Made by a program: the position numbers and the translations under genes | The notes under the pieces: model-generated | What the model saw: only the letters and a program-made list of their open reading frames with translations | Told to the model about the DNA's origin: nothing | The model's database searches: none | Shown: positions 1-54,786 of the stretch, piece by piece | How positions within the stretch are numbered: the stretch's first letter is position 1 | How the letters are laid out: every line of letters begins with the position of its first letter | NCBI RefSeq assembly: GCF_003732545.1 | Contig: NZ_AYKF01000070.1 | Location: 1 to 54,786 of the forward strand | DNA from: Salinisphaera orenii subsp. halophila YIM 95161 | GTDB lineage: Bacteria; Pseudomonadota; Gammaproteobacteria; Nevskiales; Salinisphaeraceae | DNA: 54,786 nt | Direction: 5' to 3'

Positions 1-1492
1 CCTGCTGGAGCAGACAATCGCCGGCTTCATGGCCCAGCGAGTCGTTGATGGTCTTGAAGCGATCGAGGTCGATGAACATGAGCGCGAACCGCCGCTCGTG
101 GCGCCGCGCGGTCTTGATGGCCCGTACCAGCGACCGGTTGAACAGCGTGCGGTTGGGGAGCCGGGTGAGTGCGTCGTGGGTGGCCAGGTATTCGATATCC
201 TTCTCGCCCTGCTTGCGTTGGGCGTCGTGTTCGAAGTGCTCCAGCGCGAAGACCAGATTCGCGGCCATGCGCTGCATGAGCGCGACGCTGTCATCATCGA
301 AGTTCTGTTTGCGCGCTGCGGCGATGAACAGAATCCCGATCGACTCCCCGTTCTTGATCAACGGCACTGCAGCCGCCGATCTGATGTCGCGCGCGCTCGC
401 GGTCTCTCGCCAGGCCACGGTGCGGTGGTCTCTCGCGTAGTCGTGGGTGACCTGGGGTTCGCCCGCCCGAAAACAGCGTCCGACCAGACCCAGTCCCTCC
501 GGGCGCCGGGGGTCGATCGAGATGGTGACCCGTTCGATGCGCACGGTCGGCCCGCTGGCACTGGCCGTCACCGCGAGTCGGTCGGAATGGCTCTGCGGCG
601 TAAGCACGCACGCCAGCTTGATGCCGCCGACCGATGTCGCCGCCTCGCAGACCCGCTGGTAAAGATCGGCGGGCGTGGTCGCCCGTAGAATGGCCTCGTT
701 CGTCGCACTCAACGTGGCATACATCCGGCTCATGCGATTGCGCGCCCGCTGCGCCTGCCTTCGCGCGCTGATGTCCTGCACAATGCTCACGATCAGCCAG
801 CGCCCGTCGGCGAACAGCGCACGCCGGCGTACCTCGACGATCGACCGGACGCCGTCGCGTGAACGGCTGCGCATCTCCTTGGCCACATGGCCGCGGCGCA
901 CGACCTCGTCGTATTCCCGTTCGAGTTCCTCTCGGCTGAGCATCACCAGCTCGTTGGGCGGGACGTCGAGCAGCACGTCGCGCGCATAGCCGGTGAGTTC
1001 ACAGGCCATGTCATTGACATAGACGAAGCGCATGGGGGCGCGATCCATGACGAAGATCATGTCCGGCGAGGCATCGATCGCCGCCTGGAACTGACGCAAC
1101 TCGCGCTGCTGACGGCGCTGGGCGGTCACGTCGCGAGCGAGGCCGCGCCAGCCGTGAAATACGCCGTCGCTACCGAACAGAGGCTCCGCATGGATGCTCA
1201 GACAGCGGCGCTCATCGTCGGCCGCGCCGGAGGACCACGACACGATGCGGTCGCAGACGCTGTCGCGTGTCACGGGCTGCGCGACGGGCCAGCCGTCATC
1301 GTCGGTCGCTTCCATACCGACCTCGGCGGCGGTGCGCCCGATCCAGGCGGCGGCATCGATTGTCGCCTCGTCCACGGCACGCCCTTCGACGGATACGAAG
1401 CGCCCAGCGGCATCCTGGCGCCAGTAGAAATCCGCGATCAGCGACACCAGGCTGCTGATATCCGACAGCGCGCTATCGTCTTGTGCGGACAT
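1..1492 (-). CDS. PAS/GAF/GGDEF signalling protein, 3' end outside window
   Basis: About 497 residues are visible, running off the left edge. The first ~120 residues form a PAS-like segment ending in a PAC-type stretch (GWRGLARDVTAQRR). A clear PAS domain follows (FQAAIDASPDMIFVMD, then VNDMACELTGY), then a GAF domain (GLGLVGRCFRAGEP, AAAVPLIKNGESIGILF), then the start of a GGDEF domain (THDALTRLPNRTLF, FALMFIDLDRFKTINDSLGH). The catalytic GGDEF signature itself lies beyond the edge, so cyclase activity, or an EAL domain after it, cannot be judged. No transmembrane segment is seen, so a cytosolic sensor is inferred. The ATG at 1492 is preceded by GAGGGTG at suitable spacing. Confidence 0.9.
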   Translation of the reverse strand, partial: MSAQDDSALSDISSLVSLIADFYWRQDAAGRFVSVEGRAVDEATIDAAAWIGRTAAEVGMEATDDDGWPVAQPVTRDSVCDRIVSWSSGAADDERRCLSIHAEPLFGSDGVFHGWRGLARDVTAQRRQQRELRQFQAAIDASPDMIFVMDRAPMRFVYVNDMACELTGYARDVLLDVPPNELVMLSREELEREYDEVVRRGHVAKEMRSRSRDGVRSIVEVRRRALFADGRWLIVSIVQDISARRQAQRARNRMSRMYATLSATNEAILRATTPADLYQRVCEAATSVGGIKLACVLTPQSHSDRLAVTASASGPTVRIERVTISIDPRRPEGLGLVGRCFRAGEPQVTHDYARDHRTVAWRETASARDIRSAAAVPLIKNGESIGILFIAAARKQNFDDDSVALMQRMAANLVFALEHFEHDAQRKQGEKDIEYLATHDALTRLPNRTLFNRSLVRAIKTARRHERRFALMFIDLDRFKTINDSLGHEAGDCLLQQ

Positions 1493-2193
1493 TGAGCATG
1501 CACCCTCTACGATCGCGTGCCGCGATTCTTGTTATAGAGCACGCGGGGATCGCGTATTGCGTGCGCTTTGCACATTATCGGCCGGCCGGTGACCTGCTTT
1601 AGTCCGAAGCATCGGCCCGTGGATTCGCCGTCGGTGTCGGACCGCTCGCCTGTGTGGTCATCGGGCGATCCCGTACCCAAGCCGTTGGGCACCGATCGTG
1701 GATGCCTTCGACACCGGGGAATCCTGCGGGACGACCGCGTTTCGATACTGCTGTCCTCGATATCGAGTCTCGCGTTCCGCAGCATGATCAGCCCGGCCTT
1801 ATCCGTGGGCGCCGACAGGTTCCGTTGCATGAGCAAGCCGAGGGCGACACTCGGCGCCGGGGAAGCGCCTCCGCCGGGTTTCCGCGGGCGAGCTCGGCCT
1901 TTGACCGGCCGGCGTCGGGGCTGCGACGAAACCGCGCAGCGAAGCGCGGCCCTTCGGCTCGGGCCCTGCATGAGCAATCGACCATGGCTGTGCTGCGGCG
2001 TTGCCAGTCTTGCCGCCCACGGTGGGCGGTCTCCAACGCGGCGTTCGCATGAAGTGTTGACAGACCCTGGAGACGCGAATAGCCACAAGCCGCAGCCCGG
2101 TGCAGGCGTCGGCGGTCGAGGGGGCGACGGGGCTGTCCCCGGCTTCGCGCGGACGCGGTAGCGGCCGGCGCCTCGTGATCGCGGCGAACGGCC
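1493..2193. other. 701-bp gap without a recognised gene
   Basis: This lies between the VWA gene and the GGDEF gene, both on the minus strand. Open frames here have Arg/Pro/Ser-rich translations with no recognisable motif. A short inverted repeat (CCGCCCA-CGG-TGGGCGG, 2013-2029) has no T-tract. A 31-base segment at 2026-2056 resembles one at 9851-9881. The promoter of the GGDEF gene presumably lies near 1500-1600 but no convincing -35/-10 pair was seen. Confidence 0.5.
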
Positions 2194-3708
2194 TCAGCCG
2201 ACCCGCCGGAGCAGATCGGAGACGATGCGCTCGAGCTGGGCGAGCGAGCCGCATTCGCTGACCTGGTGGCAATGCGCGCGATAGCGGCCGATGACCGAGT
2301 CGCCGCTGTCCCAGGCCGCGCGCGGTTCCGGATTGAGCCAGATCACACGCCCGCTGCGCGCGCGGATGCGGCGCAGCCGGTCGGTGCGCGGGTCGGCGTC
2401 GTTGTTGCGGGCATCGCCGAGGATGAGAACGGTCGAGCGGCGGTCGAGATCGTCCAGGGCCAGCGTTTCGAAGTCGGCCAGGGCCCGGCCGTAGTCCGTC
2501 GCACCGTGGCCGTGTTCGGCCAGGGCATGCTGCATCGCCGTATCCGGGTCGTGCTGGCGGAACACGTCGGTGACTTCGCCGAGCCGGGCGCAGAAGACGA
2601 AGGCGCGCACTCGCGGCAGGACCGCGCCGAGGCCGTGCAGCAGCGTGAGCATGAAGCGCGCGTGGCGCGCCACCGAGCCGGAGACGTCGCAGACGACGAA
2701 CAGCCGCGGGCGGTCGATGCGGCGGGATTGCCAGGCGAGCTCGATCAGGGTGCCGTCGTGGCGCATGTTGCGGCGCAGAGTGCGGGGCACGTCCAGCCGA
2801 CCGCGGCGGGTGACGCGGCGCCGGCGCGAGTGTGCGGCGACGAGCCGGCGCGCCATCCGCGCGATGATCCGCCGCATGTGCGCCTCGTCGCGGCGGGGCA
2901 CGCTGTCGATGCGGGTGCGGCGCAGCATCCGTTCGCGCAGTTGGCTGCCGTCGGCGTCGGCATGCAGGTTGAATCGGTCCTCGACGTGGTCGCGGACCTG
3001 GCGGCGCAGGCGATCGTAGCGGGTCCGCAGTGCCGCGCCCAGGCGGCGCTCGGGCGCGGCGATCGCGGCTTCGCGGGCGGCGATCTCGTCCAGGAGATCG
3101 GTCCGGCCCATGTGCTCCAGGATCCGGCGCGTGTACAGCCCCTGTTGGGTGAACACGCGAATGTCCTCGAGCCGCTGGGCGCGTGCCGCGCGCGTGATCG
3201 CCAGCGCCAGGGCCGGGCGGTCGTCGGCCATGAGCAGGCGACCGAGCGGCGAGACCGGCGGGGCCATCGTCGTGTTCGGGGCGCGTGCCGCGGCCGGATC
3301 GATGGTGCCCTCGCCGCCGGCACTACGCTCGCGATCCGCTTCGGCGCCGCCGGAGCCGCCACCCCCGCCTGCGCCGTTGCCCGCGCTGTCGCCGCGCCCG
3401 GCTTCACGGCCATCGCCGTCGTCCGGCGCCGGGATGGCGTCGGGCTGCCGGTCTGCATCGTCGTTGGACCTGGCACGGTCATCGGTGCTGAAGTCCTCGA
3501 CCCTGAAGAAGCGGTCGAAGCAGTCGTCGAAGGCGTCGCGCTCCGCCCGGCTCTTGGCGAGCACCGCGCCGAGGGCGTCCTTGAAACGCTGCCGGTCGCG
3601 CCAGCCCACGAGTTCGGTGGCACGGAAGGCCTCGAGCGTCTCGGCGGTGGATACCCGGACCTCCGCCATGCGCAGGGCGCGCACGAAGCGGATGAGCGTG
3701 CCCTCCAC
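2194..3708 (-). CDS. VWA domain (CoxE-like) protein
   Basis: 504 residues. The C-terminal third is a von Willebrand A domain with a MIDAS-type motif (CDVSGSVARHARFM, Asp at residue 341), followed by a hydrophobic helix, a FVFCARLGEVTDVF strand and a second acidic loop (ILGDARNND). The middle (about residues 85-140) is a Gly/Asp/Ala-rich low-complexity linker; the N-terminal ~75 residues are helical. CoxE-type proteins work with MoxR-type AAA+ ATPases in metal-cofactor insertion or complex assembly, and the moxR-like gene lies 6 bp upstream on the same strand, so the two are almost certainly one unit. The client complex is unknown, since no CO dehydrogenase, methanol dehydrogenase or similar gene is present. 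Start is a GTG. Confidence 0.9.
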   Translation of the reverse strand: MEGTLIRFVRALRMAEVRVSTAETLEAFRATELVGWRDRQRFKDALGAVLAKSRAERDAFDDCFDRFFRVEDFSTDDRARSNDDADRQPDAIPAPDDGDGREAGRGDSAGNGAGGGGGSGGAEADRERSAGGEGTIDPAAARAPNTTMAPPVSPLGRLLMADDRPALALAITRAARAQRLEDIRVFTQQGLYTRRILEHMGRTDLLDEIAAREAAIAAPERRLGAALRTRYDRLRRQVRDHVEDRFNLHADADGSQLRERMLRRTRIDSVPRRDEAHMRRIIARMARRLVAAHSRRRRVTRRGRLDVPRTLRRNMRHDGTLIELAWQSRRIDRPRLFVVCDVSGSVARHARFMLTLLHGLGAVLPRVRAFVFCARLGEVTDVFRQHDPDTAMQHALAEHGHGATDYGRALADFETLALDDLDRRSTVLILGDARNNDADPRTDRLRRIRARSGRVIWLNPEPRAAWDSGDSVIGRYRAHCHQVSECGSLAQLERIVSDLLRRVG

Positions 3709-3714
3709 CGGGCG

Positions 3715-4692
3715 TCAGCGGCCGCCGGCCGCTCGCCGCAGCAGGGCCGGCAGCTGCGGCTCGACGCGTTCGATGTCGTCCTGGAACTTGAGGATGACGT
3801 TGAGCGTCTCCCGGACCCAGTCGGCGTCGAGCGCGTCGACGTGCAACAGCAACAGCGTGCGCGCCCAGTCGATGGTCTCGCTGATCGCGGGCAGCTTGCG
3901 CAGGTCCATCTCGCGCAGGGCCTGGACGAAGGCGACCAGCTCGCCGCGCAGGGCGGCGGGGATCTCCGGCACCCGAGCGCGGATGATCTGCGCCTCCAGC
4001 GCGGCGTCGGGGAAGGGAATGTAGAGATGCAGGCAGCGTCGCTTGAGCGCGTCCGAGACCTCGCGCGTGTTGTTGGAGGTCAGAAACACCAGCGGCGGCG
4101 GGCCGGCGGCGGCGATGGTGCCGATCTCGGGGAGGGTGACCTGATAGTCGGCGAGCAGCTCCAGCAGAAGCGATTCGAACGCCTCGTCGGCCTTGTCGAT
4201 CTCGTCGATCAGCAGCACGCTGCCGTCGGGCTCGCGCAGCGCCTGCAGCAGCGGCCGCGGTTCGACGAACGCCTCCGAGAAGAAGATGTCGTCGTGGCGG
4301 TGCAGACGCTCAACCGACTCGGCAAGGCCGCGGGCGCCGTCGAGGACGTCGTCGAGCTGTTCCCGGAGCATCTGGATGTATAGCAGCTGCTTGCCGTACT
4401 TCCACTCGTACAGCGCCTTGGCCTCGTCCAGGCCCTCGTGGCACTGCAGGCGGATCAGCGGCAGGTCGAGCATGGCCGCGGTGGTCCGGGCCAGCTCGGT
4501 CTTGCCGACCCCAGGCGGGCCCTCCACCAGGACGGGTTTTTGCAGCCGCATCGCGAGATGGACCACGGTCGCGATACGGCTGGAGCCGATGTAGGCGTGG
4601 CGCTCCAGCGCGGCGCGGACGTGCTCGACCGAGGTCGTGGGATCGGACAGCTTCGGGGCGGGGTTTTCGGTCACGTGGGCTCCGGTGAACAC
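3715..4692 (-). CDS. MoxR-family AAA+ ATPase
   Basis: 325 residues, normal MoxR length. Walker A is GPPGVGKTE (residues 58-66); Walker B is SVLLIDEIDKADE, followed by sensor-1 FLTSNNTREVSDALKRR and a C-terminal lid. MoxR ATPases are chaperone-like remodelling enzymes paired with VWA proteins. Here the VWA gene starts 6 bp downstream, which supports cotranscription. The start is a GTG at 4692 with AGGA six bases ahead; a second GTG at 4674, six codons in, also has GGAG at good spacing and could be the true start. Substrate unknown. Confidence 0.92.
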   Translation of the reverse strand: MFTGAHVTENPAPKLSDPTTSVEHVRAALERHAYIGSSRIATVVHLAMRLQKPVLVEGPPGVGKTELARTTAAMLDLPLIRLQCHEGLDEAKALYEWKYGKQLLYIQMLREQLDDVLDGARGLAESVERLHRHDDIFFSEAFVEPRPLLQALREPDGSVLLIDEIDKADEAFESLLLELLADYQVTLPEIGTIAAAGPPPLVFLTSNNTREVSDALKRRCLHLYIPFPDAALEAQIIRARVPEIPAALRGELVAFVQALREMDLRKLPAISETIDWARTLLLLHVDALDADWVRETLNVILKFQDDIERVEPQLPALLRRAAGGR

Positions 4693-4798
4693 GGGTCGTC
4701 CTCGGCGAACCCGTGATCATAGAGGCTCCGGGCGGTCGCGAGCACGGCCGCGGGGGAACGGGCCCGGCCGCCTCGGCCGGGCCCGGGCTCGCGGGCGA

Positions 4799-5785
4799 CT
4801 ACGCCGGCGTGTGCGCGGACTCGGACAGCAGGCCCTCGCGCTTGAACTCGGCCCAGAGCTCGGCCGGGATCTCGGCGTCGAACAGGGCCCGGTTCTGCGG
4901 GATGCGTTCGGGCTTGCTGGCGCCGGGGATGATCGAGCTCACGGCCGGATGGGCGGCGGAGAACTGCATCGCGGCCGCCTTGAGATCGACCCCGTGGCGC
5001 TCGCAGATGGCGGCCATGCGATCGCGCGTGCGGGTGATCTCGTCGTCGGCCTTTTCGTACATGTAGTGGTCGCCGCCGGCCAGCAGGCCGGAGCCGAACG
5101 GGGCGCCCACGACGACGCCGACGTTGCGCTCGAGACAGCGCGGAAACAGCTCGTCGGCGCCCGCGGTGTTGAGCAGGTGGTACTGCGTCGCGAGCAGGAA
5201 GACGTCCGGATCGGCCTCGTCCAGCGCACGCAGGCAGGGCTCGACCGTGTTCACGCCCAGCCCCCAGCCGCGGATGAGGCCTTCCTCGCGCATCTCGGTG
5301 AGCGCGACCGCCGCGCCGGACATGGCGGTGTCGAAATGCTCGGTCCATTCGTCGCCCAGCGCGTCCGGCGACAGATCATGGATGTAGACGATGTCCAGAT
5401 GGCCCACGCCCATGCGCTGCAGGCTGTCGTGCACGCTCTGCTTCGCGCCCTCGTAGGAATAGTCCATGCGGCGCTTGAAGTAGAGCCCGCCCACGAACGG
5501 ACCGGTGGCCTCGGGTTCGCGTGCCGGTTCGAGCACGCGCCCGACCTTGGTCGAAAGGATGTACTCCGAGCGCGGCTTGCGCGCCAGGAACGAGCCGAAG
5601 CGCTGCTCCGACAGGCCGGCGCCGTAGTGCGGCGCGGTGTCGAAATAGCGGATGCCGCTATCCCAGGCGGCGGCCAGTGTCTCGCGGGCGTGGTCGTCGT
5701 CGCTGTGGGCGAACATGTCACCCAGCGGCGCGCCGCCGAAGCCCATGCGGTCGAGCGCGGGGCCGGTGTTCTTGAAGTCGCTCAT
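4799..5785 (-). CDS. aldo/keto reductase, D-threo-aldose 1-dehydrogenase-like
   Basis: 328 residues forming the usual single AKR barrel. Catalytic tetrad candidates are Asp49 and Tyr54 in YFDTAPHYGAGLSEQ, Lys80 in LSTKVGR, and His136 in VYIHDLSPDAL. The N-terminal GFGGAPLGDM and a late SSIIPGASKPERI loop, where NADP would bind, are typical. The pattern resembles the D-threo-aldose/L-fucose dehydrogenase and pyridoxal dehydrogenase branch, but substrate cannot be assigned. Start chosen at ATG 5785 because AAGGA lies nine bases upstream; the frame is open further upstream without homology. It stands alone between the MoxR unit and the PepSY gene. Confidence 0.88.
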   Translation of the reverse strand: MSDFKNTGPALDRMGFGGAPLGDMFAHSDDDHARETLAAAWDSGIRYFDTAPHYGAGLSEQRFGSFLARKPRSEYILSTKVGRVLEPAREPEATGPFVGGLYFKRRMDYSYEGAKQSVHDSLQRMGVGHLDIVYIHDLSPDALGDEWTEHFDTAMSGAAVALTEMREEGLIRGWGLGVNTVEPCLRALDEADPDVFLLATQYHLLNTAGADELFPRCLERNVGVVVGAPFGSGLLAGGDHYMYEKADDEITRTRDRMAAICERHGVDLKAAAMQFSAAHPAVSSIIPGASKPERIPQNRALFDAEIPAELWAEFKREGLLSESAHTPA

Positions 5786-5958
5786 CGTGGCGTTCCTTGG
5801 TGTCGATACATAACCAGAGACATGGTGGCCTGGATGCTGTCCATTCAAGAGCCGCGACCGCGCGCCGGACGGCGCCCTCGTCGCGGCCGGGCTGCCCGGC
5901 GTCGCGCTGGAGCGCGCGGCTCCCGTCCTTCGGCACCCGGCGTATCGGCATACAGGCG

Positions 5959-7434
5959 TCAGCCGCGGCGTCGACGTCGTCGTCGCAGCCAGGCCACGGT
6001 CAGCCATACGCCGCTGGCGCTGAGTGCGCCGCCGCCGGCCAGCGCGGCCAGCACGATCACGTACCAGCGCGTGCTGCCGGGCGCCAGGGGCGGCAGCGCG
6101 AGGCTGTGCAGCCCCTGATACAGCCAGCGCTCCAGTCGCCGGCGGCCGTCGAGGGCGTGCACGACTTCGGCCCGAGCGGGGTCGAAATAGACCCGTACGC
6201 CGTCCGCATAGTCCGCCCGATAGACCGGCAGCGGCGGGTCGCGGTCGGCGAGTCGATCACGACGCCGTGGATAGTGATAGGCGTCGTAGGCGGTCAGCCG
6301 GTCCAGTTCGGTCAGGGCATGGCCGCCGCGCCGGGCGAGCAGCGCCCGGACCCGGGGTTCGCCCAGGCGCTCGCTCAGCCCGGTGCCGTCCTCGGCCACC
6401 CAGGCCGTGGCGCCGTCGGCCGCGGACAGCCGGTAGCCGCTCTCGCCGGCGATGGGTTGCCAGGCGATCTCGCGCAGACGGGCCGGCCGCTCGTGCGCCG
6501 CCGCCAGGGCCGCGATCGGCCGCGTCGGCGGTTGCGGGCGCTCGCCGCCGGCGATCCAGCTGCGTGCGCCGTCGTCGAACAACGGCTTCGAGGCCCAGTG
6601 AAACGGGTCGAGCGACAGCAGGCCGCTGAACACCCAGGTGAAGGCGAACAGCCCGAAGACCAGGCCGAGGGCGTGGTGCCAGCCGCGCCAGCCCCGCGGA
6701 CGACGACGATGCAGGCGCCGCCACTGCAGCGCGCCGAGGGCCAGGCCGGTCAGGCACAGCACCGCGCCGACGCCGGCCAGCCCCATGACGAGCTGCCGCC
6801 AGAGGCCGTCGAGATGACGCAGCCGGGTCGGGTAGAGCCAGTGAACGACCGGCCCGGCGTAGCCCCACAGCCGCGCCGCGCGGTCGGCCCGGTGCACGAG
6901 TTCGCCGGTGCGCTCGGACAGATAGACCACGCTGCCGGCCTCATCCGCGAGCGCGACGCGCCAGAGCGGTCGGAACGGCGACAGCCGGCCGGCGAAGGTC
7001 CACTGGTCCGGCCGCGTCAGCCGCGTGGCCTCGGTCGCCGCCGCGCCGGTGAGCCGCCGGGCGCGCTGTCGGGCGGAGGCCCGCTCGAGCGCGGGCACGG
7101 GCGCGCCGGTGTCGGCGTAGACGCTGCGCCACGGGCCGCCCTCGGTGCGCAGATGCAGGCGCGGGCGGTCGCCGGTCCGGGTGACGCGAATGGCGCTCGG
7201 CGGCCCGGGCAGATCCAGTGTTCGCGCCGCGCTCGCGGGCGCGGCCCGGAGTGTCTCGATCCGCAGGTCGGCCAGCGCGGCGCGACGCGGGCCGTCGCCG
7301 TAGTGCGGATAGCCGTGGAAGACCATCACCACGCCGGAGGCGAACCAGGCCAGCATCATCAGACTGAGGCCGATGCCCAGCCAGCGATGCAGGACGATCA
7401 GCACCGGCTGCCACCGGCGTGCCTGGGGCGCCAT
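5959..7434 (-). CDS. PepSY-associated TM domain protein, coupled to btuB-like gene
   Basis: 491 residues with four predicted membrane helices: near residues 12-36 (VLHRWLGIGLSLMML), two in the middle (GLAGVGAVLCLTGLALGAL and HHALGLVFGLFAFTWVF), and one at the C-terminus (YVIVLAALAGGGALSASG) before an Arg tail. Long periplasmic loops include PepSY-like segments. The family has conserved helix-borne His residues and includes members linked to periplasmic reduction of siderophore metals; that role is known for relatives, not shown here. The start codon shares one base with the stop of the upstream TonB receptor (TGATG), so translational coupling is likely and both fall under the cobalamin riboswitch. 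A role in cobalamin reduction or uptake is inference. Confidence 0.85.
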   Translation of the reverse strand: MAPQARRWQPVLIVLHRWLGIGLSLMMLAWFASGVVMVFHGYPHYGDGPRRAALADLRIETLRAAPASAARTLDLPGPPSAIRVTRTGDRPRLHLRTEGGPWRSVYADTGAPVPALERASARQRARRLTGAAATEATRLTRPDQWTFAGRLSPFRPLWRVALADEAGSVVYLSERTGELVHRADRAARLWGYAGPVVHWLYPTRLRHLDGLWRQLVMGLAGVGAVLCLTGLALGALQWRRLHRRRPRGWRGWHHALGLVFGLFAFTWVFSGLLSLDPFHWASKPLFDDGARSWIAGGERPQPPTRPIAALAAAHERPARLREIAWQPIAGESGYRLSAADGATAWVAEDGTGLSERLGEPRVRALLARRGGHALTELDRLTAYDAYHYPRRRDRLADRDPPLPVYRADYADGVRVYFDPARAEVVHALDGRRRLERWLYQGLHSLALPPLAPGSTRWYVIVLAALAGGGALSASGVWLTVAWLRRRRRRRG

Positions 7435-9401
7435 CAGAAGGTGTAGCTGTAGATCAGCTGGGCGTTTCGCGGCACGCCGAGCCAGTCGTAGCGGAACGTG
7501 TCGCCGTCGGGACGCGTGTCCTGCGCGACGCGGGTCGCGTAGCGCCGGTCGGTCAGATTCTCGAGGCGCAGCGTCACGCGGTGCGCGCCGTCATCGCCGA
7601 ATCGCTGGTAGGTGCTGGCATCGAAGAGGGTGTAGTCGCCGAACGAGCGGTCGCCGTAATCGGCGAGCTGTTCGGTGTTCTCGCCGACGTGGCGCACGCT
7701 CAGGCGGGCGCCGCGCATTCGCCGGTCGCTGTCCCAGGCCAGGCTCGACTTGGCCACCCATTCGGGGATGCCGGGAATCTGGCCGTCACCGTCGAGGGTC
7801 TGCGAATCCGCATACGTGGCGCTGATGTCGAACTGCCAGCCGGTCGTGCCGCCGAGCTCGAGTGCGCCCTGGGCGCCGCGTACGCGCACGCCTTCGTCGG
7901 CGTTGCGGAAGGTGCCCTCCTCGACGGTGATGAGATGGTCGATCTCGCGGTGGAAGCCGCCGAGCTTCCAGTGCACGCCCGGCCGCGGGTCGCCGACGAG
8001 TGCCGCGCGCACGTTGCGGCTCTCCTCGGGCCCGAGATCCGGGTTGCCGGCGGGGAAGGCCGGGTCGATCACGAACAGCTGGTAGGCACTCGGCAGGATG
8101 AAGTTGGTGCCGGCGGAGGCCTTGAGGCGCAGGCCTTCGGCCAGCGGCTGGTCGAGGCTGGCGTTCCAGATCGTGTGTTCGCCGCCGAAATCCGAATGGT
8201 TGTAGCGGGCGCCGAGCGCGATCCGGGTCTCGGGCGAGAAGGCCAGGACCGGCCGGAACTGGGCGAAGCCGGCGTGCACGGTCTCCTCTTGCTCGTCGAT
8301 TCGGAGGACATAGTCCCGGCCGGCGTATGACTGGAGGTCGTAGCCCAGCAGAAGCTCGCTGCCGCCCGGTGCGATGTAGCGTCCGGCCAGGTTGGCGCCG
8401 TAGTCGTCGTAGCCCCACTCCTCGCGGTCGTTGATGACGTTCCGCGAGCCGTCGTCGTCGAGGCCGATCTGGGTGTAGTCGGTCCACCACGAATGCCAGT
8501 AGCCCTTGGCGTAGTAGCTGAAGCGGTCCGAGAGGCGCTGATCCCACTTGATCGAGGCGATGACCTCGTCGCGGTCGTTGAGCGAGTGGTGGTTGTTCAC
8601 CGGCTTGGCGTTGTCCGCCGCGGCGTCGTTGTAGAGCGCGAGTACGCGCAGCGAACTGTCGGCCATGGGCGAGGCGCTGTACTTGGCGCCGATGCTCTGG
8701 CGCTTGAAGCCGCGGTCCTGGCGCCGCGCATTGGCCTGATAGGCGTCCCGCTCGAACGGCTCGTAGCCGTCGGATTCGTCATAGGCGCCGAAGACCAGCC
8801 ACTCGCCCAGCGGGCCCGGGCCGGTGACGTGACCCGCCGCGCGGCGGTCGCCCAGCGTGCCGGTGCCCAGGCGCAGCTCGCCGCCGCGTTCGGCCTTCGG
8901 CTTGCGCAGGACGATGTTGACGACGCCCGCCACGGCCTGCGTGCCGTAGAACAGCCCCTGACCGCCCCGCAGCACCTCGATGTGGTCGATCATCTGGGTG
9001 GTGATCGAGTCCAGCGGCGTGGTCGAGCCATACAGGCGGTTGTTGATACGCACGCCGTCGACCAGCCAGAGCACGTCCTGGGTGCGCGAACCGTCGAGCG
9101 AGGCGTCGACGTAGCTGCCCCGGCCGGCGCGCGGCGCCACGAAAAGCCCGGGGGCCAGGCGCTCCAGCGCCTGCGCCACGTCGCTCATGCCGGTGTCCTC
9201 GAGGGTCCGGCCTTTGATGACCTCGCGCTCGGCGCCGTAGGCCGCGAGCTCGGCGGGCAGCGTCTCCTCGATGGCGGAACCCTCGACCTCGATGCCGCCG
9301 AGGGCGTCGGGTGAGGGGGTGTCGACGCCTGCAGCGAGGACGGGTCCGCAGGCGGACAGCAGCAGCGCGCGGGACAGCGCGCGTTCGGGTCGATGAAACA
9401 T
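7434..9401 (-). CDS. btuB: TonB-dependent outer-membrane receptor, BtuB-like
   Basis: 655 residues, close to BtuB length. A signal peptide (to about residue 24, ending VLAAG) is followed by a plug domain (ALERLAPGLFV, LWLVDGVRINNRLYG, IDHIEVLRGGQGLFYGTQA, VVNIVLRKP) and a 22-strand-type barrel ending in Phe (LIYSYTF), as outer-membrane proteins do. The substrate assignment rests mainly on the cobalamin riboswitch just upstream; the barrel could also import another corrinoid or metal chelate. Start chosen at ATG 9401, at the head of the signal peptide; the frame is open to 9659 but that part overlaps the riboswitch. A PepSY membrane protein is coupled downstream. No btuCDF genes are in the window. 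Confidence 0.85.
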   Translation of the reverse strand: MFHRPERALSRALLLSACGPVLAAGVDTPSPDALGGIEVEGSAIEETLPAELAAYGAEREVIKGRTLEDTGMSDVAQALERLAPGLFVAPRAGRGSYVDASLDGSRTQDVLWLVDGVRINNRLYGSTTPLDSITTQMIDHIEVLRGGQGLFYGTQAVAGVVNIVLRKPKAERGGELRLGTGTLGDRRAAGHVTGPGPLGEWLVFGAYDESDGYEPFERDAYQANARRQDRGFKRQSIGAKYSASPMADSSLRVLALYNDAAADNAKPVNNHHSLNDRDEVIASIKWDQRLSDRFSYYAKGYWHSWWTDYTQIGLDDDGSRNVINDREEWGYDDYGANLAGRYIAPGGSELLLGYDLQSYAGRDYVLRIDEQEETVHAGFAQFRPVLAFSPETRIALGARYNHSDFGGEHTIWNASLDQPLAEGLRLKASAGTNFILPSAYQLFVIDPAFPAGNPDLGPEESRNVRAALVGDPRPGVHWKLGGFHREIDHLITVEEGTFRNADEGVRVRGAQGALELGGTTGWQFDISATYADSQTLDGDGQIPGIPEWVAKSSLAWDSDRRMRGARLSVRHVGENTEQLADYGDRSFGDYTLFDASTYQRFGDDGAHRVTLRLENLTDRRYATRVAQDTRPDGDTFRYDWLGVPRNAQLIYSYTF

Positions 9402-9527
9402 CGGGTCTCCATGCACAAAAAATTCGTGATGGAGCCTCACGTCGTAAACGAGACCGGCACGACAGGGTCGCCCCGTTGGGCAGGTTGGCTGTCGAGTCCG
9501 ATGACCTTGAACGCGAAGGCTCGGTGA

Positions 9528-9545
9528 CAGGCGCCGTTGCGCCTG
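9528..9545 (-). promoter_or_regulatory. 7-bp hairpin between riboswitch and btuB-like gene
   Basis: A perfect inverted repeat (CAGGCGC-AACG-GCGCCTG on the minus strand) sits immediately 3' of the riboswitch aptamer, about 125 bases before the receptor start. It has no T-tract, so it is not a classical terminator. It could be part of the expression platform. Function inferred from position only. Confidence 0.4.
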
Positions 9546-9712
9546 ACTCCAACCGGGTATTCGGACTCGGGGGTACGCCGGTGCGTGACCGGCCTGGCCT
9601 TCGATCGCGGCTTCCCATCCGGTGCGGACAGTGCCGTGATGCGATCGTCGTGCCCCCATACCGCTGCGCGTCAGTCCCGGAATCTCACCGGGTTCCCCGT
9701 ATCGCTCGAGCG
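9546..9712 (-). promoter_or_regulatory. cobalamin (AdoCbl-type) riboswitch
   Basis: On the minus strand the leader has the family's conserved blocks in order: GGGAACCCGGTGAGATTCC then GGGACTGACGCGCAGCGGTA (canonical GGGAA..GGTG..ATCC..CUG..CGC..ACUGUA), then CACTGTCCGCACC..GGATGGGAAGCC (the B12 box), then GAGTCCGAATACCCG (3' closing element). Order, spacing (~165 nt) and location upstream of a TonB receptor all fit. Such elements repress uptake genes when cobalamin is plentiful. Ends are approximate. Confidence 0.9.
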
Positions 9713-9975
9713 AGTTGGATTGGAGCGGGAGGTAAGCTACGCCAGCCTCGGGCCCGGGTCAAAACCGTGCCCGTCCTGCAACGACGGGCCGCCGGCGACG
9801 CGACGACCGTGGCCGTCCGGCGGTCTGGCGCGTATTGCAGGGCACGATTCGCGGTCTCGGACGCGTTGTTCACATGAAGTGCCGTCCGGCGCCGGCCTCG
9901 CGGTGAGGCGTTCGGCGTGTCGGCCCCGCTTCGGCGGGCCCCGCCCCGGGGCCGGCGCCCGCCGGGGCGCTCGTG
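9713..9975. other. non-coding gap upstream of the riboswitch
   Basis: 263 bp holding the presumed promoter of the riboswitch-btuB unit and the 3' side of the carboxymuconolactone-decarboxylase-family gene. A GC-rich inverted stretch near 9925-9965 could end that gene's transcript but lacks a T-tract. The segment 9851-9881 resembles 2026-2056. No gene is recognised. Confidence 0.4.
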
Positions 9976-10422
9976 TCAGCTGCGATCGACGCCGGTCAGC
10001 GGCAGCAGGTCGCGTTCCGCAAAGACCTTGCGCGCGGCAGCGACGCCGTTCAGCGCCGCGGGAAAGCCCGCGTAGACGGCCATCTGGAGAATGATGTCGA
10101 TGATCGCCTGGGGCGTGCAGCCGACGTTGAGCGCCCCGCCGATGTGGACCTCGAGCTGGGGCGCGGCGTGGCCGCTGGCGGTGAGGGCGGCGATCGTGGC
10201 GAGCTCGCGCGTGGCGTGGTCCAGCCCGGGCCGGGCGAAGACGTCGCCGTAGGCGAAATCCAGGATCCACTCGCCGAGCTCGGGCGCGATGTCGGCCAGC
10301 GAGTCGATGACGGCGGCGCCGGAGGCGCCGGTTATGGCCGCGAGTGCGGCGGTGCCGCGGGCGCGGCGTGTGGCCTCGGTCACGCCTGTGGCGGGGTCGT
10401 TGTCGGGATGTCGATTCGTCAT
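9976..10422 (-). CDS. carboxymuconolactone decarboxylase family protein
   Basis: 148 residues. The C-terminal part carries the CMD/AhpD-like helical pattern ([32 protein letters not shown], then [26 protein letters not shown]). The AhpD CxxC pair is absent, so a decarboxylase-like or uncharacterised CMD member is more likely than a peroxidase partner. Its start is 89 bp from a divergent LysR-type gene, the classical arrangement for a regulator and its target, but that regulator is broken here. Substrate unknown. Confidence 0.85.
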
Positions 10423-10511
10423 GGGATGCTCGGTTGAACAGGGGACGAACGCGATACTGGCCGCGGACCCGTGTCTGATCCAATATCGAATAATCGCGCT
10501 ACGATGCCTTC

Positions 10512-11260
10512 ATGGAATCGTTCGGATTCGATCTTGCGCATCTGCGGGCATTCGTCGCCGTCTTCGAGGCGGGCCACTTCGGCCGTGCGGCCGGAACGCT
10601 GCATCTGGCCCAGCCCGCCTTGTCCAAGCGGATTGCGGTACTCGAGCGCCAGTTGGGCGTCGGCCTGTTCGAGCGCGGATCGCGCGGGGTCCGGCCGACC
10701 CCCGCTGCGCGGGTGCTGTATCCGAAGGCCACGGATCTGCTGACGCGCTTCGGCGACGCGATTGCGGTGACGCGAGCGGCCGGTGCGGGTCGGGCCGGCC
10801 GGCTGCGCATCTGGATGTGGTGTTCGTTCTGTTCGCCCCGCCCGACCCGGCGCTGCATGCGCTGGCACTGGATACGGAGCCCGTCCGGGTGCTGCTGCCC
10901 GACGACCACCCGCTGGCGGCGATCGAGCCCCTGGCGCTGAGTGCCCTCGCCGAGGCCGACTGGATCCTGTTTCCGCGCGACCTGAATCCGCATTTCCACG
11001 ATCTGTTGATCGCAGCCTGCGACAGGGCGGGGTTTTCGCCCCGGGTCGTGGCCGAGGTCTCGCCGCGCCAGAACGCCGTCGCGCGAGTGGCCGCGGGTGA
11101 GGGCGTGACCTTTCTCTCAGCGGGGCTGGCGCATCTGGCGATGCCCGGGACCGTGCATCGCGCGCTGGCGCCGCCGGCCCCCGAAATCCCGTTCTACAGG
11201 GTGACGGCCGCGGGCCGGCGGGCCGTGCCGGAGGCGATCCTGGATGCGCTGGCGGGATGA
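10512..11260 (+). pseudogene. LysR-type regulator, disrupted by internal deletion and frameshift
   Basis: The first ~97 codons encode a normal LysR HTH and linker helix (DLAHLRAFVAVFEAGHFGRAA, LAQPALSKRIAVLERQLGVGLFERG) up to the LRI that usually opens the effector domain. At about 10810 this frame becomes nonsense (WMWCSFCSPRP), while another frame picks up at LDVVFVLFAPPDP and reads a normal effector-domain C-terminal part (VRVLLPDDHPLA, PRQNAVARVAAGEGVTFLSAG) to a stop at 11260. Relative to family length, about 50-55 codons between the two parts are missing as well as the frame being shifted. A simple one-base sequencing error would not explain the lost codons. It diverges from the CMD-family gene. 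Confidence 0.85.
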
Positions 11261-11379
11261 GCCCGGGATCCGGGCGGTCGGGACGGCCCGCCGGCTCGAG
11301 CGCGCCCGGCGCCGTCCCGGCAAACCTTCTATCATCCTGATCGGCGGGCGGGGTGGCCCGCGCAATCCTCGGGGGGACG

Positions 11380-12102
11380 ATGGAACTGTCCGTGTGCTGT
11401 CTGGGAACCGGGCGCGGGGCGACCGCGGTCTGGGAGGGCGAGCCCAGCAGCGCCGTCGCGCTGCTGTTCGACGGGCGCCCGGTGCTGCTCGTGGATGTCG
11501 GCTTCGGCGTGGTGCGGGCGTGCCGGCACTGGTTGGGCACGGTGCCGGACACGATCCTGGTCACCCACAATCACAGTGACCACGCCGCGGAGCTGCCGGT
11601 GGTGCTGCCGCTGGCCGCGGCGGCCGGCCGCCGGCCGCGCGTGATCGGCGCGCCGGCGGTGGTCGAGCGGCTGCAGCGGCATCGGCTGCACGAACTGCGC
11701 AGCACCGGCCGGCCGCTGGCGGATTTCTGCGAACTGGTCGCGGCCGACGGCCCGGTGACGCTCGCGGAGGGGCTGACGATCACCCTGCTGCGGGCGCGCC
11801 ACAGCGAGCCGAGCTGCGGCTTCATGCTGTGGGACGGGGACCGGCCGCTGCTCGCCTACGGCGGGGATTCGGCCTTCTCGACGGCCTACTACGCGCGCCT
11901 GTTCGAGGCGCCCACGGTGATTCTCGATGCCCGTGCCACGGGCAACGCCGAGCACGCCGGCTTCGGCGCGGTGGCCGCCTACATCGCGGCCTATCCCGAC
12001 ACGGTGGTCCGGATCACCGGTTACGGCACGCGCGCCCAGGCCCCGGCGGGGCTGGCGGCTTTCGCCCCCGGCGACCGGTTGTCGCTGGGCACTGGGCCGT
12101 GA
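11380..12102 (+). CDS. MBL-fold metallohydrolase
   Basis: 240 residues. The metal-binding signature THNHSDHAAELP (HxHxDH) lies near residue 67, with further ligand candidates in LRARHSEPSCGF, GGDSAFS and LDARATG. The layout resembles the RNase Z / ribonuclease-like and lactonase branch of the superfamily. Start set at ATG 11380, opening the first strand (MELSVCCLGTGRG) after a GGGGGGA tract seven bases upstream. Its stop overlaps the GTG of the next gene (GTGA), so the two are translationally coupled. Substrate unknown. Confidence 0.85.
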   Translation: MELSVCCLGTGRGATAVWEGEPSSAVALLFDGRPVLLVDVGFGVVRACRHWLGTVPDTILVTHNHSDHAAELPVVLPLAAAAGRRPRVIGAPAVVERLQRHRLHELRSTGRPLADFCELVAADGPVTLAEGLTITLLRARHSEPSCGFMLWDGDRPLLAYGGDSAFSTAYYARLFEAPTVILDARATGNAEHAGFGAVAAYIAAYPDTVVRITGYGTRAQAPAGLAAFAPGDRLSLGTGP

Positions 12103-12722
12103 GCAGCGTCGCGCTCGTCGAGCGTTTCATCGTGCTCTGCTTCTGGCTGTCGCCCTATCGCTGGGTGGACGCGCTGCTGGAGGCCGGCGAGAGCGCGAAC
12201 CAGCGCCGCGGCCGCGACACCGCGGGTCTGCGGGCCGCGCGGTACGCGCTTTCCGAGCTCTACATCGTGGCCTGGCTGGTACTCGGCGTCGGCCTGTGGC
12301 TGGCGCAGGCGAGTCTGCCGGCGTGGCTGATCTGGCCGGCGCTGCTGCGGGTCTTCGGCATTCTGGACAAGGAGCTGGGCGTGATCCTGTTCGGCCGCTG
12401 CAAGATCACCGCGGGCCGGCAGGTCGCCGCAACCGGCCGGACGATCGTGCTGGCGCTGGAGAACTACGCCGCGGCGGCGTTTCTGATGGCGTTCGTGCAT
12501 ACCAAGGCCGGCCGCTTCGGCGAGGCGGCGACCGGGCTGGCGCCGGGCGATGCGCTGATCCAGTCGCTGTCGATCCAGTTTTCGTTGACGCCCGCGTTCA
12601 CGCCGGCCGACGGGATCGGCTGGGCGCTGGTCCTGTATCAGAGCGGATTCGCCTTTCTATTCAGCCTGATCGTGATCTCGTTGTTCGTCTCGCTGCTGGA
12701 GTTCGGTGCGAGCCGGCACTGA
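12099..12722 (+). CDS. uncharacterised membrane protein coupled to MBL hydrolase
   Basis: 207 residues starting with GTG in a GTGA overlap with the upstream MBL gene. Hydrophobic segments include IVAWLVLGVGLWLAQASLPAWL, NYAAAAFLMAFVH and a C-terminal FAFLFSLIVISLFVSLLEF, giving about four membrane spans. No motif of a named family is recognised. The upstream frame is open but belongs to the MBL gene region. A GC-rich inverted repeat (12743-12766) follows 20 bp after the stop. Confidence 0.65.
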   Translation: MSSVALVERFIVLCFWLSPYRWVDALLEAGESANQRRGRDTAGLRAARYALSELYIVAWLVLGVGLWLAQASLPAWLIWPALLRVFGILDKELGVILFGRCKITAGRQVAATGRTIVLALENYAAAAFLMAFVHTKAGRFGEAATGLAPGDALIQSLSIQFSLTPAFTPADGIGWALVLYQSGFAFLFSLIVISLFVSLLEFGASRH

Positions 12723-13099
12723 CGACCACGCGCAGGCGTTCGGGCCCGGCTGTGCAATCCCGGGCCGGTTGCGTACCCTTGAGGCATGCTGACTCCGCCA
12801 TAGCACCCGATCACTCCGCCGGCGCCCGTGCCTAAAGCCACGGCGCGCGGGCGATGCGTGGCGGCGGCCGGTCCCCTGTCAGCGTCTCGTCATCCGGTCC
12901 TGTTTGCGCCGCGGCCTTGCTTATGCCGCCGGCGACCGGAATTCCGGGTAACGACTGCATTCGGCGCTCGTCGCCTCCGACGGATGCCCCGCCACTTTCT
13001 CTGTTCAGCGCCTGCCGCGCCGCGTGTACCGGCGATGGCCGTGCAGCGGTCGCCCGGCACGACGTGCCCGGTGCTTCCAGCCTTCGAGTGGATGAGACG
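12723..13099. other. 377-bp gap with a hairpin after the membrane-protein gene
   Basis: A 7-bp inverted repeat (GGCCCGG/CCGGGCC, 12743-12749 and 12760-12766) lies just after the preceding stop and may help end transcription, though no T-tract follows. The rest presumably holds the promoter of the methyltransferase gene; nothing else is recognised. Confidence 0.4.
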
Positions 13100-13894
13100 A
13101 TGCCCGAGACCGACCGACGCCGAGACGCCACGCTGGCCCCCGTGAAGGCCACCTACGAGACCTGGGGGCGCGAGGATCCGTTCTATGCGGTGCTCACCTC
13201 CAAGCGGCGTCGCGGCAATCAGTGGGACCCCGAGGTCTTCTTCGATCGCGGTCGCCGGGAAGTCGACGACGTTATCGACTACGTCGACGGCCTGTCGCTG
13301 CGCCCGGGGACGGCGCGGGCTCTGGATTTCGGCTGCGGCGTCGGGCGGCTCACGTTCGCGCTGGCCGACCGTTTCGACGAAGTCGTCGGCGTGGACATCG
13401 CCGAATCCATGGTCGACTGCGCGCGCCGGTGGAACGATCGGGGCGAGCGCGTTCGGTTCGTGGCCAACGCGCGGGCGGATTTATCCCTGTTCGCGGACGA
13501 CAGTTTCGACTTCGTCTACAGCAGCATCACTCTGCAACATGTTCCGCCGGAGGCGGCGGCGAACTATGTGCGCGAATTCTTCCGGGTACTCCGGCCGGAC
13601 GGCGTGGCCGTGTTCCAGATGCCGAACGGCCCGCGGATCGAGCCGGGTAGTCTGCGCTGGCGGGCCTACAACCTGCGCCGCCGCGTATTCCGCCGCTGGT
13701 GGAAACGTCTGCGCGGAATCCCCGCCTACGAGATGCACTGGATCGCGCGCTCGCGCATGACCGAAGTCGTCGATGACGGGGGTGGCGAACTCGTCGACGT
13801 GCAGGACCTGAGCGGTGGCCGATCGAGCAATCTGCGCTACTGCGCGGTCGTGCGGATGGGCGTCAAGACCTGCCTGGTCGTGATTCTTCTCTGA
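13100..13894 (+). CDS. class I SAM-dependent methyltransferase
   Basis: 264 residues. Motif I is ALDFGCGVGRLTFALADRF (about residues 73-91), followed by the acidic VVGVDIAESMVDCAR, an SFDFVYSSITLQHVPP motif IV region and an RVLRPDGVAVFQMP motif V/VI region, the standard order for methyltransferase domain 11/25 enzymes. The C-terminal ~70 residues are Arg-rich (LRRRVFRRWWKRLRG) and differ from small-molecule methyltransferases. Substrate unknown. The frame is open upstream to 12854 without homology; ATG 13100 gives a normal N-terminus. The gene stands alone. Confidence 0.85.
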   Translation: MPETDRRRDATLAPVKATYETWGREDPFYAVLTSKRRRGNQWDPEVFFDRGRREVDDVIDYVDGLSLRPGTARALDFGCGVGRLTFALADRFDEVVGVDIAESMVDCARRWNDRGERVRFVANARADLSLFADDSFDFVYSSITLQHVPPEAAANYVREFFRVLRPDGVAVFQMPNGPRIEPGSLRWRAYNLRRRVFRRWWKRLRGIPAYEMHWIARSRMTEVVDDGGGELVDVQDLSGGRSSNLRYCAVVRMGVKTCLVVILL

Positions 13895-14344
13895 TCGCCC
13901 GGCCCGCCGGCCGCGATCCGCTCCGGTTTCGGTGCTCTGGGGGGCGGGCGCAGTCACCGTATGGCGCGCCAAGGCGGCGGCGCTTGCCTCCGGCGATGCC
14001 GCCGTTCCGGCGCGTTCTGCAGTTGCCATCGACAGATCGACGCCGTGCTGCGGCCCGTGGGCCATGCCGTGACGCGTATCGCCGCGGCACGCGATCGGGT
14101 GTAAGAGAAACCGACACCAAATAGAGATTCGCCGGGAGGCGCGGCCGCGATGTCCGAGTTGCGGCAACCCCTTGCGGCTCAAGATGTTTCCGAAAGTGCG
14201 GAATGCTCGGTTTCGCGTCCGCCGGCTCGCGGGGCGGTCGCGGCGAGGCCCTGGGCCGGGAAAGTGTCGGAAAAGAATGCACTGGCGTGGCGTTTAGGCC
14301 CAAGCCTTTTGAAAATACATTATGAAATCATGGGACTTCGCTCA
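13895..14344. other. upstream control region of the first PEP-CTERM-type gene
   Basis: 450 bp with no credible gene. It holds two similar blocks: GAAAGTGCGGAATGC (14192-14206) and GAAAGTGTCGGAAAAGAATGC (14261-14280 region), about 68 bp apart, and an AT-rich patch TTGAAAATACATTAT (14309-14323) just before the sigma-54 promoter. Similar elements occur at matching distances upstream of the second PEP-CTERM-type gene. They are candidate activator-binding sites; this is inference from position and similarity. Confidence 0.5.
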
Positions 14345-14360
14345 TGGCACACAAGTTGCT
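14345..14360 (+). promoter_or_regulatory. sigma-54 (RpoN) promoter
   Basis: TGGCACACAAGTTGCT matches the RpoN consensus TGGCACG-N4-TTGCW at all defined positions but one, with GG and GC at the required 10-base separation. Expected start of transcription is near 14371, giving a leader of about 88 bases to the PEP-CTERM gene. In several exosortase-bearing bacteria PEP-CTERM genes are controlled by RpoN with PrsK/PrsR, which fits this location. Confidence 0.8.
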
Positions 14361-14458
14361 GTGATGCAGGCGTGAACCGAGATGTGCAGGTCGCATCTCA
14401 CACACACAACGGAAGAAGGACCTGACTGTTTCTATGCCTTGATAACCGGGTGAAAGCC

Positions 14459-15187
14459 ATGAAAGTCAAAAATATTCTGCTTGGAAGCGCGCTCGTCGCG
14501 CTGGCGACTGCCGGGGGTACGGCCCTGGCTGCTCCGACGATCAACTTCGACAATGCCGGCGCCAACGGCGGCACCGTAAGCTACGACGGTGACGGCGGTG
14601 TGCTCACCGGCTCGGACATCGTTTTCACCAGTATCAGCTTCAGCGGCGGCACCGCGCCGGCCGAGAGTTCGCTGACATGCGGCGGCTGTATGCTGAACTT
14701 CACCACCGGCAACAACATTATCGAGGGCGACGAGACGAGCGACTACCAGTTCGGCGCCGGCGGCACATTCGTGCTTACGGGCGACGCGCTGGATTCCTCG
14801 AACACGGTAATCGCCGACGGTATCCTGCTCACCGGCGAATTCACCGGTCGGCCGACGGCCGCGCCGCAGAACGTCGATCCGAGCACGCCCCCGGGTTCGG
14901 TCAACGTCACGGGTTTCGGTCTCGACACCAAGCATGAGGAACTGCTGGCGTACTTCGGCATCGATCCGGATACGTCTTTCATCTTCTCGTCCACCAACAT
15001 CGCGCTTGGCACGACGAGCTTCGACATGGACACCGGCGCCTTCGAGGGCACGGTGAACAACGCCGATATCGTCAACAGCGGCACGCCGCCGGTGGCCGTG
15101 CCGGAGCCGGGTGAAATCGGCCTTCTGGGCTTCGGTCTCGCCCTGCTGCTGACGGGCATCGGCCTGCGCCGCAGTCGCTCGGTCTGA
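14459..15187 (+). CDS. PEP-CTERM sorting domain protein
   Basis: 242 residues. An N-terminal signal peptide (VKNILLGSALVALATAGGTALAA) is followed by a Thr/Ser/Gly/Asp-rich, strand-forming exported domain and a tripartite C-terminal signal: VPEPGE, a hydrophobic helix (IGLLGFGLALLLTGIG), then LRRSRSV. PEP-CTERM proteins are substrates of exosortase and usually belong to exopolysaccharide/floc systems; no exosortase is in this window. ATG 14459 has GGG eight bases upstream; a GTG three codons earlier (14450) is an alternative. A sigma-54 promoter lies about 100 bases upstream and a strong terminator follows, so the gene is monocistronic. The body has no named domain. Confidence 0.88.
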   Translation: MKVKNILLGSALVALATAGGTALAAPTINFDNAGANGGTVSYDGDGGVLTGSDIVFTSISFSGGTAPAESSLTCGGCMLNFTTGNNIIEGDETSDYQFGAGGTFVLTGDALDSSNTVIADGILLTGEFTGRPTAAPQNVDPSTPPGSVNVTGFGLDTKHEELLAYFGIDPDTSFIFSSTNIALGTTSFDMDTGAFEGTVNNADIVNSGTPPVAVPEPGEIGLLGFGLALLLTGIGLRRSRSV

Positions 15188-15257
15188 GCGCCGACAGCAA
15201 CGTGGCGTTCTAGGCGGGTACGGCGTACAAGCCGGACTCTGCTGCCACGGCTCTTCA

Positions 15258-15292
15258 CGGCACCGTTCGGGATTCCGGACGGTGCCGTTTTT
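15258..15292 (+). terminator. rho-independent terminator of the PEP-CTERM gene
   Basis: GGCACCGT...ACGGTGCC stem with an inner CGG/CCG extension around GATT, followed by GTTTTT. It begins about 70 bases after the stop codon. Confidence 0.85.
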
Positions 15293-16068
15293 CGTTCGGG
15301 CTTCCGACGCGCTGGACGGCGCAGACCGTTGCGTGTTGGACAGCGGCCACGCCGCCACGACCCTGCGAACGCGTCGAAACGCGCCCCTCGTACGGCGACG
15401 GCGCCTGCGAGATCCTTGCTACGGGTGACCCGCGGCCGACACGGCCCACTCCTGCAATCCGGTGCCTTGAACCATTCGCGCGGGGCGTCTGCAACGACCG
15501 TCCCGCTTAGTAGATGATAGCGGCCGGATCTCTCGATGATTTCCGCCCGCCGACTGCTTGGCAGTGCGCGGTCCGAAGCGGTCGGTCGGAATCGCGGCTT
15601 CTGGATCCCGGGCCGGCGAGTCGTCCTCGGCGGGGAGTAGCCTTACGGCATGTCGTGTGGGTCTGGGCAGGCCGGCACCCGCTGCGGCTTGGTGGCCTGC
15701 GCCGGACAGCCGGCGGCGGTGTGGGCGCGGTTTCGAAGCTGAAACGGCGGCAGTCGGAACGCTAGGGCGGGCGACACATGCCCCGTGGGGAACTGCCGAG
15801 TGCATCGATGGCGTTTACTGCGGCGCGCGGCCTCGATGGCTCGCGTTGCGATGGCATGAGGCGTTCGAATTCGCGAAACGCTTCACGATACGTCGAGACC
15901 GGGTGCCCGGGTGCTTGAAGAGGGGGCCGCGCCGCGGCCGATACGGCAATCGACAGTCGCGATGGTTGACGGGAGATACGGTGATGCTTCCGCACCGGGC
16001 GCTCATCCATGGCAGCCGGATGTGGCCGGCAGGCCGCCGTCATCGGCAGTCAATCACCGGTACGTAGG
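15293..16068. other. 776-bp gap without a recognised gene
   Basis: This lies between the terminator of the first PEP-CTERM gene and the 3' end of the convergent RIFT-barrel gene. Open frames here give Arg/Ser-rich translations without motifs. An AT-poor palindromic stretch around 15864-15884 (GCGTTCGAATTCGCGAAACGC) was noted. It could hide a small RNA, but there is no direct evidence. Confidence 0.4.
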
Positions 16069-16096
16069 AGGCCCTCCGCGCACTCGCAGAGGGCCT
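16069..16096 (-). terminator. possible terminator after the RIFT-barrel gene
   Basis: An 8-bp stem (AGGCCCTC/GAGGGCCT) lies 14 bases past the stop at 16110. Reading on the minus strand, the stem is followed by CCTACG rather than a T-tract, so termination would be weak or need other factors. Confidence 0.45.
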
Positions 16097-16109
16097 TGTC
16101 CTTATCAAC

Positions 16110-18569
16110 TCAGCGTGAGCGGGGTACGACCGCGAAGTTCGGCTGGTTGTCGTAGTTCGGCTTGACCTCGCGGTCCTCGAAGATCCGCCACGCGGCAGCG
16201 GCGTCGGGGTGGTCGCTGTCGACGGCCATGGCCAGACCGGGCTGCATGTTGGCGGGGAAGCCGGTCGTGGAGTTGGCATAACCGACCATCTCGCCCGTCT
16301 GGTAACTCGTACCTTCCATGTTGCCCATGCGCAGACGCATTCGGGCACTGTTGCAGCGCGTGCCGACCAGCTCGGGAAAGTTGGCGGCGTAGGCTTCCTC
16401 GAGGCTGTCGTAGTCGTCCGCGCCGCGATTTGGACGGATCTGCAACGAGTAGGTGGAAGCCTCGAGCCAGCAATATCCCTCGGTCGGGTCGTCCTGCCAA
16501 CCCGTCATGCGTTCGATCTGGAAATCGGCGAGCCAGCCGACCAGTTTGTCGGCCCCGGGCATGCGCTGTTCGGCGGCGTGCCCGGCCGCCCAGGTGAAGA
16601 AATCCGCCTGCCAGGGGGCGATACCGACACGCTCCCGACCATCGCTCGGATAGATTACGGCGCCATAGTTGTTGATCACGTGCAGGGGGCTGCGGTCGCT
16701 GTCCACGAACGTGTCGTTGTAGTCGTCCAGGACGTGGTCGACGATTTGGGTGAAGTAGGACTTCATCGGATCGTCGTCCGGGGTCGCGAACGCCGCGTCC
16801 GAGAAACTGCGCAGCGACCAGGCCTGCCCGCGGACCTGACTCTGAGCACCGCGCAGGGTGCCCTTCTTGTAGTCCCGGTATTCCGGATTCGCCCAGAGCT
16901 GCACGTAGGAGGCGATGAACTGCATTTCCTCGAGATAATAGAAATCGCCCGTGACGAGATAGGGCACATAGCCCGTCGACGGATGGTGCGAGATGTCGAA
17001 TTCATAGGGATTGTTGCAATCGCCCTGGCAGCCGGGCAGCAGATCGCGTTGATAATCGGAGCCGGCGCGCTGCGCGTAGCTACGATTGGCGATCGTGACG
17101 TAGGGGTGACGCGTGATCTCCAGCGGGCGTCCCGTTTCGCGGTCGCGGTAGTGGACGCCGTAGCTGCCTATGGCATCGTCGTTGGCCAGCATCCAGCGGA
17201 ACGCACGTCGGTCGCCGGAGACGGCATAGGCCGAGGTCCAGCGAGGGAGCGGGCCGATCGCCGCCTGTGCCCCGGTGGTGGGCATGTAATCGGTCTGGTC
17301 ACCGTTGTTCATCGGCGCCACCGACTGGCGCACGGAGTTGAGCAGTCCGCTGGTCGGCTCGACATCGGCGTACTGCGAGATCGCGCCCGTGGATTGCAGG
17401 TAGTCGGTGTCGATGCGGGCGTACAGGCCCGGATCGTCGTTCCACCACAGCACCCGATGCCAGCGTGCTTGCCGGTAGTGCTTGAGGCCGTTGTTGCGAT
17501 ACTCCTCGTCGCCGACTTCGAGGGTGACGTTGTACTGGGCGTTGCGTGTCTCGTCCGGATAGGCCCAGTTGTTCTCGACCACGGTATCGACACGGGCCCG
17601 CTCGATCTCGCCGTTGTCGTCGGCGTAGGCGCGGATGTGGAAATAGGCCGCGAGCCTGGACGACTCGCCGCCGGCGCCTTCCAGCGGACCGCCGACGATC
17701 CATTCCGAAACCTGCGGCCCGGACAGCCATTGCTTGCACTGCCGGCCCCAGTCCGAGCAGCCGCCCGACGATGCAGTGATATCGTTGAGCAGATCGCGCG
17801 CGTCGACGGTGTAGCGCGTGCCGCGGGCCTTGATCTCGATCCGGGCGTTGAAATCGCTCGCGAGCAGGGCGTCGATGCGCAGCGGCGAGCCGGCGCCGTC
17901 CTCGTCGCCCTCGACCCGCGCCAGATCAATGCGCGTGTCATTGCCCGACGGCGCCACTCGAGTGGAGATTACGGCGTGACGCAGCGAACCGTCGTCCCAG
18001 CGCGCCTTGGCGTCGACCTGTGTCGGCAGCAGACGATCGTCCACCCGGGCGTGGATCGAGTCGTTCTCGGGCACGGCGCCCCGGGCGAAGACCTGCCCGA
18101 AGGTCAGCGGTGCGGCGCCGCCGTTCGACTGGCCGCTGCGGATGGCCCGTACGGAGACCACCGTGTCGCCGACGTCGCCGGGGTCGGTGTCGCTCGTTGG
18201 CGGGGTCTGTTCGTTGTCATCGTCCGGGTCGCTGTTTTCGCCGTCGCTCCCGTCCGTATCCTGATCGGAATCGCCCTGATCCGAGTCGTCCTGATCGCCT
18301 GTATCGCCGTCATCCCCGGCGTTGGTACCGTACTCGCCGGAGGTGCCATAACCGGTGATTTCGGGGGTCCCGGCGTCCGGTGAGGCACCGTCGGAGCCGG
18401 AGGAATAGCCGTCCGAACTGGCCGCATAACCGTCGGAGCTCGCCGATGAGGCGTTCGATCCGCCGGTTCCGGCGGCGGAATAAGAGGGGGCGGCCGAAGC
18501 CGGGGCGAGCGCCGAACCGGCGGCCACAAGGCCGCCGATAAGCCACCACCGAAACATTGCTCCACGCAT
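16110..18569 (-). CDS. secreted RIFT-barrel (PcRGLX/YetA-like) protein with Ser/Asp linker
   Basis: 819 residues. Signal peptide (residues 1-27, ending PASAA), then a Ser/Gly/Tyr-rich part with repeated SSDGY units (about 31-62), a strongly acidic Asp-rich part (about 85-135), then an N-terminal RIFT-barrel-like domain (about 137-215: APLTFGQVFARGAVP, LPTQVDAKARWDDGSLRHAV). That pattern is shared with PcRGLX/YetA-type proteins, some of which act on polysaccharides. The remaining ~600 residues are Trp/Tyr/Asp-rich, as in carbohydrate-active or lyase-like folds, but no catalytic motif is assigned. The ATG at 18569 was chosen ahead of the signal peptide; ATG 18557 is an alternative. Two PEP-CTERM-type genes flank it, suggesting an extracellular polysaccharide context. 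Confidence 0.75.
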   Translation of the reverse strand: MRGAMFRWWLIGGLVAAGSALAPASAAPSYSAAGTGGSNASSASSDGYAASSDGYSSGSDGASPDAGTPEITGYGTSGEYGTNAGDDGDTGDQDDSDQGDSDQDTDGSDGENSDPDDDNEQTPPTSDTDPGDVGDTVVSVRAIRSGQSNGGAAPLTFGQVFARGAVPENDSIHARVDDRLLPTQVDAKARWDDGSLRHAVISTRVAPSGNDTRIDLARVEGDEDGAGSPLRIDALLASDFNARIEIKARGTRYTVDARDLLNDITASSGGCSDWGRQCKQWLSGPQVSEWIVGGPLEGAGGESSRLAAYFHIRAYADDNGEIERARVDTVVENNWAYPDETRNAQYNVTLEVGDEEYRNNGLKHYRQARWHRVLWWNDDPGLYARIDTDYLQSTGAISQYADVEPTSGLLNSVRQSVAPMNNGDQTDYMPTTGAQAAIGPLPRWTSAYAVSGDRRAFRWMLANDDAIGSYGVHYRDRETGRPLEITRHPYVTIANRSYAQRAGSDYQRDLLPGCQGDCNNPYEFDISHHPSTGYVPYLVTGDFYYLEEMQFIASYVQLWANPEYRDYKKGTLRGAQSQVRGQAWSLRSFSDAAFATPDDDPMKSYFTQIVDHVLDDYNDTFVDSDRSPLHVINNYGAVIYPSDGRERVGIAPWQADFFTWAAGHAAEQRMPGADKLVGWLADFQIERMTGWQDDPTEGYCWLEASTYSLQIRPNRGADDYDSLEEAYAANFPELVGTRCNSARMRLRMGNMEGTSYQTGEMVGYANSTTGFPANMQPGLAMAVDSDHPDAAAAWRIFEDREVKPNYDNQPNFAVVPRSR

Positions 18570-18934
18570 GGGCTGTCCGTCCGTTTGTTGCAGAAAGAGT
18601 GATGTGCAGTACGCCGCTGTCTTCGCCGGTCGGAAAGGCGGACAGCGGGCACCGAAATGCGGATGAGGCAACCCGGCCGTCATGACGCTGGGTTACAGCG
18701 TGTTAGACCCGTGGTTTTGCGCGGCCGTCTTTCGACGGCGATGCCCTTGGTCTGCTGTGCGAAACTAAGAACTACTTTCGACCCTGTCAAATACGTCTGC
18801 ACAGCCCAGTCGATGGTGGACGATAGGTTGGCGATCGTCCATGTGCATGTCGCCTGTCGGGAAATATTACGCAAGTCGTCGCCCGCCAGACTGTTGCTTG
18901 AATATAGTATATTTAAAACAGGTAGTTGCGATCT
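18570..18934. other. intergenic control region between RIFT-barrel and second PEP-CTERM-type gene
   Basis: 365 bp, divergent promoter region. Elements seen: a near-dyad TTTCGAC-CCT-GTCAAA (about 18777-18792), TGTCGGGAAATATTAC (18855-18870) that resembles 14265-14280, and an AT-rich palindrome AATATA-G-TATATT (18901-18913). No convincing sigma-54 site was found facing the RIFT-barrel gene. No gene is recognised. Confidence 0.5.
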
Positions 18935-18950
18935 TGGTCCCGATCTTGCT
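18935..18950 (+). promoter_or_regulatory. probable sigma-54 promoter of second PEP-CTERM-type gene
   Basis: TGGTCCCGATCTTGCT matches nine of the twelve defined RpoN positions, keeping the essential GG and GC with correct spacing and a perfect TTGCT. Predicted transcription starts near 18960, about 30 bases before the ATG. Upstream motifs are shared with the 14345 promoter at nearly identical distances. Confidence 0.65.
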
Positions 18951-18989
18951 CTCGCTCGCGTTACAACATCCTACTAGTAGAGTTAGTCA

Positions 18990-19799
18990 ATGATTCCCAA
19001 TGCGCTCCCCGCTCTGGCTTCGCATCGACGTGGTTGGCTTCGGTGTGGCGCATCGCTGCTGCTGGCAGTCGTCGCGATCTCCGCCCAAGCGGCGGTGATC
19101 CCGGCCGGTGCGGACACCTTCGGCGCCGATGCCTCGCGTATCGATTTCGACGAAGTGCCTCTGGGTACCGCCAATCCGATCTACACTCCGGCCGATGGGG
19201 CGGCGAACCGCGGCAGCGTGAGCTTCGGGGGCTACTTCAGCGGTCAATCGCTCGGCAACGTGGCCGAATGCGGCGCCAGCACCGCCTGCGTCAGCGGCAC
19301 ACCGAATGCCGGCCTGAGCTTGGACCTGCAGTCGTCGTCCACGGTGACCGTCACCGACAGTGCGAGCAGCAACAACCCGGTGCTCACCGGCCTGCCCCTG
19401 TTCAACGGTCCGATCTCCATACTCTTCGGGGCCGACCAGGCCGGCATCGGCCTGTCCGTTGGCTTCATCAACGCCATCGGCGCCGAGCGCCTCACTGCTT
19501 TCGACCGCGAGGGCAACGTGCTGGGCTCGATCACCAACGATGCTCTCGGCTACTCCGTGCTGGCACTGGTGACCGATGACGGCAGCAACGATATCGCCGG
19601 TGTGCAGCTGACCGCCACCCTCGCGGCCGAGGGCTTCGCGCTCGAGAACATGCTGTTCGGTCAGCGGGATCAGCTGCTGAATCTGCCGTCGCCGGGTGAT
19701 GGTGACGGCGTGGACGTGGCCGAGCCGTATTCACTCGGCCTGTTCGTGCTGATGGGGGGCCTGGTGGCGCTGATCGCCCTGCGCCGCCGCCGGGTCTAG
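18990..19799 (+). CDS. exported protein with PEP-CTERM-like C-terminal anchor
   Basis: 269 residues. A long signal peptide (CGASLLLAVVAISAQAAV, about residues 19-36) precedes a Ser/Gly/Asn-rich strand-forming body. The tail is AEPYSLG, then LFVLMGGLVALIAL, then RRRRV: the same motif-helix-Arg layout as PEP-CTERM but with AEP in place of PEP. The body segment IDFDEVPLGT..NPIYTPADG resembles the start of many PEP-CTERM ectodomains. Sorting by an exosortase is therefore plausible rather than certain. It has a sigma-54-like promoter and ends in a long hairpin, so it is probably monocistronic. Confidence 0.75.
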   Translation: MIPNALPALASHRRGWLRCGASLLLAVVAISAQAAVIPAGADTFGADASRIDFDEVPLGTANPIYTPADGAANRGSVSFGGYFSGQSLGNVAECGASTACVSGTPNAGLSLDLQSSSTVTVTDSASSNNPVLTGLPLFNGPISILFGADQAGIGLSVGFINAIGAERLTAFDREGNVLGSITNDALGYSVLALVTDDGSNDIAGVQLTATLAAEGFALENMLFGQRDQLLNLPSPGDGDGVDVAEPYSLGLFVLMGGLVALIALRRRRV

Positions 19800-19826
19800 G
19801 CTGCGCCGGCGGACGTCCTGCGCGAG

Positions 19827-19861
19827 AACCCCCGGCCGGCAGCTGATGCCGGCCGGGGGTT
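19827..19861. terminator. 15-bp perfect hairpin between convergent genes
   Basis: AACCCCCGGCCGGCA-GCTGA-TGCCGGCCGGGGGTT, an uninterrupted 15-bp stem, lies between the second PEP-CTERM-type gene and the MFS gene that ends head-on to it. There is no T-tract on either side. A shared bidirectional terminator is the likely role. Confidence 0.7.
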
Positions 19862-19877
19862 CGACTTCTGGCACCGC

Positions 19878-21077
19878 CTAGGCCGCGTCCCTATGGCCCA
19901 CCCAGGCGCGGCGGCCCGCGCCGAGCCCCAGGATCATCGAAGCCGCGGCGATCAGGCACAGGGCCACGCCCACCGCCCCCCAGCCGCCGAAGGCCTCGTG
20001 TAGCAGCCCGACCAGCAGCGGGCCGGCGGCTGCAAGCACATAACCCACCCCCTGCGCCATGGCCGACAGGTCCGCGGCGGTGTCGGCATCGCGTGCGCGC
20101 ACGGCGATCAGCGTCAGGCCCATGGCGAAGCTGCCACCCTGGCCGAGCCCGAGGATGGCGATCCACAGCCAGATGCTTGCCAGCGGCGCGAAAATGCAGC
20201 CGGCCACGCCGATCATCACCAGCGCCATCACGCCCGCGCTGACCGCGCGCTGATCGCGCATGCGGGCGCCGAGCGCCGGCGCGGCGAGTGCCGATATCAG
20301 CTGAACCAGGATGGAACAGGACAGCGCCAGTCCGGCGGTGACCGGCGCCAGCCCCCGGTCGGCCAGAATCGTGGGCAGCCAGCCGAACACGCTGTAGGCC
20401 AGCGCGGACTGGCTGCCCATGAACAGCGTGACCTGCCAGGCCAGCGGATCCCGCATCAGACGGGTGCGCGGTCCGGCGTCGCGGGTGGCTGCTGCCGGCG
20501 CCCGGGGCTGCAGCCCCCAGATCACCGCGGCGGCGAGCGCCGGTGTCAGCCAGAGCGCCAGCGCGCCGCGCCAGGCCTCGCCGAGGATCAGCCGGAGCGG
20601 TTCGGTCGCGCCCGCGGCGGTCGCTGCGCCCAGGCAAAGCGTCATCGTGTAAAGCCCGGTCATGGCGCTGACGCGCTCTGGAAAATCCCGCTTGACCAGC
20701 CCGGGCAGCAGCACCCCGAGCACGCCGATGCAGCCGCCGGCCAGCGCGGTGCCCGCGAACAGGCCCGGCGTGCCGGTATAGGGACGCACCAGCAGCGCCA
20801 GCGCCAGCACGAGCAGGGCGGCGAGCACCGCGCGTTCCGAACCGAGGCGGCGCGCGGCCCGTGGCGCAACGGGTGCGGCGAGGCCGAGACAGAGCACCGG
20901 CAGCGTGGTCAGCAGCCCCAGCATCACCGGTGACAGCGCCAGACTGTCGCCGATGCGCTGCAGCACCGGCGATACACTCGTAAGCGCCGGCCGCAGATTG
21001 AGTGCGACCAGCAACAGCGCGACCAGCGTCAGGCCGAGCCGTCGGCGATCGCGGTCCTCGGGTGATGCGGTGGCCAT
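19878..21077 (-). CDS. MFS transporter, CynX/NimT-like
   Basis: 399 residues with about twelve membrane helices. Features of the cyanate/2-nitroimidazole permease branch include the opening ALNLRPALTSVSPVLQRIGDSL, RLGSERAVLAALLVLALALLVRP after helix 2, and the central PLAWQVTLFMGSQSALAYSVFGWLPTIL. Substrate not assignable. The frame continues upstream to 21611 without homology; ATG 21077 gives the normal N-terminus. It converges on the second PEP-CTERM-type gene, separated by a strong hairpin, and lies downstream of panE on the same strand. Confidence 0.88.
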   Translation of the reverse strand: MATASPEDRDRRRLGLTLVALLLVALNLRPALTSVSPVLQRIGDSLALSPVMLGLLTTLPVLCLGLAAPVAPRAARRLGSERAVLAALLVLALALLVRPYTGTPGLFAGTALAGGCIGVLGVLLPGLVKRDFPERVSAMTGLYTMTLCLGAATAAGATEPLRLILGEAWRGALALWLTPALAAAVIWGLQPRAPAAATRDAGPRTRLMRDPLAWQVTLFMGSQSALAYSVFGWLPTILADRGLAPVTAGLALSCSILVQLISALAAPALGARMRDQRAVSAGVMALVMIGVAGCIFAPLASIWLWIAILGLGQGGSFAMGLTLIAVRARDADTAADLSAMAQGVGYVLAAAGPLLVGLLHEAFGGWGAVGVALCLIAAASMILGLGAGRRAWVGHRDAA

Positions 21078-21208
21078 GCCGTGTCTCTCTCGTGGTGGCG
21101 GTACGGGCGCCGGTACCGCGTGCGGGCGCGCATTGTCGACAGTCGCCGAGTGGCGGGCAAGCGTGCTGCAGGAGTGCCGGCCCGAACTGGGGCCTGCGTG
21201 GGCTGGGT

Positions 21209-22108
21209 CTACCTTTGGCGTATTCGACCACTCTGTCGACGCACGGCCTCGGCGATCGCCGCATGCGCGGGCAGGGCCAGCCCGCAGGTATCGGCCTGTC
21301 GCAGAAGCCAGCCGTTGATGGCCTCGATCTCGGTGGCGGCGCCGCGCGCCATGTCCGCCCGCATCGACGAGGTGTTGTCGGCAGTGGCGCGGGCGATGGC
21401 CTGCACGCCGGCCAGCGAGTCGCCCGGCCAGGTCGGATCGATGCGAGCGAGCAGGCGATCGGCCTCCGCGGCCAGTGCCGCCGCGTGTTCGGCGAGAGGC
21501 GTCTCGGTGAGCAGCGCGCCGTTGGGCACGTCGTGGAGCGCGGTCAGTGGATTGATGACGGCGTTGGCGACCAGCTTGCGCCATTGTCGATGCCGGATGT
21601 GCGCTGTCCACTGCAGTCCGGGCCAGTGTTCGGACAGCCCCGCGAACCAGCCCGGGCGTGCCGCCGGGCCGCCCATCCAGGTCTCGTTGTCGGCTACGAT
21701 CTCGTGCCGGTCACGCTGGCCCTTCACCGCGGCCGTGGTCACGGCCTCGATCAGGCAGGCACCGGCGGGCAAGCGGCCGTCGAGCGTGCCGACGCCGTTC
21801 TGGAGGCGGATCACGGTCGCGTCGGCGGCCAGGAGACAGCGGGCCAACGCGGTCTCGGTGAACGGCGTCTTGCAGGCGACGACGACATGCGACAGCGGCG
21901 CGCTCAGCGCGGCGGGCGAGGCGACGGGCAGCCGCAGGCGCGTTTCGTCACCGCTGTCGGCGTCGATCAGGCGCGCGTTCACGATAGGCGCATCCGTCGC
22001 GCGCACCACGCTCACACGATGGCCGGCCGAGAGCAGATGGCCGGCCGCCCAGGTGCCGATATGGCCCGCGCCCAGAAGATGCCAGTGGGGTGGAGTGATT
22101 CCGTTCAT
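21209..22108 (-). CDS. panE: 2-dehydropantoate 2-reductase family protein
   Basis: 299 residues, standard length. An N-terminal Rossmann motif LLGAGHIGTWAAGHLL binds NADPH. The catalytic Lys lies in WRKLVANAVINPLTAL and the C-terminal domain carries NTSSMRADMARGAATEIEAING, the family's substrate-binding signature. The role is reduction of ketopantoate to pantoate in pantothenate/CoA synthesis, in the cytosol. Family members with other 2-keto acid substrates exist, so the symbol is given with some caution. Neighbours (MFS, membrane protein) offer no pathway support. Confidence 0.82.
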   Translation of the reverse strand: MNGITPPHWHLLGAGHIGTWAAGHLLSAGHRVSVVRATDAPIVNARLIDADSGDETRLRLPVASPAALSAPLSHVVVACKTPFTETALARCLLAADATVIRLQNGVGTLDGRLPAGACLIEAVTTAAVKGQRDRHEIVADNETWMGGPAARPGWFAGLSEHWPGLQWTAHIRHRQWRKLVANAVINPLTALHDVPNGALLTETPLAEHAAALAAEADRLLARIDPTWPGDSLAGVQAIARATADNTSSMRADMARGAATEIEAINGWLLRQADTCGLALPAHAAIAEAVRRQSGRIRQR

Positions 22109-22217
22109 GCCGAGGCGCAGCGTATACGAGAATCCGCGGGCCGGCCGATCGTGGCGACAACCGCGATTCGCCGGCCGAGGCCGCCGTCAAGGGCAGCGCC
22201 GGGTTGAGATCCGGCGC

Positions 22218-23324
22218 TCAGGTCATCGCCGCGAGCCGCCGGTCGGGGCTCGTGTGGGCGCTGCGGCGGGCCACCGCCTGCAGGGTCGCCAGCCAGACCA
22301 GCGGGATCATCTCGATGAACACGCGATGCTCCACGATCCGGCCCACCACCAGGGCGGATAGGGCCAGCGGCAGCGCGAAGCCCAGCAGGGCCAGCGCCAG
22401 ATGCCGGTCGAGATAGTGCCGGCAGAGAAACAGCGGTATGCACAGCCCGGCCGCGAACCGGGCGATGAAGGTCATCAGGTACAGCGGGTTGCTCAGGGTG
22501 GCGAGATTGCCGAGCAGATGCAGCTCGTACTGGGAGTCGCCCACCTGAATCATGGCGATCGGGTTGATGTTGATCGCGAACAGCCATTGCAGCGGCATCT
22601 GGATCGCCGTGAACATCGCCGCCTGGGCCGCCATCAGCAGCAGCCAGTCGCGAATGCCGAGCACCCGCCAGAACAACAGGGCGGAGAACGGCAGCATGAA
22701 CAGCGTGGTTTCGCGGTTGAGGGTGGCCACCGCGAACAGGGCCAGATAGCCGATGAAACCGCCGATGTCCGGCCGGCGCGCGAGCCGTATCAGCAGCATC
22801 GCCATGGCCAGCGTGAACACCGCGGCCGGGACGTCGTACACGTAATAATAGATGTCGCGCGTTTCCCATGTGCCGACATCGAGTACGCCGTCGTCGAGCG
22901 CAAATGTCCGGGTGAGCTCGATGTCCGGCATGATCAGATGCAGCAGCATCGGCACCACGACGGTCAGGGCGAGCAGGCGGCGGGCCGGCGGCGTACGGCC
23001 GATGTCGAACATCGCTAGCGCCCGGTCCGCGAGTTGGATCAGGGCGATCCAGAAGCCGAACTGGAGCAGACCGAAGAGCAGTTTTTCGCCCACGGGGGCC
23101 AGGCGCTGGATCTCGCCGACCAGCGACGGCAGCAGCACCCGATGCTGGAACGGCTCGATCGCCCAGAAATTCACCAGCTGATGAAAGCTGGCGAGGTCGA
23201 ACGGCCGCGTGGCGGTCAGATGCAGACAGGTCATGAACAGCGCCACCAGCAGGGTGGCGACGCTCAGCGCGCGGCGCTCGCTCTGCGCGGGTGTGTCGCT
23301 TCGAAGAGAAGGAAGGCAAGACAT
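22218..23324 (-). CDS. polytopic membrane protein, GT-C-like
   Basis: 368 residues with about nine membrane spans (VATLLVALFMTCLH, LLFGLLQFGFWIALI, LLALTVVVPMLLHLIM, VFTLAMAMLLIRL, LLLMAAQAAMFTAIQM and others). Conserved-looking periplasmic features are FQHRVLLPSL near residue 60 and LNRETTLFMLP in mid-protein; similar Arg/Glu-containing loops occur in GT-C-type glycosyltransferases and related membrane proteins of polysaccharide loci. No catalytic motif is certain. Unrecognised otherwise. Upstream of panE by about 110 bp on the same strand. Confidence 0.7.
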   Translation of the reverse strand: MSCLPSLRSDTPAQSERRALSVATLLVALFMTCLHLTATRPFDLASFHQLVNFWAIEPFQHRVLLPSLVGEIQRLAPVGEKLLFGLLQFGFWIALIQLADRALAMFDIGRTPPARRLLALTVVVPMLLHLIMPDIELTRTFALDDGVLDVGTWETRDIYYYVYDVPAAVFTLAMAMLLIRLARRPDIGGFIGYLALFAVATLNRETTLFMLPFSALLFWRVLGIRDWLLLMAAQAAMFTAIQMPLQWLFAININPIAMIQVGDSQYELHLLGNLATLSNPLYLMTFIARFAAGLCIPLFLCRHYLDRHLALALLGFALPLALSALVVGRIVEHRVFIEMIPLVWLATLQAVARRSAHTSPDRRLAAMT

Positions 23325-23572
23325 GAATCCCCCTGGGCCCGCGGCGTCGTGGCCATCGGCTCGGCCGCCGGCATGTCGGTTGCCGCGAGCGCCGCCGATG
23401 CCCGTTTCGCCACGGCGGTCATGGCAGGCCTGCAGCCTGAGTCGATCCCGTTGGAAAACGCGCGCCGCGGAGAGTTCCGCAGGGCGCGGCTCGTCCCGGC
23501 GCGCTGCCGCGACCTCGCTACGGAAGCCTCAGGGCGCAGGCGGCCCCGGCCCGTGTTTGACGGGCGCCGGCG

Positions 23573-24793
23573 TCAGGTCAGTGCTTCGAAGTGCAGGCCC
23601 GCCTTGTTCTCGAGACGCTCGACCAGGGTGTCGCCGAAGATCGTGGCCGGCGTCCAGAAACCGCCGGCGGTGGCGGTGTCGATGTCGCGGGCCAGACACA
23701 CGGCGGCTTCGCCGAGCATCTTCGAGGTGGAGCCGTAGCCGGGATCGCGATCGCCCACGACCTTGATCGCCAGTTTCTCGCCGGCCTCGGTCTCGCCGAA
23801 GAAACGGATGTCGTAGAAGCCGTTTTCCTGCGCCTGTGCCGAGGGGCCCTCGCCGGGCCCGGGCAGCACGAAGCGCTCCAGCAGACGGCGGGTGGGTGCG
23901 AGCGCGACGCCGGCCATGAAGCCGCCCAGGGCAGCGGTCAGGGCGTATGCACGCAGCCGGCCGCGGGCGCCGCGGCCCATCATCTGGGCCTCGTCGTAGC
24001 GAAAATCCGCGCCGTAGGCCTGCTTCGACAGGGCGTTGCTGCGCTGGACCACACGCGTGTTGATGGCGGCCATGACGAACGGCGCGACCCAGGCGCCGGC
24101 ATCGGTATCGAACGTCGGGCCCTTGACGTCAGGCTGGCGTGTCGCCGGCCGGTATGTCGCCGGGCAGAGCGCGTAGGGATCGGCCAGCGCGCGGCGCAGG
24201 TCCGGGTCGGCGCGCATCTCGCGGGCAACGTTGACCAGGCTGGCGACGGTGCCGCCGGAAAAAGTGCCGCGCATGGCCTTGACCCGCATCTTCACCCGCG
24301 TGCAGGGCGCGCCGAAGCGCTGTTGCGCGGTGCGCTGAAGATAGTGCACGCCGAGGTCGGAGGGCAGCGAGTCGAAGCCGCAGCAGTGCACGATGCGGGC
24401 GCCGCTTTCCGCAGCGGCCGCCTCGTAGCGCTCGATCATGCGCCGGATCCACTGCACCTCGCCGGTGAGGTCGCAGTAGTCCGTGCCGGTCTCGGCACAG
24501 ATCCGCACCAGCGTCTCGCCGTAGAGGGCGTAGGGGCCGACGGTGGACACAACCACCCGCGCGCGCTCGCACAGCGCTTCGAGCGCGGCCGGATCGGCGG
24601 CGTCGGCCACGATCAGCGGCACATCGTCGCCGGCACCGATCTCGTCGCGCACCGATTCCAGCCGGCTGCGCGAGCGGCCGGCCATGGCCCAGTCCAGGTC
24701 GTCGCCGTACCGATCCGCGAGATAGGCGCAGGTCAGGCGGCCGACGAAACTGGTCGCGCCGAAGACCACGACCTCGTGCTGCGTTGTCTCCAT
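23573..24793 (-). CDS. saccharopine dehydrogenase family NAD(P)-binding reductase
   Basis: 406 residues. The Rossmann motif is VVFGATSFVGRLTCAYLADRY (about residues 9-29), followed by MAGRSRSRLESVR and VVVSTVGPYALYGETLV, and the family segment YCDLTGEVQWIRRMI..IVHCCGFDSLPSDLGV. This matches the trans-acting enoyl-reductase-like branch (as in mycobacterial Rv2449c/Rv2953-type proteins) rather than lysine-pathway saccharopine dehydrogenase. A lipid or quinone substrate is possible; none can be assigned. It diverges from ubiE across 121 bp. Confidence 0.82.
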   Translation of the reverse strand: METTQHEVVVFGATSFVGRLTCAYLADRYGDDLDWAMAGRSRSRLESVRDEIGAGDDVPLIVADAADPAALEALCERARVVVSTVGPYALYGETLVRICAETGTDYCDLTGEVQWIRRMIERYEAAAAESGARIVHCCGFDSLPSDLGVHYLQRTAQQRFGAPCTRVKMRVKAMRGTFSGGTVASLVNVAREMRADPDLRRALADPYALCPATYRPATRQPDVKGPTFDTDAGAWVAPFVMAAINTRVVQRSNALSKQAYGADFRYDEAQMMGRGARGRLRAYALTAALGGFMAGVALAPTRRLLERFVLPGPGEGPSAQAQENGFYDIRFFGETEAGEKLAIKVVGDRDPGYGSTSKMLGEAAVCLARDIDTATAGGFWTPATIFGDTLVERLENKAGLHFEALT

Positions 24794-24914
24794 GAGAGCG
24801 TCCCCGAGTCGATTGAGGTGCCCAATCTACTAGACTCGGGGCACGCCGCGGCAGGCGCTTGGCCGCGAACAGCGCCTCGCGTAAGCTTCCCGCAGCCCCG
24901 CTTCCAGGTCCGAT

Positions 24915-25709
24915 ATGGCCCAGCACGACGAGACCGGCCGCCCGCGCCGGGACGCCTCCGGCGACGATCCGGACACCATCGACTTCGGCTACGAACGCGT
25001 CGCCCGCGGCGAGAAGCAGCGCCGTGTCGGCGCGGTGTTCGACTCGGTGGCCGACAACTACGATCTGATGAACGATCTGATGTCGATGGGCATCCACCGG
25101 GCGTGGAAGCACTTCACCCTGGAACTGGCGGCGGTGCGCCCGGGCGAGCGGGTGCTGGATCTGGCCGGCGGCACCGGCGACCTCGCCGCCGGGTTCGCGC
25201 GTCGCGCGGGTCCCGACGGCCGCGTGCTGCTCTCCGACATCAACCCCGCCATGCTTGCGCACGGGCGCGACCGGCTCATCGACGCGGGCATTGTCGACAA
25301 CGTCGACTACTGTCTGGCCAACGCCGAACGGCTGCCGTTCGCCGACGACACCTTCGACTGCGTATCCATCGGCTTCGGGCTGCGCAACGTCACCGACAAG
25401 CCGGCCGCGCTGGCCGAGATGCGACGCGTGACCCGGCCCGGCGGCCGCGCGATCGTGCTTGAGTTCTCCAAGCCGGCGGTGCCGGGGCTGGACAAGCTCT
25501 ACGATATCTACTCGTTTTCGGTACTGCCCTGGCTCGGCCGCAACGTCGCCGGCGACGAGGCCTCCTACCGCTATCTCGCCGAGTCGATCCGCATGCATCC
25601 GGACCAGGACACGCTGCGCGAGATGATGCGCACGGCCGGCCTGGTGCGCTGCGGCTATCACAACCTCACCGGCGGTATCGTCGCCGTCCATCGCGGTTAC
25701 AGCCCGTGA
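24915..25709 (+). CDS. ubiE: UbiE, C-methyltransferase of ubiquinone/menaquinone synthesis
   Basis: 264 residues. Opening [28 protein letters not shown]-binding motif [38 protein letters not shown] and [24 protein letters not shown] are diagnostic of UbiE. It methylates demethylmenaquinol or the 2-polyprenyl-6-methoxy-benzoquinol intermediate in the cytoplasm/inner-membrane face. First of a chain: its stop overlaps the GTG start of ubiJ (GTGA), then ubiB follows. The N-terminal ~25 residues are extra and Asp/Arg-rich. Confidence 0.96.
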
Positions 25710-26323
25710 CCGAGTACCGCAGCCTGCCCACGCCGGCGCTCGGGGCGGTGGAGATCGCGCTGGCCCGCTATCTCGGCAGCGATGCCCGCGCGCTCGAGCG
25801 CTGCGCGGCGCTGGCCGGATGCGCGCTGGAACTGCGGCTGTCGGATCTGGGGCTGCGGCTGGTGTTCGTGGCCGAGGATCACGGCATGCAGGTGTGCGCG
25901 GCGCCGCCGGAAGCCGCGGACGTGACGCTGACCGGCGCGAGCACGGTCTTCGGACGGCTGCTGTTCTCCGGCGGCCGCGAGGGCCTGATGGGCGCGGGCC
26001 TGCGCATCGAGGGCGACGTCGGCGTCGCCCAGCGCTTCGCCGACCTGTTCTCGGCCGTGGATTTCGACATCACCGACATCGTGGATGCCCGCTTCGGCCC
26101 GGTGCCGGCCTATGTCCTCGGCCGCGGGCTGGCCTCGGCGCGGGCGCTGGTCGCGCGTGCGGCCCGGGAAGTGCCCGAACAGGCCGCGGAATATCTGCGG
26201 GAGGAATCGCGCGATGTCGTCGGCCGCTGGGAGCATGACGTCTTCGCCGGCGAGGTCGAGACGCTGCGCGACGACGTCGACCGGCTGGGCGCGCGGCTGC
26301 GGCGACTGCGGGGCACCCGCTGA
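25706..26323 (+). CDS. ubiJ: UbiJ, ubiquinone biosynthesis accessory factor
   Basis: 205 residues. An SCP2-like lipid-binding domain ([58 protein letters not shown]) is followed by a C-terminal coiled coil ([20 protein letters not shown]). UbiJ helps organise the Ubi complex with UbiK, presenting the lipid substrate. Identification is strengthened by its fixed place between ubiE and ubiB. Start is a GTG overlapping the ubiE stop, and the ubiB ATG overlaps its stop by one base, so it is tightly coupled. Confidence 0.92.
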
Positions 26324-27942
26324 TGCTGTCCCGCAGCCGCCGCATGCTCGAGATCCTGCGCACCGCCCGCCGCTACGGTCTGGGCGAGCTGATGGGCGAC
26401 GCCGCGCCCACCTGGCTGCTCGGCAAGCCGCGCGATTTCGACGAACCGCTGAACGTGCGTCTGCGCCTGGCGCTGGAGGCGCTCGGCCCGGTCTTCGTCA
26501 AGTTCGGCCAGACGCTGTCGACCCGGCGCGACCTGCTGCCCGAAGGCATGGCCGAGGAGCTGTCGAAGCTTCAGGACGATGTGCCGCCGTTCGAGGGCGC
26601 CGAAGCGCGCCGGCTGATCGAGGCGGCCTACGGCCACTCGCTGGAGGTGTTCTTCGAATCCTTCGAGACCGAGCCGATGGCCGCGGCCTCGATCGCCCAG
26701 GTGCACGCCGCGCGTCTGCACCCCCGCGCCGGCGAGGTGGCCGGCCGCGAGGTCGTGGTCAAGGTGCTGCGCCCGGATGTGCACGAACGCATCGACCGCG
26801 ACATCGCCGTGCTCTATCGCCTGGCCGGTCTGGCCGCGCGCTTTCACCCGGAAGCCCGGCGGCTGCGCCCGGTCGAGATCGTGGCCGAGTACGACCGCAT
26901 CATCACCGATGAGCTGGATCTGATGCGCGAGGGCGCCAACGCCAGCCAGCTCGGGCGCAACTGGGCCGGCTCGGATCTGATCGTGCATCCGGAGATATTC
27001 TTCGACTACAGCACCGAGAGCGTGCTGGTCATGGAGCGCATGCACGGCATCCCCATCGACGACGTCGAGTCGCTCACCGCGGCGGGCGTGGATTTCAAGG
27101 TGCTGGCCGAGCGCGGCGTGGAGATCTTCTTCAAGCAGGTGTTCCGCGACAATTTCTTCCACGCCGACATGCATCCGGGCAACATCTTCGTGGACGTCAC
27201 CCATCCGCATCGGCCGCGCTACATCGGCCTGGATTTCGGCATCGTCGGCTCGCTGACGAGCGCGGATCAGCGCTATCTGGCCGAGAACTTCCTGGCGTTT
27301 TTCAACCAGGACTACAAGCGCATTGCCGAGCTGCACATCGAATCCGGCTGGATGCCGGCCGACATCCGGGTCGAGGAATTCGAGGGCGCGATCCGCACGG
27401 TCTCCGAGCCGATCATGAACAAGCCGTTGGCCGAGATTTCCTTCGGTCTGTTCCTGGTACGGCTGTTCCGGATCGCGCGCCGCTATCGCTATCAGGTCCA
27501 GCCGCAGCTGGTCCTGCTGCAGAAGACCGTGCTCAACGTCGAGGGTCTCGGGCGCGATCTCTATCCGCAGCTGGATCTCTGGTCCACGGCCAAGCCGGTG
27601 CTCGAGGAATGGATGCACCACCGCGCCAGCCCGCGGGTCGCCGCCGAGCGGCTGCGTCGCCAGGCGCCGCAGATCATGGACAGCCTGCCCGGTCTGGTCG
27701 CGACCGTGGTCAAGCGGCTGGACGAGGGCAGCACCCCCGCCGCCCGCGAGCTCGAGCGCGCGCTCGGCGACATCACCCACGAGCTGCGTACGGCGCGGCG
27801 CGCCATGCGCTGGACCGTCGTCGGTACCGGGCTCGTGGTCTCGGCGGCGGTCCTGGCGATCTACGCACCCGCCCCGGACTGGCTGACGGGCCTCGGCGCG
27901 GTCGCGGGGCTGGCCTGCTGGGTGCGCGCCTGGCGGGGGTGA
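26323..27942 (+). CDS. ubiB: UbiB, atypical kinase/ATPase of ubiquinone synthesis
   Basis: 539 residues, usual length. The family's KxGQ signature is VKFGQTLSTRRDLLP; the Ala-rich loop is MAAASIAQVHAA; ATP-binding Lys is in VVVKVLRPDV; catalytic-type NFFHADMHPGN and LDFGIVGSL follow. One or two C-terminal membrane helices (VVGTGLVVSAAVLAIYAP, LTGLGAVAGLACWV) anchor it. UbiB is needed for ubiquinone biosynthesis and acts at the membrane. ATG overlaps the ubiJ stop (TGATG); its own stop overlaps a GTG of the GNAT gene. Confidence 0.96.
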   Translation: MLSRSRRMLEILRTARRYGLGELMGDAAPTWLLGKPRDFDEPLNVRLRLALEALGPVFVKFGQTLSTRRDLLPEGMAEELSKLQDDVPPFEGAEARRLIEAAYGHSLEVFFESFETEPMAAASIAQVHAARLHPRAGEVAGREVVVKVLRPDVHERIDRDIAVLYRLAGLAARFHPEARRLRPVEIVAEYDRIITDELDLMREGANASQLGRNWAGSDLIVHPEIFFDYSTESVLVMERMHGIPIDDVESLTAAGVDFKVLAERGVEIFFKQVFRDNFFHADMHPGNIFVDVTHPHRPRYIGLDFGIVGSLTSADQRYLAENFLAFFNQDYKRIAELHIESGWMPADIRVEEFEGAIRTVSEPIMNKPLAEISFGLFLVRLFRIARRYRYQVQPQLVLLQKTVLNVEGLGRDLYPQLDLWSTAKPVLEEWMHHRASPRVAAERLRRQAPQIMDSLPGLVATVVKRLDEGSTPAARELERALGDITHELRTARRAMRWTVVGTGLVVSAAVLAIYAPAPDWLTGLGAVAGLACWVRAWRG

Positions 27943-28430
27943 CCCGGCTGCGGCCCGCGCTCGGCCCGGGCCAGGTGGATGCGGGCCTGTCCCTGCGGCG
28001 GGCCCGCCGTGACGAATGCCCGCGTCTGTTCGTCTGGTACGCGGCGGCCTATCGGGATCACATCGACGCGACCTGGGGCTGGAACGACGCCTGGCAACGG
28101 CGCGATTTCGGCCGTCTGTTCGAGCGTGTGCGGCCGCTGGTCGTCGTCGATGGCGCCCGCGAGGTGGGCTATCTGCAGGTGCTGTGGCGGGCGGGTGCGC
28201 TGCATCTGGCGAACATCGTGCTCGTGGCCGAGGCGCGCGGGGCGGGGCGCGGCGTTCGGCTGCTGGGTCATCTCCAGGCCCGGGCCGGGCGTCTGGACAG
28301 GGCGGTGACGCTGCGCGTGTTCCGCACCAATGCCCGCGCCGAGGCGTTCTACGTCCGTCACGGCTTCCGGCGCAGCGGACAGAGCGACACGCATGTCGAG
28401 ATGCGCTGGCGTGCCGTCGGACGCGGGTAG
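27939..28430 (+). CDS. GNAT family N-acetyltransferase
   Basis: 163 residues if it begins at the GTG that overlaps the ubiB stop (GTGA). Family features are the LFVWYAAAYRDHID opening, the strand-helix LHLANIVLVAEARGAGRGVRLLGHLQARA (the acetyl-CoA pyrophosphate loop, R/Q-x-x-G-x-G/A form: ARGAGRG), and the C-terminal RTNARAEAFYVRHGFRRSGQS. Acceptor unknown. Its placement as the last gene of a ubi operon probably reflects cotranscription rather than function. It converges with ctpA across 11 bp. Confidence 0.82.
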   Translation: MTRLRPALGPGQVDAGLSLRRARRDECPRLFVWYAAAYRDHIDATWGWNDAWQRRDFGRLFERVRPLVVVDGAREVGYLQVLWRAGALHLANIVLVAEARGAGRGVRLLGHLQARAGRLDRAVTLRVFRTNARAEAFYVRHGFRRSGQSDTHVEMRWRAVGRG

Positions 28431-28441
28431 CGCGGGCGCGC

Positions 28442-29782
28442 TCAGCGCGTGCGCAGGATGTAGAGCCCCTTGAGCAGGTTCAGCGCCTCGTACAGGGCGT
28501 AGTCGGACTCGGCCAGCGGCTTGCCGTCAGGTCCTTTCACGCCGTCGCGCGCGGCGGCGCTCTCATCGTCGTTGTCGTTGGCCAGCGCGCCGGCGAGATC
28601 AGCCTCCGAGAAGGGCAGAACCTCGCTGCCCTGGGCGGCGGTGACGTTGACGTTCTGAATGCCCACGTCCGGGTCGATGCCCTCGGCCTGGATCGAGCGC
28701 CCGCTCGGCGTGTAGTAGCGCGCGGTGGTGAGCTTGAGTGCGGCGCCGTTGGCCAGCGGCAGGATGGTCTGGACCGAGCCCTTGCCGAAGGTCCGGGTGC
28801 CCATGATCACGGCGCGGCTGTCGTCCTGGAGGGCGCCGGCCACGATCTCCGAGGCCGAGGCCGACCCCTCGTTGACCAGCACCACGATCGGCGCGCCGTC
28901 GAGCATGTCCCCGGGTTCGGCGTCGAACTGCTGGTCGGTGTTCTCCGCCCGCCCCTTGATCGAGACGATGCCGCCGGCGTCCAGGAAGGTGTCGGCGACG
29001 TCCACCGCGGAACTCAGCACGCCGCCGGGATTGTTGCGCAGGTCGAGCACGATGCCGCGAAGCCCTTCGTCGGCGCGGTCCTTCAGGCGCTCGAGCTCGC
29101 GTTCGAGGCTTTCGCCGGTCTGGCTGGAGAACTGGGTGATGCGGACATAGCCGTAGCCGTCGTCGAGCATCCGCGCCTTGACGCTCTCCACGCGGATCAC
29201 CGAACGCTCGAGCGTGACCGTGAAAGGCTCGTCGCGGCCGTCGCGCAGGATCGTGAGCGTGACTTCGCTGCCCGGATCGCCGCGCATCGTCTTGACCGCG
29301 TCCATCAGCGACATGCCTTTGACCGCCTTGCCGTCGATGCGCACGATCAGGTCGCCGGCCTGGAGCCCGGCCTCGCTCGCCGGGGTGTCGTCGATCGGCG
29401 CGACCACGCGCACGAAGCCGTTCTCGATCTGCACCTCGACGCCGAGCCCGCCGAAGCGACCGGAGGTCGAGATCGAGATCTCCTTGAACTCCGCCTTGTT
29501 GAGATAGGCCGAGTGCGGGTCGAGGCCGTCGAGCATGCCGCGGATGGCGTTTTCCAGCAGCGCCTGGTCGGAGACGTCCTCGACGTAGCCCTGCTTCACG
29601 CGGTTGAGGATCTCGACGAAGGTGCGCAGTTCCTCGAGCGGCAGGCCGTGCGCCGAGGCATCGGCGGCTTCGTCTCGCGAATCGTCGCCGGGCTGCGCGA
29701 GCGCGCCGGGCGGCAGGGCGAGGACGGTGCCGATGATGACGCCGAAGGCGATCAGCAGCGTGCTGCGGATTGTGGCTCGCAT
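28442..29782 (-). CDS. ctpA: S41 family carboxy-terminal processing protease CtpA
   Basis: 446 residues from ATG 29782. A signal/anchor segment (LLIAFGVIIGTVLALPPGALA) precedes the protease. PDZ domain at about 105-185 (GRFGGLGVEVQIENGFVRVV, AGLQAGDLIVRIDG); catalytic Ser309 in NEGSASASEIVAG, Lys334 and Gln338 in TFGKGSVQT, matching the Ser-Lys-Gln arrangement of CtpA/CtpB-type enzymes. It cleaves periplasmic or exported proteins at C-termini. envC lies 109 bp upstream on the same strand, a common arrangement. A frame extension to 29869 is not needed. Confidence 0.94.
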   Translation of the reverse strand: MRATIRSTLLIAFGVIIGTVLALPPGALAQPGDDSRDEAADASAHGLPLEELRTFVEILNRVKQGYVEDVSDQALLENAIRGMLDGLDPHSAYLNKAEFKEISISTSGRFGGLGVEVQIENGFVRVVAPIDDTPASEAGLQAGDLIVRIDGKAVKGMSLMDAVKTMRGDPGSEVTLTILRDGRDEPFTVTLERSVIRVESVKARMLDDGYGYVRITQFSSQTGESLERELERLKDRADEGLRGIVLDLRNNPGGVLSSAVDVADTFLDAGGIVSIKGRAENTDQQFDAEPGDMLDGAPIVVLVNEGSASASEIVAGALQDDSRAVIMGTRTFGKGSVQTILPLANGAALKLTTARYYTPSGRSIQAEGIDPDVGIQNVNVTAAQGSEVLPFSEADLAGALANDNDDESAAARDGVKGPDGKPLAESDYALYEALNLLKGLYILRTR

Positions 29783-29890
29783 GACGCTAGGACTCCCCCT
29801 GGCCGCAGCTGCGGCGCGAACGATCGGAGCGTGAACCGCGTTCCGGAACGACGCTAGAAGATAGCACACCGTCGGCCGGCGCCGGGCGCG

Positions 29891-31045
29891 TCAACCGGAC
29901 AGCCACTGCGACGGATTGACGGGGGTGCTGCCGCGCCGGATCTCGAAATAGGCGCCGCTGCGCCGATGGCCGCCGCTGCGCCCGGCCTTGGCCACCGCCT
30001 GGCCGCGCTGGACGTTGTCGCCGACTTCGACGTAGGTGCTCTCGGCGTGGCCGTAGAGCGTGTAGTAGTTGTTGCCGTGATCGAGGATCACGATCAGTCC
30101 GTAGCGGTGCATGTAGCCGACATAGACCACGCGACCGCCCGCCACCGCCCGGACCGCGGTGCCTTCGGACGCGGCCCGCCACTGGCCCTGCCATTTCAGC
30201 GGGCCGCCGGCCTTGGTGGCGCCGAAGCGGGCCAGCACCCGGCCGTCGACCGGCGGCCTCATGCGGCCCTTGAGTTCGGCGAACGGCGTGCCTTCGTCGA
30301 CCGGCGGCAGGTTCGCGAGCTCGCTCTGCAGCGAGCCGAGCAGATCCTCCAGCCGCTGGGCGTCGATACGCAGGTTCTCCAGGTTGGCCTGGCGCGAGGA
30401 CAGCTGCGAGTCGAGTGCCGCGATGGCCTCGCGGCGTTCGGCCTGATTGGCCTCCAGACGCGACAGCGTCTCGGCGCGGTCGGCCCGGCGTTCGGCCAGC
30501 GAGGCCTGTTCCTGCTCCAGGGCGCGCTGGCGCACCGCGAGATCGGCGAGGGTGTCCTGGAGCGCGTGGACCTGCTCGGTCTGGGCGCCGGCGAAGTACT
30601 CGAAATACACGAGCATGCGGCCGAGCTTCTCGGGCGACTCGCCGGACAGCAGCAGACGCATGCGGTTCATGCGGCCGCTGGAATAGGCGGCGCGGACCTG
30701 ATCCCGAAGCACGTCCAGCTTGTCGCCGAGGTCGTTGCGCTCGGCGTCGCGCCGCGCGGTGAGGCTGTCGATGCGCTCGCGATGCGCGGCGATCGCATCG
30801 TCGAGCGTGCGCAGGCGCTTATCGGCGGCGCTGATGTCGGCTTCGGCCTGATTGAGGGCGTCCGCCAGGTCGCCGCGCTGGCTCTTGTCGGCGGCGATGT
30901 GCTGGCGGACGGCGTCGATGCGATCGCGCAGGGCGTCGAGCTCGGCCCGGGCCTGCTCGGAGCGGCCGGACTGGGCCGAGCCGGTCGCGGACACGGCCAG
31001 GGTGGCGGCGAGCAGGGCGACGCCGAACGATCGAAACACGCGCAT
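29891..31045 (-). CDS. envC: EnvC-like murein hydrolase activator
   Basis: 384 residues. Signal peptide (VALLAATLAVSATGSAQ), long coiled coil (about 25-240: LDALRDRIDAVRQHIAADK, LAERRADRAETLSRL), then an M23/LytM-type domain (TAVRAVAGGRVVYVGYMHRYGLIVILDHGNNYYTLYGH split by strands). The terminal motif is GAYFEIRRGSTPVNPSQWL, lacking the HxH of active M23 peptidases, and the first metal His is also replaced, as in EnvC. So it is expected to activate amidases at the septum rather than hydrolyse. Start at ATG 31045. The downstream ctpA is on the same strand. Confidence 0.92.
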   Translation of the reverse strand: MRVFRSFGVALLAATLAVSATGSAQSGRSEQARAELDALRDRIDAVRQHIAADKSQRGDLADALNQAEADISAADKRLRTLDDAIAAHRERIDSLTARRDAERNDLGDKLDVLRDQVRAAYSSGRMNRMRLLLSGESPEKLGRMLVYFEYFAGAQTEQVHALQDTLADLAVRQRALEQEQASLAERRADRAETLSRLEANQAERREAIAALDSQLSSRQANLENLRIDAQRLEDLLGSLQSELANLPPVDEGTPFAELKGRMRPPVDGRVLARFGATKAGGPLKWQGQWRAASEGTAVRAVAGGRVVYVGYMHRYGLIVILDHGNNYYTLYGHAESTYVEVGDNVQRGQAVAKAGRSGGHRRSGAYFEIRRGSTPVNPSQWLSG

Positions 31046-31163
31046 GGGCGGGATTGTAAGCCACGCGGCCAGCGTCCGGTATGCAATAATCGCCGCCGGC
31101 GCCCGGCCCGGCCGGGCGTCATTTCGTGAAACAACCGGCCCGTCACCAGCCCGACCGGACACC

Positions 31164-31592
31164 ATGCTGCAGCAGATTCAGGAATTCATCGTCAATCATC
31201 CGTTCCTCTGGAGCGCCCTGGTGATCGTGCTGATCGCCCTGGCGGTCAACGAGGTCTATCGGCTGATGAAGGGGCACCGGCCGATCCCGGCGACCGAAGC
31301 CGTGCGGCTGATGAACACCGACGACGCCGTCGTGGTGGACACGCGCTCGGCGGCCGACTACAAGAAGAACCACATCCTCAATGCCGTGCACGTGCCCATG
31401 GCCGGCATCGAGGAACGCGCCGGCGAGATCACGAAGAAGACCGATCGCACCATCATCTGCTACTGCGGCATCGGCAACGTGGCACCGCAGGCCGCCAACA
31501 AGCTGCGGCGCAAGGGCTACACCCGCGTGTACGCCCTCAAGGGCGGCATCAACGCCTGGCAGGCGGACGGCCTGCCGGTGACCCGCAAGTAG
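31164..31592 (+). CDS. membrane-anchored rhodanese-like protein (YibN-type)
   Basis: 142 residues. One N-terminal membrane helix (LWSALVIVLIALAVNEVYRLM), then a rhodanese domain (DAVVVDTRSAADYKKNHILNAVHVP) with an active-site loop YCGIGNVAPQA, Cys present, and LKGGINAWQADGLPV. E. coli YibN and relatives look alike and sit in the same place upstream of secB; grxC, which often lies between, is missing here. Role: sulfurtransferase-like, physiological function unsettled. Start ATG 31164, divergent from envC. Confidence 0.88.
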   Translation: MLQQIQEFIVNHPFLWSALVIVLIALAVNEVYRLMKGHRPIPATEAVRLMNTDDAVVVDTRSAADYKKNHILNAVHVPMAGIEERAGEITKKTDRTIICYCGIGNVAPQAANKLRRKGYTRVYALKGGINAWQADGLPVTRK

Positions 31593-31622
31593 CCGCGAGC
31601 TCAGATCAACGAGGAGAGACCC

Positions 31623-32117
31623 ATGGCGGACGAGGCCGGCAACGGCGGTGACAACGGGCAGGCGCAGAAGCAGGTCGCGCTGCAGAAGATCTATATCCGG
31701 GACGCCTCGATCGAGGTGCCCGACGGGCCGCGCGTGTTCACCGAGGAGTACAAGCCCGACGTCAACGTCGATCTGAACACCCGCATCCACAACCTCAGCG
31801 ACGAGACCCATCAGGTCGTGGTCACGGTGACGGTCACGGCCAAGCAGGCCGATCGCACGGCCTATATCGTCGAGGTCCAGCAGGCCGGCGTGTTCCGCAT
31901 CGAGGGCTTCACCGAGGAGCGCGAGCGCAATCACGTGCTCGGGGCCTACTGCCCGTCGGTGTTGTTTCCCTACGTGCGCGAAAGCATCGGCGACATGGTC
32001 CAGCGGGCGGGCTTTCCGCACTTTCTGCTGCAGCCGGTGAACTTCGACCGGCTCTACGCCCAGCATCAGCAGAACCCGGAGTCGCCGGCCACCGACGCCG
32101 GCGACGCGACCCACTGA
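31623..32117 (+). CDS. secB: protein-export chaperone SecB
   Basis: 164 residues, typical. QKIYIRDASIEVPDGPRVF, LNTRIHNLSDETHQVVVTVTV, VEVQQAGVFRIEGF, CPSVLFPYVRESIGDMVQRAGFP and LQPVNFDRLYAQHQ are diagnostic strand and tail features. SecB holds preproteins unfolded and hands them to SecA. GGAGAG eight bases before ATG is a good ribosome binding site. It follows the rhodanese gene by 30 bp and precedes gpsA by 8 bp, the common gamma- and betaproteobacterial order. Confidence 0.97.
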   Translation: MADEAGNGGDNGQAQKQVALQKIYIRDASIEVPDGPRVFTEEYKPDVNVDLNTRIHNLSDETHQVVVTVTVTAKQADRTAYIVEVQQAGVFRIEGFTEERERNHVLGAYCPSVLFPYVRESIGDMVQRAGFPHFLLQPVNFDRLYAQHQQNPESPATDAGDATH

Positions 32118-32125
32118 ACGCGCCC

Positions 32126-33151
32126 GTGGCTACGACCGATACCGCCCGTGGCGGCCGCTGCATGGCCGTGGTCGGCGCGGGGTCCTGGGGCACGGCGTTG
32201 GCGATCCAGCTGGCGCGCAACGACAACGACGTGCGTCTGTGGGCGCGCGACGAGGCCGCCATCGCTGCGATGGCCCGTGATCGCGAGAACAGCCGCTACC
32301 TGCCGGGCTGTCCCTTTCCCGAGCGTCTGACGCCGGAGCCCGACCTGGCACGCGCGGTGGCCGCGGCCGACGATGTGTTGGTGGTCGTGCCGAGTCACGC
32401 CCTGCGCGCCTGTCTGCGCAGCCTGCGCGATCTGTTGGCCGACAGCCAGCGCGTGATCTGGGCGACCAAGGGCCTGGAGCCCGAATCCGCCCTGCTGCCC
32501 GACCGGGTCGCAGCCGAGGAGCTGGGTGCGGCGCGTGCGACCGCAGTGCTCAGCGGCCCGAGCTTCGCCGGCGAGGTCGGCCGAGGCATGCCGACGGCGG
32601 TCACGATCGCCTCCGCGGATGCGGATTTCGCCCGCGACATGGCCGGCGCCTTCCACGACGGCGTGTTCCGGGTCTACACCGCCAGCGATGTCGTCGGCGT
32701 CGGTGTCGGCGGCGCGGTGAAGAACGTGCTGGCGATCGCGGTCGGCATCTCCGACGGTCTCGGCTACGGCGCCAACGCCCGCGCGCTGCTGATCACCCGC
32801 GGGCTGTCGGAGATGATGCGGCTGGGCGAGAAGCTCGGCGGCGAGCGTGGAACGCTCGTGGGCATGGCCGGCCTCGGCGATCTGCTGCTCACCTGCACCG
32901 ACGATCAGTCGCGCAACCGGCGCATGGGGCTGGCCCTTGCCGCCGGTCACGACGTGGAGTCGGCCGAGCGCGAGATCCGCCAGGTGGTCGAGGGCGTGCG
33001 CGTGGCCCGCGAGGTGCATCGCATCGCAGAGCAGCTGGGCGTCGAGATGCCGATCGCCTCCCAGGCCTATCGCGTGCTGCACGAGGGCGTCTCGCCGCCC
33101 GAGGCCGTGCGTAGATTGACGGATCGCCCGTTCCGGTCCGAAAAAGATTAA
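32126..33151 (+). CDS. gpsA: glycerol-3-phosphate dehydrogenase [NAD(P)+]
   Basis: 341 residues from the GTG at 32126; ATG 32162 (MAVVGAGSWGTALAIQLA) is an equally plausible start because neither has a clear Shine-Dalgarno sequence. Rossmann motif VVGAGSWGTAL; VVVPSHALRACL; catalytic-domain motifs VLSGPSFAGEV, GVGVGGAVKNVLAIAVG (catalytic Lys) and GLGDLLLTCTDDQSRNRR. It makes sn-glycerol-3-phosphate for phospholipid synthesis in the cytosol. Last of the rhodanese-secB-gpsA group; phospholipid-related genes follow. Confidence 0.96.
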   Translation: MATTDTARGGRCMAVVGAGSWGTALAIQLARNDNDVRLWARDEAAIAAMARDRENSRYLPGCPFPERLTPEPDLARAVAAADDVLVVVPSHALRACLRSLRDLLADSQRVIWATKGLEPESALLPDRVAAEELGAARATAVLSGPSFAGEVGRGMPTAVTIASADADFARDMAGAFHDGVFRVYTASDVVGVGVGGAVKNVLAIAVGISDGLGYGANARALLITRGLSEMMRLGEKLGGERGTLVGMAGLGDLLLTCTDDQSRNRRMGLALAAGHDVESAEREIRQVVEGVRVAREVHRIAEQLGVEMPIASQAYRVLHEGVSPPEAVRRLTDRPFRSEKD

Positions 33152-33249
33152 AATGTGACATCAGGTCATGATGTTCGCCGTGGCGGCGGATATCGCGGCG
33201 GCCCGGTTCGGCCGCCCGAGCGGCACACCGACTCAGGACACTCCGGGGT

Positions 33250-33864
33250 ATGGCGAACTGGGTAACTTTCGGGCGCTTCCTGCTGCTTTTCGTGCTTCTG
33301 GGAATCGTCTATTCCGGGAATCCGGCGCTCCAGCTCGTGAACGCGCCGCTGACGCTGCTGATCATCGCGCTCGACGGCGTCGACGGTTGGGTGGCACGGC
33401 GCTTCAACGAGGAGACGCTGTTCGGCGCCACCTTCGACATCGCCATCGACCGCATCGTCGAGACGGTGCTGTGGGTGGTGCTCGCGCATCTGGGCTTCAT
33501 CGGCGTCTGGATTCCGCTGCTGTTCATCATCCGCGGCAATCTGGTCGACGCGATCCGCAGCAAGGGCGCCGCCTCGGGTACTACCGCCTTCGACATGATG
33601 CAGTCGCCGGTGGGGCGGTTCCTGGTGGCCGGACGCTTCATGCGCGGCTTCTATGCCGTGCTCAAGGCGGTGACGTTCGCCTGGATCCTGCTGTGGCAGC
33701 CGTTCGATGCGCTCGCGCCCGCGTTCTGGGCCGACTGGGGCGGCGTCATGAGCGGTATCGGTCTGGCGCTGGCTTGGGCCTCGGCGGCGATCTGCGTGGT
33801 CCGCGGCCTGCCGGTGATCGTGGAATTCTGCATGAACGCACGGCCGTCGCTGCAGGAGGACTAG
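33250..33864 (+). CDS. CDP-alcohol phosphatidyltransferase family protein
   Basis: 204 residues with about five membrane helices. The complete family signature is present: Asp42, Asp45-Gly46, Ala49-Arg50, Gly59, Asp63 and Asp67 within DGVDGWVARRFNE..FGATFDIAID. Such enzymes transfer a phosphatidyl group from CDP-diacylglycerol to an alcohol (glycerol-3-P, serine, inositol or other). The acceptor cannot be read from sequence. A HAD-IB phosphatase gene starts 4 bp later and gpsA is just upstream, so a phosphatidylglycerophosphate-type route is possible, but this is inference. It differs in length and helices from classical PgsA. Confidence 0.88.
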   Translation: MANWVTFGRFLLLFVLLGIVYSGNPALQLVNAPLTLLIIALDGVDGWVARRFNEETLFGATFDIAIDRIVETVLWVVLAHLGFIGVWIPLLFIIRGNLVDAIRSKGAASGTTAFDMMQSPVGRFLVAGRFMRGFYAVLKAVTFAWILLWQPFDALAPAFWADWGGVMSGIGLALAWASAAICVVRGLPVIVEFCMNARPSLQED

Positions 33865-33868
33865 TCGC

Positions 33869-34528
33869 ATGCGCCTGGTTCTGTTCGACATCGACGGCAC
33901 CCTGGTGCCCGGCGCCAGCTCGGAGTCCCGTTTCGCGCGTTATCTCTGGCGGCGCGGTGCCCTGGGGCTGCGGGGCGTGGGCGCCTATCTGTGGTTCTGC
34001 ATCCGCTACCTGCCGCGTTTCGGCCGCCATGTGCTGCAGAAGAACAAGGCGTATCTGAGCGGCCACCGGCGCCGGGACATCGAAACGCTCGCCCGCGACT
34101 TCGTCGCCGATGTCGTCGCGCCGGCGCTGTATGCGCCCGCGGTCGAACGGCTGCGCGCCCATCAGGCCGCCGGGGATCATGTGGTGCTGCTCTCTGGTAC
34201 CCCGCAGTTCCTGGCCGATGCTCTCGCGCAGTGGCTGGAGGCCGATGCCGCGCTCGGTGCACTGTGCGAGGCCCGTGCCGATCGCTTCACCGCCGGCCCG
34301 CCGGTGCGCCATCCCTACGGCGCCACCAAGATCGACGCCGCGCGCACGCTCGCCGCCGCCGCGAATCTGCCGTTGTCACAGGCGATCGCCTTCGGCGACT
34401 CGATCAACGATACCTACCTGTTCCACGAAGTCGGTGAGGCCGTGGCCGTGCAGCCGGACAGGCGCCTGTCGGAGGCCGCCTACGGCGCGGGCTGGGAGGT
34501 GCTGTTCGACCGCGCGGATCGCGCCTAG
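33869..34528 (+). CDS. HAD-IB family phosphatase
   Basis: 219 residues. Motif I is LFDIDGTLVP (nucleophile Asp7, acid Asp9), motif II VVLLSGTPQFL, and motif III/IV GATKIDAARTL and IAFGDSINDTYLF. Between them is an aromatic/basic cap (GAYLWFCIRYLPRFGRHVL). The group includes phosphoserine phosphatase-like enzymes and PgpC, a phosphatidylglycerophosphate phosphatase. Only 4 bp separate it from the CDP-alcohol phosphatidyltransferase gene, so the two may act in sequence on a lipid phosphate. Substrate not shown. Confidence 0.85.
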   Translation: MRLVLFDIDGTLVPGASSESRFARYLWRRGALGLRGVGAYLWFCIRYLPRFGRHVLQKNKAYLSGHRRRDIETLARDFVADVVAPALYAPAVERLRAHQAAGDHVVLLSGTPQFLADALAQWLEADAALGALCEARADRFTAGPPVRHPYGATKIDAARTLAAAANLPLSQAIAFGDSINDTYLFHEVGEAVAVQPDRRLSEAAYGAGWEVLFDRADRA

Positions 34529-34541
34529 GCGCGGTTCGGCG

Positions 34542-34988
34542 CTAGCGGAACCCGGCCTGGCGCCAGGCCTCGTAGGCGATCACCGCCACGCTGTTGGACA
34601 GGTTCAGACTGCGGTTGGCCGGCCGCATGGGCAGCACGATGGCGGCATCCGCGGCGGCGATCAAGTGTTGTGGCAGGCCCTCGGTCTCGCTGCCGAACAG
34701 CAGGGCGTCGTCGGCGCGATAGGTGACGGTGTCGTATCGGGTGTCCCCGTGTTTCGTGGCCGCGAACACGCGGATGCCCGGATGGGCGTCGCGCCAGGCG
34801 GCGTAATCCGGCCACTCGTGAATGACCGCCCGTTCCCGGTAGTCGAGCCCGGCGCGCCGGAGATGACGGTCCGACAGCGAGAAGCCCAGCGGGTGGATGA
34901 GGTCGAGCGTGGCGCCGATGTTCACGCACAGCCGGATGGCGTTGCCGGTGTTGGGCGGGATGCGCGGCTGGTGCAGGACGATCCGCAT
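34542..34988 (-). CDS. trmL: tRNA (cytidine/uridine-2'-O-)-methyltransferase TrmL
   Basis: 148 residues, the size of TrmL. SPOUT-fold features: IVLHQPRIPPNTGNAIRLCVN at the start, LIHPLGFSLSD, VFAATKHGDTRYD, LLFGSETEGLPQ and LPMRPANRSLNLSNSVAV in the C-terminal knot. It methylates the wobble ribose (position 34) of tRNA-Leu isoacceptors. Start ATG 34988; the frame extends upstream but overlaps the next gene. It converges with the HAD gene over 13 bp. Confidence 0.95.
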   Translation of the reverse strand: MRIVLHQPRIPPNTGNAIRLCVNIGATLDLIHPLGFSLSDRHLRRAGLDYRERAVIHEWPDYAAWRDAHPGIRVFAATKHGDTRYDTVTYRADDALLFGSETEGLPQHLIAAADAAIVLPMRPANRSLNLSNSVAVIAYEAWRQAGFR

Positions 34989-34996
34989 CGACGCGC

Positions 34997-35317
34997 TCAG
35001 TCGCCCGGGCGTTCGGTCTGGCAGTTCCAGCACTGATCGAACTGGGCGTCGAGCTGTTCGCCGCAGTTCGGACAGCGCCAGGTGCTGCCGCTTTCGACCG
35101 GGCCCCGCTCGAACGCGCGTATGAGCGCGCGTGCGGCGGCGTAGTCGGCCGGATCCTCGACCCAGACGCTGGGATAGACGTTGGCCGGGAGATCGCCCAT
35201 GCCGCCCCACAGATACTGGTTGCGAACCTGAGCGGCGATGCCGTGGCTGGCCAGCATGTCCTTGGCGATCTCGGCGTTGACCGGATCCGAGGCGAGATAG
35301 ACTTCCTGATCGCTCAT
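34997..35317 (-). CDS. DUF2007 protein with C-terminal zinc ribbon
   Basis: 106 residues. An N-terminal DUF2007-like part (VYLASDPVNAEIAKDMLASHGI, then GDLPANVYPSVWVEDPADYAAAR) is followed by a CPNC...CWNC zinc-ribbon pair (WRCPNCGEQL, CWNCQTE). DUF2007 resembles the signal-transduction PII-like fold in some analyses, but function is unknown. Its stop lies 8 bp before the trmL start on the same strand, so the two are probably cotranscribed. Start ATG 35317 chosen as the first residue with homology; the frame is open to 35389. Confidence 0.82.
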   Translation of the reverse strand: MSDQEVYLASDPVNAEIAKDMLASHGIAAQVRNQYLWGGMGDLPANVYPSVWVEDPADYAAARALIRAFERGPVESGSTWRCPNCGEQLDAQFDQCWNCQTERPGD

Positions 35318-35407
35318 GCCCGGCCGCCCGCGGGGCCGCATCGCCGGATTGACTTGCCGCGGCGCTTTGCTAGTGTGGCTTGCATGCAATCATCCGGGGC
35401 TTGGGTC

Positions 35408-35728
35408 ATGTCGGTGTTCTCCGCGCGTCGTGCGCTGATCGTTGTCGTGGCCGCACTCGGGCTCGGCTTGGCGAATCCGGCCGCGGCGATCGACGATTAT
35501 GCCGATCCCGGCCGCCCCTCTGCAGCCGCCATGGGCGTGGATGCGGTGCTCGTGCGGCCGGTGAGCCTCGCCGCCACCGCCGTGGGCACGGGGCTGTTCG
35601 TGGTCTCGTTGCCGTTTTCGCTGCTGGGCATGAACGTGGACGACGCCGGCCGGCGGCTGATCCTCGAGCCCGGCAAGTACACCTTCGTGCGGCCGCTGGG
35701 CGACTTCCAGCAGAGTTCGCCCGACTAG
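35408..35728 (+). CDS. small exported protein of unknown function
   Basis: 106 residues: signal peptide (ALIVVVAALGLGLANPAAA), then a conserved-looking core VDAVLVRPVSLAATAVGTGLFVVSLPFSLLG and LEPGKYTFVRPLGDF. Similar small proteins occur in many gammaproteobacteria, sometimes loosely called multidrug transporters, but nothing here supports transport. ATG 35408 has a GGGG tract about ten bases upstream; ATG 35384 is an alternative that adds eight residues. It diverges from the DUF2007/trmL pair. Confidence 0.72.
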   Translation: MSVFSARRALIVVVAALGLGLANPAAAIDDYADPGRPSAAAMGVDAVLVRPVSLAATAVGTGLFVVSLPFSLLGMNVDDAGRRLILEPGKYTFVRPLGDFQQSSPD

Positions 35729-35930
35729 CATCGCACGGGCGCGGCGCCGGCCCAGCGTAGGCGATGGGCCCGGCCGGAGCCGACTGACGATATCGCACTC
35801 GCGATGCGGTACGCCCCATTCCGGGGTGCGCTGGACACGCTGTGGCGGCCGGTTGTTCCGAGGCAGTCGACCCGCTGCGTTGCCGTTTCGGTCGCCCGCT
35901 GCAGCCGTGGCCGACGCCGGATGCGCCCGC

Positions 35931-36413
35931 TCAGCGCCCGGGATCGACACCCATCAGGACGGCGCTGGGATCGGCGGTCACGCGTACCATACGCGTGCCG
36001 CGTGTGCTCTCGGTGGCGCCCGCACGGCGGTCGACCGTGCTGGACTCAAGCCCGTGATGGGCGAGGTAGTCGGCCTCCCGCGCGGTCTGTGCGGCCGAGC
36101 GGCCCATCTCGCGCGTGTTCTCGATCGCAGAGCCGGTCACCGTTCCCCGTCGGGCGTCGCCTTCGGCGAGCCGGCGGGCGAGCCGATCGAGCACGACATG
36201 ACCCCGCGCGCTGATCGTCGACCGCGCGCCGGCCAGCACCACGACGCTTTCGAGATCGATGCCGTTCGTGGCCGCGGACGCTGCCGTAGCACCGCTGTCC
36301 CACGGCGCATCCGGGCGTTCAGGTGCGCCCGCGTCGGGCGACGGCGGTGCCGATGCGTCGGCCGTCGTATCGGTGCTCGGCGCGGGCGCCAGCGCGGCGG
36401 CGGGCCAGTCCGA
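35931..36413 (-). other. coding-looking region in frame after the M16 protease stop, no clear start
   Basis: The M16 gene ends in TGA (36416-36414); the same frame then stays open for about 160 codons to a TGA at 35931. Codon use is as GC-rich at third positions as in the neighbours. The first ~55 codons are Ala/Pro/Ser/Asp-rich, the rest a compact domain (IDLESVVVLAGARSTISARG, VVLDRLARRLAEGD, TAREADYLAHHGLE, RGTRMVRVTADP) that vaguely recalls OmpA-like C-terminal domains without the NRRVEI motif. No ATG is available; GTG codons near 36250 are candidates. It may be a truncated gene, a small gene with a non-standard start, or a read-through extension. Confidence 0.5.
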
Positions 36414-39383
36414 TCAACGGCCCGTGTCTCGCGAGTCGTCTCCGTCCTCCTGCGAGGCGTCGGTGGCGGGATCGAGCGTAGCCGGATCGATCACTTCCAC
36501 GTCACCCCAGCCGAGTTCGCGCACGGGTTTCTCGATGCTGTCGAGGTCGCCGACGACGACCCAGGTCAGGCCGTTGGCGTTGATCATCGTGCGCGCGGCC
36601 GTGGTGAGCGCTTCGCCGTCGAGCCCGCGGATGCGCTCGACGTAGTGCTCGTAGTAGTCGTCCGGCAGATCGAAGATCACCGACTGGGCCAGCGTCGAGG
36701 CCAGCTCCGACGTGGTCTCGTTGTCTCCGGGCAGGCTGCGCGTGAGATTGGCCTCGGCTGCGGACAGTTCACTTTCGGTCGCCGGCTCATCGCCACGGAT
36801 GGCGTTGAGTTCCTTGCGCATCTCGCGCATGGACGGCGCGGTCTTGTCGGTCTGCACCGAGGCGTAGGCCACGAACGGTTGCTGGGCGCGCGCGTCCATG
36901 AGCATGCTGCGCGCGCCGTAGGACCAGTGCTTGTCCTCGCGCAGATTCAGGTTGAGGCGCGAGTTGAACATGCCGCCGAGCACGGCATTCGCGGTTTCCA
37001 TGGCGATGTCGTCGTCGCTGGACTTCGGCGGTGCGACATTGCCGGCGATCACGGTGGCCTGATTGCTGCCCGGGCGATCGAGCAGATAGATCCGCGGTTT
37101 CTCGGGCGCGCTGATCTCGGGCAGCGGCTTGTTTGGCGGCGTCTTCTCGCTCTGCGGCGGCTGCCAGTCGCCGAACTGTTTTTCCAGCACCGGTTTGAGC
37201 TCGGAGAGCGTCGTGTCGCCGACGACCACCAGCGTGGCGTTGTCGGGGCGCAGCCAGGTGTGGGCGTAGTCGCGCACGTCCTCGACCGTCATCTCGCGGA
37301 TGGCGGCGGTGGTACCGCTGCCGGTCAGTGGTGTGCCGTAGGCATGGTCCTCGCCGTAGAGCAACGGTCCGAGCGTGCGCAGGGCCAGGCTGGTCGGGTC
37401 GCGCTTTTCCTGGGCGATGGCGGCCAGCCGCTGTTTCTTGAGGCGCTGGAACTCCTTTTCCGGAAAATTCGCGTTGCGGATCACGTCCGCGAATATACTC
37501 GTGGCCGGCTCGAGGGTCGTGGCCAGCGTGGACAGTGTGACGCTGGCCGAGTCCAGCGATGCGCTCGTGCCCAGGCCGGCGCCGAGGGCGTCGACGTCGG
37601 CACTGATCTCGAGCGCGTCGCGCTGCGTCGTGCCCTCGTCGAGCATGTTCATGGCAAGGCTGGCAGTGCCGGGGGCCTCCGGCGGGTCGGCAGCATAGCC
37701 GGCGTCGAAGATCATGCGCATCTGTACGACGGGCGTGTCATGGCGCTCGGCGAAGCGGACCTTCAGGCCGTTGGACAGTGCGGTGTGCTGCACATCCGGC
37801 AAGTCGAGGGCGGCGCCGTCGCCGATATCCGGCAGCTGATCGCGGTCGACGTCCTCGCCGCTGGCGCGACGCTCGCCGAAGGGCTTGACCGAGAGCACGT
37901 AGACCCCGTCCGACAGCCATTGGGAGGCCGTCTTGCGGATCGTCTCGGGCGTTGCCTCGCGCAGCGTCTCGAGTTCGTCCTTGTAGGCGCCCGGGTCGTT
38001 TTCGTAGATCTCGCCCTGGGCGAGTATGTCGGCCTTGCCGCCCAGGCCGCCCACGCTTTCGGTGCCGCGCACGAACGAGGCGCCGAAGCGGGTGCGGACG
38101 CGTTCCAGTGCCTCCGGCGCCGGGCCTTTGTCCAGAAAGCGCTGCAGCTGCTCGTCGAGGGCGGCCTCGACCGCGGCCAGGTCCTGACCCGGACGGGCCG
38201 TGGCGCTGACGATGAATTGCGAGCCGATCTCCTTGTCCCAGACGAAGGCAGAGACATCGGTGGCGATCTGCCGGTCGTAGACGAGGGTCTTGTAGAGGGG
38301 GCTCGTCTTCGAGCCGGCGAGCAGGTCGGCGGCGATCTGCAGCCGGGTCACATCGGGCGAGCCCGTCGGCGGCACGTTCCAGACCTTGTAGACGCGCGCC
38401 TGCGGCACGCGATCGAACATCATCTGCCGGTGCTCGCCGTTCATCCGGGCGATCCAGCGCTTCTGCTGGGTGATCGGCGGCCCGGGTTCGATGCTGCCGA
38501 AGTACCGTTCGACCTTGTCGCGGGCGGCCTCCGGCTCGATGTCGCCGGCCAGCACCAGCACCGCGTTGGAGGGGCCGTAGTACTGTTTGAACCACGATTT
38601 GACGTCGTCCAGCGAGGCCGCGTTCAGATCGGATTCGGAGCCGATGGTCGGCCAGGAATAGGGGTGCCCGGCCGGATAGGTGTTGGCCGGCAGCGTGTTG
38701 AAGACCTCACCGTAGGGCTGGTTCTCGCCCTGACGCTTCTCGTTGAGGACCACGCCGCGCTGTTCGTCCAGCAGATCTTGGTCGATGGCGCCGAGGAAGT
38801 GCCCCATGCGGTCGGACTCCATCCACAGGGCCATATCCAGGGCGTTGGTGGGCACGCTCGCGAAATAGTTGGTGCGGTCCACGTTGGTGGTCCCGTTCAT
38901 GTCGGTCGCGCCCGCGCGCTCGAACGGTTCGAAGTACTCGCCGTCCCAGTGTTCGCTGCCCTGGAACATCAGATGCTCGAACAGATGCGCGAAGCCCTGC
39001 TGGTTCGGGCCCTCGTTCTTGGAGCCGACGTGATACCAGATGTTGACGGCGACGATCGGCGTCTTGTGGTCGGTGTGCACGATCAGCGTCAGGCCGTTGT
39101 CGAGCACGTACTTCTTGTACGGGATGTCGATGTCGGGGATGTCGACATGCGGCGCCGCTCCGCTCGAGTTGCGCTCGTCCGCCTTTCTCGCGTCGTCGCC
39201 GGCCGACACCGAGTCCTCGTCGCGATCGGACGACGTGTCGTCAGCGGCCGCGCTAGGTTCGTTTTGGTGTTCGGCGGCGTCGGGGGAGGCCGTTTTCGCG
39301 TTGCCGGACTGCGGATCGGCCAGACTCGCGGCCGGTGCGCCGGCGATCAGCAGCGACAGGCATAGAAGGAGTGTCGAGCGCAT
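36414..39383 (-). CDS. M16 family zinc metallopeptidase, exported
   Basis: 989 residues. Signal peptide (LLLCLSLLIAGAPAASLA), an acidic low-complexity part (about 25-80), then two M16 modules. The active-site HxxEH is His123/Glu126/His127 in FAHLFEHLMF, with the downstream metal Glu in LDEQRGVVLNEKR; the second half (LDLPDVQHTALSNGLKVRFAERHDTP onward) is the inactive partner, typical of pitrilysin-like enzymes. It is likely periplasmic and degrades peptides. AAGGA lies 11 bases before ATG 39383. The same frame remains open past its stop (see separate entry). Confidence 0.93.
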   Translation of the reverse strand: MRSTLLLCLSLLIAGAPAASLADPQSGNAKTASPDAAEHQNEPSAAADDTSSDRDEDSVSAGDDARKADERNSSGAAPHVDIPDIDIPYKKYVLDNGLTLIVHTDHKTPIVAVNIWYHVGSKNEGPNQQGFAHLFEHLMFQGSEHWDGEYFEPFERAGATDMNGTTNVDRTNYFASVPTNALDMALWMESDRMGHFLGAIDQDLLDEQRGVVLNEKRQGENQPYGEVFNTLPANTYPAGHPYSWPTIGSESDLNAASLDDVKSWFKQYYGPSNAVLVLAGDIEPEAARDKVERYFGSIEPGPPITQQKRWIARMNGEHRQMMFDRVPQARVYKVWNVPPTGSPDVTRLQIAADLLAGSKTSPLYKTLVYDRQIATDVSAFVWDKEIGSQFIVSATARPGQDLAAVEAALDEQLQRFLDKGPAPEALERVRTRFGASFVRGTESVGGLGGKADILAQGEIYENDPGAYKDELETLREATPETIRKTASQWLSDGVYVLSVKPFGERRASGEDVDRDQLPDIGDGAALDLPDVQHTALSNGLKVRFAERHDTPVVQMRMIFDAGYAADPPEAPGTASLAMNMLDEGTTQRDALEISADVDALGAGLGTSASLDSASVTLSTLATTLEPATSIFADVIRNANFPEKEFQRLKKQRLAAIAQEKRDPTSLALRTLGPLLYGEDHAYGTPLTGSGTTAAIREMTVEDVRDYAHTWLRPDNATLVVVGDTTLSELKPVLEKQFGDWQPPQSEKTPPNKPLPEISAPEKPRIYLLDRPGSNQATVIAGNVAPPKSSDDDIAMETANAVLGGMFNSRLNLNLREDKHWSYGARSMLMDARAQQPFVAYASVQTDKTAPSMREMRKELNAIRGDEPATESELSAAEANLTRSLPGDNETTSELASTLAQSVIFDLPDDYYEHYVERIRGLDGEALTTAARTMINANGLTWVVVGDLDSIEKPVRELGWGDVEVIDPATLDPATDASQEDGDDSRDTGR

Positions 39384-39485
39384 GAAGTATCGATCCTTGG
39401 TCAATGCGATGGGGACGTTGCGCATCAGAACGAGCTTATCAGGGTGGTCGGAAGCGATCATCCGCCGCAGCGCGGTGGCCACGTC

Positions 39486-41354
39486 GTGAGCACAGAAGCT
39501 TCGACACCGGTGCGTCAACTTTCGTTTCGTGCGGCGCTACTGGGGACGGTGCTGGCCGTGGTCCTGTCGGCGGCCAACGCCTATCTTGGACTCTTCGCCG
39601 GGCTGACGGTTTCCGCCTCGATTCCGGCGGCGGTGCTGTCGCTGGGCATCCTGCGCCTGTTCGCCGATGCCAACGTGCTCGAGAACAACATCGTCCAGAC
39701 CGCGGCCAGCGCGGGTGAGGCGATCGCCGCGGGCGTGATCTTCACCCTGCCGGCGCTGGTGATGCTCGACTACTGGTCCGATTTTGCCTACTTCCAGACC
39801 GTGCTGATCGCCGGGGTCGGCGGGCTGCTCGGCGTGATCATGACCGTGCCGCTGCGGCGTGCCCTGGTCGACGACAACCGGCTGGCATTTCCCGAGGGTC
39901 AGGCGACCGCGGCGGTGCTCAAGGCCGGCTACGGAGGTACGGCGGCGGCCGGTATCGGCACGCTGCTGGCCGGCGCCGGTATCGGCGCGGTGGCCAAGCT
40001 GGCCGACAGCGGTCTGAAGATCTGGGAGGGCGTGGCCGAGACCGCGTTGTCGTTCGGGCAGCAGAGCAGTTTCTATGTCGGCAGCTATCTGTCGCCGGCG
40101 TTGCTGGCGGTGGGCTATATCGTCGGCATCAATGTCGCCCTGCCGGTGCTGCTGGGCGGGGTGTTCGCCTGGTGGATCGCGATACCGCTGGTGATGGCGT
40201 TCGGCGGCGGTGATATCGCCGCCGGCGTGGCCGGCGCCGAACAGGTCTGGAGCGAGCAGATTCGTTATCTCGGGGTCGGCGCGATGCTGGTCGGCGGGCT
40301 GGTGGCGCTATGGACGCTGCGCGGCCAGCTGTTCGGCGCGCTCAAACAGACCGGCGAAACAGTATTGCCCAATCAGCGCGATCTGCCACGGTCGCTGCTG
40401 ATCACGCTGCTGGTGCTTCTGGCACTGCCCATGATCGCGCTCTACGCGGTGCTGCTGGATTCGATCGTGGCCGGTGCGTCGGTCGCGCTGTTGATGCTCG
40501 CTACGGCCTTTCTGTTTTCGGCCGTGGCGGCTTACATGGCGGGTCTCGTGGGGTCGAGCAACAATCCCGTGTCGGGGGTGACGATCGCCACCATCCTGAT
40601 CACCGCGCTCGGGCTGTATCTGTTCTTCGGGGCCGAGCAGGCCGGGCCGGCGAGCGCGATCATCGTCGGCGCGGTGGTCTGCTGTGCGGCTGCGATCGGT
40701 GGCGACAACATGCAGGACCTCAAGGCCGGCGCCATCCTCGGCGCCTCGCCGGCGGCCCAGCAGCTGGCGCAGATGCTGGGCGTAATCGCCGCGGTCTGTG
40801 TGCTCTCGCCGGTGTTGTCGCTGCTGCTGCATGCCTATGGCATCGGGGTCTCGGACGCGGCCCACCCCAACGCGCTGCCGGCGCCGCAGGCCAGCCTCAT
40901 GGTGGCGGTCGTGCGCGGCGTGTTCGGCGGCGATCTGCCGTGGGCGTGGGTGATCGGTGGCGGCGTGATCGGGCTGGCCACGATCGCGCTCGACAGCCTG
41001 CTCGGTCGCCGCGGCAGCGGCTTCCGCCTGCCGGTGCTGGCGGTCGCGCTCGGTCTCTACCCGCCGTTGTCGCTGTCGATGGCGATCGCCTTCGGCGGTT
41101 TCGTCGCCTGGCTCGGCGGCAGCGGCGCCGCGCGCGAGGGCCGCGGCCTGCTGGCGGCGGCGGGCATCATCACCGGCGAGGCGCTGATGGGTATATTCAT
41201 CGCGTTGCCGGTGGCGTTTTCCGGTAGCAGCGACGTGCTCGCGCTCGACGTCGGTGGCTTGCCGGCCGCCTGGCCCGGACTCCTGCTGATGCTCGGTCTG
41301 GGGCTGTGGTTAGGACGGCTGGCGCGCTCGACCGACGCCGGGCCGCGGGCTTAG
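39486..41354 (+). CDS. OPT family oligopeptide/metal transporter
   Basis: 623 residues from GTG 39486 (ATG 39444 would add 14). About fifteen membrane helices. The family pattern is visible at the start (FRAALLGTVLAVVLSAANAYLGLFAGLTVSASIPAAVLS), then ENNIVQTAASAGEAIAAG and NRLAFPEGQATAAVLKAG, SSNNPVSGVTIATILI and GDNMQDLKAGAILGASP. Bacterial OPT members import oligopeptides or metal chelates; substrate unknown. Divergent from the M16 peptidase, about 100 bp apart, so peptide breakdown and uptake could be linked, but that is inference. Confidence 0.9.
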   Translation: MSTEASTPVRQLSFRAALLGTVLAVVLSAANAYLGLFAGLTVSASIPAAVLSLGILRLFADANVLENNIVQTAASAGEAIAAGVIFTLPALVMLDYWSDFAYFQTVLIAGVGGLLGVIMTVPLRRALVDDNRLAFPEGQATAAVLKAGYGGTAAAGIGTLLAGAGIGAVAKLADSGLKIWEGVAETALSFGQQSSFYVGSYLSPALLAVGYIVGINVALPVLLGGVFAWWIAIPLVMAFGGGDIAAGVAGAEQVWSEQIRYLGVGAMLVGGLVALWTLRGQLFGALKQTGETVLPNQRDLPRSLLITLLVLLALPMIALYAVLLDSIVAGASVALLMLATAFLFSAVAAYMAGLVGSSNNPVSGVTIATILITALGLYLFFGAEQAGPASAIIVGAVVCCAAAIGGDNMQDLKAGAILGASPAAQQLAQMLGVIAAVCVLSPVLSLLLHAYGIGVSDAAHPNALPAPQASLMVAVVRGVFGGDLPWAWVIGGGVIGLATIALDSLLGRRGSGFRLPVLAVALGLYPPLSLSMAIAFGGFVAWLGGSGAAREGRGLLAAAGIITGEALMGIFIALPVAFSGSSDVLALDVGGLPAAWPGLLLMLGLGLWLGRLARSTDAGPRA

Positions 41355-41444
41355 TTTTCATGAATCGGCCGCCGTGAACGCCGGCCGGTGACGTCGCCGC
41401 GCCGGCCGCGAAATGCAGCCGTGCCCGGCGGTTCGCGCAACCGC

Positions 41445-41472
41445 TTTACAGGCGCGACAGGCGCGCTATAGT
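41445..41472 (+). promoter_or_regulatory. sigma-70-type promoter of the DUF3015 gene
   Basis: TTTACA (41445-41450), a 16-base spacer, TATAGT (41467-41472), about 70 bases ahead of the ATG. Both hexamers are close to consensus. Confidence 0.6.
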
Positions 41473-41542
41473 AAATTGAGCCCGCCGCGCGACGGCGAGG
41501 CGAAAAAATGCATAACAACCTGTCTTTATTCAGGGGAAAACA

Positions 41543-42025
41543 ATGAAAAAGATCATCATCGGTGCGGTCCTGCTCGGATCGAGCATGAGCGCGAGCGCCG
41601 TGGCGCCGGGTGGACCGGGCTGCGGCTGGGGCAATCTGCTGTTCGAAGGCTCGAGCGGACTGCCGGCCCATCTGCTGGCCACCATCGTCAACGGCACCTC
41701 CGGTAATGCCACCTTCGGCATGACCAGTGGCACCAACGGCTGCGACGTCAGCGGTACCCTGACCTATAGCGGCGACAGCCTGCTGGCGATGAACGGCGTG
41801 CTCGAAGAGGTCGCCCAGGACATGGCCGTGGGCCACGGCGAGGCGCTCACCGCGCTGACGGTGGCGATGCAGATCGAACCGGCCGATCGCGACCACTTCA
41901 ATAGCCTCATGCACGAGAATTTCACGCAGATCTTTCCGCGTGACGATATCTCCTCTGGCGAAGTGATGGACAACATCACCACGGTCATGAAACGCGACGA
42001 CCGCCTGTCGCACTACGTGTCCTGA
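41543..42025 (+). CDS. DUF3015 family exported protein
   Basis: 160 residues: signal peptide (MKKIIIGAVLLGSSMSASA), then the family pattern GCGWGNLLFEG, GNATFGMTSGTNGC and a helical C-terminal part (VLEEVAQDMAVGHGEALTAL, FTQIFPRDDISSGEVMDNI). Function of the family is unknown; the product is expected in the periplasm. AGGGGAAAA lies just ahead of the ATG. It has its own promoter and terminator, so it is monocistronic. Two Cys residues flank the core and may form a disulfide. Confidence 0.88.
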   Translation: MKKIIIGAVLLGSSMSASAVAPGGPGCGWGNLLFEGSSGLPAHLLATIVNGTSGNATFGMTSGTNGCDVSGTLTYSGDSLLAMNGVLEEVAQDMAVGHGEALTALTVAMQIEPADRDHFNSLMHENFTQIFPRDDISSGEVMDNITTVMKRDDRLSHYVS

Positions 42026-42043
42026 TCGAACGTCTGCCGGCTC

Positions 42044-42075
42044 GCCCCGTCTCGGTGGAGGCGGGGCATTTTTTT
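42044..42075 (+). terminator. rho-independent terminator of the DUF3015 gene
   Basis: GCCCCGTCTC-GGTG-GAGGCGGGGC (one G-U pair) followed by ATTTTTTT. It ends only 16 bases before the next start codon. Confidence 0.9.
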
Positions 42076-42090
42076 GTCCTGCGCCCGTCG

Positions 42091-43935
42091 ATGCGGCGTG
42101 CGGTGCGTGTCGCACTCGGGCTGTGCGCACTCGTCTGCGCTGCGGTCGCTCAGGCCGCGCCGGCGCCGGATTTCGCGGCCCTGGCGGCGACCCCGCGCTG
42201 GCAGGCGCTGATGCACGTCAACCCGGGCGCCACCCTGCGCGGCGTCGGCACCAGCTATGTCGACGACGACGATTTTTTTCTCGCCGCCGACGGCAAGGCC
42301 GACCCGGCGGCCGAACTGTGGGCCACATGGCAGGCGCTCGCGCCGGCAGGCAGCCCGGCGCGCTGTCGCTTTCCGGCGCGCTATCGTTTTCTGGCCGAAA
42401 AACTCGGCTGGCAAGAGCCCGAGCCGCTGGCGCACTGCGAGGATTATCACGCCTGGCGCGCGCAGATGCCCATCGGCCGGCTGGTGCTGGTCTTTCCCGC
42501 CGCCTATCTGAACAGCCCGTCGTCGATGTTCGGCCATACGCTGCTGCGCCTGGACGCCAGCGCCGAGCCGGACGCCGTCTGGCTGTCGCGGGCGATCAAC
42601 TTCGGCGCCCAGGCCGGCGGGGCGGACAACTCGCTGTTCTATATCTGGCAGGGCCTGGCCGGCGGCTATCCGGGCCAGTTCTCGGTGACCTCGTATGTCG
42701 AGAAGATCCGCGACTACGCCTTCGTCGAAAACCGCGACATGTGGGAGTACACGCTCAATCTCGATGCTGATGAGATCGACTGGGTCGTGCGCCATCTCTG
42801 GGAGCTGCGCGGGATCAATTTCGATTACTACTTCTTCGACGAGAACTGTTCGTTCCGTCTGCTCGAACTGATCAAGGTGGGCCGCCCGACGGCGCCGCTG
42901 ATGACGGAACTGCGCTTTGCCGAGCTGCCGGTGAATACCGTGCGCGCGCTGTACGGCGCGGATCTGGTGGCGCAGCGCCGTTACCGACCGTCGAAGGCCC
43001 GCGAGCTGGAAGCGCTCGCCGCGCGTCTGGACAGTGACGAACGCGCGCTGGCGGCAGCCCTGCGCGAGGACACGTCGCTGGCCGCGGCGCCGCGATTCAA
43101 GGCCTATCCGCCGCCGCGGCGGCATCTTATCGCGCAGGTGGCCTACCAGGCGCTGCGGCTGCGCAACCGGGAAGGCGCGCGCGATCCCGATGTCGCCCGC
43201 AAGAGTCTGGCGCTGCTGCGCGTGGTGCAGCGCAATCCCGCGCCGCCCGATGCGCCGGCGGCGCCGTCGGCCCCGCCGGAAAGCGGGCACGGCACCCAGA
43301 TGGCGAATATCGGCGTCGGCCGTCAGGACGGCCGTGATTTTCTGTCGTTCGGCTATCGGCTGACCTACCATGATCTGTTCGACCCGATGACCGGCTTTCT
43401 GCCGGGGGCGGCGATCGAAGGGCTGGACGTACAGCTGCGTATCGACGAGGCCGACGGCCTCGCGCTCGAGCGTCTCGATCTGGTCAATATCCGGTCGCTG
43501 GCGCCGCGCAGCGATTTCGTCAAGCCGATCTCCTGGTTCGTGCACGCGGGCCTGGAACAAGCGCCGGTGGCGCATGAACGGCGCGCGCTCGGGGGCTTTG
43601 TCCAGGGCGGGCCGGGGGCGAGCTGGCGGGTCGGCGATCTGTTTCCGTACGTGTTCGCGGTCGCGCGCCTGGAGAGCGTGAGCGGCGAGGAGCCGGGCGC
43701 GGCACTCGGCGCTGGCGCCGAGGCCGGCGTCGCCTTTCAGGCGGAATCCGTACAATGGGGTCTACACGCGCGATGGCTGGAATACACCGCGCATTTCTCG
43801 CGCCTGCGGACCGGGATCACCGCCAATCTGCCGCTATCGTCCGAGAATGCGCTGCGCGGTGAATGCAGCCACGAGACCTGGCAGCGCGATGCCGTCACCG
43901 GTTGCAGCGTGTCGTTCCGGCATTTCTTCGATTAG
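42091..43935 (+). CDS. DUF4105 (Lnb N-terminal-like) envelope protein, copy 1
   Basis: 614 residues. Signal peptide (VALGLCALVCAAVAQA), then the DUF4105 domain with NSPSSMFGHTLLRLD (His149) and FFDENCSFRLLELI (Cys253), spaced as in the Cys-His hydrolase/acyltransferase-like fold of that domain. The C-terminal ~220 residues are strand-rich and aromatic, suggestive of an outer-membrane barrel. DUF4105 is the periplasmic part of Bacteroides Lnb, a lipoprotein N-acyltransferase; whether this relative does that is unknown. ATG 42091 leads into the signal peptide; the stop is 8 bp from the next start. Paralogous to the next gene. Confidence 0.85.
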   Translation: MRRAVRVALGLCALVCAAVAQAAPAPDFAALAATPRWQALMHVNPGATLRGVGTSYVDDDDFFLAADGKADPAAELWATWQALAPAGSPARCRFPARYRFLAEKLGWQEPEPLAHCEDYHAWRAQMPIGRLVLVFPAAYLNSPSSMFGHTLLRLDASAEPDAVWLSRAINFGAQAGGADNSLFYIWQGLAGGYPGQFSVTSYVEKIRDYAFVENRDMWEYTLNLDADEIDWVVRHLWELRGINFDYYFFDENCSFRLLELIKVGRPTAPLMTELRFAELPVNTVRALYGADLVAQRRYRPSKARELEALAARLDSDERALAAALREDTSLAAAPRFKAYPPPRRHLIAQVAYQALRLRNREGARDPDVARKSLALLRVVQRNPAPPDAPAAPSAPPESGHGTQMANIGVGRQDGRDFLSFGYRLTYHDLFDPMTGFLPGAAIEGLDVQLRIDEADGLALERLDLVNIRSLAPRSDFVKPISWFVHAGLEQAPVAHERRALGGFVQGGPGASWRVGDLFPYVFAVARLESVSGEEPGAALGAGAEAGVAFQAESVQWGLHARWLEYTAHFSRLRTGITANLPLSSENALRGECSHETWQRDAVTGCSVSFRHFFD

Positions 43936-43943
43936 GTCGTTTG

Positions 43944-45896
43944 ATGGTGAGACGGGCAGGTGTGGCGGCTGTATCGGTGCTCGGCACGGCTCTGCTGTGC
44001 GGGCTGGCGTGTGGTTCGACGGCGGACGCTGCCGAAGCGTCCGCGTTGGACGTGGCGACGCTGCAGGCGCGCGCCGCCGAGCGGGATCTGGCCGCCAGCC
44101 CGCAGTGGCGCGCGCTCGGACACTACGAAAAGAACTGGCTGGGCGCGGGCGTGCACAGCACGGTGGCCAGCGAGAGCTTCTTTCTGGCGGCCGACGGGCG
44201 CCGCGATCCGGCGGCCGAGCTCGATGCCACGCTTGCCGCGTTGGTGGCGAATCGCCGCATCGAAGGCCGGGACAAGCCGGCGGCCTGTGTGTTCGTCGCC
44301 CGGCGCAAGTTTCTCGAACGCCGGCTGGGACTGGCGCCGCAGACGCTCGGCGGCGCGGACTGCTACGAATACCGGCAATGGCGGGCCGCGCTCAGCCCGA
44401 AGCGCATCAGCCTGATCTTTCCGACCGCCTTTCCCAACAGCCCGTCGTCGATGTTCGGACACACGCTGCTGCGCATCGATTCGTCGCGCGCCGCGCGTCG
44501 CACCGAACTGCTGGCCTATGCGGTGAATTTCGCCGCGGCCGCGGGCGACGATGCGCAGGGGCTGGGTTTCGCCTGGAACGGGCTCACCGGCGGTTATCCG
44601 GGCGTGTTCGGCCTGTTCCCCTACTACGAGAAGGTCAAGCAGTACGCCTGGATCGAGCACCGCGACGTGTGGTCGTACCCGCTACAGCTCGGCGACGACG
44701 AGCGTGACCGGCTGGTCGACCATCTCTGGGAGATGGACGGCGTGCGCTTCGACTACTACTTTCTCACCAAGAACTGCTCCTACCAGCTGCTGAGTCTGCT
44801 GGAGGTCGCGCGGCCGTCGCTGGATCTGACCGAGGAGTTCGACTGGTATGCGATCCCGGCGGATACCATCCGCGCGCTGGCCGATGTGCCGGAACTGATG
44901 GCCGCACCCGACTACCGGCCGTCGCTGGAAACCACGATCCGCTGGGAGGCGGGCCAGCTCAATCCGCCCGATCGCGAGCTGGCGCTCGACGTGGCCGCCG
45001 CCCGCGTGCCCCTCGAGGGCGAACCGCTGTCCGAGCTCGCGCCCGAGGTGCGTGCCGGGGTGCTGGAGGTCGCCCACGACTATCTCTACTACCGGCTGCA
45101 GAGCGACGCCGAGGCCGCCGAGGCCGACAGCGATCATGCGGAGGCCATTCTGCTGGCGCGCAGCCAGATTCGACAGCCGTCGCCGTTCACGCCCGTGCCG
45201 GCGCCGCGGACGCCGCCGGACCGCGGCCACGAGTCGCTGCGGATGGCCGCCGCTGCGGTCTACGAGGGCGAGGATCTGTCGTTCGGGCTACGCATCCGGC
45301 CCGCCTACCACGATCTGCTGGACGACCCCGGCGGCTACACCGCCGGGGCCGAGATCAACTTCCTCGATCTCGGGCTGCGCGCGGACCCGGCCGACAGCGA
45401 GCTGCGCATCGACGATCTGCAGATCCTCAACATCATCTCGCTGTCGCCGCGCGACGATCTGTTCAAGCCGGTCTCCTTCCAGATCGACACCGGCCTGCGG
45501 CGGCGGCCGTCGTCGGTGGTCTTCGATGATGTGCCCAACAATCTCGGCTACTACCTGCAGGGCGGGCCCGGCCTGGCCTGGGGCGGCGACGACCTGCTGG
45601 GCTATGTGTTCGGCCTGGCCTCCGTCGATGCCAACAGCGCGCTGTCGCCCGGCTATGCGCTCGGCGCCGGCGGCAGTGCCGGCGTGCTCGCCCGCCAGGC
45701 GCCGGGTTATCAGCTTAAGCTGGAGGTCGGCGCGCTCGAATACGTCGCCGGCGACGACGGCCATTATCGGTGGGCACGCGGGATTCAGCAGATGCCGTTG
45801 GTCGGCGATCTGGCCCTGCGCGCCGAGCTGGGCTGGGAGGGTACGGCGGTCGATGCCGGTCTGCGCGGCGTGCTCGGTCTTCAGGCCTATTTCTGA
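43944..45896 (+). CDS. DUF4105 (Lnb N-terminal-like) envelope protein, copy 2
   Basis: 650 residues and clearly related to the preceding protein: NSPSSMFGHTLLRID (His173), LTGGYPGVFGLFPYYEKVKQY and FLTKNCSYQLLSLLEV (Cys278) align with it throughout. A signal peptide (VSVLGTALLCGLACG) includes a possible lipobox-like LACG, so it may be a lipoprotein. The strand-rich C-terminus ends GLQAYF, the terminal Phe of many outer-membrane barrels. It starts 8 bp after copy 1; ampD follows 4 bp after its stop. Copies have diverged in the C-terminal half, suggesting an old duplication. Confidence 0.85.
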   Translation: MVRRAGVAAVSVLGTALLCGLACGSTADAAEASALDVATLQARAAERDLAASPQWRALGHYEKNWLGAGVHSTVASESFFLAADGRRDPAAELDATLAALVANRRIEGRDKPAACVFVARRKFLERRLGLAPQTLGGADCYEYRQWRAALSPKRISLIFPTAFPNSPSSMFGHTLLRIDSSRAARRTELLAYAVNFAAAAGDDAQGLGFAWNGLTGGYPGVFGLFPYYEKVKQYAWIEHRDVWSYPLQLGDDERDRLVDHLWEMDGVRFDYYFLTKNCSYQLLSLLEVARPSLDLTEEFDWYAIPADTIRALADVPELMAAPDYRPSLETTIRWEAGQLNPPDRELALDVAAARVPLEGEPLSELAPEVRAGVLEVAHDYLYYRLQSDAEAAEADSDHAEAILLARSQIRQPSPFTPVPAPRTPPDRGHESLRMAAAAVYEGEDLSFGLRIRPAYHDLLDDPGGYTAGAEINFLDLGLRADPADSELRIDDLQILNIISLSPRDDLFKPVSFQIDTGLRRRPSSVVFDDVPNNLGYYLQGGPGLAWGGDDLLGYVFGLASVDANSALSPGYALGAGGSAGVLARQAPGYQLKLEVGALEYVAGDDGHYRWARGIQQMPLVGDLALRAELGWEGTAVDAGLRGVLGLQAYF

Positions 45897-45900
45897 CGTC

Positions 45901-46467
45901 GTGGTCGCGCCGCTGCACATCGAAGCCGGCTGGCTGACGGGCGTGCGCCGTCTGCCTTCGCCGAACTGGGACGCCCGGCCGGCCGGCACGGCGGTGGACA
46001 CGCTGGTGGTGCACGGGATCACGCTGCCGCCCGGATGCTTCGGTCACGGTCAGGTCGATGCGCTGTTCAGCAATCGCCTCGTCCCGGCGGCGCATCCGTT
46101 CTACCGGCGTATCGCCGATCTGCGGGTCTCCGCGCATGCGCTGATCGAGCGTACCGGCCGCATCACGCAGTACGTGGCCTTCGACGCGCGTGCCTGGCAC
46201 GCCGGGCGATCGCGCTTCGACGGCCGGGATGCGGTCAACGACTTCGGCGTCGGGGTGGAGCTGGAAGGTACCGACGACTGTCCCTACAGCCCGGCGCAGT
46301 ACCGCGCGCTCGGCGCCGTCGCCGGCTCGCTGCTGCGGGCCTATCCGGAGCTCACGTCGGCGCGTATCGTCGGCCACAGCGACATCGCGCCGGGCCGCAA
46401 GACCGACCCGGGCCCGGCCTTCGACTGGGCGCTCTTCCGTCGCCTGCTGGAGTCGTCATGCATCTGA
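45901..46467 (+). CDS. ampD: AmpD, 1,6-anhydro-N-acetylmuramyl-L-alanine amidase
   Basis: 188 residues from GTG 45901. Zinc ligands fit His38 (LVVHGITLPPG), His159 (VGHSDIAPG) and Asp169 (KTDPGPAFDW), with catalytic Glu120 (GVGVELEGTDD). AmpD recycles anhydro-muropeptides in the cytosol and so also tunes AmpR-controlled beta-lactamase in species that have it. The ampE ATG lies inside its last ten bases (ATGCATCTGA), so the pair is translationally coupled. It follows the DUF4105 tandem closely. Confidence 0.95.
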   Translation: MVAPLHIEAGWLTGVRRLPSPNWDARPAGTAVDTLVVHGITLPPGCFGHGQVDALFSNRLVPAAHPFYRRIADLRVSAHALIERTGRITQYVAFDARAWHAGRSRFDGRDAVNDFGVGVELEGTDDCPYSPAQYRALGAVAGSLLRAYPELTSARIVGHSDIAPGRKTDPGPAFDWALFRRLLESSCI

Positions 46468-47354
46468 TCGTCATCGTCGTGGCGTTGTTCGTCGAACGGG
46501 CGCTGGGCCAGCTCAGGCGCTGGCGCGATGTCGACGGCTTCGCACGCTACGTGGCGCTGATCGAGCGCAGCCGCGCCGGCGCGCGCTGGCTGTCGCATCC
46601 GAGCGGTGTGCTGGTGATCGCGCCGCCGGTGCTCGCGGTCGCGCTGTTGCAGTGGGCGATCGACCACTATCTCTGGCTCGGGGTGGATCTGATCTTCGGC
46701 GTGGTCGTGCTGGTGCTGACCTTCGGCCCGCGCGATTTGTGGGAGGACGTCTACGCTCTGGCGCATGCCCGCAGCGAGGCCGATCACGACCGCGCCGCGG
46801 CCTGCGCCGCAGCCCTGTGCCGGTCGCATAGCGGCCGCCCGCCGGCGGACCGCGACGGGCAGACCATCGTTGGCGCGGTGCTGGTGCAGGGCCACGAGCG
46901 CGTGCTGGCGGTGCTGCTGTGGTTCTTCGTGGCCGGCCCCGCCGGGGCGGTGTTCTATCGCAGCGTGCGGGAGCTGCCCGTGCTGGCCGCCCGCGGCACC
47001 GGTTCGCGGGCGCTGCGGCGCACCGCCACCTACATGCACGGGCTGGCGGCGTGGATACCCGCACGCCTGACTGCGCTGCTCTACGCGCTGGTCGGCCGGA
47101 CTGGTCAGGCGCTGGCGGCCTGGCCCTCGGCGCGGGCGATCACCCATGCCAGCGGGGCGGCGAGCTGGCGGCTGCTGGCGGCCGTGGGCCGGGGCGCGCT
47201 CGGCCTGGGGCGCGGCGCCGATGCGCGCACGCGGCGGCGTACGGATGAAGAGCTCAACGACACGCTGCTCGAGGCGCTCGGCCTGGTGTCGCGGGCGTTG
47301 CTGGTCGCCCTCGCGGGACTCGCATTGCTCACCATTTTCGGCGTGCTGCGCTAG
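46458..47354 (+). CDS. ampE: AmpE, inner-membrane partner of AmpD
   Basis: 298 residues. Family features: the opening VIVVALFVERALGQLRRWRD, a GPRDLWEDVYAL segment, GQTIVGAVLVQGHERVLAVLLWFFVAGPAGAVFYRSV and a late hydrophobic helix (LLVALAGLALLTIFGVL). AmpE is a poorly understood membrane protein encoded with AmpD. The start overlaps the end of ampD by ten bases. The stretch around residues 215-260 is Gly/Arg-rich. Terminal gene of the run from 42091. Confidence 0.92.
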   Translation: MHLIVIVVALFVERALGQLRRWRDVDGFARYVALIERSRAGARWLSHPSGVLVIAPPVLAVALLQWAIDHYLWLGVDLIFGVVVLVLTFGPRDLWEDVYALAHARSEADHDRAAACAAALCRSHSGRPPADRDGQTIVGAVLVQGHERVLAVLLWFFVAGPAGAVFYRSVRELPVLAARGTGSRALRRTATYMHGLAAWIPARLTALLYALVGRTGQALAAWPSARAITHASGAASWRLLAAVGRGALGLGRGADARTRRRTDEELNDTLLEALGLVSRALLVALAGLALLTIFGVLR

Positions 47355-47390
47355 GATGGCGCGCTTTCGCTGGTTTACCGTCGATCGAGG

Positions 47391-48206
47391 ATGCACGCTT
47401 TGAGCGATTACAGGGGTTATCTCGAGACCGCCGTCGAGGCCGCCCGGGCCGCCGAGACGGTCATCCGTCATTATTACCAGGGCACGTTCGACGTCGAGCG
47501 CAAGGCCGATGCGAGCCCGGTGACCGTCGCCGACATCGAGTCCGAGCGCGCGATCAAGGACGTGCTTTCGCGGGCCTATCCGGAGCACGGCTTCTACGGC
47601 GAGGAGCTGGGACACGAAAGCGCGGACGCCGAGTACGTCTGGCTGATCGATCCGGTCGACGGCACCAAGAGCTTCGTGCGCGGCTATCCGTTCTTCTCCA
47701 CCCAGATCGCGCTGCGCCACCGCGGCGAGCTCGTGGTGGGCGTGTCCAACGCGCCGATGTTCAACGGCGGCGAGCTGGCCTGCGCGGCCCGCGGTCACGG
47801 GGCGACCCTCAACGGCGAGCCGATCCGCGTGTCCACGACCGATGCGCTGGCCGAGACCAGTCTCTCGCTGGGCAATATCGCCGCGCTCGGCGCATCGCCG
47901 GCCTGGCCGGACATCGGCGCGCTGGTCGGCCGGGTGCACCGCATCCGCGGCTACGGCGACTTCTATCACTATCATCTGCTGGCCTCGGGGCGCATCGACG
48001 CGATCCTGGAATCCGACCTCAACATCCTCGATATCGCCGCCCTCACCGTGATCCTGCGCGAGGCCGGGGGCGACATCAGCGCGCTCGGCGGCGGGGCTAT
48101 CGATCTCGACACGCGCAGTGTGTTCGCCACCAACGGCCGCCTGCGCGAGGCGATCGCGCCGTTCGTTTCCGCCTGGGACGAGGCCCGCGACGCGCCGACG
48201 GGCTAG
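47391..48206 (+). CDS. inositol monophosphatase family enzyme, HisN-like
   Basis: 271 residues. Metal and catalytic motifs: Glu in GFYGEELGHES, WLIDPVDGTKSFVRGYPFF (DPVDGT) and LNILDIAALTVILREAGGD (late Asp). The RGYGDFYHYHLLASGRIDAI segment resembles histidinol-phosphate phosphatase HisN more than CysQ, but inositol-phosphate or 3'-phosphoadenosine activity cannot be excluded. GAGG lies nine bases before a TTG at 47400 and directly against the ATG at 47391, so either could be the start. It is separated from ampE by 36 bp. Confidence 0.85.
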   Translation: MHALSDYRGYLETAVEAARAAETVIRHYYQGTFDVERKADASPVTVADIESERAIKDVLSRAYPEHGFYGEELGHESADAEYVWLIDPVDGTKSFVRGYPFFSTQIALRHRGELVVGVSNAPMFNGGELACAARGHGATLNGEPIRVSTTDALAETSLSLGNIAALGASPAWPDIGALVGRVHRIRGYGDFYHYHLLASGRIDAILESDLNILDIAALTVILREAGGDISALGGGAIDLDTRSVFATNGRLREAIAPFVSAWDEARDAPTG

Positions 48207-48435
48207 CGGTCGGCGCGGCGGGCCCGAGCGAACCGGTCGGTCGGCGGGTCACGGCTCGGCTGGCGCCGTTTCGATAACGCGCCCGCGCTCAGGCCGTCAC
48301 CGCCGGCCGGTGGCCGCAGTTCGGTCATCGCCCTGATTCAGCCGTGCGTCTAAGCGCGGGGCCTGCCGGCGCCCCACCCGAGCGCGCTTCGCGAACTGCG
48401 CGCCAACCGCGATACCGGGCCGGACGTTGCCGGTC

Positions 48436-49107
48436 CTAGAACGGTCGTGTCTCGCCGCGCAGACTGATGATCGGCCAGCCCGCCGCGCGCGCGGCCTCCG
48501 CTAGCCGCTCGTCCGGGTCGACCGCGATCGCGGTGTCCGCCCAGCGCAGTAGGGGCAGGTCGTTATGTGAATCCGAATAGAAGGTGACGTGCTCGAAGGG
48601 CTGCGGCTGGGCGGCGGTCCAGGCCTGGGCGCGCACGATCTTGCCGTCCTGGAACGACGGCGTGCCGGCGATCTCGCCGCTGTAGAGGCCGTCCACCACC
48701 TCGGGCTCGGTCGCGATCAGCGTGTCGATGTCGAGCAGTGCCGCGATGGGCTCGGTGATAAACCGGTTGGTCGCGGTGATTATGGCGAGCGCGTCACCGC
48801 GGTCGCGGTGATGCGCGATCAGCGCATGCGCGTGGCGGGCCACGATCGGCGCGATGCGCGTGCGGACATAGCGTGCCCGCAGGTCGTGCATGCGCGGCAG
48901 GGGTTGTTCGCGCAGCGGCGCGAGCACGAAACGCTGATAGGCATGGATATCGAGGTTTCCCGCCTGGTACTGGGCGTGAAAGCGCTCGTTCTCGCGGGCA
49001 TAGGTCTCGCCGTCGACCACGCCCTCGTCGACCAGGAAGCGTCCCCAGAGATAATCGCTGTCACCGGCCAGCAGCGTATGATCAAGATCGAATAGCGTTA
49101 GGTTCAA
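48436..49107 (-). CDS. HAD-IB family phosphatase
   Basis: 223 residues. LFDLDHTLLAGDSDYLWG at the N-terminus (Asp7, Asp9), LAIITATNRFITEPIA and FYSDSHNDLPLL give motifs I, II and IV. Similar genes lie next to rppH in pseudomonads and relatives. Substrate unknown; a phosphoserine-like or lipid phosphate activity is possible. It diverges from rppH across 67 bp. The ATG at 49107 is close to AAGAT/CTTAT sequence with no strong ribosome site. Confidence 0.87.
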   Translation of the reverse strand: MNLTLFDLDHTLLAGDSDYLWGRFLVDEGVVDGETYARENERFHAQYQAGNLDIHAYQRFVLAPLREQPLPRMHDLRARYVRTRIAPIVARHAHALIAHHRDRGDALAIITATNRFITEPIAALLDIDTLIATEPEVVDGLYSGEIAGTPSFQDGKIVRAQAWTAAQPQPFEHVTFYSDSHNDLPLLRWADTAIAVDPDERLAEAARAAGWPIISLRGETRPF

Positions 49108-49174
49108 GATAAGGCAGCCTTTTTCGTTTGCGACCGATTTGTGAAAGAATCGAATCCGTAGTTATACCGAGGGC

Positions 49175-49657
49175 GTGATCGTGATTGATGCGCAGGGTTT
49201 CAGAGCCAACGTCGGCATCATCCTAAGCAATCCCAGAGGCGAGGTCTTCTGGGCCAAGCGAATCGGTCAGCAATCCTGGCAGTTCCCCCAGGGCGGAATC
49301 CGTGAAGGCGAGGACGCGCGGGACGCGTTGTTCCGTGAGCTCGAAGAGGAGGTCGGCCTGCGCCCAGAGCACGTGCGCATGATCGGCGCCACGCGGCGCT
49401 GGCTGCGTTATCGTCTGCCCAAGCGCTACGTGCGCCGAAACCGGCGGCCGCTGTGCATCGGCCAGAAACAGAAGTGGTTCATGCTCGAACTGATCGCGCC
49501 GGAGTCCTGCGTGCGCTTCGACGCCACCGAAAAGCCGGAGTTCGACGGCTGGCGCTGGGTCGACTACTGGCATCCGGTCGACGAGGTCGTCTTCTTCAAG
49601 CGTCAGGTCTATCGGCTCGCGCTGGACGAGCTCTCCGACTGTCTCAAGACGCAGTAG
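49175..49657 (+). CDS. rppH: RNA pyrophosphohydrolase RppH
   Basis: 160 residues. N-terminal [16 protein letters not shown] and [19 protein letters not shown] are typical RppH; the Nudix box (residues 40-62) reads [20 protein letters not shown] plus VGL with all consensus positions. C-terminal [20 protein letters not shown] completes the match. It removes pyrophosphate from mRNA 5' ends, starting decay. Start is GTG 49175 or GTG 49181. ptsP, which often follows, is absent; bfd comes next. Confidence 0.95.
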
Positions 49658-49763
49658 CGCGGGCCCCGACCGCCCCTGACCCGCGGGATCGCGCGGCGAT
49701 CCCGTGCGCGACAGACGGGCTCACGCGCAACGTCAGCGCATGGCGAGTGTCATCGAATTGTGG

Positions 49764-49792
49764 TTGACACTCATTCTCATTCGCGTTTTACT
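49764..49792 (+). promoter_or_regulatory. promoter of bfd with overlapping Fur-like site
   Basis: TTGACA (49764-49769), 17-base spacer and TTTACT (49787-49792), with the spacer reading CTCATTCTCATTCGCG. The reverse complement (AATGAGAATGAGTGTCA) resembles a Fur box core, as expected for bfd, which is expressed under iron limitation. Fur binding is inferred from similarity. Confidence 0.65.
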
Positions 49793-49811
49793 GCGCGTCG
49801 GAGGTCATGCC

Positions 49812-50039
49812 ATGTACGTTTGTGTCTGCAACGCCGTTACCGACTGTCAGATTCGCGAAGCCTACTGCGCCGGTGCGTGCAGCATGCGCGAGTTGCGCAA
49901 GCGGCTGGGCGTTGCCGGCTGCTGCGGGCGTTGTGCGCCCTGCGCTCGCGACGTGCTGACCGAATGCCGCCAGCGCCAGCAGCGTGCCACGCCGCTGCTG
50001 GCGGCAGCCGCAGAGTCGCCGCTGACCGCCGTCGGCTGA
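49812..50039 (+). CDS. bfd: bacterioferritin-associated ferredoxin
   Basis: 75 residues. The [2Fe-2S] ligands are Cys4 and Cys6 (MYVCVCNAV) with Cys38 and Cys41 (CCGRCAPCA), matching Bfd. Bfd reduces iron in bacterioferritin so that it can be released. bfr lies 141 bp downstream. ATG 49812 is the only start giving the family's first motif at residue 1. An iron-responsive promoter is upstream. The C-terminal tail (about 20 residues) is extra. Confidence 0.95.
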   Translation: MYVCVCNAVTDCQIREAYCAGACSMRELRKRLGVAGCCGRCAPCARDVLTECRQRQQRATPLLAAAAESPLTAVG

Positions 50040-50180
50040 GCGTCGCCCCGGCGCTTGCTTCAGGCGCCTCTGATTCCCGTTTGCATTCCGCCGGCTCGAT
50101 GCGGCGCCGTGTTTGTCTGGCGCCGGCGTCTGGGCTAGCCTTGGACGTCAATCCCGTTCCACAGACACGGAATCAGAGCC

Positions 50181-50681
50181 ATGAAAGGCGACGCCAAGGT
50201 CATCGAATATCTCCAGAAGTCGCTCAAGCTGGAGCTTACCGCGATCAATCAGTACTTCCTGCATGCGCGGATGTACGACGACATGGGCTATTTCCAGCTC
50301 GGCAAGAAGGAATACCAGGAATCGATCGAGGAGATGCAGCACGCCGATCGGTTCATCAAGCGCATCCTGTTCCTCGGCGGACTGCCCAACCTGCAGGATC
50401 TGGGCAAGCTGCGTGTGGGCGAGAATCCCAAGGAGATGCTCGAGTGCGATCTGGCCGCGGAGTACGAGGGCCATGCGTACTACAAGGAGGCGATCGGCTA
50501 CTGTGAAGAGGTCAACGACTACGTGACCCGCGAGCTGTTCGCCGAGATCCTGGCCGACGAGGAAGAGCACATCGATTTCATCGAGACCCAGCTCGGCCTG
50601 ATCAAGACCATGGGCGAGCCGAATTTCCTGCAGTCGCAGACCGGTCCGGACATCAACCAGACGCCGGACGCCGGCGAATAG
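50181..50681 (+). CDS. bfr: bacterioferritin
   Basis: 166 residues. Four-helix ferritin with ferroxidase ligands Glu18 ([12 protein letters not shown]), Glu51 and His54 (EEMQHAD), Glu94 (AEYEGHAY region), Glu127 and His130 (ADEEEHIDF), plus heme-binding Met52. The oligomeric shell stores iron as Fe(III) mineral. It follows bfd by 141 bp, so the two can be cotranscribed or separately expressed. A strong terminator follows the stop. The C-terminus ([16 protein letters not shown]) is extended and acidic. Confidence 0.95.
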
Positions 50682-50709
50682 TTCCGGCCGCCGCTGCCGT
50701 CGTACTAAC

Positions 50710-50745
50710 AGCCCGCCGGCGCCGTGGTGCGCCGGCGGGCTTTTT
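50710..50745 (+). terminator. rho-independent terminator after bfr
   Basis: A 13-bp perfect stem (AGCCCGCCGGCGC / GCGCCGGCGGGCT, loop CGTGGT) runs into TTTTT. It lies 28 bases after the bfr stop and, being nearly symmetric, may also serve hemJ from the other side. Confidence 0.93.
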
Positions 50746-50777
50746 CATGTGCGCGGCTTTTTAGTGCGCAACGATCG

Positions 50778-51203
50778 TCAGAACGGCTTGACCACGGCCA
50801 GCACGACGATCAGCACGAGAAACACGCTCGGGATCTCGTTCATCAGCCGGAAATAGCCGGCACTGCCGCTGCTGCGCTGTTCGCGGAACTTCTTGACCTG
50901 CACCTGGCACCAGCCGTGGTAGCCGATCAGGCCCAGAACGAGGGCGAGCTTGGCGTGCATCCAGCCGTTCGCGGCCATCCATTCGCCGCCGTAGGCGGCG
51001 AGCAGCCACAGGCCGAGCCCGATGGTTGCGGCGGCGCCGATCGACATCAGCACGCTCAGGCGTTTCTCCATGGTGCAGAAACGGGTGTGGCCGAGTTCGT
51101 CGTGGGTGTCGGCGTGATAGACGAACAGGCGCGGCAGATAGAACAGACCGGCGAACCACGTCACCATGGCGATGACGTGAAAGGCCTTGACCCACAACAG
51201 CAT
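50778..51203 (-). CDS. hemJ: protoporphyrinogen IX oxidase, HemJ family
   Basis: 141 residues, four membrane helices. The family opening LLWVKAFHVIAMVTWFAGLFYLPRLFVYH carries conserved His9; WMHAKLALVLGLIGYHGWC contains His83 and Lys85. HemJ oxidises protoporphyrinogen IX, the penultimate step of heme synthesis, in the inner membrane, where HemG or HemY is lacking. A CLC gene lies upstream on the same strand and argC-erpA is close by, a common neighbourhood. bfr converges on it. Confidence 0.93.
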   Translation of the reverse strand: MLLWVKAFHVIAMVTWFAGLFYLPRLFVYHADTHDELGHTRFCTMEKRLSVLMSIGAAATIGLGLWLLAAYGGEWMAANGWMHAKLALVLGLIGYHGWCQVQVKKFREQRSSGSAGYFRLMNEIPSVFLVLIVVLAVVKPF

Positions 51204-51396
51204 GGCGATCTCCTAAGGCGGGCGCCGGCGTTCGGCGCGGGAACAGTGAGGCGGCATTGTAACGGTCGCGCCAGCTTCGGTCCGGTGCGCCCGCCGTGGG
51301 TGCCGCCCATGCGCCGGCGGAGGCAGTGGCCGGACGCCCCGTTGGCCGGCTGGGGGCCTCGCGGGTGCGCGAGATGGGCGCCTCATGCCGGGCCTG

Positions 51397-53166
51397 CTAG
51401 GGGCGATAGCTGCCGTCGATGGTCTCGCGTGTGAGTACACCGTAGGTGATCGTGCGGTTGCTGCCGCCGGTGCGCTCGACGATCAGGGCGTCGGCTTCGT
51501 TGCGCGCGATCTGATCGAAAGCCTCCTGCAGACTGGCGCGCACGTGGATCGGATAGGCATCAGCGCGCTGGCCGGGGATCTCCATGAGGTCCACTTCGGT
51601 CAGGTCCGCGTTCTCGGCGTTGCTGAGAAAGCGCGCGACGTCGCCCGGCCGCATCAGGCTGGCACGGCCGTCGCGCCGGCGGATGAGCAGCCAGTCGATA
51701 TTGTTCTCCAAGATCTCGTCGAGCGCGCCGCGCGTGATCCGGCGTTCGACGATGCGAAAACGCCGGTTCATCGCCGAGATCACGCTGGCGCGGCGCAGAT
51801 ACTGCGATATCGGATCGTTGCGATAGTCCAGCCCGCGACGGCGCAGCAGCAGGCGGAACAGCGAATCCGACACCGCGATGCGGCGCGAGACCACGAGCGC
51901 GGCGATCACCACCAGCATGCCGGGCAGTACCAGACCGGTCTGCCCGGACAATTCCAGTATCACGACAAGGGCCGAAAGCGGCGCCTGCAGCACGGCGCCC
52001 ATCATCGCGCCAATGCCCAGCAACGCATAGAGACCGGCGTCGTTGGCATGGCCGGGCAGCAGCATCGCTCCGAGCGCGCCGAGTGCGCTGCCCAGCGCCG
52101 AGCCGATCACGAAGGTGGGCAGGATCACGCCCCCGGGCATGGCGGCGGCGGTGGCGAAGCTCGTGGCCAGCAGTTTCGCCAGCCCGATACCGAGTGCCAT
52201 GGTGATGGTGAAATCGCCGGCCAGCGAGGCGTTCACGGTGTCGAAGCCCAGACCCATGACCTGTGGATACACGATCGCGAGCAGCGCGGTGACCACACCG
52301 GCCAGCGCGATCCGCAGGCTGATGCGGACTCGCCCCATCCAGGGCACGAGCGCGCCGCACAGCCGCGTGAAGCCGGCGCCGGCGACGCCGAGTATCGCGC
52401 CGACGAAGGCGAGATAGGGCAGCTCCACCGTGGCGAAGCCCGAGTAGTCCGCCATCAGGCGTGGATGGACGTCGGTGAGCGTGAACGTCACCAGCGAGCC
52501 CGTGACTGCCGCCAGGATGATGGGCGCGAAGCCGGCGATGGTGTATTCCATCATCACCACTTCCATGGCGAAGATCACGGCCGCCAGCGGCGTGTTGAAG
52601 GAGGCGGCGATGCCTGCGGCCGCGCCGCAACCCACCAGCGTGCGCACGCTATTGTTAGGCAGGTCGAGGCGACGCCCGAGCCAGCTGCCGGTGGCCGCGC
52701 CGGTGTGCGCGGCCACGCCTTCGCGGCCGACCGACTGGCCGGTCGTCAGGGCCAGCACCGACATCGTGAACTCGGCGGCGGCGGCCTTGAGCGGCAGATA
52801 GCCCTGGTAATAGACCAGCCGCTCGATGATATGCACGATGCCATGTTCGGCCGACTTGAACAGCCGTTCGACGATGATCCCCAGCAGCACGGCGCCCAGG
52901 ATCGGCACCGCGACGCGAAAGGCGATCGAGCTGTCGACGAAGGTGCGGCCGCCGAAGGTCTCGAACAGCGGGCCCTGCAGGGTGTGGATCGCCGTGTGAA
53001 GCGCCAGGATGACGAGGCCGCAAAGGCCGCCGGTGGCCGCGCCCAGCAGGCACAGCAGGCTCAGCCCGGGCGTGTTCTCGATGTCCGCGACCTGCGCGCG
53101 CAGGCTGTCCAGCCGCCCTTGCCAGGCCTCGCGAAGCGTGCGCCCGCGCGAGGGCCTAATAGCCAT
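51397..53166 (-). CDS. CLC family chloride channel/antiporter with CBS domains
   Basis: 589 residues: about ten or more membrane helices, then a cytosolic CBS pair (about 440-580: [43 protein letters not shown]). The pore signature is [12 protein letters not shown] with the gating Glu at 149, but Pro of the usual GREGP is Val, and the usual GSGIP is replaced by [13 protein letters not shown] stands at the third pore site. This is a recognised branch of the family; ion selectivity and channel versus exchanger mode are not assignable. Start ATG 53166; divergent from argC. Confidence 0.88.
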
Positions 53167-53299
53167 GGCACGTTCGATGGCGGCGGTGCAACAGATCCTG
53201 CCCGGGTGCGAAATGGAGACGGCGGCGCTCGCGTCTGCGCAGACCGCCAGCGTGCGCGTTATTATGCGCCGTTTAGCGGAACTTGGACAGTTGCACATC

Positions 53300-54337
53300 A
53301 TGGCCGACACACAGCGCATTGCGATCGTGGGCGGGACCGGCTATGCGGGCGCCGAGCTGCTGCGCCTGCTCGCCGGGCATCCGGAGGCGGAAGTCGTGGC
53401 CGTGACCTCGCGCGGAGACGCGGGCACGCCGGTGGCCGAGGCCTATCCTCAGCTGCGCGGCCTGATTGATCTCGAGTTCAGCGTTCCCGAGGCGGCGACG
53501 TTCGCCGACTGCGATGTGGTCTTTTTCGCCACACCGCACGCGGCCGCCATGCACGATGTGCCCGCTCTGCTCGCGGCCGGCAAGCGCGTGATCGATCTGT
53601 CGGCCGATTTCCGGCTGCGCGACCCCGCGCTCTGGGCGCGCTGGTACGGCGTGGCGCATGCCTGTCCGGAACTCATCGAACGTGCCGTCTACGGCCTGCC
53701 GGAACTCAATCGGGAGGCGATCTCCGGCGCCGATCTGGTGGCCTGTCCGGGCTGCTATCCGACCGCCGTAGTGCTGGGCTTCAAACCCCTGATCGATGCC
53801 GGGCTGGTGGACATGTCGACGCTGGTGGCGGATGCCAAGACGGGGGTCTCGGGGGCCGGCAAGAGTCTCAAGCCGGGCTTTCTGTTCGCCGAGATGAACG
53901 AATCCTTCAAGGCCTACGGCGTGGACGGCCATCGCCACCTCCCCGAGATCCGTCAGGTGCTGGGCGATCTGGCCCGTGGCGACGTCGGGCTGACATTCGT
54001 GCCGCATCTGGTGCCCATGATCCGCGGCATCCATGCGACCCTGTACGCGCAGCTCACCGATCGGGTGGATCTGCAGGCCGTGTTCGAGCGGGCCTATGCC
54101 GACGAACCGTTCGTGGATGTGCTCGGCGCGGGCGCGACGCCGGAGACGCGGCATGTCCGGGCCAGCAATATGTGCCGGATCGCCGTCCACCGGCCCGGCG
54201 ATGGCGAGACGGCGGTGGTGCTGTCGGTGATCGACAACCTGGTCAAGGGCGCCGCGGGGCAGGCCGTGCAGTGCTTCAACCTGATGATCGGTGCGCCGGA
54301 GAGCCGCGCGCTCGCCGCGCCCGGCCCGCTGCCGTAG
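53300..54337 (+). CDS. argC: N-acetyl-gamma-glutamyl-phosphate reductase
   Basis: 345 residues. NADP-binding [42 protein letters not shown] and catalytic Cys152 in [12 protein letters not shown], with [11 protein letters not shown] downstream. It reduces N-acetylglutamyl phosphate to the semialdehyde in arginine biosynthesis. ATG 53300 gives the family N-terminus; the frame is open far upstream across the divergent CLC start. erpA follows by 85 bp, a conserved pairing in gammaproteobacteria. Confidence 0.96.
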
Positions 54338-54421
54338 TGCGATGTCGCCGGGGCTTGCAAATCGCCGGTATCGCACCGATAAAGTATGCTATGACTATCC
54401 TGCCAACGGGATGAAGCGTTT

Positions 54422-54784
54422 ATGAGTACCGCCACGCAACCGACGTACGACGACCAGGCCGCGCTGGTGTTCACGGATGCCGCCGCGACCAAGGTCAAGG
54501 AATTACTCGACGACGAGGACAACGACGCGCTCAAACTGCGCGTGTTCGTCTCCGGCGGCGGCTGCTCGGGTTTCCAGTACGGCTTCACCTTCGACGAGAA
54601 CATCGAGGACGGAGACACCCGCATCGAGAAACAGGGCGTGACCCTGCTCGTGGACCCGATGAGCGTGCTCTATCTCACCGGCGCCGAGATCGACTTCTCC
54701 GACGGGATCGAAGGCGCGCAGTTCGTGATCCGCAATCCCAACGCCACGACGACCTGCGGCTGCGGCAACTCGTTCGCCGTATAG
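54422..54784 (+). CDS. erpA: iron-sulfur cluster insertion protein ErpA
   Basis: 120 residues, complete to its stop two bases before the window end. The A-type carrier Cys triad is Cys48 ([11 protein letters not shown]), Cys112 and Cys114 (TTCGCGNSF). It passes [4Fe-4S] or [2Fe-2S] clusters to apo-enzymes such as IspG/IspH. ATG 54422 follows GGGATGAAGC. A weak promoter-like pair (TTGCAA, 17 bases, GATAAA) lies upstream of it, so it may be transcribed apart from argC. Confidence 0.96.
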
Positions 54785-54786
54785 CA

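Follow-up and report, generated by a model that had tools for sequence, protein, structure and literature searches.

The computation settles that two genes for PEP-CTERM-type proteins in a 54,786-nucleotide window of Salinisphaera orenii subsp. halophila YIM 95161 (contig NZ_AYKF01000070.1) are members of a single regulon, and that this regulon is of a type already known. Both genes very probably have PrsR-activated sigma-54 promoters that are bent by IHF and whose activator box is spaced from the promoter by helical turns. A 17-nt sequence with a TTTACA 3′ end, called motif 1, was proposed in 2006 as the PrsR box (Haft et al., PMC1569441), and in the same system motif 1 is followed by a sigma-54 motif (motif 2) with a mean spacer of 62.8 ± 10.6 nt, in association with PrsR, PrsK and PrsT (PMC1569441). 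An earlier note on the window had proposed that a single activator drives the two genes and that TGTCGGNAAA belongs to its operator. This proposal is supported by the comparisons described below, from which we infer that the activator is PrsR.

Two sigma-54 promoters and their upstream boxes

The products of both genes are detected by the TIGR02595 model (Table 1), whereas the Pfam PEP-CTERM model at E 0.1 detects neither. Gene 1 has orthologues at 84% in S. orenii (genome G074) and 61% in genome G084, and gene 2 has orthologues at 95% (G074), 58% (G083) and 55% (G084). The S. orenii entries L072 and G074 represent one genome, as the G074 locus is found letter for letter inside L072.

Table 1 Features of the two PEP-CTERM genes and their promoters
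Feature	Coordinates	Strand	Details
Distal predicted PrsR box, gene 1	14100..14116	-	TGTCGGTTTCTCTTACA; 21.7 bits, window rank 1 (held-out PWM)
Proximal predicted PrsR box, gene 1	14265..14281	+	TGTCGGAAAAGAATGCA; 81 nt before -24 GG; right half weak
Candidate IHF site, gene 1	14309..14338	+	A/T arm TTGAAAATA 14309-14317; core AATCATGGGACTT 14326-14338, -20 from GG
Sigma-54 promoter, gene 1	14345..14360	+	TGGCACACAAGTTGCT; exact pattern match; S. orenii identical; start predicted ~14371 by convention
Gene 1	14459..15187	+	242-aa PEP-CTERM protein, tail VPEPGEIGLLGFGLALLLTGIGLRRSRS; TIGR02595 18.3 bits, cut-off 16
Predicted PrsR box, gene 2	18855..18871	+	TGTCGGGAAATATTACG; 81 nt before -24 GG
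Candidate IHF site, gene 2	18898..18928	+	A/T arm TTGAATATA 18898-18906; core AAACAGGTAGTTG 18916-18928, -20 from GG
Sigma-54 promoter, gene 2	18935..18950	+	TGGTCCCGATCTTGCT; exact pattern match; S. orenii identical; start predicted ~18961 by convention
Gene 2	18990..19799	+	269-aa PEP-CTERM-type protein, AEP replacing PEP, tail VAEPYSLGLFVLMGGLVALIALRRRRV; TIGR02595 17.5 bits, cut-off 16

The sequence elements that had drawn attention to these promoters are all present as described. The RpoN sites at 14345-14360 and 18935-18950 are the sole exact matches to TGGYNCN5TTGCW in the window (n = 2). Taken alone, this pattern is hardly enriched, as 14 window matches with at most one mismatch compare with a shuffle mean of 8.5 and are equalled by 6 of 100 shuffles. 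The sequence TGTCGGNAAA begins 81 nt upstream of the -24 GG at both promoters (14265 to GG 14346, and 18855 to GG 18936). These are its only exact matches in the window, and with up to one mismatch it is found at 6 places versus a shuffle mean of 5.0. The extended 18-mers of the two promoters are identical at 13 of 18 positions, and the AT-rich words TTGAAAATA and TTGAATATA start at 14309 (-37) and 18898 (-38).

When the two 200-nt upstream stretches are compared at equal offset, the 10-mer match is equalled by 3 and the 18-mer match by 4 of 2,000 dinucleotide-shuffled pairs. These values become 27 and 17 of 2,000 if a shift of 1 is permitted, and the AT-rich word within the spacer, at a shift of ±1, is equalled by 27 of 2,000 shuffles. 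Dinucleotide shuffling was used for the pairwise, two-strand and class-wide tests, and mononucleotide shuffling for the de novo motif, spacer, IHF-slot and genus box tests; because the sequences are related, the counts from shuffling and jittering should not be taken as strict probabilities. If the two promoters resembled each other by chance, or if one had recently been duplicated from the other, this would fit the finding that at any offset the best 10-mer and 18-mer matches are unremarkable (equalled by 79 and 14 of 150 shuffles, respectively). We nevertheless regard such an origin of the pair as extremely improbable. The two spacers at zero shift are dissimilar (471 of 2,000 shuffles are as good), distant orthologues with different flanks retain a box 92 nt (gene 1, G084), 81 nt (gene 2, G083) or 78 nt (gene 2, G084) before the GG, and a motif learned elsewhere recovers both window sites.

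That motif was derived de novo from 28 PEP-CTERM promoters in five related genomes, a training set from which the genome of YIM 95161 and its near copy were held out. It is a 17-nt imperfect palindrome, TGTCGgaaaAtcTTACA, whose left half is TGTCGGNAAA. The palindrome fits motif 1 (PMC1569441), and the core of the box is therefore already known. The motif reached a log-likelihood of 209 (250 starts), compared with at most 63.5 in 12 shuffled sets (25 starts each), and boxes of at least 11 bits occur within 170 nt in 26 of 28 training promoters and 10 of 13 held-out promoters. In the window, the held-out motif lands precisely on 14265 (11.7 bits) and 18855 (19.3 bits), and under another background these sites score 13.4 and 21.3 bits. 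It is through this comparison that the pair is well beyond chance, as a motif learned without the genome in question ranks 18855 second and 14265 third in the window. The box at 18855 is also unchanged in S. orenii (G074), although the stretch preceding it there has diverged.

Gene 1 carries an additional, distal box at 14100-14116, which was overlooked in the earlier note and is stronger than the proximal one. This distal box is conserved in S. orenii next to a partly diverged flank, but it resides 9 nt closer to the promoter and therefore holds no fixed helical phase. The upstream region of gene 1 in S. orenii thus retains both boxes. The gene 1 orthologue in G084 is likewise preceded by a pair of boxes, at distances of 253 and 92 nt from the GG, and a second box is present in 20 of 41 box-bearing promoters of the genus.

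Among seven genomes of the genus, a sigma-54 score of at least 9.5 is reached at 41 PEP-CTERM genes, every one of which has a box within 450 nt (28 of these genes were used for motif training and 13 were held out), against a background of 0.016 matches per shuffled region. The sigma-54 weights derive from a consensus sequence, and the threshold of 9.5 is below 10.3, the level that is reached by 5% of random 600-nt stretches and passed by 39 of 61 genes. A sigma-54 site scoring at least 9.5 is absent from 20 of the 61 PEP-CTERM genes in the genus, and a box is absent from the searched stretch in 11 of 61. In the YIM 95161 genome, 2 of 10 PEP-CTERM genes have neither element.

A genome-wide search for the spaced motif, as suggested previously, did find both window sites with no match in the reversed control, but the strict composite TGTCGGNAAA-N55-85-TGGNNCN5TTGC occurs nowhere else in the 3.79-Mb genome, because TGTCGGNAAA is only one variant of a degenerate half-site. 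This composite was dropped as a genome-wide search pattern. A loose composite was also dropped as evidence in this genome, where its 52 matches versus 57 in the reversed control are at chance level; the regulon is therefore not definable from sequence alone. Across the order, TGTCG-N7-TTACA combined with TGGCAC was too strict (2 matches, in 1 of 85 genomes).

PrsR and its partner proteins

A look-up of exosortase, PrsK and PrsR, also proposed in the earlier note, located all three in the YIM 95161 genome. PrsR (677 bits), PrsK (649 bits) and PrsT (479 bits) each score above cut-off, as does exosortase A (XrtA; 288.7 bits, cut-off 208). A PrsT-PrsR-PrsK-EpsB2 array shares one contig with exosortase A, within a polysaccharide cluster. 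PrsR is present above cut-off in 7 of 14 genus genomes, and PEP-CTERM genes occur in exactly these 7. The other 7, of which 3 are 81-87% complete, have no PEP-CTERM genes.

The box could be real and yet be bound by an NtrC-type activator other than PrsR, which we judge to be improbable. In favour of this reading, 8 places in the YIM 95161 genome match the PrsR model across the greater part of its central region, and 7 of the 8 score below cut-off. However, only the above-cut-off PrsR divides the genus 7/7 exactly as the PEP-CTERM genes do, whereas each of the 14 genus genomes has matches to the model with E-values of 1e-100 or better, and the same profile match was reported for 13 proteobacterial species (Haft et al., PMC1569441). 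Composite matches in individual genomes count against the PrsR model: G082, which is without PrsR, has one, and the pattern is missing from the PrsR-bearing genomes G072 and G080, although a looser matrix does find boxes in both.

Helical spacing and a candidate IHF site

A class-wide survey of 369 genomes uncovered 101 composites, 4 in the YIM 95161 genome and 97 in 64 others, whereas the reversed control gave 7, indicating that roughly 7 of the 101 may be chance matches. Class counts use the 97 rows that remain after removal of the 4 from YIM 95161, and genus spacing and IHF counts use 32 rows, 4 G074 rows having been removed from 36 as near copies of G000. The box-to-promoter spacing of the 97 class sites has a period of 11.0 nt, and 0 of 5,000 jittered sets show one as strong. 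Spacing bands of 69-71, 79-83, 91-95, 99-103 and 112-114 nt accommodate 88 of the 97 sites. The commonest class spacing is 81 nt (11 of 97), and two sites picked at random from this set would have equal spacing in 6% of cases. The equal spacing of the window promoters is therefore ordinary, and we reject its earlier use as special evidence.

For 30 new loci among the 101 composites, a crude pattern applied to 1.5-kb flanks finds PEP-CTERM-like ends downstream in 13 and on the opposite side in 1, leaving 17 of 30 unexplained. A composite at locus C110, where a PEP-CTERM-like tail is absent among the frames listed, is probably a chance match.

The AT-rich word is present where the earlier note had placed it, and its most plausible identity is the A/T arm of an IHF site, a better reading than a part of the activator's site. 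A two-strand unsupervised search of genus spacers yields the motif WWTCANNGNNTTG, which fits the IHF consensus and has a likelihood of 62.6, a modest excess over the maximum of 55.9 in 15 shuffled sets. This search superseded a one-strand version that returned unclear words. The IHF consensus WATCARNNNNTTR (PMC7962754), with at most one mismatch, occurs in 53 of 97 class spacers (first 80 nt of each match), compared with a shuffle mean of 13 and a maximum of 20 in 100 shuffles. Among the matches listed, 41 of 97 class spacers carry it in one of two slots fixed relative to the promoter (+ strand at -20; - strand at -32 to -34) and 56 of 97 do not, with the + slot visible only at spacings of up to 88 nt (54 of 97 rows). 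Its frequency is 17% of visible rows in the + slot and 7-16% in the - slots, versus 0.24% elsewhere. Most IHF rows of the + class (9 of 10) have spacings of 80-82 nt, compared with 30 of 54 visible rows, which is weak evidence of clustering because of the same limit on visibility.

The core for gene 2 differs from the consensus at one position and scores 11.8 bits, with a shuffle p of 0.00035 in the preferred slots. Its counterpart in S. orenii (G074), AAACAAATGGTTG, has three changes, each at a consensus-free position. The core for gene 1 occupies the class-wide + slot but is a weak match, with 3 mismatches, a score of 2.4 bits and a shuffle p of 0.063. This poor core would suit a different reading, unlikely in our estimation, in which the AT-rich word is simply flexible DNA or an additional contact for the activator and no IHF site is present. 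AT content climbs toward the promoter even in spacers that lack the slot consensus, and some sigma-54 enhancers are described, in an excerpt of PMC4740811, as lacking an IHF site while having AT-rich sequence that is conserved. The agreement of the unsupervised motif with the IHF consensus, the high slot frequencies and the confinement of S. orenii variation in the gene 2 core to free positions argue instead for an IHF site.

Proposed mechanism and relation to known systems

In the mechanism we propose, the membrane kinase PrsK would activate PrsR by phosphorylation, and phosphorylated PrsR would then occupy the boxes at 14265 and 18855, plus the stronger box at 14100 for gene 1. IHF would bend the DNA at a fixed spot just before the promoter, over a stretch from about -37 to about -8 relative to the -24 GG. 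The resulting loop would allow PrsR to contact RpoN-polymerase poised on the -24/-12 element and start transcription. Spacings that differ by whole helical turns would be tolerated because the activator has to face the polymerase, with 81 nt as the favoured distance. The products would be secreted, presumably processed by exosortase A, and made alongside exopolysaccharide. More broadly, PrsR promoters of Gammaproteobacteria probably combine a palindromic box that moves only by whole turns, a promoter-anchored IHF site that has the same footprint of about 30 nt in either orientation, and a -24/-12 element. If this is true, PEP-CTERM secretion would be an all-or-none switch that is looped and IHF-gated.

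Many bacteria from the environment have PEP-CTERM/exosortase systems, and in one wastewater bacterium floc formation involves a PEP-CTERM protein (excerpt of PMC9850573). Control of such genes is represented in the literature searched by the 2006 prediction and by a single gene whose RpoN dependence was measured. With the box sharpened, an IHF slot located and helical spacing formulated as a rule, the regulon can be searched for with an improved pattern, and the prediction becomes testable at the bench.

The promoters described here share with the system of Haft et al. (PMC1569441) a 17-nt box with a TTTACA-like 3′ end, a sigma-54 motif, a PEP-CTERM product and PrsR, PrsK and PrsT. The 3′ ends in the window, AATGCA and ATTACG, depart from TTTACA as given in the published text (rather than the logo). 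From the end of the box to TGG there are 63 nt in both window promoters, within the published 62.8 ± 10.6 nt, although the start of motif 2 may be defined differently. The 2006 report gives the spacer as a mean and standard deviation only, and its main text mentions IHF 0 times (PMC1569441); here, in contrast, the spacer varies in helical-turn steps and the IHF consensus occupies fixed slots. The 2006 work had already predicted the box and the promoter, whereas in the literature searched we found no description of an IHF site or helical-turn spacing for PEP-CTERM genes, nor of a three-part grammar (box, IHF site and -24/-12 element) for PrsR promoters.

Three other systems offer partial parallels. 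For pepA of Aquincola tertiaricarbonis, RpoN1 dependence and the transcription start were measured (PMC9850573). Like the genes studied here, pepA is a PEP-CTERM gene with a -24/-12 promoter (mapped in that case) and a predicted upstream enhancer; unlike here, the evidence is measured rather than computed. The activator of pepA is not shown in that work, and IHF is not mentioned. Among 61 sigma-54 enhancers studied in connection with Vibrio LuxO-qrr, loop lengths between roughly 80 and 120 bp fall into clusters separated by about 11 bp (PMC4740811). These steps resemble ours, but the activator and genes differ, and our promoters combine the predicted activator PrsR with promoter-anchored IHF consensus. 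Finally, IHF-assisted promoters of the NtrC family also have an IHF site between the activator site and the RpoN promoter (PMC7962754). The promoters described here differ from them in using two slots on opposite strands, one at -20 and the other near -33, an arrangement that would place one IHF footprint at the same spot.

A 17-nt box upstream of PEP-CTERM promoters

Both genes encode PEP-CTERM proteins, scoring 18.3 bits (gene 1) and 17.5 bits (gene 2) against TIGR02595, whose cut-off is 16, and 10 such genes above the cut-off are present in the organism's own genome. The closest named relative is Salinisphaera orenii (Gammaproteobacteria; 83% identity for gene 1), whose genome (G074) was counted as the same genus in the genus search. 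An earlier note had proposed that the two genes share RpoN promoters, an upstream word 81 nt before the GG of the −24 element and an AT-rich word, TTGAA(A/T)ATA. On re-reading the window sequence, all of its coordinates and distances were correct. The elements of the pair are each weak when taken singly, because an RpoN pattern with one mismatch allowed barely exceeds its shuffles in the window, and the two upstream stretches resemble each other unusually well only when the offset is fixed (3 of 2,000 shuffles do as well, versus 79 of 150 at a free offset). The genome-wide search suggested at that time, conducted with a strict composite of box, spacer and sigma-54 site, recovers both window sites and no other place in the 3.79-Mb genome.

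A search of the genus at E 0.07 yielded 61 PEP-CTERM places, all within 7 of 14 genomes. Near the gene, 41 of these have a sigma-54 site scoring at least 9.5, a threshold lower than the 10.3 met by 5% of random 600-nt stretches; 39 of the 61 exceed 10.3. A motif trained on 28 promoters from five other genomes, TGTCGgaaaAtcTTACA, has a log-likelihood of 209, whereas none of 12 shuffled sets exceeds 63.5. Within 170 nt and with a score of at least 11 bits, this motif is found at 26 of the 28 training promoters and 10 of 13 held-out promoters and, having been learned without the window's own genome, places both window boxes exactly where the earlier note had them. All 41 genes with a sigma-54 site carry a box within 450 nt, where 0.016 matches are expected per shuffled region. 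Two distinct boxes precede 20 of the 41 (22 rows have at least two matches, in two of which one palindrome was counted on both strands). Among the 20 genes without a sigma-54 site scoring at least 9.5, a box occurs in 9 and none was found within the searched stretch in 11. For the own genome, 8 of the 10 PEP-CTERM genes have both box and sigma-54 site, and 2 have neither.

Gene 1 also carries a distal box, missed previously, that lies 246 nt before its GG and has the top score in the window. In S. orenii this box is identical beside an altered flank, 237 nt from the GG, and a 61% orthologue of gene 1 in another genome of the genus (G084) likewise carries a pair of boxes, which lie 253 and 92 nt upstream of the GG. 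We infer that the distal box would be the strong site of gene 1, in which the proximal box is weak.

Locations of boxes, putative IHF cores and other features (G, genome, G000 being the window's own; C, contig; L, fetched locus)
Feature	Location	Strand	Sequence	Remarks
Distal box, gene 1	14100-14116	minus	TGTCGGTTTCTCTTACA	21.7 bits
Box, gene 1	14265-14281			then 63 nt, then TGG of sigma-54 element
Box, gene 2	18855-18871			then 63 nt, then TGG of sigma-54 element
IHF core, gene 1	plus slot		AATCATGGGACTT	weak, 2.4 bits, p 0.063
IHF core, gene 2	plus slot		AAACAGGTAGTTG	11.8 bits, p 0.00035
Large protein	16110-18560	minus		816-857 aa by start codon
TonB plug and PepSY-associated proteins	5959-9659	minus		adjoining
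AEP sorting motif, window	19722-19793
AEP sorting motif, C88	G000:C88:20020-20085 (L197)
Two PEP-CTERM genes by cluster	G000:C63:58609-59719 (L035)
Composite by open frame	G000:C1:189640-189723 (L198)		VPAPAAGLLGFGLIGLAGLVRRRR (tail)	copy in G074 (L111)
Composite in G082	G082:C11:277814-277905 (L113)

Box-to-promoter spacing

For 32 promoters of the genus (G074 copies left out), box-to-GG distances fall into groups at 68–70, 77–82 (15 of 32), 92–93, 98–100, 111–115 and 125–127 nt, with a single distance of 167 nt. The best period is 11.3 nt, and 1 of 5,000 jittered sets was equally strong. A class-wide composite scan of 369 genomes gave 101 matches in 65 genomes, versus 7 for the reversed control. 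The 97 matches outside the own genome are grouped at 69–71 (8), 79–83 (42), 91–95 (22), 99–103 (10) and 112–114 nt (6), the remaining 9 lying elsewhere; their period is 11.0 nt (0 of 5,000 jittered sets equally strong), or 11.1 nt when one match per genome is used (64). The equal 81-nt distance of the window pair is correct, but is not remarkable as a shared feature, because 81 nt is the most frequent single spacing (11 of 97) and two sites drawn from the class set have a 6% chance of equal spacing.

The AT-rich word as an arm of a putative IHF site

A both-strand search of the genus spacers without a prior yielded WWTCANNGNNTTG, which matches the IHF consensus WATCARNNNNTTR and has a log-likelihood of 62.6 (highest of 15 dinucleotide-shuffled sets, 55.9). 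When up to one mismatch is allowed, the consensus occurs in 21 of 32 genus spacers versus 5.2 in shuffles (0 of 200 match that), and class-wide in 53 of 97 versus 13.0 (top of 100 shuffles, 20); perfect class-wide matches number 12 versus 0.7. The consensus prefers slots anchored to the promoter, with its left edge, relative to the GG, at −20 on the plus strand (17% of 54 visible rows) or at −32 to −34 on the minus strand (7–16% of 81–83 rows), compared with 0.24% on average at remaining positions. These slots hold the consensus in 41 of 97 class rows and lack it in 56, and in the minus slot it is fixed in place although the box shifts by one turn.

In IHF sites an A/T-rich arm flanks the core on one side, and therefore the plus and minus slots would set one footprint at the same place. 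Several of the 10 plus-slot class members have words resembling TTGAA(A/T)ATA at the arm position (for example, GAAAATAG and GAATATAA). The gene 2 core has 3 differences in S. orenii, each at a free consensus position. Given a clear core for gene 2 and a weak one for gene 1 in the same plus slot, TTGAA(A/T)ATA most probably represents the A/T arm of a putative IHF site, an assignment that is likely for gene 2 and tentative for gene 1.

PrsR, its genomic context and known systems

Of the 14 genomes of the genus, 7 have PrsR above cut-off, and PEP-CTERM genes occur in the same 7; none was found in the other 7, three of which are 81–87% complete. Weaker matches to the PrsR model, present in all 14 genomes, are other NtrC-type regulators. 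This distribution within a single genus looks as if the PrsR/PEP-CTERM system were gained or lost as a unit. A composite pattern gives 12 matches in 6 of 14 genomes (reversed control, 1) and is absent from G072 and G080, both of which bear PrsR. Several boxes in these two genomes have TATCA, TGTCA or TGACA in place of a terminal TTACA and so are missed by strict TTACA patterns; the box may drift by lineage. One of the 12 composite matches lies in G082, a genome in which the searches found no PEP-CTERM gene and no PrsR above cut-off, and is chance or a relic.

Exosortase, PrsK and PrsR, which the earlier note advised seeking, reside in the own genome on a contig other than the window, in an XrtA/PEP-CTERM polysaccharide cluster comprising PrsT, PrsR, PrsK, EpsB2, chain-length, export, deacetylase, FemAB, glycosyltransferases and exosortase A. 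Two more PEP-CTERM genes adjoin this cluster; their boxes lie 100 and 114 nt upstream of the sigma-54 sites. AEP replaces PEP at the sorting motif of two PEP-CTERM-type proteins of the own genome; the one on C88 scores slightly under the Pfam cut-off (20.1 bits) and has an upstream box and sigma-54-like site. On C1, a composite match lies close to the start of an open frame with a PEP-CTERM-like end, a possible further regulon member. Between genes 1 and 2, and divergent from gene 2, a large protein has as its sole match a weak N-terminal PcRGLX RIFT-barrel (25 bits) and is possibly a polysaccharide-acting enzyme. Elsewhere in the window, the TonB-dependent receptor plug domain protein and PepSY-associated membrane protein form an iron-uptake-like pair.

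The box, the promoter and the PrsR link have been known since 2006, when Haft et al. (PMC1569441) reported that 99 of 167 PEP-CTERM genes of Proteobacteria are preceded by a motif 1 of 17 nt and, after a spacer of 62.8 ± 10.6 nt, by a sigma-54 motif 2, and linked motif 1 to PrsR via phylogenetic profile. For one PEP-CTERM gene of Aquincola, RpoN dependence and a mapped −24/−12 start were reported in 2023 (PMC9850573). With its 17-nt boxes, 63-nt spacer and sigma-54 element, the window pair fits the system of Haft et al., and its reading as shared-type sigma-54 PEP-CTERM promoters holds, adding two new members to an established class of promoters. Beyond that reading come the second box of gene 1, the slot for putative IHF sites and a rule of spacing by helical turns. 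Placement of IHF between an activator site and a sigma-54 promoter is general knowledge (stated in PMC7962754); for PEP-CTERM promoters we found no report of it, judging by titles and the opening lines of abstracts, in a full-text literature search thin on subscription journals, and the main texts of Haft et al. (PMC1569441) and the Aquincola paper (PMC9850573) do not mention IHF. In their stepwise box-to-promoter distances, the box-bearing promoters resemble the LuxO-driven qrr enhancers of Vibrio, 61 of which exhibit the same kind of spacing steps (PMC4740811).
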